Positions 1-64,000 of a stretch of 64,000 nucleotides of DNA are shown here, piece by piece (within the stretch, counting starts at the first letter, position 1; each line of letters begins with the position of its first letter). This DNA is from Gimesia maris. Its GTDB lineage: Bacteria > Planctomycetota > Planctomycetia > Planctomycetales > Planctomycetaceae. Under the pieces are notes generated by a model that was not told the DNA's origin, did not search any database, and saw only the letters and a list, made by a program, of their open reading frames with translations. A program made the translations under genes and the position numbers. Location of the stretch: NCBI RefSeq assembly GCF_008298035.1, contig NZ_CP042910.1, positions 6,572,001 to 6,636,000 on the forward strand, read 5' to 3'.

Positions 1-2967
1 GATGCCTGTTTCTCATGTCATGGCCCTGATCCCGAACATCGGGAAGCAGATCTCAGGCTCGATTTGAAAGAAACAGTCTTTGCAAAGCACAATGGGCAGG
101 CTCTGATCGTACCGGGTAAACCGGCTGACAGCCTGCTCTATCAACGTATGACTGCCTCGGATGAAAGCGAACGTATGCCGCCCGTTGATTCGGGAAAAAA
201 ACTATCCCAATCTGACCTCGCAAAAATCCGAAAGTGGATTGAAGACGGCGCTCCCTGGGCTTCGCACTGGGCCTTTCAGACACCAGTGAAACCAGAATTA
301 CCTGAAGTCAGACAACCAGAATTAATTCAAAACCCCATTGATGTATTCGTACTGGAAAAACTGGAACGGCAGCAGCTTTCATTCTCTGAACCAGCAGACC
401 AGACAACGCTCCTGCGAAGGTTGAGTCTGGACCTGACTGGCCTTCCGCCACGCATTAAAGAGATCAATACATTTCTCTCCGACAAGAGTCCCGATGCGTA
501 CCGGAAACAGGTTGCACGCCTGCTGGCCTCTCCTCATTATGGAGAGCGCTGGGGACGTCTCTGGCTTGATGCAGCCCGCTACGCCGATTCCAACGGTTAT
601 GAAAAAGATGCCCCCCGCGAAGTCTGGCTTTATCGAGACTGGGTGATTGATGCCTTAAATGAGAACATGCCCTACAATCAGTTCGTCATTGAACAGGTCG
701 CCGGTGATCAGCTTCCTCAGGCAACACAAGATCAGAAAATTGCCACCGGATTCATGCGCAATTCCATGCTCAATGAAGAAGGGGGTATCGACCCTGAAGA
801 ATTTCGGATGGCTGCCATGTTTGACCGCATGGACACAATCGGAAAAAGTATTCTCGGATTGACCCTGCAATGCAGCCAGTGCCATTCGCATAAATACGAT
901 CCGTTAACGCATGAAAATTACTATCAGATTTTTGCCTGTATCAACAACTCGTATGAAGCCAGCATGCGGGGATATACAGATGAAGAACAACAGCAGCGGG
1001 AAAAACTGTTGATCGAAATCAAGTCGATTGAACAGTCGCTTAAAAACACATCACCCGACTGGCCGCAACGCCTGGCTGCCTGGGAAAAACAGATACAGCA
1101 GAACCAACCAGTCTGGCATGTATTGAAACTGAAAAATATTGACAGCAACTCTCAGCGCTACTTTGAACAGCCCGATCATTCCATGCTGGCACAGGGTTAT
1201 GCACCATCCCGATTCACCTCAAACTTTGAAGCTGAGACCGACTCCTCCGAGATCACTGCCATCCGTCTGGAGCTGTTAAACCACCCCAATCTGCCAGCAG
1301 GAGGACCGGGTCGCGCCACATCCGGTTTGTGCGCTCTCACCGATATCAAGCTGTCTGTCGCAGATCTAAAGGCCCCCAAGCAGAAAACCAGCATCAAATT
1401 CGCAGAAGCCACCGCCGATTTCAGTAACCCTCGACTGCAGTTGCAGTATCCCTATGAAGACAAAAAAGGAGTCCGCGGGTTTACCGGACCTGTCAGTTAC
1501 GCGATTGATGGAGACAACTCAACCGCCTGGGGAATCGACGCGGGACCAGGGCGACAGAACCAGCCCCACGAAGCAGTCTTTCGCGCTGAAAAGCCATTCG
1601 GCTACCCGGAAGGCAGTAGATTAACCATCAGTCTTGTTCAGATGCATGGTGGCTGGAACAGTGACAATAATCAAACCATGAATCTCGGCCGCTTTCGCAT
1701 TTCCTGGAGTAATAGTCCGAATGCACACGCTGATCCGGTCCCTGATCGAGTCAGAGAAATTCTGACGATTCCCGATGCCGAACGAACCCCTCGACAACAG
1801 GCCCAGATCTTCAGCTATTGGCGAACAACAATCCCGGAATGGGCTGCGGAAAATAAGCGTATCGAAACCATCTGGAAACAGCATCCGGAAGGTACTACTC
1901 AGCTGGTTTACCAGGAACGTCCTCAGCCCCGGCAAACCCATCTGCTGGATCGTGGCGACTTCCTCAAACAAAAGCAGGTGGTGCAGCCAGGTGTGCCCGG
2001 TTTCCTGAACACACTCCCCGCAGATACCCCCGTCGATCGTTTGACATTTGCCCGCTGGCTTGTTGATCGTCAATCGCCGACGACAGCCCGCGCGATTGTG
2101 AACCGGGTCTGGCAGGCCTACTTCGGCCAGGGAATCGTTTCCACCAGTGAAGACCTGGGCTCTCAAGGAGCTGCACCGACACATCGAAAACTGCTCGACT
2201 GGCTGGCTGTCTGGTTCATGGATGAAGGCTGGGACCTGAAGAAGCTGCATACACTGATTGTAACTTCCCGAACTTATCAGCAGTCATCCCGGGTCAGCCC
2301 GGAATTATATGCTAAAGATCCGTACAACCGCCTGCTGGCGCGGGGACCGCGGTATCGTGTCGACGCGGAAATCGTCCGGGATATTGCGTTACAGGCCAGC
2401 GGTTTGTTAAATCCGGAAATTGGCGGCCCCTCTGTCTATCCGCCTGCTCCTGCCTTCCTGTTCGACAAACCGGCCAGTTATGGACCGAAAACGTGGAATG
2501 TGGAAGAAGATGCCGAACGCTACCGCCGCGCGATCTATACGTTCCGGTTCCGCTCGGTTCCTTACCCCATGCTCCAGGCATTTGACGCGCCCAATGGTGA
2601 TATTTCTACCGTCAAACGCACACGTTCCAATACACCGCTGCAGGCATTAACCACACTGAATGAAACCCTGTTTATGGAATGTGCTGTCGGGCTTGCAGAG
2701 ACAATACTCTCAGCCAATTCAGGTTCAGAGGAATCGAGGATCGAAACAGCCTTTCGGCGTTGCGTATCCCGTTATCCGTCTGCGGAGGAAAAACAGGTAC
2801 TGTCTCAGTTCCTGAACAGACAGCGTCACTATTTTGTCGACCATCCCGAAGAAGCAAAACAGATTTCCAACCAGAAAAAGACCAAAGATGCTACAACGGA
2901 TTTTGCTGCCTGGGTCGCCCTCTCGCGGGTATTACTCAACATGGACGAAACCATCACTAAAGAATAG
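1..2967 (+). CDS. PSCyt1-DUF1549-DUF1553 protein, 5' end missing
   Basis: The frame is open from the first base, so the true start lies left of the window. The first visible residues contain CFSCH, a CxxCH haem-binding motif of the planctomycete cytochrome C domain (PSCyt1). A DUF1549 region follows (LASPHYGERWGRLWLDAARYA-type block near base 530-600), with a second CxQCH motif near base 870. A C-terminal DUF1553 region lies around bases 2030-2950 (TFARWLVDRQSPTTARAIVN block, RSNTPLQALTTLN). Family members are large secreted proteins of unknown activity that are expanded in Planctomycetota and usually sit beside a DUF1501 gene, as here 42 bases downstream. A redox or polymer-degradation role is only inferred. 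A paralogous pair lies at 49270-53847. Confidence 0.93.
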   Translation, partial: DACFSCHGPDPEHREADLRLDLKETVFAKHNGQALIVPGKPADSLLYQRMTASDESERMPPVDSGKKLSQSDLAKIRKWIEDGAPWASHWAFQTPVKPELPEVRQPELIQNPIDVFVLEKLERQQLSFSEPADQTTLLRRLSLDLTGLPPRIKEINTFLSDKSPDAYRKQVARLLASPHYGERWGRLWLDAARYADSNGYEKDAPREVWLYRDWVIDALNENMPYNQFVIEQVAGDQLPQATQDQKIATGFMRNSMLNEEGGIDPEEFRMAAMFDRMDTIGKSILGLTLQCSQCHSHKYDPLTHENYYQIFACINNSYEASMRGYTDEEQQQREKLLIEIKSIEQSLKNTSPDWPQRLAAWEKQIQQNQPVWHVLKLKNIDSNSQRYFEQPDHSMLAQGYAPSRFTSNFEAETDSSEITAIRLELLNHPNLPAGGPGRATSGLCALTDIKLSVADLKAPKQKTSIKFAEATADFSNPRLQLQYPYEDKKGVRGFTGPVSYAIDGDNSTAWGIDAGPGRQNQPHEAVFRAEKPFGYPEGSRLTISLVQMHGGWNSDNNQTMNLGRFRISWSNSPNAHADPVPDRVREILTIPDAERTPRQQAQIFSYWRTTIPEWAAENKRIETIWKQHPEGTTQLVYQERPQPRQTHLLDRGDFLKQKQVVQPGVPGFLNTLPADTPVDRLTFARWLVDRQSPTTARAIVNRVWQAYFGQGIVSTSEDLGSQGAAPTHRKLLDWLAVWFMDEGWDLKKLHTLIVTSRTYQQSSRVSPELYAKDPYNRLLARGPRYRVDAEIVRDIALQASGLLNPEIGGPSVYPPAPAFLFDKPASYGPKTWNVEEDAERYRRAIYTFRFRSVPYPMLQAFDAPNGDISTVKRTRSNTPLQALTTLNETLFMECAVGLAETILSANSGSEESRIETAFRRCVSRYPSAEEKQVLSQFLNRQRHYFVDHPEEAKQISNQKKTKDATTDFAAWVALSRVLLNMDETITKE

Positions 2968-3009
2968 CCAACCATCGAATCAACGCGTAAACTTGAACAG
3001 GTAAGACTG

Positions 3010-4443
3010 ATGAATCACTTGAATCACCCGGCACATCCCATCGCCCGCCGCTGGTTTCTGGAACAATGTGGAGTCGGCCTCGGAGCGATTGCCGTCAATC
3101 AACTGCTCCAGGAATCCGGTTATGCCGCCGGTTCAAAAGCTGGTGCCGTTCAAGATCCCCTGGCACCGCATCAGCCCCACCATCCTCCCAAGGCAAAAAA
3201 TATCATCTTCCTGTTTATGGGGGGAGGGCCCAGCCACCTGGAGCTCTTTGATAATAAACCGGTGCTGGGCAAATTCGACGGTCAATTGCCGCCAGAAGAC
3301 CTCTTAAAAGGATATCGGGCCGCGTTTATCAATCCCAATTCCAAATTCCTTGGTCCGAAATTTAAATTTGCAAGACATGGAGAATGTGGAGCGGAAGTTT
3401 CGGAAATCCTGCCGCACCTGGCAAAAGTGGTTGACGACATCGCAATTGTAAAAAGTATGAAAACCGACGCTTTCAATCATGCGCCGGCCCAGATACAGGC
3501 CCTCACCGGATCCCAGTTGTTCGGCAAACCCAGCCTGGGTGCCTGGACTATTTACGGATTGGGCAGCGAATCGAAAAATCTTCCCGGCTTTGTCGTATTC
3601 AGTTCAGGAAACAAAGGCCCCAGTGGCGGCAGTTCCTGCTGGGGAAGTGGCTTTCTGCCTAGCACGCATCAGGGCGTCATGTTCCGAGGAGGGCAGGAAC
3701 CCGTGCTTTATCTGCAGAATCCTCCTGGTGTCTCTGCACAACTGCAACGTGATTCTCTGGATACACTCAAGGCATTAAACCAGAAACACCTTGATCAGGT
3801 TGGCGATCCCGAAATTGCAACCAGAATTAATTCCTTTGAAATGGCTTATCGCATGCAGTCCAGTGCACCTGATGTGATGGATCTGAGCCAGGAAACCAGA
3901 CAGACACTCGATCTGTATGGTGCAGAACCAGGCAAAACCTCGTTCGCAAATAACTGTCTCCTGGCCCGTCGCCTGGTAGAACGGGGGGTCCGCTGTGTAC
4001 AACTCTTCCATGAATCCTGGGACCAGCATGGCGGACTGGTCAGCGGATTAAAAAGTAATTGTAAAGCCACCGATCAGGCTTCTGCCGCTTTAATCAAAGA
4101 CCTGAAACAACGTGGACTGTTACAGGACACCCTCGTGGTCTGGGGGGGAGAATTTGGCCGTACCCCGATGGTGCAGGGGGGTAATGATGGTCGCGATCAT
4201 CACCCCAACGCCTTTACCATGTGGCTGGCCGGTGGCGGGATCAAAGGGGGCACCACCATTGGTGGTTCAGACGATTTTGGCTTCAATGTAATCGAAGATG
4301 AAGTCCCCGTTTACGACCTGCACGCCACGATATTGCACCTGCTGGGACTGAATCCGGATCGACTTTCGTTTCGCTTCCAGGGGCTCGATCAAAAACTGAT
4401 CGGAGTCAATCCAGCGAAAATTGTCACAAAAATTCTGGCCTGA
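3010..4443 (+). CDS. DUF1501 protein with twin-arginine signal
   Basis: This 477-residue protein starts with an ATG at 3010. Residues 14-30 read RRWFLEQCGVGLGAIA, a Tat-type signal (RRxFL followed by a hydrophobic stretch), so export in folded form is likely. The body matches the DUF1501 family, which has a sulfatase/alkaline-phosphatase-like fold: the FLFMGGGPSHLELFD block near residue 70, VWGGEFGRTP near residue 378, and a final DLHATILHLLGL block. It is the usual partner of the DUF1549/DUF1553 gene that ends 42 bases upstream, and the two are probably co-transcribed and end at the terminator just after the stop. The substrate is unknown. The second copy of this pair in the window is at 49270-50697. 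Confidence 0.93.
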   Translation: MNHLNHPAHPIARRWFLEQCGVGLGAIAVNQLLQESGYAAGSKAGAVQDPLAPHQPHHPPKAKNIIFLFMGGGPSHLELFDNKPVLGKFDGQLPPEDLLKGYRAAFINPNSKFLGPKFKFARHGECGAEVSEILPHLAKVVDDIAIVKSMKTDAFNHAPAQIQALTGSQLFGKPSLGAWTIYGLGSESKNLPGFVVFSSGNKGPSGGSSCWGSGFLPSTHQGVMFRGGQEPVLYLQNPPGVSAQLQRDSLDTLKALNQKHLDQVGDPEIATRINSFEMAYRMQSSAPDVMDLSQETRQTLDLYGAEPGKTSFANNCLLARRLVERGVRCVQLFHESWDQHGGLVSGLKSNCKATDQASAALIKDLKQRGLLQDTLVVWGGEFGRTPMVQGGNDGRDHHPNAFTMWLAGGGIKGGTTIGGSDDFGFNVIEDEVPVYDLHATILHLLGLNPDRLSFRFQGLDQKLIGVNPAKIVTKILA

Positions 4444-4451
4444 AATAAAAG

Positions 4452-4483
4452 AAAACCCCTTGTCATTTCTGGCAAGGGGTTTT
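4452..4483. terminator. Bidirectional Rho-independent terminator
   Basis: AAAACCCCTTG and CAAGGGGTTTT form an 11-bp perfect stem around a 10-base loop, flanked by A-rich sequence on the left and T-rich on the right. It lies 9 bases after the DUF1501 stop and 24 bases after the stop of the convergent RmlD-like gene, so it can serve both. Confidence 0.9.
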
Positions 4484-4506
4484 CTTATTGATTCTTTTGA
4501 CCTGGT

Positions 4507-5451
4507 TCAGGCAGCAATTTCCTGCTCATAGAGTCGAGCCGGAGCGTTGTTCAACCGGTTGAGATAACCGTTGTGCTGCTGATCGAACAGTCGCTGTAAT
4601 CCATCATCCAGCATCGGCATCGAAATGCTGAGTGACCGACGAATTTTACGTGTATGCAGTGAAGTTTCGCCGTTCGCAAAACCTGTCGTGCGTTCATTGA
4701 GTACAGTAGCACGGGGGAGTACCGGCACCGTCAGACCAAATGTGGCAGCCAGCCGCTGCACAAATTCGATCGGACTGATTCGTTCTCCACCCGCCACATG
4801 GAAGGTCCCCGTCAATCGTTCCTGATAAGCGTGTTCGATGATCGCTGCCAGATCCGTTGCCAGTAAAGGCGTGGCATGCCGATAGCAGTCCTGCTCGGAA
4901 AATGACCCGTTTTCCAGCGACTGTACCAGGCTTTCAATCTGTCCCTGACCATAAGCGGCAGGAGTCCAGCCAAACACGTTGGTGCGAATAATCAGTGAGT
5001 TATCACACAGACTGACTTCACGTTCAATGGCCCGCAGTACTTCTGCCTGTCGACTTTCACACAGCCCCTGACAGTCCTCTTCATGGAACATCCAGGGCCC
5101 TGTAAAGACGGCATCAGAAGAGATATGTGTGAAGCGGGACGAATGCAGTTCAGCAGCATTCACCCAGTTACGCACTGCGAGCACAGGATCTTTTGTTGAA
5201 AATTTTTCAGGATCAACAGTCCAGGCGGAATTCGCGGCAACGCCACAATAGACAACCCAGTTGGGACGAACCATCGACAGCCAGTGCTCGGCTGTTTCGA
5301 CATCGTCTTCCTGATAAGTATGAGTTTCACATCCCTGGATGGAAACTGGTGAAGCTGAAGTTAATCCGACAACCCGATATCGACTGGATAAACAGGTTGC
5401 AATATTTGCTCCGGCAACCGTTTCAAGTCCAATAACCAGAACTGTTTCCAC
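4507..5451 (-). CDS. RmlD-like NAD(P)-dependent sugar reductase
   Basis: The 314-residue protein opens with a Rossmann nucleotide-binding segment (VLVIGLETVAGANIA). It follows the extended short-chain dehydrogenase pattern of the RmlD/dTDP-4-dehydrorhamnose reductase family: PNWVVYCG, FTHISSDAVFTG with the Ser-Asp after a beta strand, LIIRTNVFGW, and GTFHVAGGERIS near the C-terminus. The glycine-rich loop GLETVAG departs from the usual GxxGxxG, and I do not see a clear YxxxK pair, so the activity could be altered. It stands alone on the minus strand, convergent with the DUF1501 gene across a shared terminator. A cell-envelope sugar role is inferred from the family only. Confidence 0.75.
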   Translation of the reverse strand: METVLVIGLETVAGANIATCLSSRYRVVGLTSASPVSIQGCETHTYQEDDVETAEHWLSMVRPNWVVYCGVAANSAWTVDPEKFSTKDPVLAVRNWVNAAELHSSRFTHISSDAVFTGPWMFHEEDCQGLCESRQAEVLRAIEREVSLCDNSLIIRTNVFGWTPAAYGQGQIESLVQSLENGSFSEQDCYRHATPLLATDLAAIIEHAYQERLTGTFHVAGGERISPIEFVQRLAATFGLTVPVLPRATVLNERTTGFANGETSLHTRKIRRSLSISMPMLDDGLQRLFDQQHNGYLNRLNNAPARLYEQEIAA

Positions 5452-6079
5452 GCCGCGCCTCCATGCTTAGACGTTGTTGTTATATCAGTCAGTAAAAGTC
5501 TTCGTTCTGTAAACTCTTGCTCAGAACGAAACCATTTGACATCTCAGTAGTTCTACAAAAGTTGTTCCCGCAAACCAATCCATTTGTTTCGCGAGAGGCG
5601 GATTATAGTTGGCATTCCTGATTTTCACCAACCCCAATTTTAAAGAGAAATTCATGGTGCCCGTTGAACTGTTTTCTCCTGTTTCATTTTGACGTTTCGC
5701 GTGCAGAAAACGTTACCCCTTTCAAGAATCCAGGTGACTTGGCTGACTCTTTCAGAAGATAATTCTGCCCTGTTTTTGATTGCAGCGAATCAATATTTTT
5801 TCAAAAAACAGATTGAAAATGGAAAAAAGATTAAAGGTTTGACGCTTTTTGATTTCATTTCATTCTTTCGTATTGACCTGAATCTGGAAAAGCAATATCT
5901 TCCCGCCTCACATTAGTGATCTCTGCGCCTGTTCTATAGGCTGGTCACTCACCTCCCACACTGATTACCCATCAATTGATTCACACCTGACACTTCGAGT
6001 TGATACCGCAGTGATTTGTTTTCGAGGAAACGAATTTACTCAGCACCCCATATCATTTCTTGTAAAGACTATTGAAACC
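5452..6079. other. Intergenic region between divergent genes
   Basis: This 628-base stretch separates the minus-strand RmlD-like gene from the + strand gene at 6080. It holds the inverted repeat at 5501-5530 and an AT-rich tract around 5690-5900. A 75-codon open frame there starts with TTG, has no ribosome-binding site and an unnatural composition, so I do not call it. I saw no tRNA. Confidence 0.6.
5501..5530. repeat. 9-bp perfect inverted repeat upstream of the RmlD-like gene
   Basis: TTCGTTCTG at 5501-5509 and CAGAACGAA at 5522-5530 are perfect reverse complements with a 12-base loop, 50 bases upstream of the minus-strand start at 5451. It could be an operator or an RNA leader hairpin. 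No T tract follows. Confidence 0.5.
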
Positions 6080-7090
6080 ATGTCCGTCTCGCGTCACTTA
6101 CCGGATTATCCGATCCTGCTGGCTGGAGTTTCGACTCCTGTCGTAAAAGGACTGCGCGAAATGGGACTGCCGGTGACAGAACTTCAGGACGATCTGACTT
6201 ATCTGACAGGGTATCAGTCATCCCGCTGGAATCTTCTGCTGGTTGGTTCTCAGAAATGCTTCAATGAACAGGAACTGCAGATTCTCTCTCGCTGCAGGAT
6301 CCCCATCATTGATCTGGCAGAATTCAATAATAAGACAGGCATTGGCCGCACCATTCCGGAACTGGCTAAAAAAGCCAACTCCGGAGTAGAACAGTTCAAC
6401 TCACAGTTTGTGGTTCAACTGAAAACACGCATTCAACAGTCGGGAGGCGCCTGGATCCGCCTGGGAGATTATCCTTATCCCTACCAGGGTGTGATCTGTT
6501 ATGATGAATCCGCACTCGGAAATGATTTTCGCGAATTCTCTAATGTGATGAGCCCCTTACCTGTGTCGCTGGATTTGCTGCATTGCAAATCAGAAGCGGA
6601 ATGGCAGGCCGAATCAAATCCGGAAACTCAGAGAAAACTGCGTGTGGAACTGATCAGCAGATATCGCCAGGGATTACCGGTTTCGCTGTCGTCTGTTTCG
6701 TCACGCGAAGAACTCAGTCAGTTATTCCAGGACATTCAACTGGACCGTAAACAGATGTCGCTGGTCTGGATAACTTCACTCGATACATTCTTTCGCTGGT
6801 GGAAACTGAGAAGTGAATTCTCTGTCAGTATCAATCGACTTTCCACCGGCTGGGAAACCATTATCTCAGGAAACTTCGAAGGATTCAGCCCCGGGCTGCA
6901 GATCTGGAGAAGCCAGCATTCAGCCACGGTTGCCTTATATCGGGGTGTGAATGAGATCAGAGATGATGTTACCGCGTTCGCCAACAACCCCGAACGCCAT
7001 CCCGGCGGATTTACTGCACATTGGGCGGGAGTCTCTTCCAGCCTGATTCCATTTGACTTCAATAATTTTGCAGCTGCTGCTGCTTCGTAA
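6080..7090 (+). CDS. Hypothetical protein, two-part, possible deacetylase-like C-terminus
   Basis: I do not recognise this 336-residue protein with certainty. I prefer the ATG at 6080 (MSVSRHLPDYPILLAGVS) over an in-frame start at 6011 because the alpha/beta start is natural there, although neither has a good ribosome-binding site. Residues 1-85 alternate hydrophobic strands and helices (LLAGVS, LLLVGSQKC, PIIDLAEF), like a receiver or Rossmann-like domain. The rest contains GAWIRLGDYPYPYQG and a FFRWWKLRSEFSV block. That block reminds me of the region after the catalytic core in some polysaccharide-deacetylase-like proteins, but no deacetylase metal motif is visible. It ends in an alanine run. 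The sugar-reductase neighbour would fit an envelope role, which is weak inference. Confidence 0.7.
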   Translation: MSVSRHLPDYPILLAGVSTPVVKGLREMGLPVTELQDDLTYLTGYQSSRWNLLLVGSQKCFNEQELQILSRCRIPIIDLAEFNNKTGIGRTIPELAKKANSGVEQFNSQFVVQLKTRIQQSGGAWIRLGDYPYPYQGVICYDESALGNDFREFSNVMSPLPVSLDLLHCKSEAEWQAESNPETQRKLRVELISRYRQGLPVSLSSVSSREELSQLFQDIQLDRKQMSLVWITSLDTFFRWWKLRSEFSVSINRLSTGWETIISGNFEGFSPGLQIWRSQHSATVALYRGVNEIRDDVTAFANNPERHPGGFTAHWAGVSSSLIPFDFNNFAAAAAS

Positions 7091-7171
7091 AAACTGATTT
7101 TCCCCATGAAAGCTTGATTTCAGCGATTGAATTTTTCACTCGCTATTTTGTAGAAGAAAAGGATTGAACTC

Positions 7172-7468
7172 ATGAAACGTTTCGGAATTACGATGCTGGG
7201 TCTCGCGTTGATCGCCCTGACAACAGGTTGCCAGTGCGGAAGATATGGCTCATGTGGCAGCTGTAATTACGGCCCCACAATGGCCCCCTTTAGTGGTGGT
7301 GGCGGTGGCTGTTCAACCGGTAACTGCGGTGTTGGTGCCCCCACCTATGCACCACAGGGAGCGTACAATACTTACGATACCTATCAGTCAACAGCCAGTG
7401 CTCCTGTAATTCAGGGATCTGTGCCTACAACGGCCTACGCACCACTGGATCCACTGCCAATGTATTAA
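7172..7468 (+). CDS. Small Cys/Gly-rich lipoprotein
   Basis: This 98-residue protein has a clear lipoprotein signal: MKRF, a hydrophobic core, then the lipobox LTTGC with Cys20 as the likely lipidated residue. An AAGGA ribosome-binding site lies 8 bases before the ATG. The mature part is rich in Cys and Gly (CQCGRYGSCGSCNYG, then SGGGGGCSTGNCGVG), followed by a Tyr/Ala/Pro-rich tail. No enzyme motif is visible. Similar short Gly/Cys lipoproteins occur in planctomycetes without known function. The many cysteines could form disulfides or bind metal, which is inference. Two hairpins follow the stop. Confidence 0.85.
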   Translation: MKRFGITMLGLALIALTTGCQCGRYGSCGSCNYGPTMAPFSGGGGGCSTGNCGVGAPTYAPQGAYNTYDTYQSTASAPVIQGSVPTTAYAPLDPLPMY

Positions 7469-7469
7469 C

Positions 7470-7526
7470 AGCTCCCGGGAATTCACTACTCCCGGGCGCT
7501 CTATCATCTCGGCCTGGTTCAGGCCG
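7470..7526. repeat. Two adjacent GC-rich hairpins
   Basis: Hairpin one pairs AGCTCCCGGGA (7470-7480) with TCCCGGGCGCT (7490-7500), 11 bp with one mismatch. Hairpin two pairs TCGGCCTG (7509-7516) with CAGGCCGA (7520-7527) around a 3-base loop. They begin one base after the lipoprotein stop. No U tract follows, so they may be a 3' stabiliser or a Rho-assisted end rather than a classic terminator. Confidence 0.6.
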
Positions 7527-7753
7527 ACAGGCAGGTGAAAGTGCGCCCTGTAGGGGACACGGTCCGGGTGGAACAAAATACTGCAACAAACCTGTTGTTC
7601 GCAGAGATATGGATTGTATCTACAGTTCAGCCTTGATATACAGGTACTAATGTGATCCGTCTTTCATGCTGCGCATTCCCTGCGAGCAGATTGAGGGTCT
7701 TTTGGTTTCTGGAACTTCGTCTGTGTATCATACCCCACCGGGTATCTGTTATT

Positions 7754-8344
7754 ATGCCTGCTTTGCAAATCGTTAATTATCCGCATCCGGCCCTTCGCTG
7801 GAAATCCAAACCCGTTAAAAGTATCACACCCGAGTTGCGTGATATTGTACGGAATATGTTTGATCTTATGTACGAAGCACGGGGAATCGGCCTGGCCGCC
7901 AATCAGGTCGCGCTGCCCTATCGCCTGTTCGTGATCAATCTCACTTCGGACCCCAATGAACCGGAAGAAGAATTCGTGTTCATTAATCCCGAGATCACGA
8001 AGCGTAAAGGAACTGCGGAAGGGGAAGAAGGCTGCTTGAGCCTGCCTCAGGTTTATGGTGATGTGAAACGGTCGGAAGAAATCACAGTCGAAGCCTATGA
8101 TCTGAACGGACAGCTGTTTGAAATCACACTGGATGATCTCGCCGCCCGCGCCGTGCAACACGAACACGATCATATTGAAGGCATCATGTTCCCTGACCGG
8201 ATGGTAGAAGCCAAACGCAATGAAATCGACGTACTGATTGCCGATTTCGAATCAGAATTTCGTCACAAACAGGAGACGGGTGAGTACCCGCCTGATGAAG
8301 AAATTCGCAATCAACTGGCGCAACTCGAACAGGAACTGGGCTGA
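7754..8344 (+). CDS. def: Peptide deformylase
   Basis: This 196-residue enzyme removes the formyl group from N-terminal methionine of new proteins, using a metal ion. All three family motifs are present: GIGLAANQV, EGCLSLP (metal-binding Cys) and HEHDHIEG (the HExxH metal and catalytic residues). I chose the ATG at 7754 (MPALQIVNYPHPALR) because it gives the standard family N-terminus. The open frame extends upstream to 7652 but the added residues look non-coding. The fmt gene for the opposing reaction starts 118 bases downstream, a common pairing in bacteria. Confidence 0.96.
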   Translation: MPALQIVNYPHPALRWKSKPVKSITPELRDIVRNMFDLMYEARGIGLAANQVALPYRLFVINLTSDPNEPEEEFVFINPEITKRKGTAEGEEGCLSLPQVYGDVKRSEEITVEAYDLNGQLFEITLDDLAARAVQHEHDHIEGIMFPDRMVEAKRNEIDVLIADFESEFRHKQETGEYPPDEEIRNQLAQLEQELG

Positions 8345-8462
8345 AAAACCATCGTCTGCCTGTAGATTATCGCGCATTCAGTTTACAGTTCAACTGTGGG
8401 TCCAGCATAACTTTTTGCTTCCCTTTCTATTGCTTACCGGTCCGCTATGAGGAGACACCACA

Positions 8463-9464
8463 GTGGCATTAAAAGTGGTCATGATGGGTACCGGCACTTT
8501 CGCCATCCCCGCCTTTCAGGCACTCATTGATTCTCAACACGAGGTCCTCGGACTGTATACGCAGCCTGATCGCACAGGGCGAGGGCATCACCGCCATAAA
8601 AACCCGATGAAAGAACTCGCGCTGGAACATGGCATACCCGTTTTTCAGCCTGCGAAAATTAATACACCTGAATCCCTGAAAGAACTCAGCCAGTTGAAAG
8701 CAGATGTCCTGCTTGTCGCCGCTTATGGACAGATCCTCTCACAAAAACTCCTCGATCTGCCCCGCCTGGGTGCGTTCAATCTGCACGCATCTCTGCTCCC
8801 GGCCTATCGCGGTGCTGCCCCCATTCTTTATGCGATTCGAAATGGCGAGACGATGACCGGCGTCTCCCTCTTTCGGATTGAACGTGCTCTCGATTCCGGT
8901 CCTGTCGCAGCGATGGTGGAAACTCCCATCGATCCGAAAGAAACGACCGGTATGTTACAGGATCGACTGGCTGAACTGGCTGCGCCCCTGGCGATGGATG
9001 TCCTCGACCAGATCGAACAGGGAACTCTGGTAGAAACCCCGCAGGATCATGCTGCCGCCACATTTGCCCCCACGCTCGACAAACAGGAAGGTGCCATCGA
9101 CTGGAATCAGACAGCCGAGCAGATTGCCTGCCACGTGCGCGCCATGCAACCCTGGCCGAGCCCCTTTTCATTTCTGCTGCAATCTGGTCATGAACCACTC
9201 AGATTACTGATTCTGGATGTCGAAAAACTCTCAAAAGAAGCTCTGGAATCGCTGGAAATCGAACCTCAATCGCGGGAATTCACGCCGGGGACAGTCGTTT
9301 TCAGCAGCACAAAACGTGTCGTTCTCTGCACGGGGGACGGTCTGCTGGAAATCAGACAAATCCAGCCCCAGGGAAAACGTGCCATGGAAATCAGTCAGTT
9401 TTTGTGTGGAAAACAGATCCGGCCCGGTGATGTCTTTGGAAACCCACCACCAGAGAGTGACTAA
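8463..9464 (+). CDS. fmt: Methionyl-tRNA formyltransferase
   Basis: The 333-residue protein transfers a formyl group from 10-formyl-tetrahydrofolate to initiator Met-tRNA. It starts with GTG at 8463, preceded by a GAGGAGA ribosome-binding site. The N-terminal formyltransferase fold shows GTGTFAIPAFQAL, the folate/catalytic segment NLHASLLPAYRGAAPI with Asn and His of the active site, and TGVSLFRIERALDSGPV with the catalytic Asp. The C-terminal OB-like domain spans roughly residues 210-320 and has a somewhat long, variable insertion (EALESLEIEPQSREF). It pairs with def upstream. Confidence 0.96.
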   Translation: MALKVVMMGTGTFAIPAFQALIDSQHEVLGLYTQPDRTGRGHHRHKNPMKELALEHGIPVFQPAKINTPESLKELSQLKADVLLVAAYGQILSQKLLDLPRLGAFNLHASLLPAYRGAAPILYAIRNGETMTGVSLFRIERALDSGPVAAMVETPIDPKETTGMLQDRLAELAAPLAMDVLDQIEQGTLVETPQDHAAATFAPTLDKQEGAIDWNQTAEQIACHVRAMQPWPSPFSFLLQSGHEPLRLLILDVEKLSKEALESLEIEPQSREFTPGTVVFSSTKRVVLCTGDGLLEIRQIQPQGKRAMEISQFLCGKQIRPGDVFGNPPPESD

Positions 9465-9583
9465 CGTACATACATTTTACCGAAAACAGACAGTTCACTC
9501 TTGCCGCGTTTTACGGATTCTGAGATGATTCCGCCCCTGAACTGAGGCGAAGCAGTTTTAAGAAACACAAGGAAGTGATTAAG

Positions 9584-9919
9584 ATGCGCCGAATCATCGC
9601 GGCACTGATCTTCATGCTCATAGGAGCAGGAGGCATGTATGCTGCCTTTGAATATCATATTGTCCAATCCAGGGAAGGCTGGCTCTTTATCCCCAAATCA
9701 CAAGTGGGTTTGCAGGATACCTACGCTGACATCCGCAAATGGCGGGCAGCCACCTGGAAAAGCCATCCCCAACTTGCGCAGTCGTTGATCCAGAATGGAA
9801 AAGGAAATCTCATCATCCAATCTGCATCGAATGGCAGTATCTTCGACGGACTGTTTCAGAGCTCAGATAAAAAACGTTCAGCTGCCCGACAGGCGACTCC
9901 TGATCATCGCTACAAATAA
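9584..9919 (+). CDS. Small single-pass membrane protein, unknown
   Basis: This 111-residue protein begins at the ATG at 9584, placed by an AAGGAAG ribosome-binding site 8 bases upstream. A GTG at 9575 is less likely. MRR is followed by one hydrophobic helix (IIAALIFMLIGAGGMYAAF), so an N-in membrane anchor is likely. The rest is soluble: GWLFIPKSQVGLQDTYADI, then RKWRAATWKSHPQLAQSLI. No known domain is recognised. It lies between fmt and a lipoprotein peptidase-like gene. Conservation among planctomycetes seems likely from its ordered composition but was not tested. Confidence 0.75.
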   Translation: MRRIIAALIFMLIGAGGMYAAFEYHIVQSREGWLFIPKSQVGLQDTYADIRKWRAATWKSHPQLAQSLIQNGKGNLIIQSASNGSIFDGLFQSSDKKRSAARQATPDHRYK

Positions 9920-10017
9920 TCTGCTTGACCTTCCAGTAACTTCTTTCATTGCCACATGAGATAACACAACCAATCGTGAAACCAGAAAACCCCGTCAGTC
10001 AGGACAAGACTTCAGAC

Positions 10018-10848
10018 ATGATGTCGCGTGTCGCATTCAAAGCAGCCGTTTTGAATGTCTGTGTGTTGGGCTGCCTGTTGCTTTCTTCCGGTTGTCGCTC
10101 GGTTGCCAAAAATCAGACCGTCCATCTACCTGCCCGGCATAGTGTCAGTGCGGAGCAGCTCATTGTGCTCAGTGATTTTAAACTGGGACAGGACCACGAG
10201 CTCTTTCAGGATCTGATTAAACTGCGCGAAGATGTTGCTGAGACGCTGAATATTCCTCTGAACAGCGAACAGGTCACCGTTTATCTGTTTTCGAACCAGG
10301 AAGAATACCGCAATTACCTCGATTTAACCTATCCGGGATTGCCACCACGACGCGCTTACTTTGTTGGTACACCGAAGGAACTCGCCGTCTACACATTCTG
10401 GGGAGATCGTATCCAGGAAGACCTGCGACATGAATTCACGCACGGTCTCTTACATGCCAGTCTGAAGACCGTCCCCCTCTGGCTCGATGAAGGTCTTGCC
10501 GAATATTTTGAAGTCGCCGGTAATACCCCCGGTCAGATCAATCGAGACCATGCATCACGACTCTCCGCAGCGCTGAATAATGGCTGGAAACCCGATATGA
10601 AACGGCTGGAACAGCTGGAAAAAGTATCACAGATGCAGCGGGTCGATTACCAGGAAGCCTGGGCCTGGGTTCATTTCATGCTGAACAGCACTCCGGAAAC
10701 CAGAGATACGCTGCTTGAATATCTGGCGGAGCTGAAAAGCAACGAGAAACCGGAAGTCCTAAGTGCCCGGCTCCCCCGTAATATTCCCGGCGTCGATGAA
10801 CGCTTTTTGAATTATGTGGCTTCCCTGAACACCTTTCCGACCAGGTAG
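10018..10848 (+). CDS. DUF1570-like lipoprotein metallopeptidase
   Basis: I start this 276-residue protein at one of two consecutive ATGs (10018/10021). This places a hydrophobic signal and the lipobox LLSSGC in the normal position. Upstream in-frame codons to 9949 would add an implausible polar extension. A gluzincin zinc motif HEFTH (HExxH) is followed about 18 residues later by LDEGLAEYFE, which supplies the third zinc-ligand glutamate in the peptidase-MA/DUF1570 pattern. A second conserved region, YQEAWAWVHFML, follows. It is probably an envelope-anchored peptidase of unknown substrate. Nothing in the flanking genes points to a target. Confidence 0.85.
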   Translation: MMSRVAFKAAVLNVCVLGCLLLSSGCRSVAKNQTVHLPARHSVSAEQLIVLSDFKLGQDHELFQDLIKLREDVAETLNIPLNSEQVTVYLFSNQEEYRNYLDLTYPGLPPRRAYFVGTPKELAVYTFWGDRIQEDLRHEFTHGLLHASLKTVPLWLDEGLAEYFEVAGNTPGQINRDHASRLSAALNNGWKPDMKRLEQLEKVSQMQRVDYQEAWAWVHFMLNSTPETRDTLLEYLAELKSNEKPEVLSARLPRNIPGVDERFLNYVASLNTFPTR

Positions 10849-11002
10849 CCTCTGGTCTGATCCCGATTTCCTCTGGAGCACTGACAGTTTCAGCAGGCTC
10901 TGGGTTGGGTGTCATCTCCCCATCCGCTAAGATACAGCATCCAATTGCGTGCTTCAATCCTGCCCGGCAGGATCTTTTCCCACTGTTTACCGGATCAATG
11001 TA

Positions 11003-11866
11003 ATGCTGGCCCGACTGCGCCTTCTGCTGGAACTGATTCGTTTCAGCCATACGATTTTTGCTCTCCCGTTTGCCCTCTTATCAGCGGTTCTGGCCTGGCG
11101 CGGACAGCAGGTTCGCTGGCAGGAACTGGTGGGAATTCTGCTCTGTATGTTGTTCGCCCGTTCCGCAGCCATGGCATTCAACAGGCTCGTTGACCGTGAG
11201 ATCGATGCGCAAAATCCACGTACTCAAGGCCGTCATCTTCCCGCCGGTCTGATCAGTGTCCGTACCGTCACAATGTTTACGATCCTGACTTCGCTGGCAT
11301 TTATCGCCTCGACACTCCTGTTTCTGCCCAATCGCTGGCCACTCTATCTTTCGATTCCCGTCCTGTTGTTTCTGCTGGGATATTCCTATGCGAAACGCTT
11401 CACGATCTTCTGCCATTACTGGCTCTCTACCGCTCTGATGCTCTCCCCAATCGCTGCCTGGATCGCCATTCGCGGCAGTCTGTCCCTGGAACCGCTGCTG
11501 CTGGGAGCGGTTGTCTTTTTCTGGGTCGGTGGATTTGACATCATCTACGCATGTCAGGATGTTCATTTCGATCAGGAAACCAGACTGTCCAGTATCCCCT
11601 CCCGCTGGGGGATCAGAAAAGCGCTGCGATTCGCTATGTTCAGTCATTTCATGACGATCGTCTGTCTGTTCAGCCTCTGGTATGTTGCTGCCTTGGGAAT
11701 CCCCTTTTTAATCGCGGTATTGGCCGTAGCCGGACTTCTGGTTTATGAGCATCTACTGGTGAATCCGGATGATCTGGGACGTGTTAATCTCGCCTTTTTT
11801 CATGTGAACGCCGTGATCAGTATTGGATTGTTCTTTGTGGGATTGATTGACGTCTGGCTCGCATAA
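11003..11866 (+). CDS. mqnP: UbiA-family prenyltransferase (MqnP-like)
   Basis: This 287-residue integral membrane protein starts at the ATG at 11003 (MLARLRLLLELIRFSHTIFA), which is more natural than a GTG at 10949. It carries both Mg/diphosphate-binding motifs of the UbiA superfamily: NRLVDREID (NxxxDxxxD) and DIIYACQDVHFDQE (DxxxD-like). About eight to nine hydrophobic helices are visible. UbiA-like enzymes attach a polyprenyl chain to an aromatic acid. The adjacent mqnE gene, 108 bases downstream, makes the futalosine menaquinone pathway the best assignment, with attachment of the prenyl tail to the dihydroxynaphthoate-type intermediate. The symbol is by context, not by a decisive motif. 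Confidence 0.85.
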   Translation: MLARLRLLLELIRFSHTIFALPFALLSAVLAWRGQQVRWQELVGILLCMLFARSAAMAFNRLVDREIDAQNPRTQGRHLPAGLISVRTVTMFTILTSLAFIASTLLFLPNRWPLYLSIPVLLFLLGYSYAKRFTIFCHYWLSTALMLSPIAAWIAIRGSLSLEPLLLGAVVFFWVGGFDIIYACQDVHFDQETRLSSIPSRWGIRKALRFAMFSHFMTIVCLFSLWYVAALGIPFLIAVLAVAGLLVYEHLLVNPDDLGRVNLAFFHVNAVISIGLFFVGLIDVWLA

Positions 11867-11974
11867 GAGGCTCTGAAACGCAATAATAGAAGCAATCTTT
11901 CATTGAGTGGTCTTCCTGACCACCAGAGACTTAATCTGATATCCCAACAACGAAAAGAATCAACAGTCAGTCTG

Positions 11975-13120
11975 ATGAATCTGAATCAAAACGAACAGGA
12001 ACAGTTGGAGCTCATTACCCGCAAAGTCGACGCGGGAGAACGCATCACCTTTGATGAAGGCGTTTTCCTCGATGAGAAAGTCGACATTCTGACGCTGGGT
12101 GATCTGGCCAATCGGATACGCGAACGCAAAAACAGCAATTTTGCGTTTTATAATACCAACATTCATTTGAATCCCACGAATGTTTGTGTTTATCGCTGCA
12201 AGTTCTGTGCATTCCGGGCGGATCTCAAATCTCCCCGCGGTTACACCTTCACCGATGACATGATCCGCGAACGGGTTCAGGAAGCACGCAGCACCGGTGC
12301 TACTGAAATTCACGTGGTTGGCGGTCTGCATCATCAGAAGAAATTTGAGTGGTATCTTGATGTAGTTCGCATCATCCACGAGGAATACCCTGAACTGCAC
12401 ATCAAAGCCTGGACTCCCGTGGAAATCAACTGGTTCAGCTTCATGACCAAAAAGCCGGTCCGCTGGGTTCTTGAACAGATGATGGAAGCCGGTCTCTCCA
12501 GTATGCCGGGTGGCGGCGCGGAAATCTTTCATCCCGAAGTCCGCGAACAGATCTGCGAACACAAGGCGGACGCCGAAAGCTGGTTCGAAATTCATCGCGA
12601 AGCACATAACCTGGGTCTCCGCAGTAATGCGACCATTCTGTATGGACACTACGAGCAGGCAAAACACCGCGTCGATCATCTCTGCCGCCTTCGGGAACTG
12701 CAGGATGAAACAGGTGGATTCCAGACATTCATCCCACTGGCATTTCATCCCGAAAATACGGGGATGTCAGAAATCAAAAAACCATCCGGCCTGATGGACC
12801 TGAAAGTGATCGCCTTGTCCCGGATCATGCTCGACAACTTTGATCACATCAAAGCTTACTGGATCATGCTGGGAGAAAAGACGGCGCAAACCGCTTTGAG
12901 CTTCGGTGCAGACGATCTGGATGGTACCGTCGTCCATGAACTGATTTACCATGACGCCGGCGCCAAAACACCCGAAGGTCTGACTGTCGAGCAGTTACAC
13001 CGACTCATTGAAGAAGCAGGACGCATCCCTGTAGAACGCGATACACTCTACAGACACATCGTCCGTGATGGTGCCAACTGGAGTGTCGGCGAACCGATCA
13101 TGGCTTCCGCCGCATCCTGA
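11975..13120 (+). CDS. mqnE: Aminodeoxyfutalosine synthase (radical SAM)
   Basis: The 381-residue protein is a radical SAM enzyme. CVYRCKFC gives the CxxxCxxC 4Fe-4S motif, with NPTNVCVYRCKFCAFRAD typical of the MqnE/MqnC/CofH group. HVVGGLHHQKKFEWYLD, SMPGGGAEIFHPEVR and FIPLAFHPENT match MqnE. The family makes aminodeoxyfutalosine from SAM and 3-enolpyruvyl-benzoate, an early step in the futalosine route to menaquinone. I use the ATG at 11975 because the family length is about 380 residues. An upstream TTG at 11903 stays possible and neither has a strong ribosome-binding site. It is probably co-transcribed with the UbiA-type gene upstream. Confidence 0.92.
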   Translation: MNLNQNEQEQLELITRKVDAGERITFDEGVFLDEKVDILTLGDLANRIRERKNSNFAFYNTNIHLNPTNVCVYRCKFCAFRADLKSPRGYTFTDDMIRERVQEARSTGATEIHVVGGLHHQKKFEWYLDVVRIIHEEYPELHIKAWTPVEINWFSFMTKKPVRWVLEQMMEAGLSSMPGGGAEIFHPEVREQICEHKADAESWFEIHREAHNLGLRSNATILYGHYEQAKHRVDHLCRLRELQDETGGFQTFIPLAFHPENTGMSEIKKPSGLMDLKVIALSRIMLDNFDHIKAYWIMLGEKTAQTALSFGADDLDGTVVHELIYHDAGAKTPEGLTVEQLHRLIEEAGRIPVERDTLYRHIVRDGANWSVGEPIMASAAS

Positions 13121-13141
13121 TTCACTTCGATACGGGAGAAA

Positions 13142-13564
13142 ATGCAACACATGAGTGATTCTGCCCTTACTGATAATCTGAAGGTCCAGTCATTTGATCA
13201 TATCACACTGGTTGTCAAGGATCTGGAAGCTTCCCGCCAGTTCTATGTCGATTTTCTAGGCATGGATCATGTTCCCCGGCCCGCGTTTACTTTCGACGGA
13301 CACTGGTTTCAGATTGGAAATCAGCAGATCCACCTGATCCTTGAACACGATCAGTCGGGTCGGGCAGGTAATGCCAACCCCGAGCAGAATACGCGGACAC
13401 ACCATTTTGCTTTTCAGGTGGACGATGCTAAACAGGCATACGAGAAAGCCGTAGAACAGGGGATTCCCATCGTCTCCCCTCCCAAGTCCAGACCGGATGG
13501 GGCTACACAGACGTTCGTCAATGACCCCGATGGCCATATTATCGAACTCTGTTCGCTCTCCTGA
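13142..13564 (+). CDS. VOC-family (glyoxalase-like) protein
   Basis: This 140-residue protein is one vicinal-oxygen-chelate unit pair. FDHITLVVKDLEASRQFY gives the first metal His, HHFAFQVDDAKQAY the second, and DGHIIELC near the C-terminus the Glu ligand. The family includes glyoxalase I, extradiol dioxygenases and fosfomycin-resistance enzymes. The substrate cannot be told from sequence. Two nearby ATGs exist (13142 and 13151). A GGGAG lies 3 bases before the first and 12 before the second, so the start is not settled. It follows mqnE by 21 bases and may share its transcript. Confidence 0.88.
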   Translation: MQHMSDSALTDNLKVQSFDHITLVVKDLEASRQFYVDFLGMDHVPRPAFTFDGHWFQIGNQQIHLILEHDQSGRAGNANPEQNTRTHHFAFQVDDAKQAYEKAVEQGIPIVSPPKSRPDGATQTFVNDPDGHIIELCSLS

Positions 13565-13898
13565 GCTGCTGAATATCGGCTTTGTAGCGGTTTTATCGGT
13601 CCCGTTCCAGTCGCGGGTAAGATTCGAGTTCACTATAGAAACTCTGACACAAGAATCGACTGGAAATTACACCAGACCTTAAGCTATACTTAGACTGTGG
13701 CCAGTTTTGCGGTAGCGTCTCCAGGTCCATTTGGGCTGCGTAGATTAAATTGACAGACGCTACGGTTAAATGTGAGGCGCTCTAGAAAAACAAAAACAGA
13801 GCTCACTCGGGGTCTGATTTATTTTCTGAAAGTACAGCTCAGACAGACATCCATAAATCATACAGCTTCAGCATGAGTAGAGAGGAACGGGAATCGCC
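13565..13898. other. Intergenic region, 334 bases
   Basis: It holds the inverted repeat at 13712-13763 and no believable reading frame. A purine-rich GAGAGGAACGGGAA lies just before the ATG at 13899 and provides a ribosome-binding site. Confidence 0.55.
13712..13763. repeat. 9-bp inverted repeat with 34-base spacer
   Basis: GTAGCGTCT (13712-13720) and AGACGCTAC (13755-13763) are perfect reverse complements. The element sits in the gap before the small membrane protein at 13899 and could fold as a leader structure. A TTGACA overlaps the right arm at 13750 without a good -10 box downstream. Confidence 0.45.
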
Positions 13899-14087
13899 AT
13901 GGCGGATGCACCCAAAAAAATGATCATGGGCTCAATGGCCGTATCCGGAATCGTGGCATTACTCGCCCTGGTAGACATTGCAATGGGAATCCCCTTCCGG
14001 GGCAGCACCATGATGGACATCATGTTCCTGATTTCCGCAGGACTGGTACTGTTCCTCTGCTGGGATGCCTGGAAAGATCTGCGTTAA
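13899..14087 (+). CDS. Small two-helix membrane protein
   Basis: This 62-residue protein has a short charged start (MADAPKK), a first hydrophobic helix (SMAVSGIVALLALVDIAMG), a short loop and a second (MDIMFLISAGLVLFLCW), then a charged end. A GAGAGGAACGGG ribosome-binding site lies about 10 bases upstream. The pattern is clearly protein-like, but the function is unknown. Its stop codon overlaps that of the convergent coiled-coil gene by four bases (shared TTAA). Confidence 0.75.
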   Translation: MADAPKKMIMGSMAVSGIVALLALVDIAMGIPFRGSTMMDIMFLISAGLVLFLCWDAWKDLR

Positions 14088-16105
14088 TCCCGCGGGTCCA
14101 GAATCTCTTCAATGCTCCTGGAATCTGTTTCTTTTGATGCAATCTCAGCAGGCTTTACCGTTGCGTCCCGCCCCTGTGGCTGTTGGTTCTTTTTTGCTGC
14201 CAGCTGAATTGCTGCTCCCTGGCCTACAGACAATTCGGTCAGTTGCTCCAGTAAATTGCGGATAATTTCTTCAGCAGATACTTTCTCCTGCAACCAGATT
14301 TCCCGCTTCTGCCCCCAGGCCGCATCGCGAACTGCCAGCTGCTCCGCTTCAAATCGCAATTGTTCGCTGCGCTGACGCAGTTGCTCGTCGCGTTCTGCCA
14401 CCCATTCAGAAAGATCCTGGCGCTCCTGTCGGAATTCATCACGATGACGATGAAAGAGTTCCTGGGAATGATCCAGTTCCTGACGTTCGACAGACAGCGA
14501 CTCACGCAACTGTCGATAGTGGGCAGCGAGTGCCTCCCTGGCCTTTTCCAGCCGTTCGCGGGCTGCCTCATCACCTTCTACCTGTGTCAACTGCGCCCAG
14601 CCTTCTTCCAGGGCCAGTCTCATTTCCAGGGTACCACGATGCGTCTCTTCGACTTCTGCCCGCAACGTATCCAGCCGTTCGCGGCGGCGTTCCAGATTTT
14701 CTGCATGCAAAGCCAGCATGTCATGCTGCCGTCGCAGTTCTGCTTTCTGGGCATCCCGCTCTTTCTGCCAGACTTCGTACTCGCCTGACATTCTCTGCTT
14801 CTGGTTCTGTTCGTAGCGTTCAACAGAGCGACGCAGTTCCGCATGCAGTGCGCGTTCCTTGGTCAACGATTGTTCGCGCTGCTGCAACAGATCACGGAAC
14901 CGATCCAGCTGCTTCATCCGCAGAATGTGAATCCGCTCGTTCTGCTCATGCTGCTGTTGTTGAATCTGTTGCTGGCGCTGGAATTCATGCTGTTCTTTTT
15001 CAATCTGCTTTCGCAGACGCAGCAGGTGGTTTTCCTGAAATTTGATCCGGTTCTCGATCAAGGTCCGCTTCTGATCAAATTCTTCTTCACGCGCACCGTA
15101 TTCGCGCTGCAGGTCTTCCCGCTGGATTTTGAGCTGATGCTCAATCTCTTCGGAACTGATCACAAAGTCCCGCTTGCGGGATTCCAAAGCCTCCAGTTCC
15201 GCCTGGCGTTTCGAATCCCAGTCTGACTGTCTGGTTTTCAGCTCCAGTTCGAATTTTTCTTTCCGTGAAGTCAGTTCTGTTTCGACTTTCCGTACCGCCT
15301 CTTCATGAACTTCACGCTCCCGTTTCAAATGGTTCAGTTCTGTCTGTTTGACTCCCTGCCACTCAGCGCGGTCGTGTTCCAGTTCATTGCGCTGCTCAGA
15401 CAGCGATTCGAGGACCTGCTCACGAATCCGTTTCTGTTCGTTGATCAGATCCAGTCGCTGTCGCTCCAGCGATTCCCGCTGTTCCGCAAATTCCCGCAGG
15501 ATCTGGTCTCGCATTTCTGCGCGTTCCTGCTCCAGAGAATCCTGGGCTGCGAATACTTTTTCCTGTTCCCGCTGCACGGTCTTCGCCAGCTTTTCACACT
15601 CCACAGCTTTGCGAATCAGTTCCGTTTCTTTTTCGCGAACGCTGGCTTCCCGTTCGTCATACTGCTCCTCAATCTGTCCCACCCACATGCGAATTTTGCG
15701 ACGCTCATTGTCGATTTCATTCAATTGACTGGTGACAGTCTGTTCGCGGCGACTGATCTCGGAAAACTGGGACTTCAGATAATTTGCGATTTCCCCTGCC
15801 TGGGACAGCAACTCGGCACCGGTTAGTGAAGCGCCCGCTTCTGCAGCTCCCTGAGTCTGGATCTCTGCCGCCTGCGCTGCATGCGAAAGGCTTTCTTCCA
15901 ACTCCTTCTGTTTCTGATCACTGAAGAAAGAGCTCTCTGGCAGGCTTCCCGGTTCAGTGAATGAATGGGGCGCATCCGCGCGGCGTTCTACTCCCGGAGG
16001 ACTGCTCAACGGAAGTGAGTCGGCTGTGTCACTGGCAGGACGTTTTATACCTGAAAACGATGAGGGTGCCTGAGATTTCTGGTCGGGCCGGGTTTCTTCG
16101 CTCAT
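14084..16105 (-). CDS. Long coiled-coil protein, unknown
   Basis: The 673-residue protein starts at an ATG at 16105 with AAGGAAT upstream. Residues 1-75 are Ser/Pro-rich and probably disordered. From about residue 80 to 640 it is an almost unbroken Glu/Arg/Gln/Leu-rich heptad-like helix (for example EQERAEMRDQILREFAEQRE), with no Cys and very few Pro. No signal peptide or membrane helix is visible, so it is likely a cytosolic filament-like or scaffold protein. The C-terminus is short and acidic (SIEEILDPRD). Similar long coiled coils act in cell-shape or division scaffolds, but nothing here fixes the role. It lies downstream of trxA, separated by a terminator. Confidence 0.85.
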   Translation of the reverse strand: MSEETRPDQKSQAPSSFSGIKRPASDTADSLPLSSPPGVERRADAPHSFTEPGSLPESSFFSDQKQKELEESLSHAAQAAEIQTQGAAEAGASLTGAELLSQAGEIANYLKSQFSEISRREQTVTSQLNEIDNERRKIRMWVGQIEEQYDEREASVREKETELIRKAVECEKLAKTVQREQEKVFAAQDSLEQERAEMRDQILREFAEQRESLERQRLDLINEQKRIREQVLESLSEQRNELEHDRAEWQGVKQTELNHLKREREVHEEAVRKVETELTSRKEKFELELKTRQSDWDSKRQAELEALESRKRDFVISSEEIEHQLKIQREDLQREYGAREEEFDQKRTLIENRIKFQENHLLRLRKQIEKEQHEFQRQQQIQQQQHEQNERIHILRMKQLDRFRDLLQQREQSLTKERALHAELRRSVERYEQNQKQRMSGEYEVWQKERDAQKAELRRQHDMLALHAENLERRRERLDTLRAEVEETHRGTLEMRLALEEGWAQLTQVEGDEAARERLEKAREALAAHYRQLRESLSVERQELDHSQELFHRHRDEFRQERQDLSEWVAERDEQLRQRSEQLRFEAEQLAVRDAAWGQKREIWLQEKVSAEEIIRNLLEQLTELSVGQGAAIQLAAKKNQQPQGRDATVKPAEIASKETDSRSIEEILDPRD

Positions 16106-16223
16106 GCCGGGATTCCTTTCCCTGAAAAGCGTCTCGCGACGTTACTCAAATCGAGATTGAAGCTGTGGAATCCAATTCCTGAATGCAACATCCAATCCGG
16201 AATAACGCGAATATACTTATGAC

Positions 16224-16262
16224 AAAAAGGGCAGAGAAGGAGTATCAACAACTCCTCTGCCC
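16224..16262 (-). terminator. Rho-independent terminator of trxA
   Basis: GGGCAGAG..GGAGT (16229-16243) pairs with ACTCCTCTGCCC (16251-16262), with a short bulge. On the minus strand the stem is followed by a run of five Ts (16224-16228). It lies about 40 bases after the trxA stop. Confidence 0.8.
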
Positions 16263-16300
16263 ACTCTGAATCTATATCACACAGCTTATAAGACTCGTGC

Positions 16301-16627
16301 TTATAGCTGGCTGTCCAGCGAAGCAGCAAAACGTTCTTTTGGTGTCACACCTACAAACTTTTCGACCACTTCACCATTCTTGTAAAGCATTACTGTCGGG
16401 ATTGCATTGATACTACTGGCCGATGCAATACCAGGATTCTCGTCTGTATTCAATTTTCCGACGCGAACGCGGCCTGAATAATCACTGGCGATTTCCTCAA
16501 TGGTGGGCATCATCATTTTGCAGGGACCACACCAGGGAGCCCAGAAATCGACCAGGACAGGTTCAGATGCTTCCAATACTTCAGACTGGAAGTTCGCATC
16601 AGTAAATTCCAAAACATTTTCAGCCAT
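16301..16627 (-). CDS. trxA: Thioredoxin
   Basis: This 108-residue protein has the standard thioredoxin length and the active site FWAPWCGPCK, with the redox Cys pair in CGPC. The cis-Pro segment (INAIPTVMLYKNGE) and the C-terminal helix are present. I start at the ATG at 16627 (MAENVLEFTDANF), which has a GGAG ribosome-binding site 10 bases upstream and gives the usual N-terminus. Seven extra in-frame codons upstream are rejected. It is a cytosolic disulfide reductase. A consensus promoter 166 bases upstream and a terminator just downstream indicate a single-gene transcript. Confidence 0.96.
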   Translation of the reverse strand: MAENVLEFTDANFQSEVLEASEPVLVDFWAPWCGPCKMMMPTIEEIASDYSGRVRVGKLNTDENPGIASASSINAIPTVMLYKNGEVVEKFVGVTPKERFAASLDSQL

Positions 16628-17010
16628 TACTGGTTGTCTCCGTAACAATTGGATTCAGTATATACCTTGAAAAAAAGCAGAGAAAATCTTCTCGACTACC
16701 CTGCAATGACATAACTTTCTGAATGGGGGATCGCTCTACTCAATAATAATTCAAGCAATCGGCAGCATTTAGTCTGTCTGCGATTGAAGGGAATTATAGA
16801 GATCCTCTGTTTTGTGTCAATGCTCTCTCCCGGCTTTGAGACGCCAAAACCTCTTGTCAAATAAGGAATTACGCTCAGCATCTCAGCTCGCTGCTATTTA
16901 TTTTTAACCTCGACAAATCGATGGACTCTCGACAAAATAGGTTCAGCAGGCAATTGCCATAATACTGTTATATTAAAGAACTTAAAGAAGTGAAACCCTG
17001 GGAGCAGGAT
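16628..17010. other. Intergenic region between trxA and a divergent gene
   Basis: These 383 bases hold the trxA promoter at 16793-16820 and its long leader. On the + strand, TATATT at 16969-16974 could be a -10 box for the gene at 17011, with no good -35 box. No reading frame here looks real. Confidence 0.55.
16793..16820 (-). promoter_or_regulatory. Consensus sigma-70-type promoter for trxA
   Basis: Read on the minus strand it is TTGACA, a 16-base spacer, then TATAAT, a perfect match in both boxes. Transcription would begin near 16786 and leave a leader of about 160 bases before trxA. Confidence 0.75.
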
Positions 17011-17931
17011 ATGCTGTCTTACATCAGAATTTTGGGAGCCACTCTATGCCTGGCTGTCACAGCCCCACTGACCGTATCGGCAGATGAACCCCAGTCAGAT
17101 CCCTTCAGACCATTTCCCGATCAACTGGCTCCTTCGCTATTCAATGAAGTCAAAGATAAAGTCTTTGGTGGCGTTATGGATGATGAGAAGGCCCTCTATT
17201 ATTACGTCCTCAAGCACCTGCGCGAGACCAGCCTGAAAGATCAGAAACAGGCGGCCGAATTCAACCTGCAACAGCGCCGTTCCGAACTCAAATCATTCCG
17301 CGATCATCCCGAAAAGGAGATTCCTGTCTTCCTGGATCTTTTCAAAAACAGTGATCGCTACAAAGGCCGACTCGTCACATTGACAGGTCGTGTCCGCAAA
17401 CTGATCCATTATCCGGCAGCAGATGACAACCAGTATGGGATTAAAACTCTCTATGAAGCCTGGCTGTTTACCGATGATTCACAACAAAATCCCACAGTCG
17501 TCATTTGCACGGAAGTTCCTCCCGCCTTAAAAAACGGATTGCCGGAAGGAACCGACGTCATCGACCACGTTACAGTAACCGGCTATCTGTTTAAGATGTA
17601 CGTCTACAACGCACAAGATACGTCGCGCGTCGCCCCCCTGATTCTGGCAAAACAACTGGAATGGAACCCTCGGACAGTCGACGAACGGGGGAGCCGGTTG
17701 TTTTCGCAAATTCTGGCCGGTACACTGGTCATCCTGATTGCCGGTATTGCAATCGCCATGTGGAAAACCAGTCAGCGCGACAAGCGATTCCGCGAAAGAC
17801 GACTCCAGAAAACTCAGGACCAGGTTGATTTCAACCAGTTGGAAAAGCCAGCGGAAAAAACACAGCCGGAAAATAAAACACCGGAAACCAAAACTTCTGA
17901 ATCGAAACCCCAAGACGATTCAGGTACTTGA
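17011..17931 (+). CDS. Secreted, membrane-anchored protein, unknown
   Basis: This 306-residue protein starts at the ATG at 17011, which has GGAG six bases upstream. A GTG at 16990 is less likely. It has a signal peptide (ILGATLCLAVTAPLTVSA) and one transmembrane helix near residues 230-250 (QILAGTLVILIAGIAIAMW), then a basic stretch and a Glu/Lys/Pro/Thr-rich tail (PEKTQPENKTPETKT type). The exported middle contains YKGRLVTLTGRVRKLIHYPA and a later TVTGYLFKMYVY, which look like two OB-fold-like beta segments. The tail is probably cytosolic. The function is unknown. It lies 43 bases before purN. Confidence 0.8.
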   Translation: MLSYIRILGATLCLAVTAPLTVSADEPQSDPFRPFPDQLAPSLFNEVKDKVFGGVMDDEKALYYYVLKHLRETSLKDQKQAAEFNLQQRRSELKSFRDHPEKEIPVFLDLFKNSDRYKGRLVTLTGRVRKLIHYPAADDNQYGIKTLYEAWLFTDDSQQNPTVVICTEVPPALKNGLPEGTDVIDHVTVTGYLFKMYVYNAQDTSRVAPLILAKQLEWNPRTVDERGSRLFSQILAGTLVILIAGIAIAMWKTSQRDKRFRERRLQKTQDQVDFNQLEKPAEKTQPENKTPETKTSESKPQDDSGT

Positions 17932-17974
17932 CAGTCCCATTCGTTTTATAATTTAAAAGTATTGTTCTAACAGT

Positions 17975-18628
17975 ATGAACGTGGATCACACGACCGAATC
18001 TTCACCGAAACGCCCCCTGAAACTGGCCGTGCTCATCTCGGGAGGCGGCACGACACTCACCAATTTCCTGGCGAAACGAGACGCTGGTGAACTCGATATT
18101 GAAGTTCCACTGGTCATTGCCAGCCGACCTGACTGTGGAGGAGTCTCTAAGGCAAAAGCCGCCGGCCTGCGCTGCGAGGTCGTTCGCCGCCGGGACTTTC
18201 AGGATATCAGCGAATTCAGTACAACCATTTTCGGCCTCTGTCGCGAAGTTGGTGCCGATCTGGTGACCCTGGCTGGTTATCTTTCCCTGATTCATATTCC
18301 GGAAGACTTTCAATACCGCGTGATGAATATCCACCCGGCTCTCATCCCCGCTTTCTGCGGACATGGCTTTTACGGTCACAAGGTACACGAAGCCGTCGTG
18401 GCGCGGGGCGTCAAGGTCAGTGGCTGTACCGTCCACTTCGCCGACAACGAGTATGACCACGGCCCGATTATCGGCCAGAAAACCGTTCCCGTATCAGGAA
18501 CCGACACTCCCGACCAGGTCGCCGCCAATGTCTTCCAGGCAGAATGCGAACTCTATCCGGAAATGATTCGCCTGTTCGCTGCCGGTAAAATTACAGTCGT
18601 CGAACGGCGGACCGTTATTCAGGATTGA
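17975..18628 (+). CDS. purN: Phosphoribosylglycinamide formyltransferase
   Basis: The 217-residue protein catalyses the folate-dependent formylation of GAR in purine synthesis. LKLAVLISGGGTTLTNFL is the N-terminal phosphate-binding segment. MNIHPALIPAFCGHGFYG contains the active-site Asn-His region, and VSGCTVHFADNEYDHGPII carries the catalytic Asp. The family pattern is SGxTVHxVDxxxDxGPI, so Glu-Tyr in the variable part is unusual but the Asp is kept. The N-terminal 15 residues are an extension. It is convergent with the multicopper oxidase gene, with only 14 bases between the stops. Confidence 0.93.
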   Translation: MNVDHTTESSPKRPLKLAVLISGGGTTLTNFLAKRDAGELDIEVPLVIASRPDCGGVSKAKAAGLRCEVVRRRDFQDISEFSTTIFGLCREVGADLVTLAGYLSLIHIPEDFQYRVMNIHPALIPAFCGHGFYGHKVHEAVVARGVKVSGCTVHFADNEYDHGPIIGQKTVPVSGTDTPDQVAANVFQAECELYPEMIRLFAAGKITVVERRTVIQD

Positions 18629-18642
18629 ATAGCGAACCTGAA

Positions 18643-20049
18643 TCAAAGCTTCTGACTGCCTGGCGGTGGATTGAGTGGCGTGCTGGAGTTAGGCGGAATC
18701 GGTTCGTCCGTCTTCATGACCTTATCGTACAGATGGGGAGGCAGCACACGCATCACCGTAAACAGCCCTTTCACTCCTTTGAACCAGCCTTCCCGCATTC
18801 CCTGAACTTCACGACGTCCATTGATCTTCCGCATGTCTTCTGTGGTCATCGGCATCGAATAATCATCAAAAGGCAGTTCCTCACCCTCTGGAAGCACTTT
18901 CATATCCGACATGCCTTTCATCATCTGCGGATAACCGGGAACCTTAAATCCAGGGTCATCTTTTTTCTGACGAATGATCGGCCCGACCTGTGAAACCATA
19001 TGATTCATCATGTGATGAAACATATGACAATGCAGTACCCAGTCACCGGGATTGTTCGCTATCAGTTCCACATCCCGCGACTGCGCCACACCTACAATCA
19101 CCGTATTTCCTGGAATCCAGGCCGACTCTGGAATTCGTCCCCCCTCCGTTCCCGTCACCCAGAAAGTATGCCCGTGCAAATGCATCGGATGCTGATGCAG
19201 CGTACTGAAGTTCAGAAAGCGAATCCGAATCCGCTCACCCAGTTTACAGACCAGGGGAGTGGTATAGGGACCACAACGACCATTGATCGTGAGAAAATTC
19301 CAGTCCATCGACATCGTATTGGGAATATGAGCATTGGGCAGCATGGCAAACTGCTGAGTCATCAATACGAAATCACGGTCGACGGTCGGCTCATAGGCGA
19401 CTTTGGGATGAATAATAAAGGGCACTACCATGCCGATCGCTTCCTGCATTGCCACATGCGGATGCAGAAAATAGCTGCCTTCCTGATGCACATCATATTC
19501 ATACACAAACGTATGGCCCGGCTTGACCAGATCCTGAGTCACAGCCGGTATCCCGTCAAAACTGATCGGAAGTTCCAGACCGTGTGAATGCAGGGTGGTC
19601 GGCTCGGGCAGATCGTTACGAAACACGATCCGGATTCGCTCCCCCTGATACATTTCCAGGACCGGCCCGGGAAACTGGCCGTTAAACCCATAAGCGTCCA
19701 TCCAGATTCCCGGCAGCACTTCCCGTCGGACCGGCATCGCGTGCAGATGGAATTCGCGCGCTCCGTTCACGATTTTACCCCAGGTCGTTTTCAGATCCGG
19801 TGCGATCACATTCACGGGTGCCTGTCCCGCTTCCCTCAATCCGGGCACCAGCTTTCCCCGGTCCGTGGGGCTGCCAATCGGTCCTCCCAGCCCCGGATGC
19901 ATGCGCGGAAATGCTTCGCCTTCTGCCCGACTGTTACCGGTATCCGCAGATTCTGCTGCTTTGGCCATAGTAGCACTCGCAGCAAACAAACCGGCTGTCG
20001 CTGCTGCTCCATGCTTCAGAAAATCCCGACGATCGTTGGGTGAACCCAT
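18643..20049 (-). CDS. Tat-exported multicopper oxidase
   Basis: The 468-residue protein starts at an ATG at 20049 with AAGGAAAGG seven bases upstream. DRRDFLKHGAAATAG is a Tat signal. Copper-site motifs are visible in order: LHSHGLELP, YFLHPHV, HQHPMHLHGHTFWV and HCHMFHHMMNHM, which together give the type 1, 2 and 3 copper ligands. The C-terminal third is rich in Met (MMKGMSDMKV, MPMTTEDM), as in copper-resistance oxidases of the CopA/CueO type. It is probably a periplasmic cuprous oxidase for copper tolerance. Its upstream neighbour, 52 bases away on the same strand, is an outer-membrane efflux protein, which supports a metal-defence unit. Confidence 0.92.
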   Translation of the reverse strand: MGSPNDRRDFLKHGAAATAGLFAASATMAKAAESADTGNSRAEGEAFPRMHPGLGGPIGSPTDRGKLVPGLREAGQAPVNVIAPDLKTTWGKIVNGAREFHLHAMPVRREVLPGIWMDAYGFNGQFPGPVLEMYQGERIRIVFRNDLPEPTTLHSHGLELPISFDGIPAVTQDLVKPGHTFVYEYDVHQEGSYFLHPHVAMQEAIGMVVPFIIHPKVAYEPTVDRDFVLMTQQFAMLPNAHIPNTMSMDWNFLTINGRCGPYTTPLVCKLGERIRIRFLNFSTLHQHPMHLHGHTFWVTGTEGGRIPESAWIPGNTVIVGVAQSRDVELIANNPGDWVLHCHMFHHMMNHMVSQVGPIIRQKKDDPGFKVPGYPQMMKGMSDMKVLPEGEELPFDDYSMPMTTEDMRKINGRREVQGMREGWFKGVKGLFTVMRVLPPHLYDKVMKTDEPIPPNSSTPLNPPPGSQKL

Positions 20050-20101
20050 TGGTAGACCTTTCCTTGATTTCAGTTTCTGCGTTTCGGGAATCATGCTTTG
20101 C

Positions 20102-21607
20102 TTAACGCGGTTTCGGTACCGCATCGATGTGCCCGCCGGACATCGGAGCTGACGGAACTTCCAGCCCCCCCGTCAGCAACATACCTCGAATCGCAATCTC
20201 ACTTTCATGATACTGTAACTGGCTCATGATGTACTCTGCCTGCAGATCGTAATAGATCTTTTGAGCCATCAGCACTTCGGGCCAGGGGGCACGCCTGCGC
20301 TTATAACTTTCATGCAGCAGATCATATGCCTCTTTTGCTTTAGGCAGCATTTCACTCCGGTAGGTTTCCACATGCTGCCGCGCCGTTCGATAATCTCGGT
20401 ACTTATCTGACAGCTTACTCATTAATGATAACTCGAGACGCTTTACATTGGCACGCGACTGATTCAAATCAGCCAGCGCCTGATCAACGGTCCCCTGATT
20501 GCGGTCAAATACAGGCAGAGGCAGACCGGCGGTGACTCCTGCAACATTGTTATTGGTCTCAAAATTGTGACCGAAGTCCACATTCACCAGAATGTTCGGA
20601 ATCGGCTGGACACGTTCACGTTCCACGGTAATCTCATCGTGCTGCACCCGTTCCCAGGCAGCTACGATCTCCGGACTGTTTTCCAGAAGTTGATGCATGG
20701 CTGAACTCCAGTCATACACTTCAGTCGCTGGTTCCAGCGACCCCTTGAGTATGGTACACTGCAGCTCTGGAGTTCCCACCATCGCGACCAGGTCGCGCCA
20801 CTCCTGTTCCAGATTATTCTCCGCCGCCATCTGCTTCAGCCGGGCGCGATGCAAGTCGACCTCTGCCTGTAACAACCCCGCCTGATTAGTCTGCCCCAGG
20901 TTGAGCATCTCTTTATGAGTCTGCAGATTATCCCGAGCATTTGCCAGCAACTGATGGTGAACCGACAGCATCTGCTGTGCAGCCAGAGTACGATAGAAAT
21001 GAATGCGGACATCATTGAGCACCCGAGTATACTGAGCCGAAAGATTCGTTTCGGCAATACAGATCTGCTGCGTCCACTTGGCCCGACTCAGTTTCAGTTT
21101 GCCTCCTGTCACGAATTCCTGCGAGACGAAGGCCCCCTGTAACTCTCCTGCCGTTCCATCAATGCCAATCTGATCGCTGGCATAACCAACCACCGGATTC
21201 GGGTAGAGCCCCGCCTGATAAGCAGCACCTCGAGAGGCTTCAACTTGAGCTGCTGATTGAATCAATGTGGGATTATTCGCCTGAGCCAGTGATTCCAGAT
21301 CACTCAAACTATAAAAAGTTTGCGGGTGAGCTTCTAAGGCACCCGAAACAGGGACCAGAGGGATATCGTATTCCGCGAATGGAAGTTCTTCCGCCTGCTC
21401 GTGTGCAACCAACTTTGTTTCAGGGTCAGTTGAGGCAGGGAGTTGAGAAGAATCATCTCTTTTAACTTTGACCGGAGAGGGATCGCAAAGTGCAATCGAT
21501 ACTGGCTTCGACTCACCCAGTTCGGTGATCTGTCGATCGGGACTGGAAGCACACCCGCTGATCAAAGCGGTGAGTAACCCGACTGTGACAGGAAATCCGA
21601 TTTTCAT
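20102..21607 (-). CDS. Outer-membrane efflux lipoprotein (TolC/CusC type)
   Basis: This 501-residue protein starts at the ATG at 21607, set by a GGAGG six bases upstream. The start at 21655 is rejected. The signal ends in a lipobox, TALISGC, so it is a lipoprotein as in CusC/OprM. The body has the two repeated OEP halves with long helices (SLADLESLAQANNPTLIQSA near residue 100; VERVQ-type repeats and QTRQHVETYRSEMLPKAKEA later). It likely forms the outer-membrane channel of a tripartite pump. No RND pump or membrane-fusion protein is next to it in this window, so its partner must lie elsewhere. Confidence 0.9.
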   Translation of the reverse strand: MKIGFPVTVGLLTALISGCASSPDRQITELGESKPVSIALCDPSPVKVKRDDSSQLPASTDPETKLVAHEQAEELPFAEYDIPLVPVSGALEAHPQTFYSLSDLESLAQANNPTLIQSAAQVEASRGAAYQAGLYPNPVVGYASDQIGIDGTAGELQGAFVSQEFVTGGKLKLSRAKWTQQICIAETNLSAQYTRVLNDVRIHFYRTLAAQQMLSVHHQLLANARDNLQTHKEMLNLGQTNQAGLLQAEVDLHRARLKQMAAENNLEQEWRDLVAMVGTPELQCTILKGSLEPATEVYDWSSAMHQLLENSPEIVAAWERVQHDEITVERERVQPIPNILVNVDFGHNFETNNNVAGVTAGLPLPVFDRNQGTVDQALADLNQSRANVKRLELSLMSKLSDKYRDYRTARQHVETYRSEMLPKAKEAYDLLHESYKRRRAPWPEVLMAQKIYYDLQAEYIMSQLQYHESEIAIRGMLLTGGLEVPSAPMSGGHIDAVPKPR

Positions 21608-22070
21608 CCTGGTCCTCCATGAATGGCCCAATCTGCACACCATCCTGGCGCGCACGAACGCTGTTACTTAAAACTTCATCGGAAGAAAATGCGTTCAAAC
21701 CTGCCTGCAAACGCCTGAATTCGAGGACAGACATTCAGATCAACAGCGATAATCCGGGGATTCAGAACAAATGTTATTTTCGGAACCGGCTCACTTCAGG
21801 TACCACAGATTGACTGCTTCCTGGATTTTTCCGGATTTGATGCAGCCTGGTCAGGAAACAAGACAGATACTCTGGGAAGACTTTAATGAATTCCGCCCTA
21901 AAGTGAATATTCTCTTTAGGTAAGATGAAGTCTTTAGGAAAATCCAAAACAACTGACAGATTTTGATTGTTTTTGAAAGTTTCTGATGGTATTTTGGATA
22001 TATTGATTGATAGCCAGCGCTTTGTGAGGCATATTCTACAGGGAACTATATCGTCTCAGGAGGAGTTTGC
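21608..22070. other. Leader and regulatory region of the BMC operon
   Basis: These 463 bases separate the divergent efflux gene from the BMC operon. The region holds three CTTTAGG-type half-sites (21897-21938), an AT-rich tract at 21940-22010, and a strong GGAGGA ribosome-binding site at 22059-22064. TATTCT at 22032 is a possible -10 box but no -35 box at proper spacing was found. Confidence 0.55.
21897..21938. promoter_or_regulatory. Candidate operator: three CTTTAGG half-sites
   Basis: CCTAAAG at 21897-21903 is followed by its reverse complement CTTTAGG at 21914-21920 and again at 21932-21938. The centres are 17 and 18 bases apart. The array lies about 135-175 bases upstream of the DeoR-family gene that heads the operon, so autoregulation by that protein is a natural reading. 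Confidence 0.5.
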
Positions 22071-22832
22071 ATGTCAATGTTGCTTGACGAAAGACGGGAA
22101 AGCATATTAAAGATAGTAGAAAACAAGGGTTTTGTGTCCCTTGTGGATTTGATGGATTCTGTGGGCGCTTCTGAATCTACCATTCGAAGGGATTTGGAGT
22201 ATCTTGACGGAATCGGTCAGATCAGGCGGACCCGAGGTGGGGCTGCTTATAGTGGAGAATCCTTAGCCACTTTTGAAGACAGGTCTTTTATGTCATCCAG
22301 GCAAAAAAGGCAGGTTGCTCAAGCAGTGGCCAACATGATCTCTCCGGGAGAGGCCGTGCTGATGGATGGAGGCACAACTACTCTGGAAGTCGCCCGACAA
22401 CTGGCGGGCAAACAGTTACAGGTCGTCACTAATTCACTCCCGATCGCCAATCTGCTGGTCAATCAGCCACAGATTGACCTGATGCTGATCGGAGGATTCC
22501 TGTTTCCTAAAACAGGGGTCGCATTAGGGAAGACCGCAGTGGAATCACTGAAAAGTGTCCATGTCCGACGACTGATTATCAGCGTCGGGGGAATCACAGA
22601 AGACGGACTCTATAACAGCAACATGCTGTTAGTCGAAACAGAACAGCAAATGTTTGAAGCAGCAGAAGAAGTGATTGTGGTGACAGACAGTACCAAATTC
22701 GGACACTCGGCTCTCGCTTATCTGTGTCCACTGGACAGGGTCGACCACATCGTCGTGGATGACGGCATTACCGAAGAGTGGAAAGACGTCATTCACAAAG
22801 CAGGCATCGAACTTACAGTCGTCGAAACATAA
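22071..22832 (+). CDS. DeoR-family transcriptional regulator
   Basis: This 253-residue protein has the DeoR layout. An N-terminal winged helix spans residues 5-57 (ERRESILKIVENKGF, then GASESTIRRDLEYLD as the recognition helix). A C-terminal sugar-phosphate sensor domain follows (MDGGTTTLEVARQLAG, VTNSLPIANLL, LMLIGG, VVTDSTKFG). It starts at the ATG at 22071 with a strong GGAGGA site. DeoR proteins usually repress sugar genes and are released by a phosphorylated sugar. As first gene of the BMC operon it is the probable local regulator, with fuculose-1-P or rhamnulose-1-P as an inferred ligand. Confidence 0.92.
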   Translation: MSMLLDERRESILKIVENKGFVSLVDLMDSVGASESTIRRDLEYLDGIGQIRRTRGGAAYSGESLATFEDRSFMSSRQKRQVAQAVANMISPGEAVLMDGGTTTLEVARQLAGKQLQVVTNSLPIANLLVNQPQIDLMLIGGFLFPKTGVALGKTAVESLKSVHVRRLIISVGGITEDGLYNSNMLLVETEQQMFEAAEEVIVVTDSTKFGHSALAYLCPLDRVDHIVVDDGITEEWKDVIHKAGIELTVVET

Positions 22833-22884
22833 TTCATCCCTTTCTGAAGTCATTACCAAATCATAAAAATTGAGATCCGATATT

Positions 22885-23592
22885 ATGACACAACTTACCA
22901 ATTCCATCTCACGCTCGCAGGTAGAACAACTGGTTCGTCAGGCTTTGTCTCAGCAAACAGGAGGGACGGCATCCACACCACAGACTGCTCCCAACCCGCT
23001 GGTCGTCAATATCTCAGCCCGACACATCCATCTTTCACAGGAGCACCTGGAAGTCCTGTTCGGGAAAGGTGCCCAGCTCGAAGTTCAGAAAGACCTGTAC
23101 CAGGATGGTTACTTCGCAGCGACTCAGACGGTTGCCGTTGTTGGCCCCCGCCGCCGGATGATTCCTAACGTGCGTGTCCTGGGTCCCTGCCGTGGTGACA
23201 CTCAAGTCGAACTTGCTTTTACCGACACCATCTCGCTGGGACTCGATGTTCCCATTCGCATCAGTGGCGACCTCAAAGGCACCCCCGGCTGCGTTCTGAT
23301 GGGCCCGAAAGGCGTTGTTGAACTGGAATTCGGCGTGATTCGTGCCGCCCGTCACGTGCACATGTCACCCGCCGACTGTGCTTATTACGGCTGCTCTAAC
23401 GGCGATAACCTGCATCTGCGAATTGAATCTGCAGGCTGCACGACGGTCCTGGAAGACGTTGTCGTCCGCGAAAACCCTGAAGTCAAACTCGAAGTCCACA
23501 TCGACACCGATGAAGGGAACGCCGTCGACCTCGACCATGCCACTTCAGTGAAACTCTATGTACCTGAAGGCTGCAAATGCAAACACAGCTGA
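22885..23592 (+). CDS. pduL: PduL-type phosphate acyltransferase with encapsulation helix
   Basis: This 235-residue enzyme exchanges CoA for phosphate on an acyl group inside microcompartments. It has the two PduL domains: [17 protein letters not shown] with HxH zinc ligands near residues 47-49, and later [12 protein letters not shown] with another metal-binding pair. Residues 9-23 ([15 protein letters not shown]) form an amphipathic helix followed by a Gly/Thr/Pro linker, the form of a BMC encapsulation peptide. I use the ATG at 22885. An upstream TTG at 22870 is unlikely. In this pathway the substrate would be lactyl-CoA or propanoyl-CoA, giving the phosphate for the acetate-kinase homologue. 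Confidence 0.93.
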
Positions 23593-23656
23593 TCTGACAA
23601 TGATCGGCAACCGATTCATCTGCAAACTCGAACAGATGATATCTTAAATACCTGTC

Positions 23657-23680
23657 GCAGAACCTGATTTAGGATTCTGC
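23657..23680 (+). repeat. Intercistronic hairpin, pduL to first BMC-H gene
   Basis: GCAGAACCT (23657-23665) pairs with AGGATTCTGC (23671-23680), with one bulged A and a 5-base loop. A T8 run follows only 15 bases later, so this is not a classic terminator. It may protect or process the mRNA ahead of the shell genes. Confidence 0.55.
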
Positions 23681-23733
23681 AGAAACAACGAACTGTTTTT
23701 TTTCTTAACACTCTCTAAAAGGAGAACTGACTC

Positions 23734-24030
23734 ATGGCGAAAGCAATGGAAGCCCTGGGAATGGTGGAAACAAAAGGGCTGATCAGCCTGATTGAAGCCG
23801 CCGATGCAATGTTGAAAGCGGCCAACGTACAGATGATTGGCTGGGAAAAAGTTGGTAGTGGCCTGGTCACAGGTTTTGTCGTCGGCGATGTTGCAGCTGT
23901 GAAAGCAGCCGTTGACGCCGGTGCAGCTGCTGCCAGCAAAGTTGGAGAAGTCGTGAGCGTTCAGGTCATCCCGCGTCCTCACGAAGAACTCGCCAGCGTA
24001 CTGCCCAAGACTGCTGCCAAGAAATCATAA
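23734..24030 (+). CDS. BMC-H hexameric shell protein
   Basis: The 98-residue protein is a canonical single BMC domain. [20 protein letters not shown] is its typical opening, followed by [20 protein letters not shown] and [22 protein letters not shown]. These proteins form hexamers that tile the facets of the microcompartment shell, with a small pore on the axis. Length and motifs are standard. An AAAGGAGAA ribosome-binding site precedes the ATG. The next gene is a second, shorter BMC-H copy. It is flanked by RNA hairpins on both sides, which may raise its level relative to the enzymes. Confidence 0.96.
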
Positions 24031-24090
24031 TCGGGTTATGAACATTGACGGCTGACATTCCTGAACATGATCGTAACGACGATGAACATA

Positions 24091-24111
24091 ACCAGTTGAC
24101 GTTCAACTGGT
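24091..24111 (+). repeat. Intercistronic hairpin between the two BMC-H genes
   Basis: ACCAGTTGA (24091-24099) and TCAACTGGT (24103-24111) form a perfect 9-bp stem with a 3-base loop, 56 bases before the second BMC-H start. Confidence 0.7.
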
Positions 24112-24167
24112 ATGCAGCTCAGAGTAATGCAGCCCAACCCATCACAACTAAAAAAATCGAGGACAAA

Positions 24168-24437
24168 ATGAGTTCTGAAGCCATTGGTTTAATTGAAACA
24201 AAAGGTCTGGTTGCTCAAATCGAAGCTTCCGACGCCATGCTGAAAGCTGCCAACGTGACTCTGGTTGACCAGATTCAGATTGGTGGTGCCTACATCACAA
24301 CCGTGATCCAGGGAGATATCGGTTCGGTTCGCGCAGCAGTTGACGCTGGTGCCGCCGCCGCTTCTCAAATCGGAGAACTGGTTGGCGCTCATGTGATCGC
24401 ACGCCCCTCCGAAAGCCTGATGTCACACTTTATGTAA
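24168..24437 (+). CDS. BMC-H hexameric shell protein, second copy
   Basis: I start this 89-residue protein at the ATG at 24168 (MSSEAIGLIETKGLVAQIEA), behind a GAGGA site. The upstream in-frame extension from 24045 is intergenic. The BMC signature is complete: [61 protein letters not shown]. It differs from the first copy in the pore-side loop and lacks its Lys-rich C-terminal tail, so the two hexamers may differ in pore properties or edge contacts (inference). It lies between two hairpins and before the acetate-kinase homologue. Confidence 0.96.
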   Translation: MSSEAIGLIETKGLVAQIEASDAMLKAANVTLVDQIQIGGAYITTVIQGDIGSVRAAVDAGAAAASQIGELVGAHVIARPSESLMSHFM

Positions 24438-24455
24438 GATGCGTACTGTTGGTTC

Positions 24456-24487
24456 TTCCCGTCACTCAACGTGTGAGCAGCGGGGAA
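24456..24487 (+). repeat. Intercistronic hairpin after the second BMC-H gene
   Basis: TTCCCG (24456-24461) pairs with CGGGGAA (24481-24487) with one bulged G, and CTCA (24465-24468) with TGAG (24474-24477) continues the stem inward past a 3-base internal loop. It lies 20 bases after the stop codon. Confidence 0.5.
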
Positions 24488-24534
24488 ATGGAAGTCGAAA
24501 CACCAGTCTTTAAGTCACAGAATGGATTCCTGCA

Positions 24535-25725
24535 ATGAAAGTACTTGTTGCCAATTTAGGTTCCACCAGTTTCAAATATCGCCTGTTCGATATGCCCGCC
24601 GAAGTGCAGCTTGCCCGCGGGGGCATTGATCGAATTGGTGAGGAACAGAGTCATTGTTTCGTCGAAATTGGTGCGCATCGGGAAGAGCACGAACAGAATG
24701 TGCCCGACCATGCAGCTGCCGTCAACTTATGTCTGTCGCAATTGACCAACTCCGACTGGGGTTGTCTTGATTCAGCAGACGAAGTGGCCGGCATTGGTTT
24801 CAAAGCAGTCTTTGCCGGAAACATGAGTGGCATTCGTCTGGTCGATGAAACATTGCTGACCAAAATGGAGGCGCTGGCAGATATTGCACCTGCTCATAAC
24901 CCTCCCTATGCCCGGGCAATGCGACAACTGCGTCAGGCGTTCCCTGAAATCCCGCTGGTTGCCGCATTGGAAACCGCCTTCCATGAAACCATTCCTCCTG
25001 AAAATCGTGCTTATGCCATTCCCCATGAATGGCAGGAAGAATACGAAGTCCAGCGTTGGGGGTTTCATGGCGCCAGTCACCGGTATATCGGCTCTCGTAT
25101 GGCCGAGCTCACAGGTAAAGATGATCTGAAGGTGATTTCCTGCCACCTGGGAGGCAGCAGTTCTTTATGTGCCATCGAGGGTGGAGTCTCCAAAGCCAAC
25201 AGTCTGGGAATGAGCCCTCAGACAGGATTGCCTCACAATAACCGTGTGGGTGATTTTGACCCGTTTGCTCTACCGGTTCTGATCAAGGCCACCGGGAAAT
25301 CCCTGGCGGAACTTCTGGAAGACCTGTCGAGCAAAGGCGGCTTACTGGGCATGAGCGGATTGAGTGGTGACTGTCGCGATCTGGAAGAAGCGGCCGCCAG
25401 CGGACACAAACGGGCACAACTCGCTTTGGGCGTGTTCCACTCAGCCATCCGTCAATACCTGGGAGCTTACATGACGGTACTGGGAGGCGTGGATGCGATT
25501 GTTTTCACGGGTGGAATCGGTGAGAACAGTGTCAGCTTAAGAGAAAAAGTCTGCAGCAACCTGGAGTGGGCGGGAATTCGTCTGGATTCTGAAAAGAACA
25601 AAACAGCCTCTAACGAGGCACAGATCCAGGCGGACGACAGCAAAGTACAAATCTGGGTTGTGCCTACGAATGAAGAGATTGTAGTAGGCAGGCAGACCGT
25701 CGAAGTCATCGAAGGGCGTTCGTAA
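24535..25725 (+). CDS. ackA: Acetate-kinase-family protein of the BMC pathway
   Basis: The 396-residue protein has the acetate/propionate kinase signatures. [18 protein letters not shown] opens it, [14 protein letters not shown] holds the phosphate-binding His, [18 protein letters not shown] follows, and [17 protein letters not shown] lies near the C-terminus. The family moves phosphate from an acyl-phosphate to ADP. Here it would finish the route aldehyde, acyl-CoA, acyl-phosphate, acid plus ATP, with lactate as the likely product. The usual NxGSSS segment near the N-terminus reads NLGSTS, a mild variation. It has no visible encapsulation helix, so it may act outside the shell or dock in another way. 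Confidence 0.92.
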
Positions 25726-25776
25726 CGTCCGGAGAAATACAGTTATCCTTTAGAGGATTTTACAGGAGTTGGTTCG

Positions 25777-26088
25777 ATGTTTATAGGACGCATAACCGGT
25801 AGTGTTGTTTCGTCTCAAAAAGTCGAAACAATGATCGGTCAGAAGCTGCTCATTGTCGAACCGTTGCGCGTCAACGAAAAAGACCAGAGTGATCTGACTC
25901 CCACCGGACGATCGTTTATCGTCGTCGATACTGTGGGAGCAGGGCAGGGGGAAGTCGTATTGTGTGTGCAGGGGTCATCGGCCCGTTTCACACCTGAGAC
26001 GAAATCACTGCCCATCGATGCAGCCATTATCGGCATTGTCGATCAGGTTCACATTGGTCCTAAAGAAATATTTAACTCGACGGATTGA
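25777..26088 (+). CDS. EutN/CcmL-type pentameric shell protein (BMC-P), copy 1
   Basis: The 103-residue protein starts MFIGRITGSVVSSQKVETM, the usual opening of the EutN/CcmL family. It continues with GQKLLIVEPLRV, FIVVDTVGAGQGEVVLCVQG and the closing PIDAAIIGIVDQV. These proteins form pentamers that cap the shell vertices. An ACAGGAG site precedes the ATG. It is the first of three BMC-P genes in the operon, and three different copies are characteristic of the planctomycete type. The closing tail (HIGPKEIFNSTD) is longer than in copy 2. Confidence 0.94.
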   Translation: MFIGRITGSVVSSQKVETMIGQKLLIVEPLRVNEKDQSDLTPTGRSFIVVDTVGAGQGEVVLCVQGSSARFTPETKSLPIDAAIIGIVDQVHIGPKEIFNSTD

Positions 26089-26114
26089 ATTTCGTTCTGT
26101 CCCGGAAACACAGC

Positions 26115-26633
26115 ATGTCACGCGAATTGCCACAAATCACTCTGCAACAGCGACAGATGATGATGACCGTCATCTGGCTCGCATTGATCATGGGTGTGGT
26201 GACATTCGGCATGATTGTGACTTTTATCGGACTGAAGGAAGAACCGGGGAAAGGATTACCAGTCATCACTTATCTGGGAATGGGCCTCGCAGCCCTGATG
26301 CTGGTGCTGCGAATGATTATTCCCAACATGATTGCCCGGAATCAGTTCACACAGGCAATGCAGGAAGCGAGAGAAGAGGGAAATCAGGATGAAGAACAGA
26401 TGCTGGGAACATTTTATCAGATCTTTATGGTGCGAATGATTATCGGGCTGGCCTTACTGGAAGGTGCCGCAATGATCAATCTTGTTGCTGTAATGGTTGA
26501 AAACCAGAAACTGGCTTTCATCCCGGTATCGATCCTGCTGCTGGTCATGATTGCTTCAATGCCCACGAAATCAAAACTGGACGGATGGATTCGCAACCAG
26601 ATGGAAAACTATAACCTGGAACACCAAAACTGA
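26115..26633 (+). CDS. Four-helix membrane protein inside the BMC operon
   Basis: This 172-residue protein has a polar start (MSRELPQITLQQRQMMM) and four hydrophobic helices: MTVIWLALIMGVVTFGMIVT, ITYLGMGLAALMLVLRMII, FYQIFMVRMIIGLALLEGAA and LAFIPVSILLLVMIAS. I prefer the ATG at 26115. An in-frame start at 26085 overlaps the BMC-P gene. No transporter family is recognised. The site is unusual because all its neighbours are soluble BMC parts. It could be a permease-associated or membrane-docking factor, or a gene captured by the operon (inference only). Gaps are 26 bases before and 70 after. Confidence 0.85.
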   Translation: MSRELPQITLQQRQMMMTVIWLALIMGVVTFGMIVTFIGLKEEPGKGLPVITYLGMGLAALMLVLRMIIPNMIARNQFTQAMQEAREEGNQDEEQMLGTFYQIFMVRMIIGLALLEGAAMINLVAVMVENQKLAFIPVSILLLVMIASMPTKSKLDGWIRNQMENYNLEHQN

Positions 26634-26645
26634 ATTTTACAGACT

Positions 26646-26688
26646 GAGTCAGCAGCATTGAGCTTGTGAGTCCAATGCCAGATGACTC
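26646..26688 (+). repeat. Intercistronic hairpin before the aldehyde dehydrogenase gene
   Basis: GAGTCA (26646-26651) pairs with TGACTC (26683-26688) and GCATTG (26655-26660) with CAATGC (26673-26678), giving a 12-bp stem broken by one internal loop. The stem ends a few bases before the ribosome-binding site of the next gene. Confidence 0.7.
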
Positions 26689-26703
26689 GGGGAGAAATAA
26701 ATT

Positions 26704-28134
26704 ATGCAGGCGACTGAAGAAGCCATTCGTAGTGTCGTACAGGAAGTGTTATCACAGCTCAATAACAAAGGCGGTTATGGTTCCGCTTCCGCCACCACTC
26801 AAACGGACGGAGACTGGGGTGTATTCCGCAGTGTCGATCAGGCCGTCGCTGCTGCCACTGCCGGACAGAAGCAGCTGCTGAACGCCACACTGGCTGACCG
26901 GGCCAAGGCTCTGGAAATCGTTAGACAGATCTGTACCAGCCAGGCTGATGAACTTGGTCGTATGGAAATGGAAGAGACCAAAATCGGTCGCCTCGATCAC
27001 AAAATCGAAAAACTGCATCTGATCAAAAGCATTCCCGGCATGGAATTCCTCAAAACGGAAGCCGTCTCCGGTGACTACGGTGTCAGCCTTACCGAATACG
27101 CCCCGTTCGGCGTCATCGGTGCGATCACCCCGGTGACACACTCCCTGCCGACCCTGGCCTGTAACTTCATCAACATGGTCGCAGCCGGCAATACGCTGGT
27201 CGTCAACCCGCACCCCGGCGGAGCAAAAATCGCCTGCGAAGGGGTTCGCCGCTTCAACCGGGCTATCTATCAGGCAACTGGCCTGCAGAACCTGGTCACG
27301 ATCGTCGAGACTCCTACCCTGGAAACTGCAGATGAAATCTTCAATCACCGCGGTATTCCACTGCTCGTTGTGACCGGCGGACCGGGTGTCGCCCGCGCCG
27401 CTCTGGCTGCTAAAAAACGGGCGATTGTTGCCGGCCCGGGGAACCCGCCTGTCGTCGTCGACGAAACCGCAGACATCGAAAACGCCGCAAAATCGATCAT
27501 CATCGGGGCTGCCTACGATAACAACCTGCTCTGCATCGGCGAGAAAGAAGTCTTCGCCGTTGAAAGTATTTTTGACCAGTTGATGTCAGCCATGGGGCGT
27601 CATGGTGGATTCCAGCTGAACGCACAGCAGGTCGAACAACTCACCTCGCTGGCCTTCGCTCCTCCCAAAGAACCGGGCGGACACGCGATCCTCAACCGCG
27701 ACTTGATCGGCAAAGATGCCGCCGTGCTCGCTGGGATGATCGGCGTCAGCGTGCCGGCAGGAACTGAATTACTTTACGGCGAAACCGATACAAACAACCC
27801 GTTCGTGCCTGAAGAGCAGATGATGCCATTCGTGCCTTTTGTTCGCTGTCGCAATGCAGATCATGGGATTGAACTGGCCAAAGAATTCGAACATGGATTC
27901 CGTCATACCAGCATGATCCATTCTCGCAACATCGAAACGATTACAAAAATGGGACGTATCATGGACACCACTCTGTTTGTACAGAATGGTCCCTGTGGTG
28001 CCGCCCTGGGGAACGGGGGAGAAGGTTATGCATCATTCAGCATCGCCACTCCGACAGGTGAAGGAGTCACCAACCCAATGACATTCACACGTTTCCGTCG
28101 TTCCACCACCGTGGGACACTTACGGGTTATTTAA
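26704..28134 (+). CDS. pduP: PduP-type CoA-acylating aldehyde dehydrogenase
   Basis: This 476-residue enzyme oxidises an aldehyde to its CoA ester with [15 protein letters not shown] places the catalytic Cys at residue 277, and [15 protein letters not shown] and [12 protein letters not shown] form the nucleotide-binding region. The N-terminus (residues 5-20, [16 protein letters not shown]) is an amphipathic helix, followed by a Gly/Ser/Thr linker to residue 38, as in BMC encapsulation peptides. In the planctomycete pathway lactaldehyde, or propionaldehyde, is the substrate. It starts with ATG at 26704 behind GGGGAGAAAT. A hairpin lies directly upstream. Confidence 0.95.
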
Positions 28135-28149
28135 TTAAACAGACAATTA

Positions 28150-28163
28150 AGCGGAGTTCCGCT
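28150..28163 (+). repeat. Short intercistronic palindrome before BMC-P copy 2
   Basis: AGCGGA and TCCGCT pair perfectly around a GT, 17 bases before the next start codon. It is too short to be more than a weak hairpin, but it fits the pattern of the other gaps. Confidence 0.35.
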
Positions 28164-28180
28164 GCAGGAATGAAATTCAC

Positions 28181-28441
28181 ATGTTGACAGGACAGGTCAT
28201 AGGACGAGCAACCGCAACGGCAAAACACCCCAGTCTTGCCGGCTGGCGATTATTGCTGGTCCAGACTCTGGACATCAAAGGCAACGCAGATGGATTTCCT
28301 GAACTGGTCATCGACCGCCTGGGATGTGGCAAAGGGGATATCGTCCTGCTGACTTCCGACGGTGCAGCTGTCCGGGATATGGTAGGAACCAATAATACTC
28401 CCATTCGCTGGGCCACCATGGGCGTCATTGATCGCGAATAA
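28181..28441 (+). CDS. EutN/CcmL-type pentameric shell protein (BMC-P), copy 2
   Basis: The 86-residue protein is the shortest of the three BMC-P copies and the closest to the plain family form. MLTGQVIGRATATAKHPSL opens it, GWRLLLVQTLD is the core strand, then LVIDRLGCGKGDIVLLTSDG, RDMVGTNNTPIRWATMGVID. It should cap shell vertices as a pentamer. A GCAGGAATG segment precedes the ATG. The start of its sequence closely matches that of copy 3 (KHPSLDGARWLV), so these two look like the more recent duplicates. Confidence 0.95.
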   Translation: MLTGQVIGRATATAKHPSLAGWRLLLVQTLDIKGNADGFPELVIDRLGCGKGDIVLLTSDGAAVRDMVGTNNTPIRWATMGVIDRE

Positions 28442-28472
28442 ACAATACAGAATCAGAGTGAATTACCGAGTC

Positions 28473-29147
28473 ATGCAGTTTTCTGAAGAATTAGTCAACC
28501 AGGTTGTCGCCAATGTACTGTCGACCCTCTCCCGCCAGGGACAGGTCGCACAGCACGCTGGTACAGCCTCGCCTGATGCTTCAGTCGTGTTAACAGAAAA
28601 AGTCATCACGGCGGATCTGTTATCGGCAAAGGTGAAAGGACAAACTTCGGTCGGCATCGCCGCGGGAGCCATCCTGACACCCACTGCGAAAGATTATATA
28701 CGTCAGAACCAGATCAGCGTGCATCGGGCTTCGACAGTTGCTGCTTCTACAAGGCAGGGAACGAAGTGGCGGGCAATCGTGCTCACCCCTTCGTCAGCCG
28801 TTGAAAATGCTCTGACTGACATCGAACAACAGACTGGCTCACGCTGGTCACAGGAATTAAGTACCTCACTGGATCACGCTGTGAAAGATGCGATCAGCAG
28901 CCTGTGTCGTGCCGATGCTGCAGGAGTTGTCCTGTTTGCCTCCGCGGCAGAAAAAGCAGCCTGCCTGGCCAATCGAAATCAGAAGGTCCGTGCGGCAGCA
29001 GTACAGGACGTCAATCACTTAAGAGATGTAATCTCGCAGATGGGGCCTAACCTGATTTGCGTAAATCCCAAACAGAAATCGTTTATCGAACTGAGAAACC
29101 TGATCAAAACATTCGTCAAGGCAGGCATTCCCCGGGAAATCAACTAA
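28473..29147 (+). CDS. Unknown BMC cargo-like protein with two-part architecture
   Basis: This 224-residue protein is part of the locus but has no confident name. I start at the ATG at 28473, because the in-frame start at 28428 overlaps the BMC-P gene. Residues 3-20 (FSEELVNQVVANVLSTLS) form an amphipathic helix with a linker, matching the PduP and PduL targeting helices. Residues 38-86 (VITADLLSAKVKG, then AGAILTPTAKDYIRQNQI) resemble the N-terminal segment of EutT/PduO-like and related BMC proteins. Residues 148-215 (GVVLFASAAEKAACLANRNQ, then VRAAAVQD) resemble the phosphosugar-isomerase RpiB/LacAB fold, but the usual CGTG motif is absent, so catalysis of that kind is doubtful. Confidence 0.85.
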   Translation: MQFSEELVNQVVANVLSTLSRQGQVAQHAGTASPDASVVLTEKVITADLLSAKVKGQTSVGIAAGAILTPTAKDYIRQNQISVHRASTVAASTRQGTKWRAIVLTPSSAVENALTDIEQQTGSRWSQELSTSLDHAVKDAISSLCRADAAGVVLFASAAEKAACLANRNQKVRAAAVQDVNHLRDVISQMGPNLICVNPKQKSFIELRNLIKTFVKAGIPREIN

Positions 29148-29167
29148 CCTGCTGAAAGTACAGAATT

Positions 29168-29449
29168 ATGAAAATCGCAGAAGTCATCGGAAAAGTGACC
29201 TTGTCTCGCAAGCATCCCAGTCTGGATGGTGCCCGCTGGCTGGTCGCGATTCCTTTGAAGAGTGATGAGCTGAATTCAAAAAAGAAGAAAAAAACGGAAC
29301 CCTTTGTCATTTACGATGAGCTGGGTGCTTCACCGGGCTGCCAGATTGCAGTCAGCGAAGGAGCAGAAGCAGCCGCTCCCTTTCATCCTGATGTGAAACC
29401 GATTGACGCGTATGTGTCAGCGATACTCGATCAGGTTGAAGTTTACTGA
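29168..29449 (+). CDS. EutN/CcmL-type pentameric shell protein (BMC-P), copy 3, with Lys insert
   Basis: The 93-residue protein has the BMC-P opening (KIAEVIGKVTLSRKHPSLDG), the core strand and the closing DAYVSAILDQVEVY. Between the first strands it carries an insert NSKKKKKTEP of about eight residues, five of them consecutive lysines, which is absent from the other two copies. The insert falls in a loop that could face the pore or an outer edge. It starts with ATG at 29168. It lies between the unknown cargo-like protein and the aldolase. Confidence 0.94.
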   Translation: MKIAEVIGKVTLSRKHPSLDGARWLVAIPLKSDELNSKKKKKTEPFVIYDELGASPGCQIAVSEGAEAAAPFHPDVKPIDAYVSAILDQVEVY

Positions 29450-29513
29450 GACAAGTCTGAAATTAAATCCCCTCACTGAAATCACATTTTTTTTAACGTT
29501 TGGAGCTAAAACC

Positions 29514-30404
29514 ATGTCAAATCAATGGAACAGTGGAATTCATGATCGGAAGCTGAAAGAAGAAATCTGCGAAATCGGACGTCGCGTTTACAACAAGGGC
29601 TTCGCAGCAGCCAACGACGGAAACATTTCCATTCGCGTCGGCGAAAACGAAGTGCTCTGCTCTCCTACCATGATCTGCAAAGGCTTCATGAAGCCAGACG
29701 ACATCTGTGCTGTCGACCTTGATGGAAACCAGATTGCCGGTACCCGCAAACGCACCAGTGAAATTCTGTTGCACCTCGCAATCATGAAAGAACGTCCAGA
29801 TGTCAAAGCCGTTGTGCACTGCCATCCTCCTCACGCGACCGCCTTCGCTGTTGCCCGCGAGCCCATTCCTCAGTGCGTACTGCCTGAAGTGGAAGTCTTC
29901 ATGGGTGAAGTTCCCATGGCGCCTTATGAAACACCGGGCGGACAGAAGTTCGCTGACACAGTAGTGCCGTTCCTCAAAGGGGGCACGAACACGATCATCC
30001 TGACAGGACACGGCACCGTGACCTTTGGAAAATCACTGGAAGATGCCTATTGGAAAACAGAGATCCTGGATGCCTACTGCAATATCCTGCTGCTCTCCAA
30101 ACAACTGGGTCGCGTGACTTACTTCACCGAAAACGAAACCCGGGAACTGCTTGACCTGAAGAAGAAGCTCGGATTTGACGATCCTCGTTTCCATGTCGAA
30201 GACTGTGACCTGTGTGGAAACAGCGCATTTCGTGATGGTTATAAAGAGGGAATTCCTCAGCAGAAATCCTTCGAACCGGCTCCCAGCTATCCCGGGTACC
30301 TGTCGAAACCTTCGACGCAGGCAACTCCTGCAACCAATAACGGAGACTCTGATCAGTTGATCAAAGCGATTACCGATCAAGTCATGTCGGCTCTGGGTAA
30401 ATAA
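29514..30404 (+). CDS. Class II sugar-phosphate aldolase with C-terminal targeting helix
   Basis: This 296-residue protein starts at the ATG at 29514 with TGGAGC upstream. It belongs to the fuculose/rhamnulose-1-phosphate aldolase family. AVVHCHPPHATAFAV has the HxH zinc ligands, ILTGHGTVTFGKSLEDAY the third His, and the AANDGNISIRVGENEVLCSP opening binds phosphate. It would split fuculose-1-P or rhamnulose-1-P into DHAP and lactaldehyde. After the catalytic domain (about residue 235) a Pro/Ser/Thr-rich linker leads to DQLIKAITDQVMSALGK, an amphipathic helix and likely C-terminal encapsulation peptide. A small Cys pair (CDLCGN) near residue 233 is unusual. Confidence 0.93.
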   Translation: MSNQWNSGIHDRKLKEEICEIGRRVYNKGFAAANDGNISIRVGENEVLCSPTMICKGFMKPDDICAVDLDGNQIAGTRKRTSEILLHLAIMKERPDVKAVVHCHPPHATAFAVAREPIPQCVLPEVEVFMGEVPMAPYETPGGQKFADTVVPFLKGGTNTIILTGHGTVTFGKSLEDAYWKTEILDAYCNILLLSKQLGRVTYFTENETRELLDLKKKLGFDDPRFHVEDCDLCGNSAFRDGYKEGIPQQKSFEPAPSYPGYLSKPSTQATPATNNGDSDQLIKAITDQVMSALGK

Positions 30405-30464
30405 TTCCCAGAACCCTGATTTTATAAAACACGCATCACATCATCATATAGAAAAGATATCAAC

Positions 30465-31397
30465 ATGAATGTCAGTATTATCGGTGGTGGCGGGCTCGTG
30501 GGCTCTTGTGCCGCCTTTGCATTACAGGCCGGAGGCATCGTCCGGGAAATCGCCCTGGTAGACGTCAATCAGGATCTGGTTGAAGGCCAGGCGCTGGACC
30601 TGCTGCACGGCAGTTCCTTAACCGCCGATCAGAAAATCTATGCCGGCGGAACTGAACTCGTGAAAGACAGCGACGTGATCGTGATCACTGCCGGTCTGCG
30701 ACGTAAACCAGATGAAAGCCGCCTGGATCTGATCAACCGGAACGTGGCTCTGTTCAAAAACATTCTGGAAGATGTGAAGCGTGTCGGAACCAAACCGGGC
30801 GCGATTGTGTTTGTCGTCTCCAACCCGGTGGACGTGCTGACCTACCTGGCAATGAAAGAACTCGGACTGCCTCCACAACAGGTGATTGGCCTGGGTACCG
30901 TACTTGATACCACCCGCCTCCGCAGCATGCTGGCTGCCCGGTTGGATGTGCCTCCGACACAGGTCTCGACTCTGATTCTGGGTGAGCACGGCGACAGCAT
31001 GGTACCCATCTGGTCTGCCGCACAAATTGGTGGATTGCCACTCGAAAAATTTCCAGGTTGTAACCCCAGCCTGATTGCCGAAGTCGAAAAGAAAACTCGT
31101 GGCAGCGGAGCCGAAGTCATCAAGAAAAAGGGGGGAGCCGGTTTTGCGGTTGGTGTGAGCATCGCGGATGTCGTGCACTGTATCGCCCTTGATCAGCGTC
31201 GTATCCTGCCAGTCTCTTCGCTGCAGAATGGTGCCTTCGGTTTACGGGATGTCTGTATTTCCGTTCCGACCGTCATGGGGCGATCGGGTGTGATGCAGCA
31301 TCTGGAAATCGAACTCTGGCCGAAAGAACAGCTGGCACTCACCCAGTCCGGAAAAGTACTGCGGGAAACCGTTGATAAGGTACTGGGCGGGAATTGA
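30465..31397 (+). CDS. Lactate/malate-type dehydrogenase of the BMC pathway
   Basis: The 310-residue protein is an NAD-dependent 2-hydroxyacid dehydrogenase of the LDH/MDH family. VSIIGGGGLVGSCAAFAL is the dinucleotide-binding loop, VSNPVDVLTY, LDTTRLRSML and ILGEHGDSMVP hold the catalytic Asp, Arg and His. The specificity loop reads AGLRRKPDESRLDL. Arg in the position before Lys-Pro is the malate-type residue, where lactate enzymes have Gln. In the BMC the physiological substrate has been proposed to be a lactaldehyde-related compound for NADH recycling. The loop should therefore be tested rather than assumed. No targeting helix is visible. Confidence 0.9.
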   Translation: MNVSIIGGGGLVGSCAAFALQAGGIVREIALVDVNQDLVEGQALDLLHGSSLTADQKIYAGGTELVKDSDVIVITAGLRRKPDESRLDLINRNVALFKNILEDVKRVGTKPGAIVFVVSNPVDVLTYLAMKELGLPPQQVIGLGTVLDTTRLRSMLAARLDVPPTQVSTLILGEHGDSMVPIWSAAQIGGLPLEKFPGCNPSLIAEVEKKTRGSGAEVIKKKGGAGFAVGVSIADVVHCIALDQRRILPVSSLQNGAFGLRDVCISVPTVMGRSGVMQHLEIELWPKEQLALTQSGKVLRETVDKVLGGN

Positions 31398-31465
31398 GTC
31401 AGAATTTACACCTTGAGTTTTGTTATCTTCAGTTTAGTTGCGTTTAGTATTGAAATGATTGTCTG

Positions 31466-32683
31466 ATGGAAAAATCACTCGACAGGAAGCTGCAGTCGAT
31501 TCACGCGGACCCTACTGGTTCCAAAGAGTTTATTATCGCGGATGCAAAAGACGCCGACATGGCGTTTGGAATTGGTGCCCCTGGCTTGTCACCCGAACGT
31601 CATGACCAGGAACTCAAATACAAAACACTGGCTGAATACCGGGACCAGATCCGGGAAGTAATCCAGCAGGAAGTAGTGGATATCGTCTTAATGTCTGCCA
31701 GTACCAGTGAGAAGCTGACGATTGACGAACGCCTGTTCGACAATTCGCCGATCACGCCGGCTGCCCGGGCCAATGACACAACTGATGTGCATGTTCCTCG
31801 GGGTGGAAAGATTCACTTATCGCCTGCGAAACCATTTCGATCGGCCAGCCTGGATCACATTCAGTGTGGCCACCTCGATTGCTCACCGGAAGAACGCGCC
31901 TATGGTGCTGACCTGGGTCTTTACTCAGTAACCTTTAATAACAATCTGGAAGAGGACCTGGCAACCCTTGAGCGCTACAAAGAATTTCGAGAAGAAGCCG
32001 AACGCAAAAAGTTCCGCCACTTCCTGGAAATCTTCGATCCGAATATCAATACCGCCATTGCTGCCGACCTGGCACCAGGTTTTATCAATGACCTGATTGC
32101 CCGCACCCTGGCTGGCGTAGCGACGGCAGGACGGCCCACCTTCCTGAAAATGGTCTATCACGGTCCACGTGCGATGGAAGAACTGGTCGCCTACGATCCA
32201 CATCTGATTGTGGGAATTCTGGGCGGTTCAGCGGGAACCACCCTGGATGCATTCCAGCTGATCTACGACGCCAGAAAATATGGTGGCCGCGTGGCTCTAT
32301 TTGGTCGAAAGATCAATCAGGCCGAACATCAGCTGGCGTTCATTCAATTCCTGCGATACCTGGTGGAAGACAAAATTCAGCCTGTCGAAGCAGTCAAAGC
32401 CTATCATGGTGTACTTCAGGAACTGGGAATCAAACCGACACGTGAACTGGACGTCGACCTGACATATCAGACTGCCGTCATGAGCTATGGGGGAGAAGAC
32501 GGAAAAACCTTCAGCTTCCCTGCACAGAAAACAGACAGTAAACCTGCCGTCAACAGTTCAAAATCAACAACAGAGAAACAGCAGCCAGGGAACGACAAGG
32601 GAACTCCCGACTTCGCATCCATGAGTTCTGCAGAGAAGCTCGCCTTTCATCAGGCGCGACTGAACCGCATGTTTGGTGAATAA
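31466..32683 (+). CDS. DeoC/LacD-like TIM-barrel protein of the BMC locus
   Basis: This 405-residue protein has alternating strand/helix segments of an aldolase-type barrel (HFLEIFDPN, TFLKMVYHGP with a possible Schiff-base Lys, HLIVGILGGSAGTTLDAFQL, RVALFGRKIN). It resembles class I aldolases of the DeoC/LacD kind found in the same planctomycete locus. Its role in the pathway is not established. Residues 345-385 are a Ser/Lys/Thr/Gln-rich linker, then the C-terminus SSAEKLAFHQARLNRMFGE forms another predicted helix, possibly a targeting tail. It has no clear ribosome-binding site before the ATG at 31466, unlike the other genes of the operon. A terminator follows. Confidence 0.8.
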   Translation: MEKSLDRKLQSIHADPTGSKEFIIADAKDADMAFGIGAPGLSPERHDQELKYKTLAEYRDQIREVIQQEVVDIVLMSASTSEKLTIDERLFDNSPITPAARANDTTDVHVPRGGKIHLSPAKPFRSASLDHIQCGHLDCSPEERAYGADLGLYSVTFNNNLEEDLATLERYKEFREEAERKKFRHFLEIFDPNINTAIAADLAPGFINDLIARTLAGVATAGRPTFLKMVYHGPRAMEELVAYDPHLIVGILGGSAGTTLDAFQLIYDARKYGGRVALFGRKINQAEHQLAFIQFLRYLVEDKIQPVEAVKAYHGVLQELGIKPTRELDVDLTYQTAVMSYGGEDGKTFSFPAQKTDSKPAVNSSKSTTEKQQPGNDKGTPDFASMSSAEKLAFHQARLNRMFGE

Positions 32684-32715
32684 GTCCTGCTGCTGAGTGT
32701 TGAGACATCATATCG

Positions 32716-32760
32716 AGCGGCTTAGAATACAAGACTTGTCATTCCAGGCCGCTTTTATTT
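32716..32760 (+). terminator. Probable terminator of the BMC operon
   Basis: AGCGGC (32716-32721) pairs with GCCGCT (32748-32753), with an inner ACAAG/CTTGT palindrome, and a TTTTATTTTG tract follows. It lies 33 bases after the last BMC gene. The outer stem is only 6 bp, so strength is uncertain. Confidence 0.5.
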
Positions 32761-32782
32761 TGTCAACACAAGGTTCAGTCGT

Positions 32783-34918
32783 TTGAGTCGTTCTGCAAAG
32801 AAGAAAACCCGGCCCTCCCAGCCGGAAACATCAACACCGGCAGGTACTCCCGTCTTCGCTGGCACGATCCTCGTCCTCGCCATCGGTTTAACGTGGATCT
32901 TCTGGTACGGCCTCTGGTCGGGTGGGGGGCTGATCGGCGGTGACCTTTATACCTACTTCTTTCCCCAAAAGACGTTCTTTGCCGAACGTCTGCAGGCAGG
33001 AGAATTTCCACTCTGGAATTCCAACATCGGACACGGCGTCCCGCTGGTTGCGGAAAGTCAGACCGGTGCATTCTACCCGTTCAACTACTTCGCCTACCGC
33101 TTTCTTCCCGTCAACACTGCCTACAACTTCGTCCAGATCTTGCACTATATTCTGGCGTTCGTCTTTACCGGCATGTATGTGAGACGCCTGGGCTACTCGC
33201 TGGTTGCTGCATTGTTTGCAGGACTCGTCTATACCTATGGTTGGTTTCCCTCGCGCATCTGCCTGGAATGGGCCATCATTGGGGGCGCCTGGCTGCCATT
33301 AACGCTGTGGTGCGTCGAGTCGTTTTTCCAGACCCGTTACTGGCGGTATGCGATACTATTGTGTTTCGCGCTGACGATGCAGATTCTGCCTGGCCACTTC
33401 AATCTGGCCTTTATCACACAATTGATGCTGGTCGTCTATATTCCTGCCCGCATCTGGGTCAGCCGCGACGAAACCACTGAAGCACTCAAACCCTATCGCC
33501 GACGGACCATCATACTTCTTCTGGTAGCTTTTATTTCCACCTATGCACTCTCAGCAGTACAGCTCGCGCCAACCTGGGAATTAAAACAACTCAGTCAACG
33601 GGCAGAAGTGGGCGAGCGTTCGCATCAACCCGGTTACGGACATATCCCGGTCTGGTATCTCTCGCAGGTGGTTGCCCCCTGGGCCTGGTACCCCTATGAA
33701 GTGAACCTGGATGCCGGACTGACAGCCGGCAGCGATGCCACCAATCAGGTCGAGGCCCATCTGTACTTCGGAATCGCCTCGATTCTCCTGCTGATTTATG
33801 GGACCTGGCGTGGCGTCTGGACGCGTGACCGCAGACTGATTCTGCTGGCTGTGATCGGTGTTCTGGCGCTGTTGTATACGCCAGGCTGGCTGCTTCCGAT
33901 TACAAAACATCTGCCCGGCTTCAGTTTTTTCACCGGCCCCGGTCGTTATGGCATCCTGACCACATTCGCTGTCGCAGTCATTGCCGGCGTCTGCCTGGAA
34001 CGACTGACAGCGAACTGGAATCGTAATCTGCAGTTGATGGTAGTCGCGATCATCTGCCTGTTTACTACTGCTGATTTCTGGATCGTCAGTCGTTATGTGA
34101 CTTATGCTGCTATCATACCTGACCCGCCGATCAATAATTTAGACCGGAGTGCACTCAAAAAGATTGTGACAGACTACGGTAAACCGGTTCGCCTGTTTGC
34201 CCCGGGAGCCAATTTGCCTACTCTACTGGGCGTGGCTTCCACGCCTGTTTACCTGGGAATCGGTCCCGAACAGTATTTCAATCCAAAGCTGACAATGCCC
34301 GAGCCGCTGCCGTTCAAAGAACCCGCGACACCTGAGCAGATTGCATGGCTCCGCAATGCAGGTGTGACCCACATCCTCAGCCAGCATCCCCTCGACTTGA
34401 ATCATTGGCCGGTAAAACCGGTCTGGAGAGATTTTGATGCGGTAATTAACCCCGCCTGGGGACGCTTCGACGAACCAGTTTACTTTTATGAACTTCAGGA
34501 ATCGCGAGGTCGACTTGCCTGGAAAAATCCCCAGGAAAATCAAAACGCCACGCTTACAGGTTACCGCTCAAATGAAATTGTAATTGAAGCCGAGACGCCA
34601 ACGGAAGATACACTCATCTTAACCGACTTGATGTATCCTGGCTGGAGGGTCTACGTCGATGGCCAACCTGCTGAAGCAGAACTGATCGAAGGCATGTACC
34701 GCGGCGTGAAACTTTCTGCGGGGAAACATGAAGTGGTCTGGGCATACCAGTCTGGCTGGTTTCTGATCGGGGCGATTGTCAGCTGCGTCACACTGTTGGT
34801 TTTATTGACGATTGCCCACTTCCGATTCTGGCATCCAATTCTGTTTCAAATGAAACAGCGGACAATGGAAGTGCAGCCTGATATCCCTGCCAGCGAGATT
34901 ACGAAGAAGAAGAAATGA
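32783..34918 (+). CDS. YfhO-like multi-pass membrane protein
   Basis: The 711-residue protein starts with TTG at 32783, with AGG nine bases upstream. It has about 12 hydrophobic helices between residues 25 and 420 and again one near residue 675 (SGWFLIGAIVSCVTLLVLL). Between them lies a large exported region, with YPGWRVYVDGQPAEAELI near residue 620. This layout, with HGVPLVAESQTGAFYPFNY near the first helices, matches the YfhO family and the GT-C class, which is linked to transfer of sugars to lipid or protein acceptors in the envelope. The acceptor is unknown. The 3' end overlaps the convergent FHA gene by 20 bases. Confidence 0.88.
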   Translation: MSRSAKKKTRPSQPETSTPAGTPVFAGTILVLAIGLTWIFWYGLWSGGGLIGGDLYTYFFPQKTFFAERLQAGEFPLWNSNIGHGVPLVAESQTGAFYPFNYFAYRFLPVNTAYNFVQILHYILAFVFTGMYVRRLGYSLVAALFAGLVYTYGWFPSRICLEWAIIGGAWLPLTLWCVESFFQTRYWRYAILLCFALTMQILPGHFNLAFITQLMLVVYIPARIWVSRDETTEALKPYRRRTIILLLVAFISTYALSAVQLAPTWELKQLSQRAEVGERSHQPGYGHIPVWYLSQVVAPWAWYPYEVNLDAGLTAGSDATNQVEAHLYFGIASILLLIYGTWRGVWTRDRRLILLAVIGVLALLYTPGWLLPITKHLPGFSFFTGPGRYGILTTFAVAVIAGVCLERLTANWNRNLQLMVVAIICLFTTADFWIVSRYVTYAAIIPDPPINNLDRSALKKIVTDYGKPVRLFAPGANLPTLLGVASTPVYLGIGPEQYFNPKLTMPEPLPFKEPATPEQIAWLRNAGVTHILSQHPLDLNHWPVKPVWRDFDAVINPAWGRFDEPVYFYELQESRGRLAWKNPQENQNATLTGYRSNEIVIEAETPTEDTLILTDLMYPGWRVYVDGQPAEAELIEGMYRGVKLSAGKHEVVWAYQSGWFLIGAIVSCVTLLVLLTIAHFRFWHPILFQMKQRTMEVQPDIPASEITKKKK

Positions 34919-35477
34919 ATTCCACGTTGGAACCAGTCCCTTCAAAGCGGTGACTGTCTGAATAATTTTCTTCATCGTCTTCGTCGTCAACGCTCTCCAG
35001 TTCATCGCTGGGCAGCATATCGTTTGCACTTACGTTGTGACCACTGTCTGAAATGGCAACCGGGAACTGCTGGGAAATATCCACGTCTTTGGTCGGCTTT
35101 TTAAAGTGCTGGACCGACGGTGCTTTGGTAGGCGTACTGTCTGTCTCCGGCTGACTGTCAGACTGTTCTTTTTTCTTATGAAAGTCGGCGCCAATATTTT
35201 CCAGATGATAGGCGACGTTTCCAATTTTCAGCTCATCATGCAGTTTCAGCCAGGCCTGCTGGTCAATCTTCTTGCCGTTCACATAAACGCCGTTCATGCT
35301 GCCCAGATCACGAACGACAGGACGGTCATTCACAATCGCGAGACAACAATGCTTGCGAGAGATCTTGGGACTGTCATTGATCACGATATCACAGTCGGGG
35401 TGGCGTCCGACGAGAATGATCGCCTTGTCAAGCACGATCGGGCGACCTTGATTCACGGGGACTAAGCAGACTGCCAT
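34899..35477 (-). CDS. FHA-domain protein
   Basis: This 192-residue protein has one forkhead-associated domain at residues 22-90: VGRHPDCDIVIND, ISRKHC and NGVYVNGKKI are the conserved phosphothreonine-binding segments. The C-terminal half is acidic and Ser/Thr-rich without a fold signal, ending in EFISSSS. FHA domains read phosphothreonine in kinase signalling. No kinase gene is next to it, so the partner is unknown. A GGAG site precedes the ATG and a promoter-like pair of boxes lies 44 bases further up. The gene is convergent with YfhO and overlaps it by 20 bases. Confidence 0.9.
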   Translation of the reverse strand: MAVCLVPVNQGRPIVLDKAIILVGRHPDCDIVINDSPKISRKHCCLAIVNDRPVVRDLGSMNGVYVNGKKIDQQAWLKLHDELKIGNVAYHLENIGADFHKKKEQSDSQPETDSTPTKAPSVQHFKKPTKDVDISQQFPVAISDSGHNVSANDMLPSDELESVDDEDDEENYSDSHRFEGTGSNVEFISSSS

Positions 35478-36037
35478 AGAAGACTCCAGTCAGAAACGTA
35501 AGCAAACTTATTGAATATTTATTATACGAGTCATCCTGATCCAAGTAAAAGAAAAAAGGCCCAAGGGAAACAGGTGCGACAGAAATTCACACCATAACCC
35601 ATATATCTTACACGGATGCTTAATATGTTAATTATTGATAAATATCGACTATTTATAGATATATACTCAATACAGACCTCTTGTTTTTATCAAACTTGAG
35701 TGATTCCCCGCACTCTCTCAAATTCAAGATACCCCCAGATTGACTTAGACACTTTATATGATAATTATCACAACCCGCACAAAAGGACTATCAGAGAGTG
35801 TGCAAAACAGCACACTCTTGGCTTCAGGTCTCATTTTGACAATCCAGTAAGATATGATGACGTCAAACAGAAAGGATTGTTGCCGGGAATCTGACTCACC
35901 ATTCTCACGTAGACCCAATCACCTGTACCAGCTACTATCGTCATGATAAGACCGTCTCAAATCGCAGTAGCGGTTCGAGAACTCATGAACGACATTTATG
36001 AGACCTTGCCCACTGACTCTATATGGAAGAATCCCCA
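35478..36037. other. AT-rich intergenic region
   Basis: These 560 bases lie between divergent genes. They hold the FHA promoter-like boxes and a strongly AT-rich tract at 35580-35700. A 64-codon frame at 35700-35894 starts with GTG, has no ribosome-binding site and resembles no family I know, so I do not call it. No tRNA was seen. Confidence 0.5.
35521..35549 (-). promoter_or_regulatory. Promoter-like boxes for the FHA gene
   Basis: On the minus strand: TTTACT, a 17-base spacer, then TATAAT. The -10 box is perfect and the -35 box has four of six matches. The start would be about 37 bases before the ATG at 35477. Confidence 0.45.
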
Positions 36038-36526
36038 ATGAAGACTGCTCTGATTTATATAGCGATGATCACATTTACTGGTGTCAGTTTAATTTCTGAA
36101 AACTCGGCCTCTGCCAGTGATGAAGATCAGAAAGCCGTGCAGGCGGCAACCAGCCAGTTTTACACGGCTCTGAATGAGCTGTTTACCGGCGAAGTTGAGC
36201 CCATGAAAAAAGTCTGGTCGCACCAGGATGATATCACTTTTATGGGACCGGATGGCAGCTTTCTGCATGGCTGGAAACCGATTGCTGCTGAATGGGAAAA
36301 AACGGGCTCCATGAAACTGGGTGGTAAAGTGGAAGCATCAGAAATACACACCACAGTCGGACCGAAACTTGCCATCGTCAGTAACTACGAAATTGGTCAT
36401 AACAAAGGGCCGGATGGAAAAATGCTGAAAGTCAAAATTCGAGCGACAAGCACCTTCAGAAAAGAAAACGGGAAATGGAAAATGATTGGCCATCACACCG
36501 ACCTGCTTCCCTTTCTGTTGAACTAA
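36038..36526 (+). CDS. Exported SnoaL-like (NTF2-fold) protein
   Basis: The 162-residue protein starts at the ATG at 36038 and opens with a signal peptide (KTALIYIAMITFTGVSLI, cleavage likely after ASA). The mature part has the NTF2/SnoaL pattern: an N-terminal helix with QAATSQFYTALNELFTG, DITFMGPDGSFLHGWKPI, and closing strands ATSTFRKENGKWKMIGHHTD. This fold is found in small hydrolases, isomerases and non-enzymatic stress proteins, many of them DUF4440. The role here is unknown. It is convergent with the LRR gene, whose stop lies 49 bases away. Confidence 0.88.
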   Translation: MKTALIYIAMITFTGVSLISENSASASDEDQKAVQAATSQFYTALNELFTGEVEPMKKVWSHQDDITFMGPDGSFLHGWKPIAAEWEKTGSMKLGGKVEASEIHTTVGPKLAIVSNYEIGHNKGPDGKMLKVKIRATSTFRKENGKWKMIGHHTDLLPFLLN

Positions 36527-36575
36527 TCTGCTGACGAATGGTCTCTCATTCTATGGCGCGCTTGCGATGGATCGG

Positions 36576-39500
36576 TTAAGGGACAGGCTGTTGTGCTTTG
36601 ACTTCTTTGCTCTTGATCTGACAGGACGGCAATGCCTGCTTGAACTTTTCAAGGTCCGCCGCGGACAATTCGAGGTGTTGCAGGGAGAGAAAGCGCAGGC
36701 GCTGCATGTCTTTCAGTGATTCGAGGCAGGCAGCCGTTGTTTTGCTGTGGTCCAGATCCAGTGAGTAGAGCCGATTCAGCTGGAGTTGGGCCAGTTGGGC
36801 AACTCCGGCATCGGTGATCTGTGTATGTTCAAGTTTCAGTTTTTGCAGGTTGACCAGGCCTTTCAAGTCTTTGATCCCTTGGTCCGGAATGCGGCTTCCC
36901 GATAAATCGAGTTCACTGAGATACGTTAAATTTTTTATGTATTCAAGCTTCGTATTGTCGAATTCCGCCCAGTGCATACTCAGTCGCTTTAAGTCTTTCA
37001 TCTCCGAGATTCGTTTCAGGCAGGAGTCGAATACTTTAGCTTTCTCAGCGCGATTATGGATCGCAAAAATACCCTGGAGGTGGTTCGGAAATTCAACTGA
37101 TTCGATTACGTAGTGATGTCCCTGATTGATTACATTAACATTGGCACCTGCTTCTTTCAGTTCCTGTATCACGTATTGCAGGGAGGAGGCTAACGGCGCC
37201 GCGTATTCAATATTGCATTTCGGCTGGGAACGCTGGAAATTTTTTACCCCATCCTCGCTTACCTTGGTGTCGTTCAAATCTAAGCGGTACAACCCCCTTA
37301 GCGTTTCCAGATCTTTCAACCCCCGGTCTGTGATATAAGTAGAATTCAGAGATAACATCCCCAGTGAAGTCATCTTTCTCAGAAGGGGTGTTCCACCGTC
37401 CGTAATCGTGGTGCCGTCGAGAATCAATGTGTTTAATCGTGGCAGACGTAATAGATCTTCCAGTCCCTGATCAGCCACACGGGTGTGTTCCAGAGCCAGG
37501 CTTCGCAGATTTTCAAGCGATGCCAGATGGACCATTCCGTCGCTGTAAATACGGTTCTGGCTCAGATTGAGAACTTTGAGATTCGTGAGGCCAGACAGAT
37601 GTTTGAGCCCATGCTCCGTGATCTGATTTTGGGGGAGAATGAAGATCTTCAGCTGCGTCATCTCCTTGAGTTGGATCAACTGATCGTTAGTAATTCCGGC
37701 ATTTTCAATCTGCAATACTTCCAGCTTTTTCAGTTGAGTCAGCTGTTTAAGTCCTTCTTCAGTGAAATTTCCACCATTCAGCTTGAGTACTCTTAGCTCG
37801 GGAACATGCTTCAGATGCTTCAGTCCGGCATCTGTCAAGTCAGCGCCGGCGACGTCCAACTCGTACAGTGTTTTTAAACCATTCAGCAGACTGAGCCGTT
37901 CGTCAAGGGGGGAGAGTTTCTTTTCTCTGCCTGGGAGGGGATAGAATCGGACGACGAGCTGTTCAGCATTCTCAGGCAGCCGACGTCGCGTATAAAAGCC
38001 ACCTGATTTTTTCAGTTTTGCGAGAATGCTCTGAATCCCGGAGTCTAGGGGAGGCGAAGCCTGAATCCGACAGTTGGGGCACTGTTGCTTCAGCATCGCG
38101 ACGCCTGCTTCTGTAACGCCGGTGCCATGTAAATTGAGATCCGTTGGTTTGATCAACTTGTCATGAAAATATGCCATTCCTGTATCCGTTACTTTGGTAC
38201 CGTATAAATCCAGGCTTTTCAGATTAAAAATCGAACTGAGAGTTTTCAGGCCTGCGTCATCAATGTCTGTCTCTCGTAAGCCCAGCCTGTAAAGTTGCTG
38301 CAGCGACTGAAGTGATTTTAAACCGGCATTTGAAACTCTGGTTTCATCCAGAGACAGGACCTTTAACGGTTTCAGGTTCTCTAAATGAACCATACCTGTA
38401 TCGGTGATCTCAGTTTTTCTGAGATTCAATGAGCGGAGCTTCGTCAGCTTTGCAATCGAAGCCAGCGCTGTATCATCAATTTGAGTGTAATCGAGTTTCA
38501 AAGTGGTCAGTTCTGTCAGTGGTACCAGATGTTTGACTCCTGCACTGTTGATCTTTGTCTTTGTGAGTGACAAGCTTTGCAAGTGGATTAATTTGCTTAC
38601 CGTTTGCAAGCCGGTCTCGGTGAGGGGAGTAAGTGATAAATCCAGCGTTTTCAGTTTTGGTAGTGTTACCAGTTCACTCAGGCCTGTGCCTGTAACGGAC
38701 GTGTTATAAAGTTTCAATGATTCCAGTTTTGGCAGCGCTTTTAAATGTGTCAGTCCAGCGTCAGTGACCCGGGTACTTCCTAAATTCAATGTTTTAAGTT
38801 GCGGGAATTTTTTCAGCGAGACCAGTCCGGCGTCGGTAATTCCCGATCGGCTCAGGTCCAGATTTTCCAGGCTTTTCAGGTCATTCAAAGTCGCCAGTCC
38901 TTTGTCTGTGATTGCCGTGCCTGGTAATTGCAGGGTTTCCAGTTCAGATAAACCGGATAGATGTCGGGTACAGTCATCGGTGATGCTGGTACTGATGAAG
39001 GAGACCGATTTCAAACGGGGGACATGTTTTAAGTGTTTAACCTGCGCATCGACGATTTGATTCCCAAAGAATCGAATAGAAGTAAAATACTCTGAAGTGA
39101 GTTTTCCATTCTTAAACACTCTTTGATTCTGGATGTGTGCTCCCTGTGCTTTCAGAGCGGCTATCGCTGCCTGTGCCTGAGTGGAGTCGCCGGGAGCAGT
39201 TGCTTTGCCCGTCTCAATTTTACATTTGGGCAGTGCGGCGTGGACTCGGGCCATTCCCGCTGAGGTGACGCCGGTAGAGATCAGGTTCAGCTTCTTCAGT
39301 TGCTTCAGTTTGATGATGTGTTCCATGCCGGCGTCGGTGACGGCTGTCCTGGCGAGGTTTAACGAGGTTAAACGGGAAAGCCCTGTCAGATGGGGCAGGG
39401 CAGCATCCGTGATGGGTGACTGCATTATCGTTAGTGAGGTCAGTCCCTTCAGCTCATTGAGAATCTGCAATCCCTGGTCACTGACACTGGTTTGATTCAG

Positions 39501-40376
39501 CGTCAAAGATTTCAACCCCGACAGACCTTTCAGACAGGCTAGACTTTTATCATCAATGTGTGGTCTGGAAAGACTGATGGACGACAGCAATCGATGCTGA
39601 TCCAAATCTTGATACCGGACGAACCCTCCTAGTGATTTGACTTGTCGGGCAACTTTGAGATGAGCAGGCAAGACGGGTCTGTCAAACAGAATTTTGCATT
39701 CAGGGATCGCTTCCTGAAGTTCCGCGACCCCCGCGCTGGTTACTTTTGTTTCATTAACTTCGAGTTGCTTCAGTTTTTTTAATTCAGACAAATGGGTAAG
39801 GCCGGCATTGCTGATTTTTGTCTGATACAGGTTCAGAGAATTTAACTCTTTCAGATTATTGAGATGCTCCAGACCAGAATCTGAGATTTGAGTCGCAAAC
39901 AACCACAGAACTTCCAGTTGGGTTAAATCTTTTAAGTGTACCAGGCATTGATCAGTTAAAGGTACATGTCTGACAAACAGGTGGGTCAACGCCGGAAATT
40001 GCTTCAAATGTTGGAAGGCGTCGTCTTCTAAAGGGCAATTTTGGAATTCCAAGTTTTGCAAGTGCTTCAAATTGGTCAATGACTGCAACCCGCTCCCCGA
40101 AATTTTGACATTGTAAAATCCGAGTTTGCGTATGTCTTTCAGATGATTGATGAACTTGATCTGGGTGTCAGTAATCTTGTTATTGGTAAAAGAAACTGAG
40201 TCTATTTTCTTTTTTGATCCTGATTTGGCATATCCGAATCTGCCGCCCAGGGACCGGATAATTTGTATTGCCTGTGTTTCTGTTATTTCTGAGGGTTCAG
40301 CCGCGTATCCTGCCTGAATCAGAATCGCGGAGTTAAGCAATAAACAGGTGGCAACGAAAAGAATTGAAAACCGCAT
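36576..40376 (-). CDS. Giant exported leucine-rich-repeat protein, five modules
   Basis: The 1266-residue protein has a signal peptide (MRFSILFVATCLLLN) and almost the whole length is LRRs of the form LxxLxLxxTxITDxGLxxL, a 23-24-residue unit. It is not one continuous array. Five modules can be read, at about residues 36-231, 242-387, 402-771, 780-1057 and 1066-1258. Each opens with a conserved helix-like lead (SLGGRFGYA, SLGGFVRY, KAQGAHIQ, KKSGGFYT, KEAGANVN) and closes with a P-x-C-x-I-type cap (IPECKIL, LPKCKIE, CPNCRIQ, QPKCNIE, LPSCQIK). The modules look like tandem duplications of whole LRR units. Partners are unknown. A surface binding role is likely. Confidence 0.92.
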   Translation of the reverse strand: MRFSILFVATCLLLNSAILIQAGYAAEPSEITETQAIQIIRSLGGRFGYAKSGSKKKIDSVSFTNNKITDTQIKFINHLKDIRKLGFYNVKISGSGLQSLTNLKHLQNLEFQNCPLEDDAFQHLKQFPALTHLFVRHVPLTDQCLVHLKDLTQLEVLWLFATQISDSGLEHLNNLKELNSLNLYQTKISNAGLTHLSELKKLKQLEVNETKVTSAGVAELQEAIPECKILFDRPVLPAHLKVARQVKSLGGFVRYQDLDQHRLLSSISLSRPHIDDKSLACLKGLSGLKSLTLNQTSVSDQGLQILNELKGLTSLTIMQSPITDAALPHLTGLSRLTSLNLARTAVTDAGMEHIIKLKQLKKLNLISTGVTSAGMARVHAALPKCKIETGKATAPGDSTQAQAAIAALKAQGAHIQNQRVFKNGKLTSEYFTSIRFFGNQIVDAQVKHLKHVPRLKSVSFISTSITDDCTRHLSGLSELETLQLPGTAITDKGLATLNDLKSLENLDLSRSGITDAGLVSLKKFPQLKTLNLGSTRVTDAGLTHLKALPKLESLKLYNTSVTGTGLSELVTLPKLKTLDLSLTPLTETGLQTVSKLIHLQSLSLTKTKINSAGVKHLVPLTELTTLKLDYTQIDDTALASIAKLTKLRSLNLRKTEITDTGMVHLENLKPLKVLSLDETRVSNAGLKSLQSLQQLYRLGLRETDIDDAGLKTLSSIFNLKSLDLYGTKVTDTGMAYFHDKLIKPTDLNLHGTGVTEAGVAMLKQQCPNCRIQASPPLDSGIQSILAKLKKSGGFYTRRRLPENAEQLVVRFYPLPGREKKLSPLDERLSLLNGLKTLYELDVAGADLTDAGLKHLKHVPELRVLKLNGGNFTEEGLKQLTQLKKLEVLQIENAGITNDQLIQLKEMTQLKIFILPQNQITEHGLKHLSGLTNLKVLNLSQNRIYSDGMVHLASLENLRSLALEHTRVADQGLEDLLRLPRLNTLILDGTTITDGGTPLLRKMTSLGMLSLNSTYITDRGLKDLETLRGLYRLDLNDTKVSEDGVKNFQRSQPKCNIEYAAPLASSLQYVIQELKEAGANVNVINQGHHYVIESVEFPNHLQGIFAIHNRAEKAKVFDSCLKRISEMKDLKRLSMHWAEFDNTKLEYIKNLTYLSELDLSGSRIPDQGIKDLKGLVNLQKLKLEHTQITDAGVAQLAQLQLNRLYSLDLDHSKTTAACLESLKDMQRLRFLSLQHLELSAADLEKFKQALPSCQIKSKEVKAQQPVP

Positions 40377-40504
40377 CAGGAGAATCCCTGTTGTGAATAT
40401 CCAGGTTTTAAGTGGAGGATGTACGTATGGGTATGAGTATGACTATAACCCTGTGCGCAGTCAGAAGCAAATGGATGAGTCAGTGGCAGTATTATTTACT
40501 GAGA

Positions 40505-41815
40505 TCAGAGCAACTGCCGTGCTTTGATATCCAGATAGCGACTGATGAGGTTGACCGACAGGTTTTCAGGCAGCGTATCGAGCACGAGCAACCCTGATTT
40601 CTGCAATGCGGCAATTTGAGTCGCCTGGGAAGAAACGATCTCAGCCGCGGCGGCGATCTGAAATGCTTCCCGGTCCGTCTCCGGGATTGAATTCATTCGA
40701 TTTTCAAGGGGAACGTTTCGTAAAAACGCAGACAATACCAGATGCGGCCAGCGCATCATCCGCAAGGCGTTTCCCAAGTATTCCAGATGAACTTCATCCA
40801 GCGCATGTGTCAGTACAACGACCAGCGAGCGTTTACGATAGCGCAGTTGCAGTTGTTCGGACATCAGCTGGTAATCGGAAGCCTCATAAATCGGTGTCAG
40901 GTCATATACCTGACGAATCAGCTTCTGAATCGAACTGGCACCGCGGATGGGGGGGACCCAGCATTCCACCTTGTTCGAACAGGCCATCAGAGAAACGGTA
41001 TCCCCCTGCCTGAGTGCGACATAGCTCAACAGAATCGCAGCATTCAACGCACGGTCAAAGTGGGTGACACCTTCGTCGGCATTACACATCGAACGACCAC
41101 AGTCGAGAAGAAATATGATGTTCTGATTTTTCTCGACCACGTATTCCCGACTGATCAATTCCTGATGACGCGACGTGGCTTTCCAGTCAATGCTGCGAAA
41201 TTCGTCTCCCCGTCGATATTCACGCAGTCGGTCAAAATCAGTTCCCCGCCCCCGTAGACGCGACAGTTTGATTCCCGCCTCGGCCAGACGATTGCGACGC
41301 GCCAGCAGTTCCACCCCGCGCACCGATTGAATGTCGGGATAGATCTTTATTTCCTGGCGAATGTCCCGTTCGTCGTATATGGTCCAAAGCCCGAACCGAC
41401 TTTTCATCTGTAAAAACACGCGGCGAAAACGGTTTTTCCCGCGATGGTGTGGCTCAACATGGTAGATGCTGAATTGATGCTTATTGGGAAAGAGTTGGAT
41501 ATCAAACGGAAGATCTGTATAATGACAGGGCATGGGTGGTTCATCATGCACATGAATCTTAAGTGGGACTGAGCCACGGTTATTAAACCAGAGCTTAACA
41601 CTGTTCGAAGCGCCGACACTCAAGACATCGTTCACTTCCCGATGTACTTCGATTGTAAGCAGCGAGGGTGTCAGCACCAGATCAACCAGTGAGAACAGAA
41701 ATACCAGTAGACAGACTAAAACACCAGCCTGCCCCACTTCCGGCCAGATCGTTCCCAGCGCAAAGGGAAGCATGGCCGCCGCGAACAGATACAACAGCGA
41801 GAGGCGGGGCATCAT
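40505..41815 (-). CDS. DUF58 protein
   Basis: This 436-residue protein has two N-terminal membrane helices (LYLFAAAMLPFALGTI, GVLVCLLVFLFSLVDLVL). The DUF58 signature is FRSIDWKATSRHQELISREY, and after it a von Willebrand A-like fold (NIIFLLDCGRSM, a MIDAS-like DxGxSM). DUF58 proteins form a conserved pair with a MoxR ATPase, and the pair is thought to act in chaperone-like assembly or activation of membrane complexes. Its ATG overlaps the MoxR stop by 4 bases (ATGA), so translation is coupled. The second ATG, one codon downstream, is an alternative start. Confidence 0.92.
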   Translation of the reverse strand: MMPRLSLLYLFAAAMLPFALGTIWPEVGQAGVLVCLLVFLFSLVDLVLTPSLLTIEVHREVNDVLSVGASNSVKLWFNNRGSVPLKIHVHDEPPMPCHYTDLPFDIQLFPNKHQFSIYHVEPHHRGKNRFRRVFLQMKSRFGLWTIYDERDIRQEIKIYPDIQSVRGVELLARRNRLAEAGIKLSRLRGRGTDFDRLREYRRGDEFRSIDWKATSRHQELISREYVVEKNQNIIFLLDCGRSMCNADEGVTHFDRALNAAILLSYVALRQGDTVSLMACSNKVECWVPPIRGASSIQKLIRQVYDLTPIYEASDYQLMSEQLQLRYRKRSLVVVLTHALDEVHLEYLGNALRMMRWPHLVLSAFLRNVPLENRMNSIPETDREAFQIAAAAEIVSSQATQIAALQKSGLLVLDTLPENLSVNLISRYLDIKARQLL

Positions 41816-42771
41816 TTGCGGGGAGCCTCAACGCTTTCCAGGATATCCCGAATGACTTCGTCCACTTTCATGCCTTCAATTTCCGCTTCCGGATGCAATC
41901 GAATCCGATGACGCAGAATGGGAAGTGACAACTCTTTCACATCATCGGGGACAACAAAATCACGCCCCTGACAGGCGGCCAGAACCCGTGTACTGATCAG
42001 TAGATTGACACTCGCCCGGGGACTCGCCCCGACTTCAATGGTATGCCAGCTACGGGTCCGCGATACGATGGATGTAATATATTGAATGATGGAAGGTTCA
42101 ACAATAATTTCTGCCGCACGCTGCTGAATCGACAGGATGGTTTCCGTGTTCAGCACAGGTTGAATTCCAAAAGTGCTCAGATCCCGGTTGTCTTTCCCGG
42201 CAGCATACAGATCCAGGATCGCATTCTCCTGATCTTGTGTCGGATAGTCGACCAGTAACTTGAACATGAAGCGGTCCAGTTGTGCTTCCGGGAGCGGATA
42301 AGTCCCTTCCTGTTCCAGAGGGTTCTGCGTTGCGATCGTGAGAAACGGTCTCTGCAGCGGATAGGTTTTTCCGTCAACAGACACCTGTCGTTCCTGCATT
42401 GCTTCCAGTAACGCAGACTGCGTCTTGGCTGGCGCCCGGTTGACTTCATCTGCCAGTAGCAGGTTTGTAAACAACGGGCCCTGATTGAAGGTGAATTTCT
42501 GCTCATGCATGTCATACACAGAGTGGCCGGTAATATCAGAGGGCATCAGGTCAGGAGTAAACTGGATCCGCCGAAACTCACTGGAAAGCACATGACTGAG
42601 CGTATTGACCAGCAGCGTCTTACCCAGGCCAGGAACGCCTTCGATTAAAACATTCCCTTCACAAAATAAAGCGACCAGCACCCCCTCTACCAGGTCTTCC
42701 TGCCCCATGAGCACTTTACCCACTTCAGTCATTGATCGCTGGTAATAATCTTCAACTTGTGAAACATCCAT
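41812..42771 (-). CDS. MoxR-type AAA ATPase
   Basis: This 319-residue protein has the AAA+ layout. EGVPGLGKTLLVN is the Walker A motif, LLADEVNRAPAKTQSALLEAM the Walker B and sensor segment, and LTIATQNPLEQEGTYPLPEAQLDRF is typical of MoxR proteins. They remodel partner proteins, here probably the DUF58/VWA protein encoded immediately after it with a 4-base overlap. I start at the ATG at 42771 (MDVSQVEDYYQR) as the family N-terminus. An earlier start at 42816 is not supported. No strong ribosome-binding site is seen. Confidence 0.93.
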   Translation of the reverse strand: MDVSQVEDYYQRSMTEVGKVLMGQEDLVEGVLVALFCEGNVLIEGVPGLGKTLLVNTLSHVLSSEFRRIQFTPDLMPSDITGHSVYDMHEQKFTFNQGPLFTNLLLADEVNRAPAKTQSALLEAMQERQVSVDGKTYPLQRPFLTIATQNPLEQEGTYPLPEAQLDRFMFKLLVDYPTQDQENAILDLYAAGKDNRDLSTFGIQPVLNTETILSIQQRAAEIIVEPSIIQYITSIVSRTRSWHTIEVGASPRASVNLLISTRVLAACQGRDFVVPDDVKELSLPILRHRIRLHPEAEIEGMKVDEVIRDILESVEAPRK

Positions 42772-42954
42772 GAATGAACCGTAACCCCGATTGTCTGTCT
42801 GAAGTAAGTAAATCAATTGTGATCTGGGATCACTCTTCGGGAACTGATGTTCCCTGTGACGTTTATTCTAAAGCGAATCCGGTTCAGATTTCGAGCATCC
42901 GGGTCGAGAACTGGCATGTTTTTTCAAATTGCCTGGCGGGAATCGTGAGCAGAT

Positions 42955-42991
42955 CATAAAAAAAGGCCCCCATCAATAATGGAGGCCTTTT
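42955..42991 (-). terminator. Rho-independent terminator of fliA
   Basis: AAAAGGCC (42961-42968) plus CCAT pairs with ATGG plus GGCCTTTT (42984-42991), with one mismatch and a 5-base loop. On the minus strand seven Ts follow (42964-42958). It lies 27 bases after the fliA stop. Confidence 0.88.
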
Positions 42992-43017
42992 CTGTAGTAT
43001 GATCACGAAACGAAGCT

Positions 43018-43794
43018 TTAGGCGAATTCAGGGCGACGTCGTCCCAACTGTTCCTTCAGGCGGTTAACGATGCTCGAATGCATCTGGCTGACACGAGATT
43101 CTGACAGCCCCAGCGTGCTGCCAATCTCTTTCATAGTCAGTTCTTCATAATAATACAGGATGATAATCAGGCGCTCATTCCGGTTCAGACCTTTGGTTAC
43201 CAGACGCATCAGATCCCGTTTCTGAATGCTCTTGGTGGGATCTTCCCCTTTGGCATCTTCGAGGATATCCACTTCCCGGACATCTTTGTAGCTGTCTGTT
43301 TCATACCATTTTTTATTCAGGCTCACCAGGCCGACCGCATTGGCCTCATTTTTGAGCTTTTCAAATTCCTTGCGGGACAATTGCATTTTCCGGGCAATTT
43401 CTTCGTCTGCCGGGGGGCGACCAAATTCCGCTTCGGCCGCTTTTCGGGCTGCTTCCAGCTTGCTGGCTTTACTGCGAACCAGGCGTGGTACCCAGTCCAT
43501 CGTGCGCAGCTCATCCAGCATGGCTCCACGAATACGGGGCACACAGTATGTCTCAAACTTGACACCCCGCTCCAGGTCGAATGCATTAATTGCATCCATC
43601 AGCCCAAATACACCAGCCGAAATCAAGTCGTTCAAATCTACCCCTTCAGGCAGTTTGGCCCAGACTCGTTCTGCATTGTAACGAACCAGGGGAACGTATT
43701 GCTCAATGAGCATATTACGCAGGGCCTGGTTGGATTGATCCTGCTTGAACACCTTCCAGATTTCTGCGATTTCTTCACTGGCTTTGATGGCCAT
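43018..43794 (-). CDS. fliA: Flagellar sigma-28 factor
   Basis: The 258-residue protein is a group 3 sigma factor of the FliA/WhiG type. Region 2 contains VPLVRYNAERVWAKLPEGVD and LISAGVFGLMDAINAFD (core and -10 recognition). Region 3 contains IARKMQLSRKEFEKL. Region 4 holds IILYYYEELTMKEIGSTLGL followed by SESRVSQMHS, the -35 helix-turn-helix. Its length matches the family. It should direct late flagellar gene transcription. A strong GGAGGAG site precedes the ATG. Its position after flhA, flhF and flhG is common in bacteria with polar flagella. An anti-sigma factor FlgM is not seen in the window. Confidence 0.95.
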   Translation of the reverse strand: MAIKASEEIAEIWKVFKQDQSNQALRNMLIEQYVPLVRYNAERVWAKLPEGVDLNDLISAGVFGLMDAINAFDLERGVKFETYCVPRIRGAMLDELRTMDWVPRLVRSKASKLEAARKAAEAEFGRPPADEEIARKMQLSRKEFEKLKNEANAVGLVSLNKKWYETDSYKDVREVDILEDAKGEDPTKSIQKRDLMRLVTKGLNRNERLIIILYYYEELTMKEIGSTLGLSESRVSQMHSSIVNRLKEQLGRRRPEFA

Positions 43795-43869
43795 TTACTC
43801 CTCCGTGATCAACATACAGCCGCTTCATATGGATTAAGATGAAACGATGACTGCTAAAACATTTTATAT

Positions 43870-44091
43870 TTAAGCAAGATTATTTTTCCATTTTTCAAAA
43901 CTTGCTCGTGCTGATTCTTCAACAACACGAGTAGCAACTTCTCCGAACAACAGACCTAGACCGAAAAATATGACGGCTGCTATGAGTGCGGATTGTGTCG
44001 CGCCAATGAAATCAGAATGAGAAATCACTCCTCTTACTGATTCAGTCGCAAAAGCGATTAGCGATAATCGAAATGCATAATGCAGGGCCAC
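43870..44091 (-). CDS. Small membrane protein between flhG and fliA
   Basis: This 73-residue frame starts with GTG, with GGGAA about seven bases before it. The N-terminal half is weakly hydrophobic (LHYAFRLSLIAFATESV), then one clear membrane helix follows (SALIAAVIFFGLGLLFGEV), and the C-terminus is helical and charged (ARASFEKWKNNLA). No flagellar family is recognised. The position inside a flagellar gene run suggests a role in that system, but a start codon and conservation test are missing. It could also be a chance frame, though its composition is more protein-like than its neighbours in the gap. Confidence 0.6.
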   Translation of the reverse strand: MALHYAFRLSLIAFATESVRGVISHSDFIGATQSALIAAVIFFGLGLLFGEVATRVVEESARASFEKWKNNLA

Positions 44092-44470
44092 GGAATATTC
44101 CCGGATAGAGTTTGAAAAACGATTGCGAGAGAAAATTCACTTCGCTCCAAAGGTACCTTCGCTCGTCTATCCTTTAATATCGGCGTCCTGCTCCAGAAAA
44201 TTTAACCTTTCTCCTACAATTTAATTAACCGTTAAACATTAACATTTGAATCTTCTCCGATGCGTAATTCGATCCTTGAGGTATGTCCATAAGTCTGGAA
44301 AATACCTGCTGTTGAAGTACGCGACCACAGACCAGGATCTGCAGTAACTGCGAAAAATATTAATTGTCAAGGGATTTAATAGTGACGTGACTCAAGTAAG
44401 GGATTGAAAGGAAACGAGAGAGAGATGAGAGAGTGTTTCCTGTGGTTTCAATCCATTTGCCTGAGGGTGT
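44092..44470. other. Intergenic region after flhG, 379 bases
   Basis: It is AT-rich around 44200-44260 (a cluster of TTAA-type repeats) and contains the large inverted repeat at 44401-44454. I see no gene. A promoter for the small gene and fliA may lie here, but I could not identify boxes. Confidence 0.5.
44401..44454. repeat. 15-bp inverted repeat with purine loop, downstream of flhG
   Basis: GGATTGAAA plus GGAAAC (44401-44415) pairs with GTTTCC (44435-44440) and TTTCAATCC (44446-44454), interrupted by a 5-base bulge. The 19-base loop is almost all G and A. It starts 16 bases after the flhG stop on the minus strand. No T tract follows. Confidence 0.65.
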
Positions 44471-45451
44471 TTACGCGGCTTCACCCAGCAAACGCTGCCA
44501 AAGTCGCGGAAAGTAAGACTCTTGTTTATTTTGTTGTCCAGCAATCTGGTGTCGTTCCAGCAGGTCATGCGCCAGACGGAAAATAGATTCCGCGGCGGGA
44601 CAATGCGGATGGCTTAATACAAATGGTTTCCGATCATAAACAGATTGAACGACATGCATATCATGTGGGATCTGACCGGCTTGTGCCAGTCCGGTGTGTA
44701 AAAACAGTTCCGTTGTTTTTTTAAGTTGCTGGAAGACCTTTTCAGACTGATCGTCTGACGTACATTGATTGATCAAAGCCTGAATTTCCAGCGATTGTAT
44801 TGTCGAAAGTGATTTGATTGTCGCATAAGCATCAGCAATGGCCGTGGGTTCGGGAGTCGTCACTACCAGGACATCGTCGGCCGTCGTAACAAACTGCCTG
44901 ATGCTGCGGTGGATGCCAGTTCCATTATCCAGAATCAGATAATCGTGAGTAGCTTCCAGTTCCTGCATCTGTCCCAGCACATCTTTCCGAACCGCTTCCG
45001 AACAGTCTGCCAGATCTGTCAGTCCGCTGGCGCCAGTAATGACACTGACTCCCAGGGGACCTTCCAGTTGAATTTCTTTTAAGGAACGGGCTCCGCTGAC
45101 CACATGTGAAAGATTCCAGTAACCATTTAATCGACACAATAAATCAATATTGCCCAGCGCCAGATTGACATCAATCAGGCAGACCGAAGCTCCGGACTGT
45201 GCCAGAGCCAGTGCCAGATTCAATGACAACACCGACTTTCCGACGCCTCCTTTTCCACTACAGACTGCCAGTGTCCTGCAATGGGAGGTTTTGTTCTTTT
45301 CAATAATGCCAGGACGTCTCTGCTCCATCAATCCGCGCAGAACCCTGGCCTGATCCCCCTGCGAAGCCACATTAGACTGTGATTCGGGAGGATTGACAGG
45401 AGGAACTGCTTCCACCTGCTTCGGGTTCCATTCATTGACGGCTGGAGCCAT
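44471..45451 (-). CDS. flhG: FlhG/MinD-like flagellar number ATPase
   Basis: The 326-residue protein is a MinD-type ATPase: LAVCSGKGGVGKSVLSLNLA is the deviant Walker A, CLIDVNLALGNIDLLC the second switch, and DYLILDNGTGIHRSIRQF the third. FlhG limits the number of polar flagella and stimulates FlhF. An N-terminal stretch of about 35 residues contains QARVLRGLMEQR, which may be the FlhF-activating motif region. AAGGAAG lies before the ATG at 45451. It follows flhF by 88 bases, the usual order. Confidence 0.92.
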   Translation of the reverse strand: MAPAVNEWNPKQVEAVPPVNPPESQSNVASQGDQARVLRGLMEQRRPGIIEKNKTSHCRTLAVCSGKGGVGKSVLSLNLALALAQSGASVCLIDVNLALGNIDLLCRLNGYWNLSHVVSGARSLKEIQLEGPLGVSVITGASGLTDLADCSEAVRKDVLGQMQELEATHDYLILDNGTGIHRSIRQFVTTADDVLVVTTPEPTAIADAYATIKSLSTIQSLEIQALINQCTSDDQSEKVFQQLKKTTELFLHTGLAQAGQIPHDMHVVQSVYDRKPFVLSHPHCPAAESIFRLAHDLLERHQIAGQQNKQESYFPRLWQRLLGEAA

Positions 45452-45539
45452 CGCAACTTCCTTTTATCTGAATCTCGTTTGAAACGAAAATGATCAACGC
45501 GATTATGTATTGTTAGAACGAATGATGTAATACGACTTT

Positions 45540-46880
45540 TTAACGCAGCTGATCCTCACCCAGTATCAGTCGCGCCATCCGGGCGGCATTGGCGGGTTCG
45601 ATATCATCAGGAACATCCTGACCGGTTGTCAGATATCGCACAGGCAGTTTTACATTTTGACTTAAGGTCAACAGACTGCCCATCACAGGAGCTTCGTCCA
45701 ACTTGGTCAGAATCATGGAAGTCGGACGGGCCACCTGGAATCGTTGCGCGATCGCTTCAAGTGTTTTTACGCTGGAAGTCATACTCATGACCAGTGAAAC
45801 TTCATCAATGGGTACTTCACGGAACAGGCGCTCGAGTTCCTGAATTTTCAGATCATCACTGGGACTGCGACCGGCGGTATCAATCAGCACCAGATCCAGT
45901 CCGACCATCTCGTCGAGAGCCTGCTGCATTTCTTTCGGTGTGCTGACGACCTTCATGGGCAGATCAATTATTTCAGCATAGGTCCGCAGCTGTTCGACGG
46001 CGGCAATCCGATAGGTGTCAACGGTGACCAGTCCCATTTTAATATTATCACGCAGTCGGAAATTAGCTGCCAGTTTTGCAATGGTTGTCGTTTTGCCCAC
46101 TCCTGTTGGCCCTACCAGTGCGACCACTTTACGATGCCCGGGAACGGGACGAATTGGTACGGAACAGGCTATCTGAGATTCAATCAATGCGGCGAGCAGC
46201 GATTTGCTGGCAGCAGAGTCTTTCAGTTGCTCGGGACTCGCATGCTCTTTCAGTCTGGCAATCAGATCGTGGGCAATACGTTCATCCACCTCTGCATCGA
46301 TCAGATCGGTATAAATATGAAACAGTTCTGAAGGCACGTCAGTAGATCGATGGGAGCGGGTACGGCGATCCAGTGATTCCAGCATCTCCTGAATCGCGTT
46401 CAGTTTCTCGGTAAATTCTTCTGTCGGATCAAACTGTTTCTGTGTGGGGGGGAGTTCGCGAGGTGCTGCTTCTTCGAAGCGCTGGCGGAATCGTGGTTGT
46501 TCCGGCGACGGGGAGTATGTTGATTCTCGACGAGGAGTCGTTTCGCGTCGGACTGGTAATGTTTCCTGATGTGCTGACACGGACGGAGAGACTGTTTCGC
46601 GACGACGATTGTCCGATTGCAGGTTTGATGCCCGGTGCCTTAATACTGAGCCTGCACTGGTGGAACGTTTTTTATTCTGCAATGCGGCTGGTGTCTGTGT
46701 TTCAATACCCAGTCCTGCTGTGATTTCATATGCTTCCTGGGTTCTCGACCAGGGCAACAGGCTTTTACGCCCCGGAATCTGGCGCGTCTGCAGGATGACG
46801 GCATCACTGCCCATCTCTTCCCTTACCAGCGTCAGTGCTTCCTGCATCGAAGCTGCTTTAAATGTTCGAACATCTGACAT
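45540..46880 (-). CDS. flhF: FlhF signal-recognition-type GTPase
   Basis: This 446-residue protein has the FlhF layout. The N-terminal segment (MSDVRTFKAASMQEALTLV, then VILQTRQIPGRKS) is conserved. A Pro/Arg/Ser/Glu-rich linker spans about residues 70-160, and the C-terminal NG domain has VVALVGPTGVGKTTTIAKLA (P-loop), LVTVDTYRIAAVEQL, LIDTAGRSPSD and ILTKLDE. FlhF marks the flagellated cell pole and helps insert FliF. A GAGG site precedes the ATG. It lies between flhA and flhG. Confidence 0.95.
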   Translation of the reverse strand: MSDVRTFKAASMQEALTLVREEMGSDAVILQTRQIPGRKSLLPWSRTQEAYEITAGLGIETQTPAALQNKKRSTSAGSVLRHRASNLQSDNRRRETVSPSVSAHQETLPVRRETTPRRESTYSPSPEQPRFRQRFEEAAPRELPPTQKQFDPTEEFTEKLNAIQEMLESLDRRTRSHRSTDVPSELFHIYTDLIDAEVDERIAHDLIARLKEHASPEQLKDSAASKSLLAALIESQIACSVPIRPVPGHRKVVALVGPTGVGKTTTIAKLAANFRLRDNIKMGLVTVDTYRIAAVEQLRTYAEIIDLPMKVVSTPKEMQQALDEMVGLDLVLIDTAGRSPSDDLKIQELERLFREVPIDEVSLVMSMTSSVKTLEAIAQRFQVARPTSMILTKLDEAPVMGSLLTLSQNVKLPVRYLTTGQDVPDDIEPANAARMARLILGEDQLR

Positions 46881-46959
46881 ATTTGATGTTTCCTCTATTT
46901 TATTCCGTTGAGATCGTTTTTATTTATAGGTAATGAATACTGGTCATCAGGAAAACAGT

Positions 46960-49080
46960 TTATGCAGCTCCTGCCGCAACCTCTTTTTTCAACCGACTGG
47001 CTGAAATCTGTCCGATCGCTTCCACATCAGTATCACGGGTAATTTCATTTAGACTCAGTACAATTAACCGGGGAATCATGGGAGAGGTAATCTGTTTCAA
47101 ACCGGCCCTGATCTGGGGATTGCATAATACAATGGGATGCCCACCTGCTTCGACCAGTGGTTCGATCTGATCTGCGATGGCCTGTGTAATGATTTCTCCC
47201 GTCTGGGGTGCCAGCTTAATGACCAGACCATGCTCATTGTAATCTATACCTGACATCAGCACGTCTTCCAGTTCCGGATCAAGCGTGACGACTCTTAACA
47301 GTCGCTTGTTATCCCGGTACTGCTGACAGATGGCACGCGCCAGACCGTTGCGAACATACTCTGTCAGAATCATGGGCTCCTTGGTGCGATCTGCATAATC
47401 GCCTAATGATTGCAGAATGGTTTCCAGATCGCGAATCGGCACCCGCTCGCGGAGCAGATTGGAAAGCACATGTTGTACCTGGGAGATCTTCAATACATCG
47501 GGAATCAGTTCTTCAACGACTTTGGGTGACGACTCTTTCAGATTTTCAATCAGGCCATGGACCTGTTCCCGTGTCAGCAGTTCACTGCTGTGTTCGCGGA
47601 CCACTTCCGTCAAGTGAGTGATGACGACAGCCGAAGGTTCTACTACGTTATAACCCATCAGTTCCGCACGTTCTTTCTGCCCCAGTTCAATCCACTTGGC
47701 AGGACGCCCGAATGCGGGTTCTACAGTATCGATGCCCGGAATATCACCATTCGTCGCGCCCGTATCAATGGCCAGTAAGCCATCGGGATAGATTCCGCCC
47801 CAGGCGACAGCGACATCGCGGATCTTAATCTGGTAGTCGCGCTGTCCCAGTCGAATATTGTCGCGAATACGTACTTTGGGAAGAATAATTCCCAGCTCCT
47901 GAGCAATCTTGTGTCGGATGCGAGTCACACGGTCAAGGAGATCACCACCAGTCGCAGGATCAGCCAGTCTTAACAGTCCGACTCCCAGTTCCAGTTCCAG
48001 GGGATCGACAAACAGATGGTCTTCCGGTTTGGGTTCAGGCTGACTTTGTGTCTGCTGTTGTGTTTCTGCTTTTTGTTTCTTTACCTCAGCAACCTGGAGA
48101 CCTTTTCTTCGCATCATACCTGTTACGACACATCCGATGGCCAAGGCCAGCATCGGTCCAGCGGGCAACCCGGTAAAAGCCAAAGCAAACAGAAAGGTGG
48201 CAGCCAGAAACAGAGCTTCAGGATGCCCTGAAAACTGCTTGACGACATCGCCTGGCAAATTACTGTCGACTGAAGTTCGAGTGACAATTAACCCTGCTGC
48301 CAGAGAAATCAGGAAGCCAGGAACCTGTGTGACCAGTCCGTCGCCAATCGTTAGTGTTGTAAATACAGTGGCTGCTTTTGAGAGTTCCATGCCATGGTCG
48401 ACCATCCCGACATACAAGCCCCCAACGACATTGATCAGGGTGATGATGATACTGGCAATCGAATCGCCACGAACAAACTTGCTGGCACCATCCATGGAAC
48501 CATAGAAGTCAGCCTGCTCTGTTATTTCACTGCGGCGGGTTTTGGCTTCGTCTGAACTGATTAACCCTGCATTTAAATCGGCGTCGATGGCCATCTGCTT
48601 ACCGGGCATACTGTCTAAAGCGAAACGGGCAGCGACCTCACTGATTCGGGTCGCACCTTTGGTAATCACCATAAACTGAATCGTAACCAGGATGACAAAG
48701 ATGATCAGTCCTACAACCAGCTGACCCCCGGCGACAAAGTGACCGAAGGCTTCAATGACCCCTCCGGCGGCAGCCGTCCCATCGGCGGCACCACGTGTTA
48801 AAATCAAACGGGTTGATGCCACGTTAAGTACGAGCCGTGCCAGTGTTGTTCCCAACAGAATTGCAGGAAACACGCTGAATTCCAGCGGCCGTTTAACATA
48901 AATCGTTGTCATCAAAATCACTACAGAAACGGTGATATTGCAGGACAACAGAAAGTCCATCACGAACGGAGGCAATGGCGCAATGATTACCAGGACTGAA
49001 CTCACTATGACTAGTGGGAAAATCAGCCCGGTGTTGCGCATGATCGATCCGGATAGACCGGTATTGGACTCCGGTGGCAT
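46960..49080 (-). CDS. flhA: Flagellar export protein FlhA
   Basis: The 706-residue protein has about eight N-terminal membrane helices (LIFPLVIVSSVLVIIAPLPP is the first) with the FHIPEP-like cytosolic loop region (FALDSMPGKQMAIDADLNAG). The C-terminal half is soluble (residues about 345-700, LELELGVGLLRLADPA onward). It forms the central part of the flagellar type III export gate. A GGAGG site lies five bases before the ATG. It is the first gene of the run that continues with flhF, flhG and fliA. FlhB and other export parts lie outside the window. Confidence 0.96.
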   Translation of the reverse strand: MPPESNTGLSGSIMRNTGLIFPLVIVSSVLVIIAPLPPFVMDFLLSCNITVSVVILMTTIYVKRPLEFSVFPAILLGTTLARLVLNVASTRLILTRGAADGTAAAGGVIEAFGHFVAGGQLVVGLIIFVILVTIQFMVITKGATRISEVAARFALDSMPGKQMAIDADLNAGLISSDEAKTRRSEITEQADFYGSMDGASKFVRGDSIASIIITLINVVGGLYVGMVDHGMELSKAATVFTTLTIGDGLVTQVPGFLISLAAGLIVTRTSVDSNLPGDVVKQFSGHPEALFLAATFLFALAFTGLPAGPMLALAIGCVVTGMMRRKGLQVAEVKKQKAETQQQTQSQPEPKPEDHLFVDPLELELGVGLLRLADPATGGDLLDRVTRIRHKIAQELGIILPKVRIRDNIRLGQRDYQIKIRDVAVAWGGIYPDGLLAIDTGATNGDIPGIDTVEPAFGRPAKWIELGQKERAELMGYNVVEPSAVVITHLTEVVREHSSELLTREQVHGLIENLKESSPKVVEELIPDVLKISQVQHVLSNLLRERVPIRDLETILQSLGDYADRTKEPMILTEYVRNGLARAICQQYRDNKRLLRVVTLDPELEDVLMSGIDYNEHGLVIKLAPQTGEIITQAIADQIEPLVEAGGHPIVLCNPQIRAGLKQITSPMIPRLIVLSLNEITRDTDVEAIGQISASRLKKEVAAGAA

Positions 49081-49269
49081 CCATGCCTCCGTGATTACAG
49101 GTTAATGGGGAATTAAGACGTAGAAATGACAGAAAGGTAGTGAAGAGATTTGTTAAGTTTTTGAGATGTGTGAGAGAGAGGCGAGTGATAATGGAATCTG
49201 CAAATTCTGTCCAGAGGATTTCTTCATATTTCACTCAAGTTTTTGTTCGCTTAAGCCGAACCCCTCATT

Positions 49270-50697
49270 TCAAGCCAGCATTTTCTTCACCAGATGCGCT
49301 TCTTCGACTCCCGTCAAGCGGAAATCGAGACCTTGGTAAAAATAGGAAAGCTCATGATGATCAATCCCCAGCAGATGTAAGACCGTCGCATGAAAATCGC
49401 GGACATGAATTGTGTCGTTCACTGAGTAATATCCCAGTTCGTCAGTTTCTCCTATTGTGACACCAGGCTGAGAACCTCCTCCTGCAACCCACATACTGAA
49501 GGCATCAATATGGTGATCTCGTCCGATCAGATCTCGCGGTTCTCCCTGAGGGGTCCTGCCGAATTCGCCTCCCCAGATCACCAGTGTATCTTCTAACAGA
49601 CCACGCTGCTTCAGGTCTTTCACCAACGCTGCCGATGCGCGGTCCGTCTCCAGACAGCGGGCATCCAGTGATTCTTCCAGGTCTGTGCCTTTATTCCCAT
49701 GATGGTCCCAGTCGGTATGATAAAGTTGAACAAAGCGGCACCCTTTTTCTATTAACCTGCGCGCCAGTAAACAGTTACGCGCATAAGAGGGAGTTGCCGG
49801 GTCAACACCATATAAGTCCAGTGTCTCTTTTGTCTCACCCGAGAGATCCATTAACTCTGGTGCACTGGACTGCATCCGATATGCCATTTCATACGCAGAG
49901 ATGCGTGTCGAAATCTCAGGATCCCTTGTTTTCTCCAGCCGCAGCGCATTCAATTGATTGACTGTCTCAATAAATTCCGACTGTCGTTTTGCATCAATCC
50001 CTGAAGGATTCGATAAATTGAGAATCGGGTCGGCACCATTCAAAAAAGGCACTCCCTGGTAAGTCGTAGGCAGAAAACCACTGCCCCATAACGGAGCACC
50101 ACCACGCGGACCGCGGGGACCGGACTGCAGTACGACAAAGCCAGGCAGGTTCTGTGATTCGCTGCCGATGCCGTAGGTCACCCAGGCTCCCATACTGGGG
50201 CGTCCAAACTGTTGAGTCCCGGTATTCATAAACAGTTTAGCGGGCCCATGATTGAACACATCCGTTTTCATACTCTTCAGAACGGTGATATCATCTGCAA
50301 TACTCGCCAAATGCGGTACCACATCGGAAAGTTCAGTACCCGATTCGCCATGTTTTCTGAATTTGCGTCGTGTACCCAGCAGCTTTGCATCTTTTTTCAG
50401 AAATGCGAACTGTTTGCCTTCGACATAAGACTCCGGAATCACCTGGCCTTCCAGCTCCTGCAGCTTAGGCTTAAAGTCAAACATTTCCAGCTGGCTGGGC
50501 CCTCCCGCCATAAACATGTAAATGACATTTTTAGCTTTGGGAGGATGATGAGTTTTACCGAGAGCGGACGTCGCAGCGTGAGTCTGTTGTTCCGACTGCA
50601 TCAGAGTTGCCAGACCTATGGCCCCAGCTCCCACGGCGCAGTTTTCAAAAAAATGGCGTCGTGTCAGATCCTGTAAACCCAAATCATGAAATCTCAT
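49270..50697 (-). CDS. DUF1501 protein with Tat signal, second copy
   Basis: The 475-residue protein begins with MRFHDLGLQDLTRRHFFEN. RRHFFENCAVGAGAIGLA is a Tat-type signal. The body follows the DUF1501 pattern: VIYMFMAGGPSQLEMFDFKP, VIWGGEFGRTPQGEPRDL, and DFHATVLHLLGIDHHELSY near the end. It is close in design to the copy at 3010-4443 and is again next to a DUF1549/DUF1553 gene, 57 bases downstream of it. A GGGAGAG ribosome-binding site precedes the ATG. The function is unknown. Confidence 0.93.
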   Translation of the reverse strand: MRFHDLGLQDLTRRHFFENCAVGAGAIGLATLMQSEQQTHAATSALGKTHHPPKAKNVIYMFMAGGPSQLEMFDFKPKLQELEGQVIPESYVEGKQFAFLKKDAKLLGTRRKFRKHGESGTELSDVVPHLASIADDITVLKSMKTDVFNHGPAKLFMNTGTQQFGRPSMGAWVTYGIGSESQNLPGFVVLQSGPRGPRGGAPLWGSGFLPTTYQGVPFLNGADPILNLSNPSGIDAKRQSEFIETVNQLNALRLEKTRDPEISTRISAYEMAYRMQSSAPELMDLSGETKETLDLYGVDPATPSYARNCLLARRLIEKGCRFVQLYHTDWDHHGNKGTDLEESLDARCLETDRASAALVKDLKQRGLLEDTLVIWGGEFGRTPQGEPRDLIGRDHHIDAFSMWVAGGGSQPGVTIGETDELGYYSVNDTIHVRDFHATVLHLLGIDHHELSYFYQGLDFRLTGVEEAHLVKKMLA

Positions 50698-50754
50698 TTG
50701 TCTCTCCCTGAAGGTTTCTATTATAAGTAAGAAACATTCATAGCGAAGAAGTTG

Positions 50755-53700
50755 TTATTCCCGTGTGATAAATTCATCCAGATTCATCAGCACGCGTGCG
50801 ACGGCGGTCCAGCTGGCAGCTTCGGCTACCTCGATCTCTTTGGGCAAATCGCTGGCAGCAACCTGCTTTGCCAGATGTGGTGACTTATTGAACCAGGTTC
50901 TCTGTTCATTCAGGTATTGTGTCAATACTCTCAGTTCTCGATCTGCCGGCGTCCGGGACAGACAGATTTGGAAAGCCTCTCTCAAACGCCCCTCATCATA
51001 ATCAGGGCCCTCCTGCAGAATCCGTAACGCGAAACCCTGAATCAACTCAAACAGAGACTGGTCATTCGCCAGCGTTAAAGCCTGCAACGGCGTATTTGAA
51101 CGAACACGGCGGGTACACGTTGTATTACTGTTAGGTGCATCGAAAGTCGGAAGCATCGGGTAGGGACTCGAACGCCAGAAGTAAGTATACATGCCTCGGC
51201 GAAAACGATTGGCCCCCTGCTCTTCAGGCCAGCTTTTTTTATTCTGTGTCAGAACATAAATCCCCTCCGGTTGAGGTGGATAGACACTTGGCCCCCCAAT
51301 GGTCCGCGTCAGCAATCCACTACTGGCCAGAAACAGATCGCGAATGGACTCGGCTTCCATTCGATAACGGTTCTGTCGTGAGAGAAGCAGATTACGGGGA
51401 TCCTGCTCCTGGTACTCCGGCCTGAAATCAGATGCTTGTCGATAGGTCGCAGATGTCACAATCAGCTTATGAAGCTGTTTCACATCCCAGTCCAGTCGCA
51501 TGAATTCCGATGCCAGCCAGTCTAGCAGTTGGGGATGAGTTGGCAGAGTGCCTTGAGTACCAAAATCATTTTCGGTCTCTACAATGCCCCTGCCAAAAAA
51601 ACGCTGCCAGTAGCGGTTGACGGTCACTCGCGCTGTCAGAGGCTGTTCCGGACTGGTGAGCCAGCGGGCAAAATCCAGGCGTGTCGGCTGTTTCACATCC
51701 TCAGGAAAAGGAGGCAAGACAGCGGGCACATCCGGTTTGACTGGTGCTCCAGGTGCCAGAAAATTCCCTCTCAGCAGAATGAACGTTTCGCGCGGCTTCG
51801 GAAGCTCCTTCATGACCATCGTTGTGACTATGTCTTTTGTGAGTTTGGCCTGTGCTGCTTTCTGTTTCGTCAGTCGCTGATTCAGATCAGCCCATTGAGT
51901 ATTCGACTTGTAAAACGCCTGATGGATTGCGGTTTTCTGTTTTGTATCCCATTTTTCTTCTGGTAGTTTCAAAATAGCAAGCACGGCAGGATCGACATTG
52001 AATATTTCAGGATCGACGATCGTCGCAGACAGCCGAAAACGCCCCACATTGTATTTCGCATTGCGAGTCTGTGATAAAGTCACCCGCAATTTCATCGGCT
52101 CGGAATGCTGTAAGGGTGCTTTCAACGAAAACAGGACCCTGCGATTGACATTCATCTTTCCCTTAGCCCCATTGATGGCCCATCCAGTTTTAAGATCACC
52201 GTCAATTAGATTTTGTGCCGGAAATTTACTCTGTGAATGATCTGCCGTAGCCTGTACCAGTTTTACAGGTTCAAAATCAGTCCATTGATCTCCAGTTTTT
52301 TTTGCGACTTCGACGATCACTTCGTCCAGCACAAAATTCCCGTTTCCCGCCCAGCCAGGTCCCATTTTGGGCAGACTTTCATGGGTGAGTACTTCCAGTC
52401 TCAATCCCTTCGTCCCTGGTGGGATATTTTCGGTTTCCACATGATAGATATCGTTATTGGGGATTTTACCGCCGACCAGTAAAGACTGGTCGGCCAACAC
52501 GGTAATGATCGCGCCGTTTTCCGAAGTCACCTCTTGAGCTTTAAGAATCATCCACTGTTGCTCGGCATCTTTCAAGTTTTGCTGGATCGACGCTTTCCAC
52601 GATTCGATTTCTGGAGCGAGCATCTTTTCCTGCTCGGTCAATTGCTTTGTGATAGCTGCAATCTGCTGCTTGAGTTCGTCCTGTCTGGTTTTCTGTTTTT
52701 CAGTAGGCAATGCCAGGGTGGGTGGCGCACTGTTAATATCAGCCGTACTGTTGAAGATGGCATACAGCTGATAAAAATCGCGCTGCGTCAGTGGATCGTA
52801 TTTATGCTTATGACACTGGGCACAACCAACGGTCAGGCCCAGAAAGGCGGCACCTGTTGTATTCACACGGTCCACAACGGCCTCAACACGAAACTGCTCA
52901 GGGTTCGTTCCCCCTTCCTGGTTGATCAGTGTATTGCGATGAAATCCGGTAGCAATTAACTGCTCGGTCGTCGGCTGGGGAAGCAGGTCTCCGGCAATCT
53001 GTTCTGTGACAAACTGATCAAAAGGCATATTATCGTTGATAGCTTCGATAACCCAGTCCCGATATTTCCAGATCGAACGCGGTCCATCAATCGTAAAACC
53101 ATTCGAATCCGCATAGCGGGCCACATCGAGCCAGTGTCTGGCCCAGCGTTCTCCATAATGAGGAGATGCCAGCAATCGATCCACGAGCCGGTCATAAGCC
53201 CCCGGTTCGGTATCAGATACAAACTTCTGTACCTGTTCGACTGTGGGAGGCAGACCTGTTAAATCCAGGCTTAACCTGCGGATCAGTGTATTCCGGTCCG
53301 CTTCTGCTGCAGGAGTCAGTTTGTTTTGAGTCAGTTGTTTGAGAATAAAGGTATCGATGGGATTTCTAATCCAGGTCTGCTCTGGTGCAGCGGGTACAGC
53401 AGGACGCTGTACGGGTTGAAATGCCCAGTGATCCGAAGAGACTCGCGTCTGCTTCAGCACTGATTCGGACTCTGGAATGTGCCCCCCCTGCTCAATCCAC
53501 GCTCCAATCAGTTTGATCTCCGCCGGTTTCAAAGGAGGCAGGTCATGCGGCATCCGGGGAATTTTGCCCTGTCCCGTGAGGCTCTGAAACAGCGGGCTTT
53601 CGTTCTTTTTGCCGGGAACGACAGCCGGTCCCCGGTCTCCCCCTTTTAGAATGCTGGCTCCATAATCAAGACGCAGACCCGATTCTTCCGCATCCTGGGA

Positions 53701-53847
53701 ATGGCAGTCATAACAATACTGCTTAAAGAGAGGCCGAATCTGTTTTTCAAAATTAATATCTACTTTTTTGTCTGCAGCCCATCCGGAATGTACGAGGACC
53801 CAGGTGCTCAAAACAGCGGCTGTCACATATCTTAACAAATTCCGCAT
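50755..53847 (-). CDS. PSCyt1-DUF1549-DUF1553 protein, second copy
   Basis: The 1030-residue protein starts at an ATG at 53847 ([20 protein letters not shown]), which opens a signal peptide. An upstream in-frame ATG at 53898 is rejected because it would bury that signal. CYDCH near residue 46 is the haem motif of the PSCyt1 domain, DUF1549 runs about 130-345 ([20 protein letters not shown], with [14 protein letters not shown]), and DUF1553 about 690-1000 ([33 protein letters not shown]). It is complete here, unlike the copy at the left edge. It probably acts with the DUF1501 protein outside the cytoplasm. Confidence 0.94.
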   Translation of the reverse strand: [1030 protein letters not shown]

Positions 53848-54164
53848 GGAAAAACCCGAAGTATGAAGGTAAACCGCGTTTCTGTGATACTGGATCAAAT
53901 CCGTTCCAAATCAGGAATACGAATCAGGATGCGGGATCGCTGGAGAAGCAGGCAGGTCGTTTATTCACTGAGTCTATTGTAGCGCCTCGCTGCAACATCT
54001 TCATAACAAGCCTGAGATCACTTTGGCCGGAAGATAGATCACAGAGCCGACAACAGCCCTTTATTCAGGGTACCAGCAGAATTGGCAGATTGCAAGTTTT
54101 TGTTGGAGGGACAGCTTTGATTTCACGCGACGAATTTCCTGTTTTCAGCAGGAATCGCTACTGA

Positions 54165-55007
54165 TCACTCACCTTCTATCCGCAGGGATGTCAGTTTGAC
54201 GCGCTCACGATTGGTAAGAAAGCAGAGAAAACATTCTTTTCCCGACTGCAAAGCAGGTTGGGCACAGGTGAGCACCCTGCGCCTGCCAATACTGAGCACA
54301 AAACGGTTCCCGGTTCCTACCAGGCGTACAGGTACCGATTCCGGTTCCGCGCGGGTTAAATCCAGCTCGATCCGTTTCAGTTCCTGGCTGGCATTTTTAG
54401 CTGTTTCCGAAATACTGACAGCATCATTTTGAAAATGGATTACGCTGGAAACGAGAACCTGGTCTGGAAAATCTGGATGCCTCGTCAGTAACTGCAGTTC
54501 AAAGTCAGGAAATTTCTGCTCAACCTGCACACGAAAACTGACGCTGATTTTCTGGTAAGGCCTGTTAAAAGTGGCTACCGAAACCTGATCTGCTGCAGAC
54601 TCCATGCCCTCCTCTGTAAACTGCCAGCCCTGACTTTTCCAGAACAGGTTGTAAAAAGGGTTTTGCCAACTGGTTGATTCCAGTTCACCTTCCTCCACTG
54701 TCTTCAGGTCAGGTAACAAAGGTTTTCGAGTAGTCGTCTGAGTCAGAATTAGATCCGGTGATGAGGCAGACGAAACAGGATCTGGCTGTAAATCTGCCGT
54801 TTCCGAATCAACCGCAGATAGGGATGAGTTCTCATCCATGGCAGGAACTGCATTCATGTGACCAGTTGAATAAACAGACGGCTGCTGCTGATGGCTCTGG
54901 ATCCAGTAAATCAGAAAGGCAGAGACCAGCGTAATACAGACAAACAGCATCACCCCAGACTGGATTCGGATTCGTTTTGATTTTGTTTCTGATTCCTCAG
55001 ACATCAT
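54165..55007 (-). CDS. Single-pass membrane-anchored protein, unknown
   Basis: This 280-residue protein has a short charged N-terminus with one helix (VMLFVCITLVSAFLIYWI), so the rest is probably outside the cytoplasm. Residues 45-110 are Ser/Thr/Asp/Pro-rich. After that comes an ordered beta-rich region (YQKISVSFRVQVEQKFPDFE, VRLVGTGNRFVLSIGRRRVL) that may be a lectin- or LamG-like sandwich. No family is recognised with confidence. Two ATGs, at 55007 and 55004, are both possible starts. It is the last gene of a minus-strand run with a methyltransferase and a prepilin-peptidase homologue, with 5 bases between it and the methyltransferase stop. Confidence 0.75.
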   Translation of the reverse strand: MMSEESETKSKRIRIQSGVMLFVCITLVSAFLIYWIQSHQQQPSVYSTGHMNAVPAMDENSSLSAVDSETADLQPDPVSSASSPDLILTQTTTRKPLLPDLKTVEEGELESTSWQNPFYNLFWKSQGWQFTEEGMESAADQVSVATFNRPYQKISVSFRVQVEQKFPDFELQLLTRHPDFPDQVLVSSVIHFQNDAVSISETAKNASQELKRIELDLTRAEPESVPVRLVGTGNRFVLSIGRRRVLTCAQPALQSGKECFLCFLTNRERVKLTSLRIEGE

Positions 55008-55012
55008 TGAAT

Positions 55013-56269
55013 CTATCCATCAATCCCTGTCATTACATGCCCAGGCATCTGGCTTATTTTTTGAATGTGCTCCCCTAATGCCTGTTCGAGATAAAATGTA
55101 TCAATACCATACTGATCTTTTAACGACTGGAACTGTCGTATTAATTCACGCACTTCCCTCATGGGCAGTCGGGGTTGTCTTTTGACAGCTCGTATCAACA
55201 GGTTTTTGGGGGTATGCTCTGTCTCAATGAATTCGATAACCTGGGTGCGATAACCACAAATTTCCAGCATCAGAGCCCGCAAAGCATCCGTTACCAGGGA
55301 AGCAGTTTTCTCTTTCAGAATTCCATGTTTCAGTAAACCTGACTGGGATAGACTGCTGATCTGCTGAAAAATCTCATGCTGACAACAGGGAACAGCCATG
55401 ATTACATCCGTATCTGCACACACGGCTGCCGCAATCGCAGCATCAGTGGCAGTATCGCAGGCATGTAGTGAAATGGAAAGATCACATTTCCTGGACCCCG
55501 ATTGAAAGCGGGAAATATCTCCCGTTTCGAAATTAAGACCATCGTATTGCAAATCATCAGCAATCTTCTGGCAGTGGGTTACCACAGACTGTTTTAGGTC
55601 GAGCCCAGTGATGTTGACTCGACGCTTCAGGATTTCGGTGAATAAATAATAAGTCGCAAAAGTAAGATAACTCTTGCCGCAACCAAAATCGACGATATTG
55701 AGCTCTCCACTTCCCGACAGTGAGGGCACGATATCATTAATGAATTCCATATACCGGTTGATCTGCCGAAACTTGTGGTATTGCGCTGACTTTACTTTAC
55801 CCGAGTCAGTCATCACACCAATGGCTTCCAGAAAAGCACAGGGGACTCCTTCAGGTATCAGATACTGTTTCTTCCGGTTGTGCGTCTCCGATTCCTTTTC
55901 CAATGCTTTCGTCGGGGCATGTTTCTTCATGGAAATAGTGCCCTGCTTTGTTTTGCGAAAATGATAATCAGCGTGTTGAGTAAAGAGATACCCCTCGCGA
56001 AAATGCGCCGTCCAGAGTTCTATAATTCGTAGAACGCTTTCCTCTCGCAGCAGATTCTCATGGACTTCCTGCCGGCCGCGCAGGAGGGCAAACTGATAGT
56101 GTGGTTTTCCTTTGATAACCAGAGGCCTCACAGTCACTTTTCTAAAAGCGGAAACCTGTTTGTCTATCGGTTTACATAACAGCAGTTGAATACAGTCTCC
56201 GCCTTCAAGCGCTTTCATGATAACATCAGGCAATGCGAGTTCAGAACGAGATGGATCTGGATTCTTCAA
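55013..56269 (-). CDS. SAM-dependent methyltransferase
   Basis: The 418-residue protein has a Rossmann methyltransferase domain at about residues 180-330. [20 protein letters not shown] is the SAM-binding motif [14 protein letters not shown] motif II, and [18 protein letters not shown] the following strand, as in the family PF13679-type methyltransferases. The N-terminal 150 residues hold no known domain. The ATG overlaps the preceding stop by 4 bases. The substrate is unknown. Class members modify RNA or small molecules. Confidence 0.85.
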
Positions 56270-57390
56270 TTGAAATCTGGTCCTGTGTTTTTACTTTGAG
56301 ATATGCGTTTAAGATGAATCGACTGTGACACACCAGTCAGTACAGAGATTGCAACGACCTGTATACCTGTTATCAGCAGATAGCTCAGGTAACTCATATG
56401 AAAGGGAAGAACTATCATATATTTACCAAACAACAACAGTGACGTAAGTATAGCTACAATAAAAGCTGATGCCGGTAATCGCAATAGTAAATGTTTATTT
56501 CTCAATGATGACAGCTCAAAGCAGAACAGACTGAAAGCCGCCAGAAAGCCCAGTGTCACGACCTGCTGCCAGCCCAGATAGATACCTGCCAGAACGAACA
56601 GCCACATGGTTCGGGGGGCTAATGGACTGACCGATTCTGGCTTGAATAAGACCGGCCAGCAGAAGAGCACCCCTGTGATGACTCCATATATCAGGCCCCA
56701 GACAAGCGTCTTGAGCGTTTCTACTTCAATCCCGACATGCAGTGTTCCGTAATTGTAAAGTTCATTAAGAAGTGTCTCTGATTTTAATAATTCAGACTGG
56801 GCAGAAATCATTGCCGGAACCGGATGTAATTCGGGAATGACTGCGCCTGCCCCCAGACCAATGACAAAACACCAGATTAACAGTCGGCGGGGGATCACCT
56901 GACCATCATATTGTATGTAGGCAGATGCCAGAAGAACGATAAACAGATAACTGTAATAAACATCCAGGGCAATCAGATCCCAGGTCCGACCTTCCAGGAT
57001 CTGATAGCTGCCCCCAAATTGGTTGGGTGTCCGATAGGGAAGAAACTGTCCTCCGGAATGGACCAGCACTATATATAAGAGGAGAAAGAATAATCCTGTC
57101 AGCGCCTCGACGATCGGATACCGTACCGAAATGGGTGCCTGACAGGTGCGACATTTACCTCTTAACAGAAGCCAGCCCAGAATGGGAAGATTGTCTCGCG
57201 TCTGGATCGGTGTTTCACAGACAGGACAGCGGGATTTGGGTTTTGAAATATTTAACCCCAGCGGCATCCGGTAAATGACTACATTCAGAAAACTGCCGAT
57301 CACAGAACCCATTACGAAACACCAGAGGGCAGTAAACACCTCCAGAACCCACAAGTGCGAACTTGAGGAAATCTCTAACATCAGTTGCAT
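56266..57390 (-). CDS. Prepilin peptidase-like protein lacking the GxGD motif
   Basis: The 374-residue protein has the N-terminal domain of type IV prepilin peptidases, with the zinc-binding cysteines CPVC (55-58) and CRTC (80-83) and the conserved [17 protein letters not shown] segment. About eight further membrane helices follow, consistent with an A24 peptidase. One Asp is present in IQYDGQVIP (162), but the normal GxGDxK is replaced by APRTMW (258-263), just before GIYLGWQ, which does match the usual following segment. A catalytic Asp is therefore missing. It could be inactive or a divergent methylase-only form. A normal copy may exist elsewhere in the genome. Confidence 0.8.
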
Positions 57391-58050
57391 GGTTCAGAGT
57401 CTATCTATGGTTCCATTTGGTTCAGGATTAAGATTCGCCGCCAGCTGTACGTATCACACCATCTATTACTTAAAAACTTCCGAGTGCTGTTATCTGCAGA
57501 ATCGGGCGGGTTTGACTTTACTCAAAAAGAATTCAATTCGGAAATTTGCAGAAATCCCTTAGTGCAATACGTGCGAAATTTCCGGAATCGGAGAATAAGT
57601 ATTTCAACTCAAAGCATCATAATTAGAACCGAATCAAAAATACATACACCATTTTACGTAACTGGTACTCGATATTTAACAAAGTGGGAGGAGAATCCGC
57701 TTTCTCTCAAACCCCAGTCAACAGATCGAATTACATCTACCGATAATTCATGTATCTCCAGATATCAATATAAACGAACGCTGACTCCTTCGGATATGAA
57801 TTAACTCTCTCAATTAATATCTATTGTCCAAAATCCGATTGAGCTCACTGATAACAATTTCATAGTCATTTACCGACCTCAGACTTAAAACAGCTAACGA
57901 AAGTTCATTTTTCAGCACCGCTGTTAAGCGAAATTGTTCCCTGACATCAAACCGAGATTTCACCCTGAAGTATTCATGGAATTTCCCAGCCTCACGGATA
58001 TTTCCTGACTTGTTTAGAATACAAACAGTAGATTTGGAAAGCACACAGCA
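57391..58050. other. Intergenic region between divergent genes, 660 bases
   Basis: The stretch separates the peptidase-like gene from the secreted protein gene at 58051. Two frames, a 139-codon one at 57385-57804 and a 76-codon one at 57814-58044 (minus, GTG), are open. The second has a more natural composition but no ribosome-binding site I trust. I list neither as a gene. The region likely holds both promoters, which I could not identify. Confidence 0.45.
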
Positions 58051-59565
58051 ATGAATTCAAGGATGCAAACTCACCTTTGGATTAAATGTTCGACTTTAAT
58101 TGTATTCACGACAATTACGCAGATAGCCTGTGATCTTCAGGGGGCCTCTGGACCTCAGTTGCTGGTTCCTGATCTAAAAGAGCCTTCAAATGGAATCAGA
58201 CAGGTTACATCGACTCCGGAAGACATGCATGTCCCGCTGGTCGCCCGCAAACCGGAATTCAGTGTCGAAGCCCAGAAACCGGAACTTCTGGCTGATGATG
58301 CTTCAGGAAAAAAAGCTGGCTCCGTGCCGGAACCTAAACCATTTCCGGGTATCGCCAGCAAGGCTTCACCTCAAATGAAAAAACCAGAGGGACCGAAAGC
58401 CCCTCCGGTTCCAGAAATTATAGACCCACTGGATAAGCTGGTAGATGAAGCAATTGAAGTCTCTCACCGCAGAATGCTTTCCACCAATGTCCACACCCCC
58501 TGGCAGATTGCACATGGGATTCTCGCGCTTCGCTGGGAATACTCGCTTTACCAGAATAACAAACGCATTCGCGCCATTGACTGGGTTTCAACCGGCCCCA
58601 GTTTCCGTGGACGCCCGTGGTTCATTACCACTCCCCATGGCGGTAAGGGACATCCTTTTACTGAGCCCTATGCGTTTGAAGGACACCCGAATCAGTTTCT
58701 CGCCTTTTACGCCATGGCTGGAATCCCCACCGATCACGAATTTAAAACTGGCGATAAAACGATCACAATCGCTGATATGATCAGCAATGCCAAGGCGGAA
58801 GTAAATACTAACGAAGAGATCACCTGGACCCTATGGGCATTTTCCCGCTATCTCCCCTGGGATACAGAATGGATGAGCGATCGGCAGGAAGAGTGGAGTA
58901 TGGAGAAACTGGTACGGGTACAAATGCAGTCTGAACCGACCAAATCGGCTTGCGGTGGAACCCACGGTTTGTTTGCGACGGCCAGTGCTGTCAACTGCTA
59001 CCTCAAAGACCAGAAACAACTGCGGGGAACCTGGCTGGAGGCCAGCATGCGGGTTCGTCAGTATGTAGAATACGCCCGCTCAATGCAGAACCGGGATGGC
59101 TCATTTTCTTCAAAATATTTTGAAGGCCCGGAATACGCCAGTGACGTCAATAAACGCGTTTCAACAACCGGACACACACTGGAGTTCATCATGGAAGCAT
59201 TGCCTCAGGATCGCCTGGATGAGCAGTGGGTTCGCAGTGCTGTTTACCGCATCGCGACCGATCTGATTGAATATAAAAGTCAGCCATTGGAACCGGGTGG
59301 CATGTATCACGCGATTGACTCACTGGTCATTTACCGTGAACGCACTCGACCTGAGTATGCAAAATACCTGGAAGAGCTGGCTAAGTACAAAGACTTTGAG
59401 AAACCAGAACCCTCGGATCAGATCATCGGTTACTCCAAGCAGTTTCTGCAGCAGCAAAAATCTGCCCAGTACAATCAACAGCCACAGTACAGGCAGAGCA
59501 ATACTCCCGACAATGATCCCTCACGTCAGGCACGTCGCCGTGGTCTGTTCTCCCGATACCGATAA
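58051..59565 (+). CDS. Secreted alpha/alpha-toroid-like protein, unknown
   Basis: The 504-residue protein starts with ATG at 58051, with GGAAAG about ten bases upstream. It has a signal peptide (STLIVFTTITQIACDLQ) and a Pro/Lys-rich region to about residue 125. The middle (about residues 130-430) consists of repeated helices with TPWQIAHGILALRWEY, TKSACGGTHGLFATASAVNC, RSMQNRDGSFSSKYF and STTGHTLEFIMEALP. Such QxxDGSF and GG-H patterns are typical of alpha/alpha-toroid proteins like terpene-cyclase/prenyltransferase-fold domains. No catalytic set is recognised. The C-terminus is Gln/Arg-rich. The function is unknown. Confidence 0.8.
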   Translation: MNSRMQTHLWIKCSTLIVFTTITQIACDLQGASGPQLLVPDLKEPSNGIRQVTSTPEDMHVPLVARKPEFSVEAQKPELLADDASGKKAGSVPEPKPFPGIASKASPQMKKPEGPKAPPVPEIIDPLDKLVDEAIEVSHRRMLSTNVHTPWQIAHGILALRWEYSLYQNNKRIRAIDWVSTGPSFRGRPWFITTPHGGKGHPFTEPYAFEGHPNQFLAFYAMAGIPTDHEFKTGDKTITIADMISNAKAEVNTNEEITWTLWAFSRYLPWDTEWMSDRQEEWSMEKLVRVQMQSEPTKSACGGTHGLFATASAVNCYLKDQKQLRGTWLEASMRVRQYVEYARSMQNRDGSFSSKYFEGPEYASDVNKRVSTTGHTLEFIMEALPQDRLDEQWVRSAVYRIATDLIEYKSQPLEPGGMYHAIDSLVIYRERTRPEYAKYLEELAKYKDFEKPEPSDQIIGYSKQFLQQQKSAQYNQQPQYRQSNTPDNDPSRQARRRGLFSRYR

Positions 59566-59585
59566 ACTCTGCTTACTCGCTGAGT

Positions 59586-60023
59586 TTATTCAGCACGATC
59601 AGACTGAGAACCCTCCGAAGTTTCTTGAATATTCCGAATTGAGGGAACCCAGGTCCGTTGCTCATCAGTCGCCTCCCGGATCGATTCCAGAGTCGGTGGC
59701 TGATTCGTACCATAATCGGTATGGTACCTCTTTTTTCGGGGACGGGGCTTATATTCGTAAGGATCTGCTTCCTGCTTCTTCCAGAAGTGCCACAGCTTGA
59801 GCTTTTCCTGCTGGGATTCCGGGGGTTTGTCGCGCAGCAGCCAGAGTGTTAACAACAATACGGTAATGACGCCAATAGAGACCATCATGGGTCTGCCTGG
59901 CGGTTCACCACTGGTAACAACCACGAAAATACAGGCGAATAATCCGCCGGTGAGTGTGAATACTGTAGCCAGCCAGGCTGCTGCCTGATCTCCCGAACCA
60001 TGAGGGGATTGACCTGCAGTCAT
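59586..60023 (-). CDS. Small two-helix membrane protein, unknown
   Basis: The 145-residue protein starts at the ATG at 60023, with GGAG nine bases upstream. The in-frame extension to 60089 is less likely. Two hydrophobic helices (AAAWLATVFTLTGGLFACIF, MVSIGVITVLLLTLWLL) are followed by a basic linker (KPRPRKKRYH) and an acidic, polar tail. No domain is recognised. It sits between the toroid-like gene (convergent, 20 bases between stops) and rseP. Confidence 0.75.
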   Translation of the reverse strand: MTAGQSPHGSGDQAAAWLATVFTLTGGLFACIFVVVTSGEPPGRPMMVSIGVITVLLLTLWLLRDKPPESQQEKLKLWHFWKKQEADPYEYKPRPRKKRYHTDYGTNQPPTLESIREATDEQRTWVPSIRNIQETSEGSQSDRAE

Positions 60024-60162
60024 AATTTGGTTCTCCGATGTGCTCCCAAAATGCGACAGGACCTTCAGCTCCTGACGTCTCGTACACATCAGGAGCAGTT
60101 TTCAGTTTACCAGATCCCCAGTACGATCCCAATCATTTTTTAAAGCCACCCTGGAAATGATA

Positions 60163-62184
60163 TTAAGATAATGCCCGCAGGAAAATATCCAGATACAGCA
60201 CAAAGATCATAAGTCCCAGCACAAAGATCATCCCGACATAGGTGGCAGCCGTAAGGACTTTTTCATTGGGGCGTTTGCGGGTGATGCCTTCCCAGCAGAG
60301 GAATACCATGTGGCCCCCATCCAGAACGGGAATCGGCAGGAAGTTCAAAACAGCCAGGTTCACACTCAGAAAACCCAGAAACAGCAGCAGTTGTGCATAG
60401 CCATCATGGGCCACTTCATAAGCGACTTTGGCAATCGTCACTGGTCCACTTAATTCCATCGGGGAGACACGACCGGTAATCAGACTTCTCAAAGTCAGAT
60501 AGATGTCCTTGGCGGAATTGGTTGTGTACTGCACTCCCATTCCCAGCGCCTGCCCCATACTTTCAGCCTGCTGAATTTCACGCAGTGACTGCAAGCGGAT
60601 GCCCCGAACAGGCAACGACCATTGTTCATCAGGTTCCTGTTTTGGATTGACCCACGGATTGATTTTTTTCTCGACGATCTTACCATCCTGACTGAATGTA
60701 AGTTCGACAGGCCAACCGGGACGGACCTGCATCTCCCAGAATGCATTCGCCCAGTTCTTGTTTTTATCATCAAATTCGTACGTAACTTCCGGGATCGGAG
60801 CCCAGTCGGCTGCGGTCTCATTTTCCGGATAAAGAATTTTGATCTTCTTAATCAAAGCGTTCGGTTTAATCCCTGCTTTCGCAGCCGGACTTTCTTCTTC
60901 TACTTTAAGTACCGTAGGAATCAGGTGAAAGGCGATTCCCAGTGACCCCACTGCCAGTGGAGTATTGGAAAAAACAGGATGTTCCAGCCAGGCGGGATTA
61001 TCGAGAGGAACGACATTCAGATTGACCTCTGTCGGCTGTGCACCATCCTGCTTGCGATTAACCACAATCGGAATGGTTTCGCCCGCACGACCCGAGAAAT
61101 AATTGGGGAGTCGCAGAGGATTCAATGCCTTGCCCACATCCTGACCATCGATATGTGTAATCTTATCGCCGACTTTCAATCCTGCTCGATCGGCAGGAGA
61201 CCCTTTCTGAATCGATTCGATCGGGCCAATCTCCATCCACAGTCCCAGGGTTCGAAACGGATTGTTCTTCACCTCAATCTCGACAACCTCTGTATCGGGT
61301 GTTCCTTCACGAACGACGCCTGTCTTTAAAGTCTCGCTGCTTTTTGCTGCGTAGGTCCGCTGTAGTTGTGCGTAATTTTCTATCTTTTGCCCATCGATGG
61401 TTTTGATCGTATCGCCTGGTAAAAAGCGAGGCTCTGCACTGGCGGCAGCAGTCCCTTTACTGGTGATCCGCTCATTGGGATCCTGGTAAACGGGAATCTG
61501 CAGACTCTGCGCCGGCAGCAGTCCAATTTGCGGCCGGGTACCTGTCTGATCCGGCGTCACTTTGACCTCAAATTTTTCGCCGTTCAGATGGGTCCCTTCC
61601 ATCATGATATCCCCATCACTGAAGGCAGAGCTGCGAATAATATCCATAAAGGACGTCGTCTCGTTACCATTGATTTTGTGAATCACATCGCCCGGTTGAA
61701 TGCCAGACTCCCACGCAGGCATTCCTGGCACTGCAGTCCCCACAATACATGGCGTCGATGCAACACCCAGTCGAAATGCAAATGCGAAAAACAGCATGCC
61801 GGTAATGATATTCATGATCACACCCGCAGAGATAATTCCCATTCTCTGATAAACGGGTTTGGCTGAATAAGAGCGGGGATCGAGAGCAATTTCTTCGCTG
61901 CTTAACTGGCTCGGATCAACATCGTCCTGCCCCAGCATCTTTACGTAACCACCAAAAGGAATAATCGACAGCGCATACTCCGTTTCACCGTATTTGAAAC
62001 TGTAGATGATCGGACCGAAGCCGATACTGAAACGCTCGACTTTGACATTACACCACTTAGCGACAGCGAAGTGCCCCAATTCGTGGAAAAAAATCACCAG
62101 CCCCAGCCCGAGAGCGACCATGGCAATGTTGGCAATTTTTCCTGTAAGTGTTCCTAACAATAAACTGGTCAGCACTACTTCCAC
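60163..62184 (-). CDS. rseP: RseP-type site-2 protease with extended PDZ region
   Basis: The 673-residue protein starts with GTG at 62184, with AAGGAGAT before it. HELGH at residues 34-38 is the zinc motif, and LDGG in the last hundred residues ([15 protein letters not shown]) provides the third ligand. Between them are at least three PDZ-like segments: [40 protein letters not shown], and [18 protein letters not shown], with a fourth weaker one near residue 250. Usual RseP has about 450 residues and two PDZ domains, so this form is long. It cuts membrane-bound anti-sigma or signal proteins. It overlaps the dxr stop by 10 bases, so it is translated after dxr. Confidence 0.95.
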
Positions 62185-63320
62185 TGTTTTATCTCCTTGC
62201 GAGCCCAGTCATCCAGTAGAAACAGTTCTTCCAGACTTGGATTGGGATCGAATTGATGTGATTCTAATATTTGTTGACAGGAAGTCGCGATATCGCAGAA
62301 ACGCAATTCACCTGACAAAAATCGTTCTACAGCAGCTTCATTAGCTGCGTTTAATACCGCACCGCACGTCCCCCCCTGCTCTGCGACTTCGTATCCAAGA
62401 CGCAACGCGGGGAACGCTTCCAGGTCAGGTGGTTCGAAGGTTAGCTCAAATGACCGGCTCCAGTCCATCGGAGTATTCAGACCTGCTTTTCTATCAGGAT
62501 ACGTAAGTGCGTACTGAATGGGAAGCCTCATATCGGGTGGGGAGAGCTGGGCGATGACCGAACCGTCCACAAATTCTACCATGGAATGCACAATGGACTG
62601 GGGATGAACGACGACAGAAATCTGGTCGGAAGTCAGGTTGAATAACCATTTTGCTTCGATAATCTCTAAAGCCTTATTCATCATCGTGGCTGAATCGATC
62701 GTGATTTTAGGCCCCATCTCCCAGGTAGGGTGCGCCAACGCTTTTTCAGGAGTCACATCTTTCAGTTCAGCCGGGCTGAAACCTCGAAAAGGTCCACCGC
62801 TGGCTGTCAGAATCACTTGCTTGACATCCCGCGGACTACCCGCCTGCAACGCCTGGAAAATTGCATTATGTTCACTGTCAACGGGAAGCAGTGTCGCCTG
62901 ACTTCGTGCTGCCAGATCCATAATTAGTGGCCCGGCAACAACTAAAGTCTCTTTATTGGCGATTCCGACTGTTTTTCCGGCTTCAACCGCCGCCCAGGCC
63001 CCTTTCAGGCCGGCTGCTCCTACAATTCCGCAGATGACGACATCCACGTCTGCGGAGGAAGCCACCCGTTCTATCTGATCATCTCCAAATAAGACTTCTG
63101 TCCCGGCAGCAAAATCACTCTTCGATACAGACGATGCCTGTTCGGCGTTGCTCAAAACAGCCCAGCGAGGAAGAAACTGCTGTGACTGCTCAGCCAGTTG
63201 CTTCCAGCTGTTATGTGCGGTAATCGCAGTCAATTCCATTTCCTGTGGATGGGCGGCGATTACATCGAGAGTACTGGTACCAATCGAACCCGTAGACCCG
63301 AGAACGGCTATTCGCTTCAT
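62175..63320 (-). CDS. dxr: 1-deoxy-D-xylulose 5-phosphate reductoisomerase
   Basis: This 381-residue enzyme makes MEP from DXP in the non-mevalonate isoprenoid pathway. [20 protein letters not shown] is the NADPH-binding segment, and [29 protein letters not shown] and TASGGPFRG hold the substrate and metal ligands. [20 protein letters not shown] is the conserved mobile-loop region. I use the ATG at 63320. One at 63338 (MKKQGRMKR) is also possible, and longer in-frame starts up to 63467 are rejected. The next gene, rseP, overlaps it, in the common dxr-rseP neighbourhood. Confidence 0.95.
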
Positions 63321-63542
63321 TCGACCCTGTTTTTTCATCCTCAGTCGGTATAATTGACTGTTGTGTTGTTTCTTGAGGAGAGCGGAAAAAAGACATTCCC
63401 TGGTACTGTTTTTTTGTCCTAACCACCAACGAATCCGCATTTTAGGCGTAATAATTAAACATGGCAAGGGGCATTCACTCCGTAAAAGAACCTTTTCAAC
63501 GGCGTTTCAAGGAAGATCCCGCAATTCTCCGAAAACGTTTGA

Positions 63543-63571
63543 TTGACCCCTCTGCTGAAACGACATACATT
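63543..63571 (+). promoter_or_regulatory. Promoter-like boxes upstream of ftsH
   Basis: TTGACC at 63543-63548, a 17-base spacer, then TACATT at 63566-63571. The -35 box matches five of six bases and the -10 box four of six. The 63321-63718 gap between divergent dxr and ftsH holds no believable gene, so the promoters of both probably lie here. Confidence 0.4.
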
Positions 63572-63718
63572 ACCTTAAAGATAAGATGCATTCTGTGTTA
63601 AGATCCCTTCTTCCCTGAAACGATCTCTCACCGAGGGCTTAACCAACTGACCTTATGTTCCGTGCGGTTCAAAGACCAGAATTCAGCAATACGCACGCCA
63701 TTGAAAAGATAAATCTCC

Positions 63719-64000
63719 ATGTCGAACCCGGATCCCAACCGAAAAGACCGTCCCGCTCCACCTGAACGCACTCCAAAAGGGGATGGAAAACGTCCCGAAC
63801 CGAAAGGTCCTAAAAGCAATGCGCTCTGGTATCTCGTCGTAGGCGGATTGATTCTGGTCATCACACTCTCAATTGTCTCCAACAATAAACGGGGAGAGAA
63901 ACTTAAGTTTGGTGATTTCGTTAAAGGTCTGGAAGATGGAAAATACAATAAAACCAACGTACACGAACTGAAGTTCGGCACCGATTATATCGTGTTTCAG
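63719..64000 (+). CDS. ftsH: ATP-dependent zinc metalloprotease FtsH, N-terminal part
   Basis: Ninety-four codons are visible before the right edge. The start is the ATG at 63719. A polar Pro/Lys/Arg-rich segment of about 35 residues is followed by one membrane helix (LWYLVVGGLILVITLSIV), and then the beginning of the FtsH periplasmic region (KLKFGDFVKGLEDGK). The helix and this FtsH_ext-type segment fit the family, but the AAA and zinc domains lie outside the window. The long Pro-rich N-terminus before the helix is seen in planctomycete FtsH paralogues. The ribosome-binding site is weak. Confidence 0.75.
   Translation, partial: MSNPDPNRKDRPAPPERTPKGDGKRPEPKGPKSNALWYLVVGGLILVITLSIVSNNKRGEKLKFGDFVKGLEDGKYNKTNVHELKFGTDYIVFQ

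Follow-up and report, generated by a model that had tools for sequence, protein, structure and literature searches.

What does a small protein encoded between two genes for vertex proteins contribute to a bacterial microcompartment? This question is raised by the PVM (Planctomycetes/Verrucomicrobia) locus of Gimesia maris, which lies in the stretch of DNA analyzed here (the window), 64,000 nucleotides of contig NZ_CP042910.1 (positions 6,572,001 to 6,636,000) from a complete genome of 7.8 Mb. The genes of the locus are arranged in the order DeoR regulator, PduL, two BMC-H, acetate kinase (AckA), BMC-P, membrane protein, aldehyde dehydrogenase (AldDH), BMC-P, the gene in question, BMC-P, class II aldolase and lactate/malate dehydrogenase, and the gene is thereby encoded together with the set of enzymes and shell proteins that identifies a PVM cluster, including three BMC-P genes. 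The cluster composition used for this comparison was taken from published descriptions (PMC11958385; PMC4207490). Since the locus comprises thirteen genes, as does the pvmABDEGHIJKLMNO cluster of Planctopirus limnophila (PMC11958385), the gene is pvmL by position. Fucose and rhamnose are the substrates of the PVM locus (PMC4207490). Three matches to the BMC-P family PF03319 were detected in the genome, and the start of the pvmL reading frame is backed by homologues with the same initial methionine. The features relevant for the analysis, with the evidence for each, are:

22888..23592, + strand: PduL-type phosphotransacylase with N-terminal encapsulation peptide (EP) (ORF; hhalign)
26704..28134, + strand: CoA-acylating aldehyde dehydrogenase carrying an EP (ORF; hhalign of EPs)
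28181..28441, + strand: BMC-P vertex protein upstream of pvmL, pvmK by position (synteny, PF03319)
28473..29147, + strand: pvmL by position, conserved PVM microcompartment protein of 224 amino acids (ORF, synteny, dN/dS)
28473..28538, + strand: EP-like amphipathic helix, PvmL residues 1-22 (hhalign to the EPs of the locus; PDB matches of the family profile)
28599..28730, + strand: EutQ/EutT/PduM-type module, residues 43-86, with the pattern ITxxxL..G..hxV..AhhTPxA(R/K)D.....I.h (TIGR02536, NCBIfam, AF2)
28761..29132, + strand: degenerate RpiB/LacAB domain, residues ~97-220, with loss of catalytic and phosphate-binding residues (PF02502, hhalign, residue table)
28962..28994, + strand: CLANRNQKVRA, retained RpiB core motif (N167 and R168 invariant, C164 in 38/41)
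29168..29449, + strand: BMC-P vertex protein downstream of pvmL, pvmM by position (synteny, PF03319)
29514..30404, + strand: class II aldolase, the PVM signature enzyme, with C-terminal EP-like helix (ORF; hhalign; family role PMC4207490)

A profile built from five close relatives detected PvmL in 40 of 392 Planctomycetota genomes, and a broader profile added three PVM loci that the first one had missed. Across the phylum, nearly all loci inspected had pvmL flanked by the BMC-P genes K and M. In genus g3 (G105 and G087; L090, L092), pvmL was kept although the pvm genes are dispersed and it has no pvm neighbors; on the chromosome of G105, PvmL is encoded at 0.73 Mb, a BMC-P protein at 3.05 Mb and the aldolase at 3.39 Mb. 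PvmL is not indispensable, because the gene is missing from genome G377, which has a full pvm locus with overlapping K and M genes. In a second exceptional genome, G274, PvmL has only 118 residues and ends soon after the module, with a stop codon that overlaps the start of pvmM. This natural variant lost the RpiB domain and kept helix and module, which suggests that the latter two are the essential parts of the protein. Between close relatives, dN/dS is about 0.1 for the module as well as for the RpiB-like part, which indicates purifying selection on both. Two further observations concern the locus: the gene for the small membrane protein in its middle (26085-26633, pvmI by position) was detected in no other pvm loci examined than those of the family to which the window belongs, and a pvm-type aldolase with 69% identity (G361:C1:3044832-3045704) is encoded in a member of this family without detectable BMC-P or PvmL. 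In the literature searched, the scope of which did not extend to the original PVM description (PMC3993161), no joint mention of pvmL and microcompartments was found.

The N-terminal helix of PvmL, VNQVVANVLSTL, had been compared in the sequence-only reading with the peptide of the aldehyde dehydrogenase (26704); the helix is as described there, and profile-profile comparison supports the likeness. When residues 1-95 were compared with 13 other protein families of the locus using hhalign, only PduL (probability 85), aldehyde dehydrogenase (73) and, weakly, the C-terminus of the aldolase (6.5) were matched, and each match fell on the partner's own peptide. In a search of all PDB sequences, the matches of the PvmL family profile outside RpiB proteins were confined to EutC and the small and medium subunits of diol dehydratase, each time at the N-terminus. 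The signal sequence of PduM was recognized by a similar match to diol dehydratase N-termini (PMC12108088). A simple hydrophobic moment of the helix was no different from background, so that the assignment as a peptide rests on the profile comparison; a phmmer search of PDB with the single helix sequence returned designed helical proteins only. At the sequence level only, PvmL has the cargo- or EP-associating helix that characterizes linkers of the EutQ/PduM type.

The segment of about 44 residues that follows (residues ~43-86) corresponds to no Pfam family. In PvmL it matched the NCBIfam model TIGR02536 (eut_hyp) with an E-value of 1.8e-5, and relatives gave matches at this position to the models for EutQ (6.7e-4) and PduM (8.4e-4). 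A search of 48 such modules against all 18,950 NCBIfam models assigned 38 of them to eut_hyp, 23 and 14 to two PduM models, 11 to EutQ and 3 to EutT; the only other recurrent match was to one unrelated model and involved 2 modules. Conversely, a module profile made exclusively from planctomycete sequences, and therefore without any from E. coli, was searched against 1070 E. coli ORF segments that included the eut and pdu operons. EutT (5.5e-8), EutQ (1.6e-6) and PduM (0.001) were the top three matches, and none of the next fell below 0.19. PduM is the weakest of these links, with an E-value of 0.001 in this search and 3e-4 as best value in the scans of relatives; the PDU_like family PF15953 had no match in the genome carrying the window and was weakly matched by three PvmL relatives. 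Of the earlier description of this segment as EutT/PduO-like, the relation to EutT is thus retained and extended to EutQ and PduM, whereas the relation to PduO was rejected, as hhalign found no match (probability 0.0).

The module is closely associated with microcompartments: 110 of the 113 module-bearing genomes also had a BMC-P gene, and among the same 392 genomes 14 had BMC-P genes without the module. An AF2 model of the module alone reached a pLDDT of 80 and predicted a beta-alpha-beta-alpha-beta arrangement, for which Foldseek returned no match better than E 0.37. The weak top matches of the module profile (A4) in PDB, at non-significant E-values of 0.19-1.8, were E2 peripheral subunit-binding domains, which are docking domains too; the two halves match in swapped order. 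In other planctomycetes, the module stands in front of triosephosphate isomerase, ACT domains and small CxxC proteins, and most of these cases lie close to genes for BMC shell proteins (L149-L163, for example L150:6923-7528, L158:3115-4026 and L155:7214-7519). The NCBIfam model for EutA, NF007991, matched residues 6-92 of E. coli EutQ (L058:18303-19004) with an E-value of 1.6e-9, which may point to an error in the model or to one more segment in common. Through the sequence homology to the modules of EutQ and PduM, the module of PvmL is a putative shell-contacting one, as in these linkers.

Over the core of the fold, the C-terminal part of PvmL is related in sequence to the RpiB/LacAB family (PF02502). 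PF02502 matched 17 of 33 members of the PvmL family, with a best value of 1.1e-6. The score of the window protein itself (14.6 bits) lies below the curated cut-off of 24.7 bits, as does the score of 22.3 bits with which a search of the phylum found the PvmL of a congener unaided. A comparison of PvmL with planctomycete RpiB by hhalign yielded a score of 64.9, whereas 13 unrelated families scored at most 22.7. The RpiB-like character noticed from the sequence alone was therefore correct, but its extent had been underestimated: instead of 75 residues or half a domain, the joint alignment points to a complete, if degenerate, RpiB domain at residues ~97-220. Retained in PvmL are A-N-K/R, R-A and the last Asn of HNDAN. 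The absence of the catalytic CGTG motif, also noticed before, was confirmed by the residue table, in which Asp-His, Asp-Tyr-Pro, Cys-Gly-Thr-Gly, His-Asn and Arg-His..Arg are all lost across 41 PvmL sequences and kept in 29 housekeeping RpiB proteins. Mutations at several of the equivalent residues in LdRpiB abolish activity (PMC4783025). Given the loss of these active-site residues and the effect of their mutation in LdRpiB, a function of PvmL as ribose-phosphate isomerase is very unlikely. Full-length AF2 modeling from a shallow alignment of five close sequences gave a pLDDT of 39, too low for conclusions on the fold; a helix was predicted at residues 5-22.

Proteins that combine the same helix and module with a fully scoring RpiB domain (164-191 bits for PF02502 in three tested) occur in other classes of planctomycetes, and in 15 of 20 stretches their genes adjoin BMC-P genes. 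In one of these loci (L131) the order is BMC-P, RpiB, BMC-P, BMC-P, DeoC-type aldolase and nucleoside phosphorylase, which corresponds to the SPU locus type (PMC8217296). The N-terminal parts of PvmL and of these SPU-type RpiB proteins matched with an hhalign probability of 98. In the BMC-associated RpiB proteins (L129-L148, for example L131:5970-6683), Asp replaces the catalytic Cys of CGTG in 21/21 sequences (DGAG or DGVG), and the other active-site residues are intact. A free tree of the RpiB domain placed PvmL next to the SPU sequences, and AU tests (p 0.57 and 0.42) rejected neither placement of PvmL, so that the argument for descent rests on the three-part architecture and the BMC-P neighborhood common to both. 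On these grounds, PvmL is probably derived from an encapsulated SPU-type RpiB, encoded beside BMC-P genes, in which helix and module were already present. Apparently, this encapsulated enzyme lost its catalytic function and retained its structural role.

We consider it rather probable, at roughly 0.6, that PvmL is a core-to-shell linker that works by analogy like EutQ and PduM and is built on a dead encapsulated isomerase. The N-terminal helix would act as an encapsulation peptide and join the cloud of cargo peptides of PduL, aldehyde dehydrogenase and aldolase, and the 44-residue module would dock to the shell from inside, as was shown for the corresponding EutQ segment. RpiB relatives of the C-terminal domain are dimeric, and this domain, its isomerase chemistry gone, may have been kept for its fold as a probably dimerizing body, which would make the linker bivalent in the manner of the EutQ cupin domain. 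In EutQ of Salmonella, contact with the shell is made by helices H1/H2 (residues 9-41), which lie within the module, and the EPs of the cargo are bound by helices H3/H4 (62-99); loss of H1/H2 or H3/H4 separates shell from cargo (PMC12487888). The role of EutQ at the shell is known from deletion and localization in the enteric Eut organelle, from which we infer by analogy that a similar role may apply to PVM shells. PduM begins with a signal sequence, and without PduM core and shell come partly apart (PMC9132943; PMC12108088).

Comparison with these and related proteins shows how far the analogy reaches. Enteric EutQ and PvmL have in common the module (about residues 1-46 of EutQ), a helical element that binds EPs or resembles them and, at the C-terminus, a folded domain, but the parts follow each other as module, helices and cupin in EutQ and as helix, module and RpiB in PvmL, and the EutQ cupin is the dimerizing part with a reported acetate kinase activity, whereas the C-terminal domain of PvmL is a dead RpiB. 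PduM (PF15953, TIGR04493) resembles PvmL in having an N-terminal signal helix and the module, which forms its C-terminus, and the 118-residue PvmL of G274 has nearly the PduM layout; PduM differs by another middle part and the absence of an RpiB domain, and the module match between the two is weak from either side. The SPU-type RpiB proteins of Planctomycetota have the three parts in the order of PvmL, a profile match over the full length and BMC-P neighbors, but these proteins keep Asp-His, Asp-Tyr-Pro, His-Asn and Arg-His..Arg (with Asp for the catalytic Cys), all of which PvmL has lost. In eut_hyp (TIGR02536), from non-proteobacterial eut operons, the C-terminal 45 residues are the module, and the rest of the 207-residue model was unmatched by PvmL in the searches made. 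The corrinoid adenosyltransferase EutT carries the module in its N-terminal ~50 residues, but has no EP helix before it and a catalytic ATR domain after it.

Two other explanations concern the dead domain. The highly conserved C164 and N167-R168 may mark a binding site, which could count against a linker. If C164 (present in 38/41 sequences), N167 and R168 (41/41) and N193 (40/41) acted on an intermediate of the fucose or rhamnose pathway, PvmL would be an encapsulated enzyme with changed chemistry, and the strong purifying selection on the RpiB domain would be explained. We regard this as improbable: N167, R168 (K/R) and N193 are inherited rather than new, because they are already conserved core residues of RpiB, every known catalytic and phosphate-binding position including the C-terminal Arg-His..Arg tail is lost, the pathway has no obvious missing step, and nature provides a PvmL without the RpiB domain (G274) and a locus without the gene (G377). 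Dead enzymes often turn into ligand sensors, and a PvmL that binds a sugar phosphate through its RpiB domain and gates assembly or flux would fit the finding that, in other BMC loci, the module stands in front of ACT domains, which are a ligand-binding class. PvmL, however, has lost the counterparts of His11, Arg137 and Arg141, with which LdRpiB holds the phosphate (PMC4783025), and this makes such a sensor just as improbable. Among the roles that the sequence-only reading had offered, the scaffold is accordingly the favored one, whereas the sugar-phosphate binder and the isomerase with changed chemistry are disfavored by the loss of all active-site sets and by the G274 form.

Location and inheritance of the gene suggest two further possibilities. 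The fixed place of pvmL in PVM loci, with a BMC-P gene on either side, and the position of the intact relatives beside BMC-P genes would be expected if PvmL were a vertex accessory that binds the pentamers encoded by the flanking genes and fixes vertex identity instead of linking cargo; this seems unlikely, since EutQ docks at the EutM/EutL interface and not at pentamers (PMC12487888), the pvmL gene of genus g3 lies away from the other pvm genes, and synteny alone is no proof of binding. The loss of the gene in G377 and its truncation in G274, both without visible change in the rest of the locus, could also mean that PvmL is a passenger, a leftover of an encapsulated RpiB that enters the organelle and does nothing. 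A dN/dS ratio of about 0.1 in helix, module and RpiB part alike and the retention of PvmL in nearly all PVM loci examined make this very improbable.

Core-shell linkers as such are already known, and PvmL as a linker would be new among them because of its dead isomerase body. PduM has been described as without known homologue outside Pdu organelles (PMC12108088), and no description of a module linking PduM, EutQ, EutT and planctomycete proteins was found in the literature searched, which did not include the original PVM description. As a tentative generalization, which we hold to be conceivable though somewhat doubtful, the 44-residue module could be a general, so far unnamed BMC shell-docking domain that places each partner domain at the shell. 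It stands at the start or the end of EutQ, EutT, PduM and eut_hyp, of RpiB proteins (the SPU type and the dead form of PVM loci), and also of triosephosphate isomerase, small CxxC proteins and proteins with ACT domains. The connection between core and shell of metabolosomes is known in few systems. A module common to PduM, EutQ, EutT and the PVM and SPU proteins would be a single docking element, open to testing in organelles of different types, would predict which uncharacterized proteins sit at the shell and would offer a new tag for loading engineered compartments.
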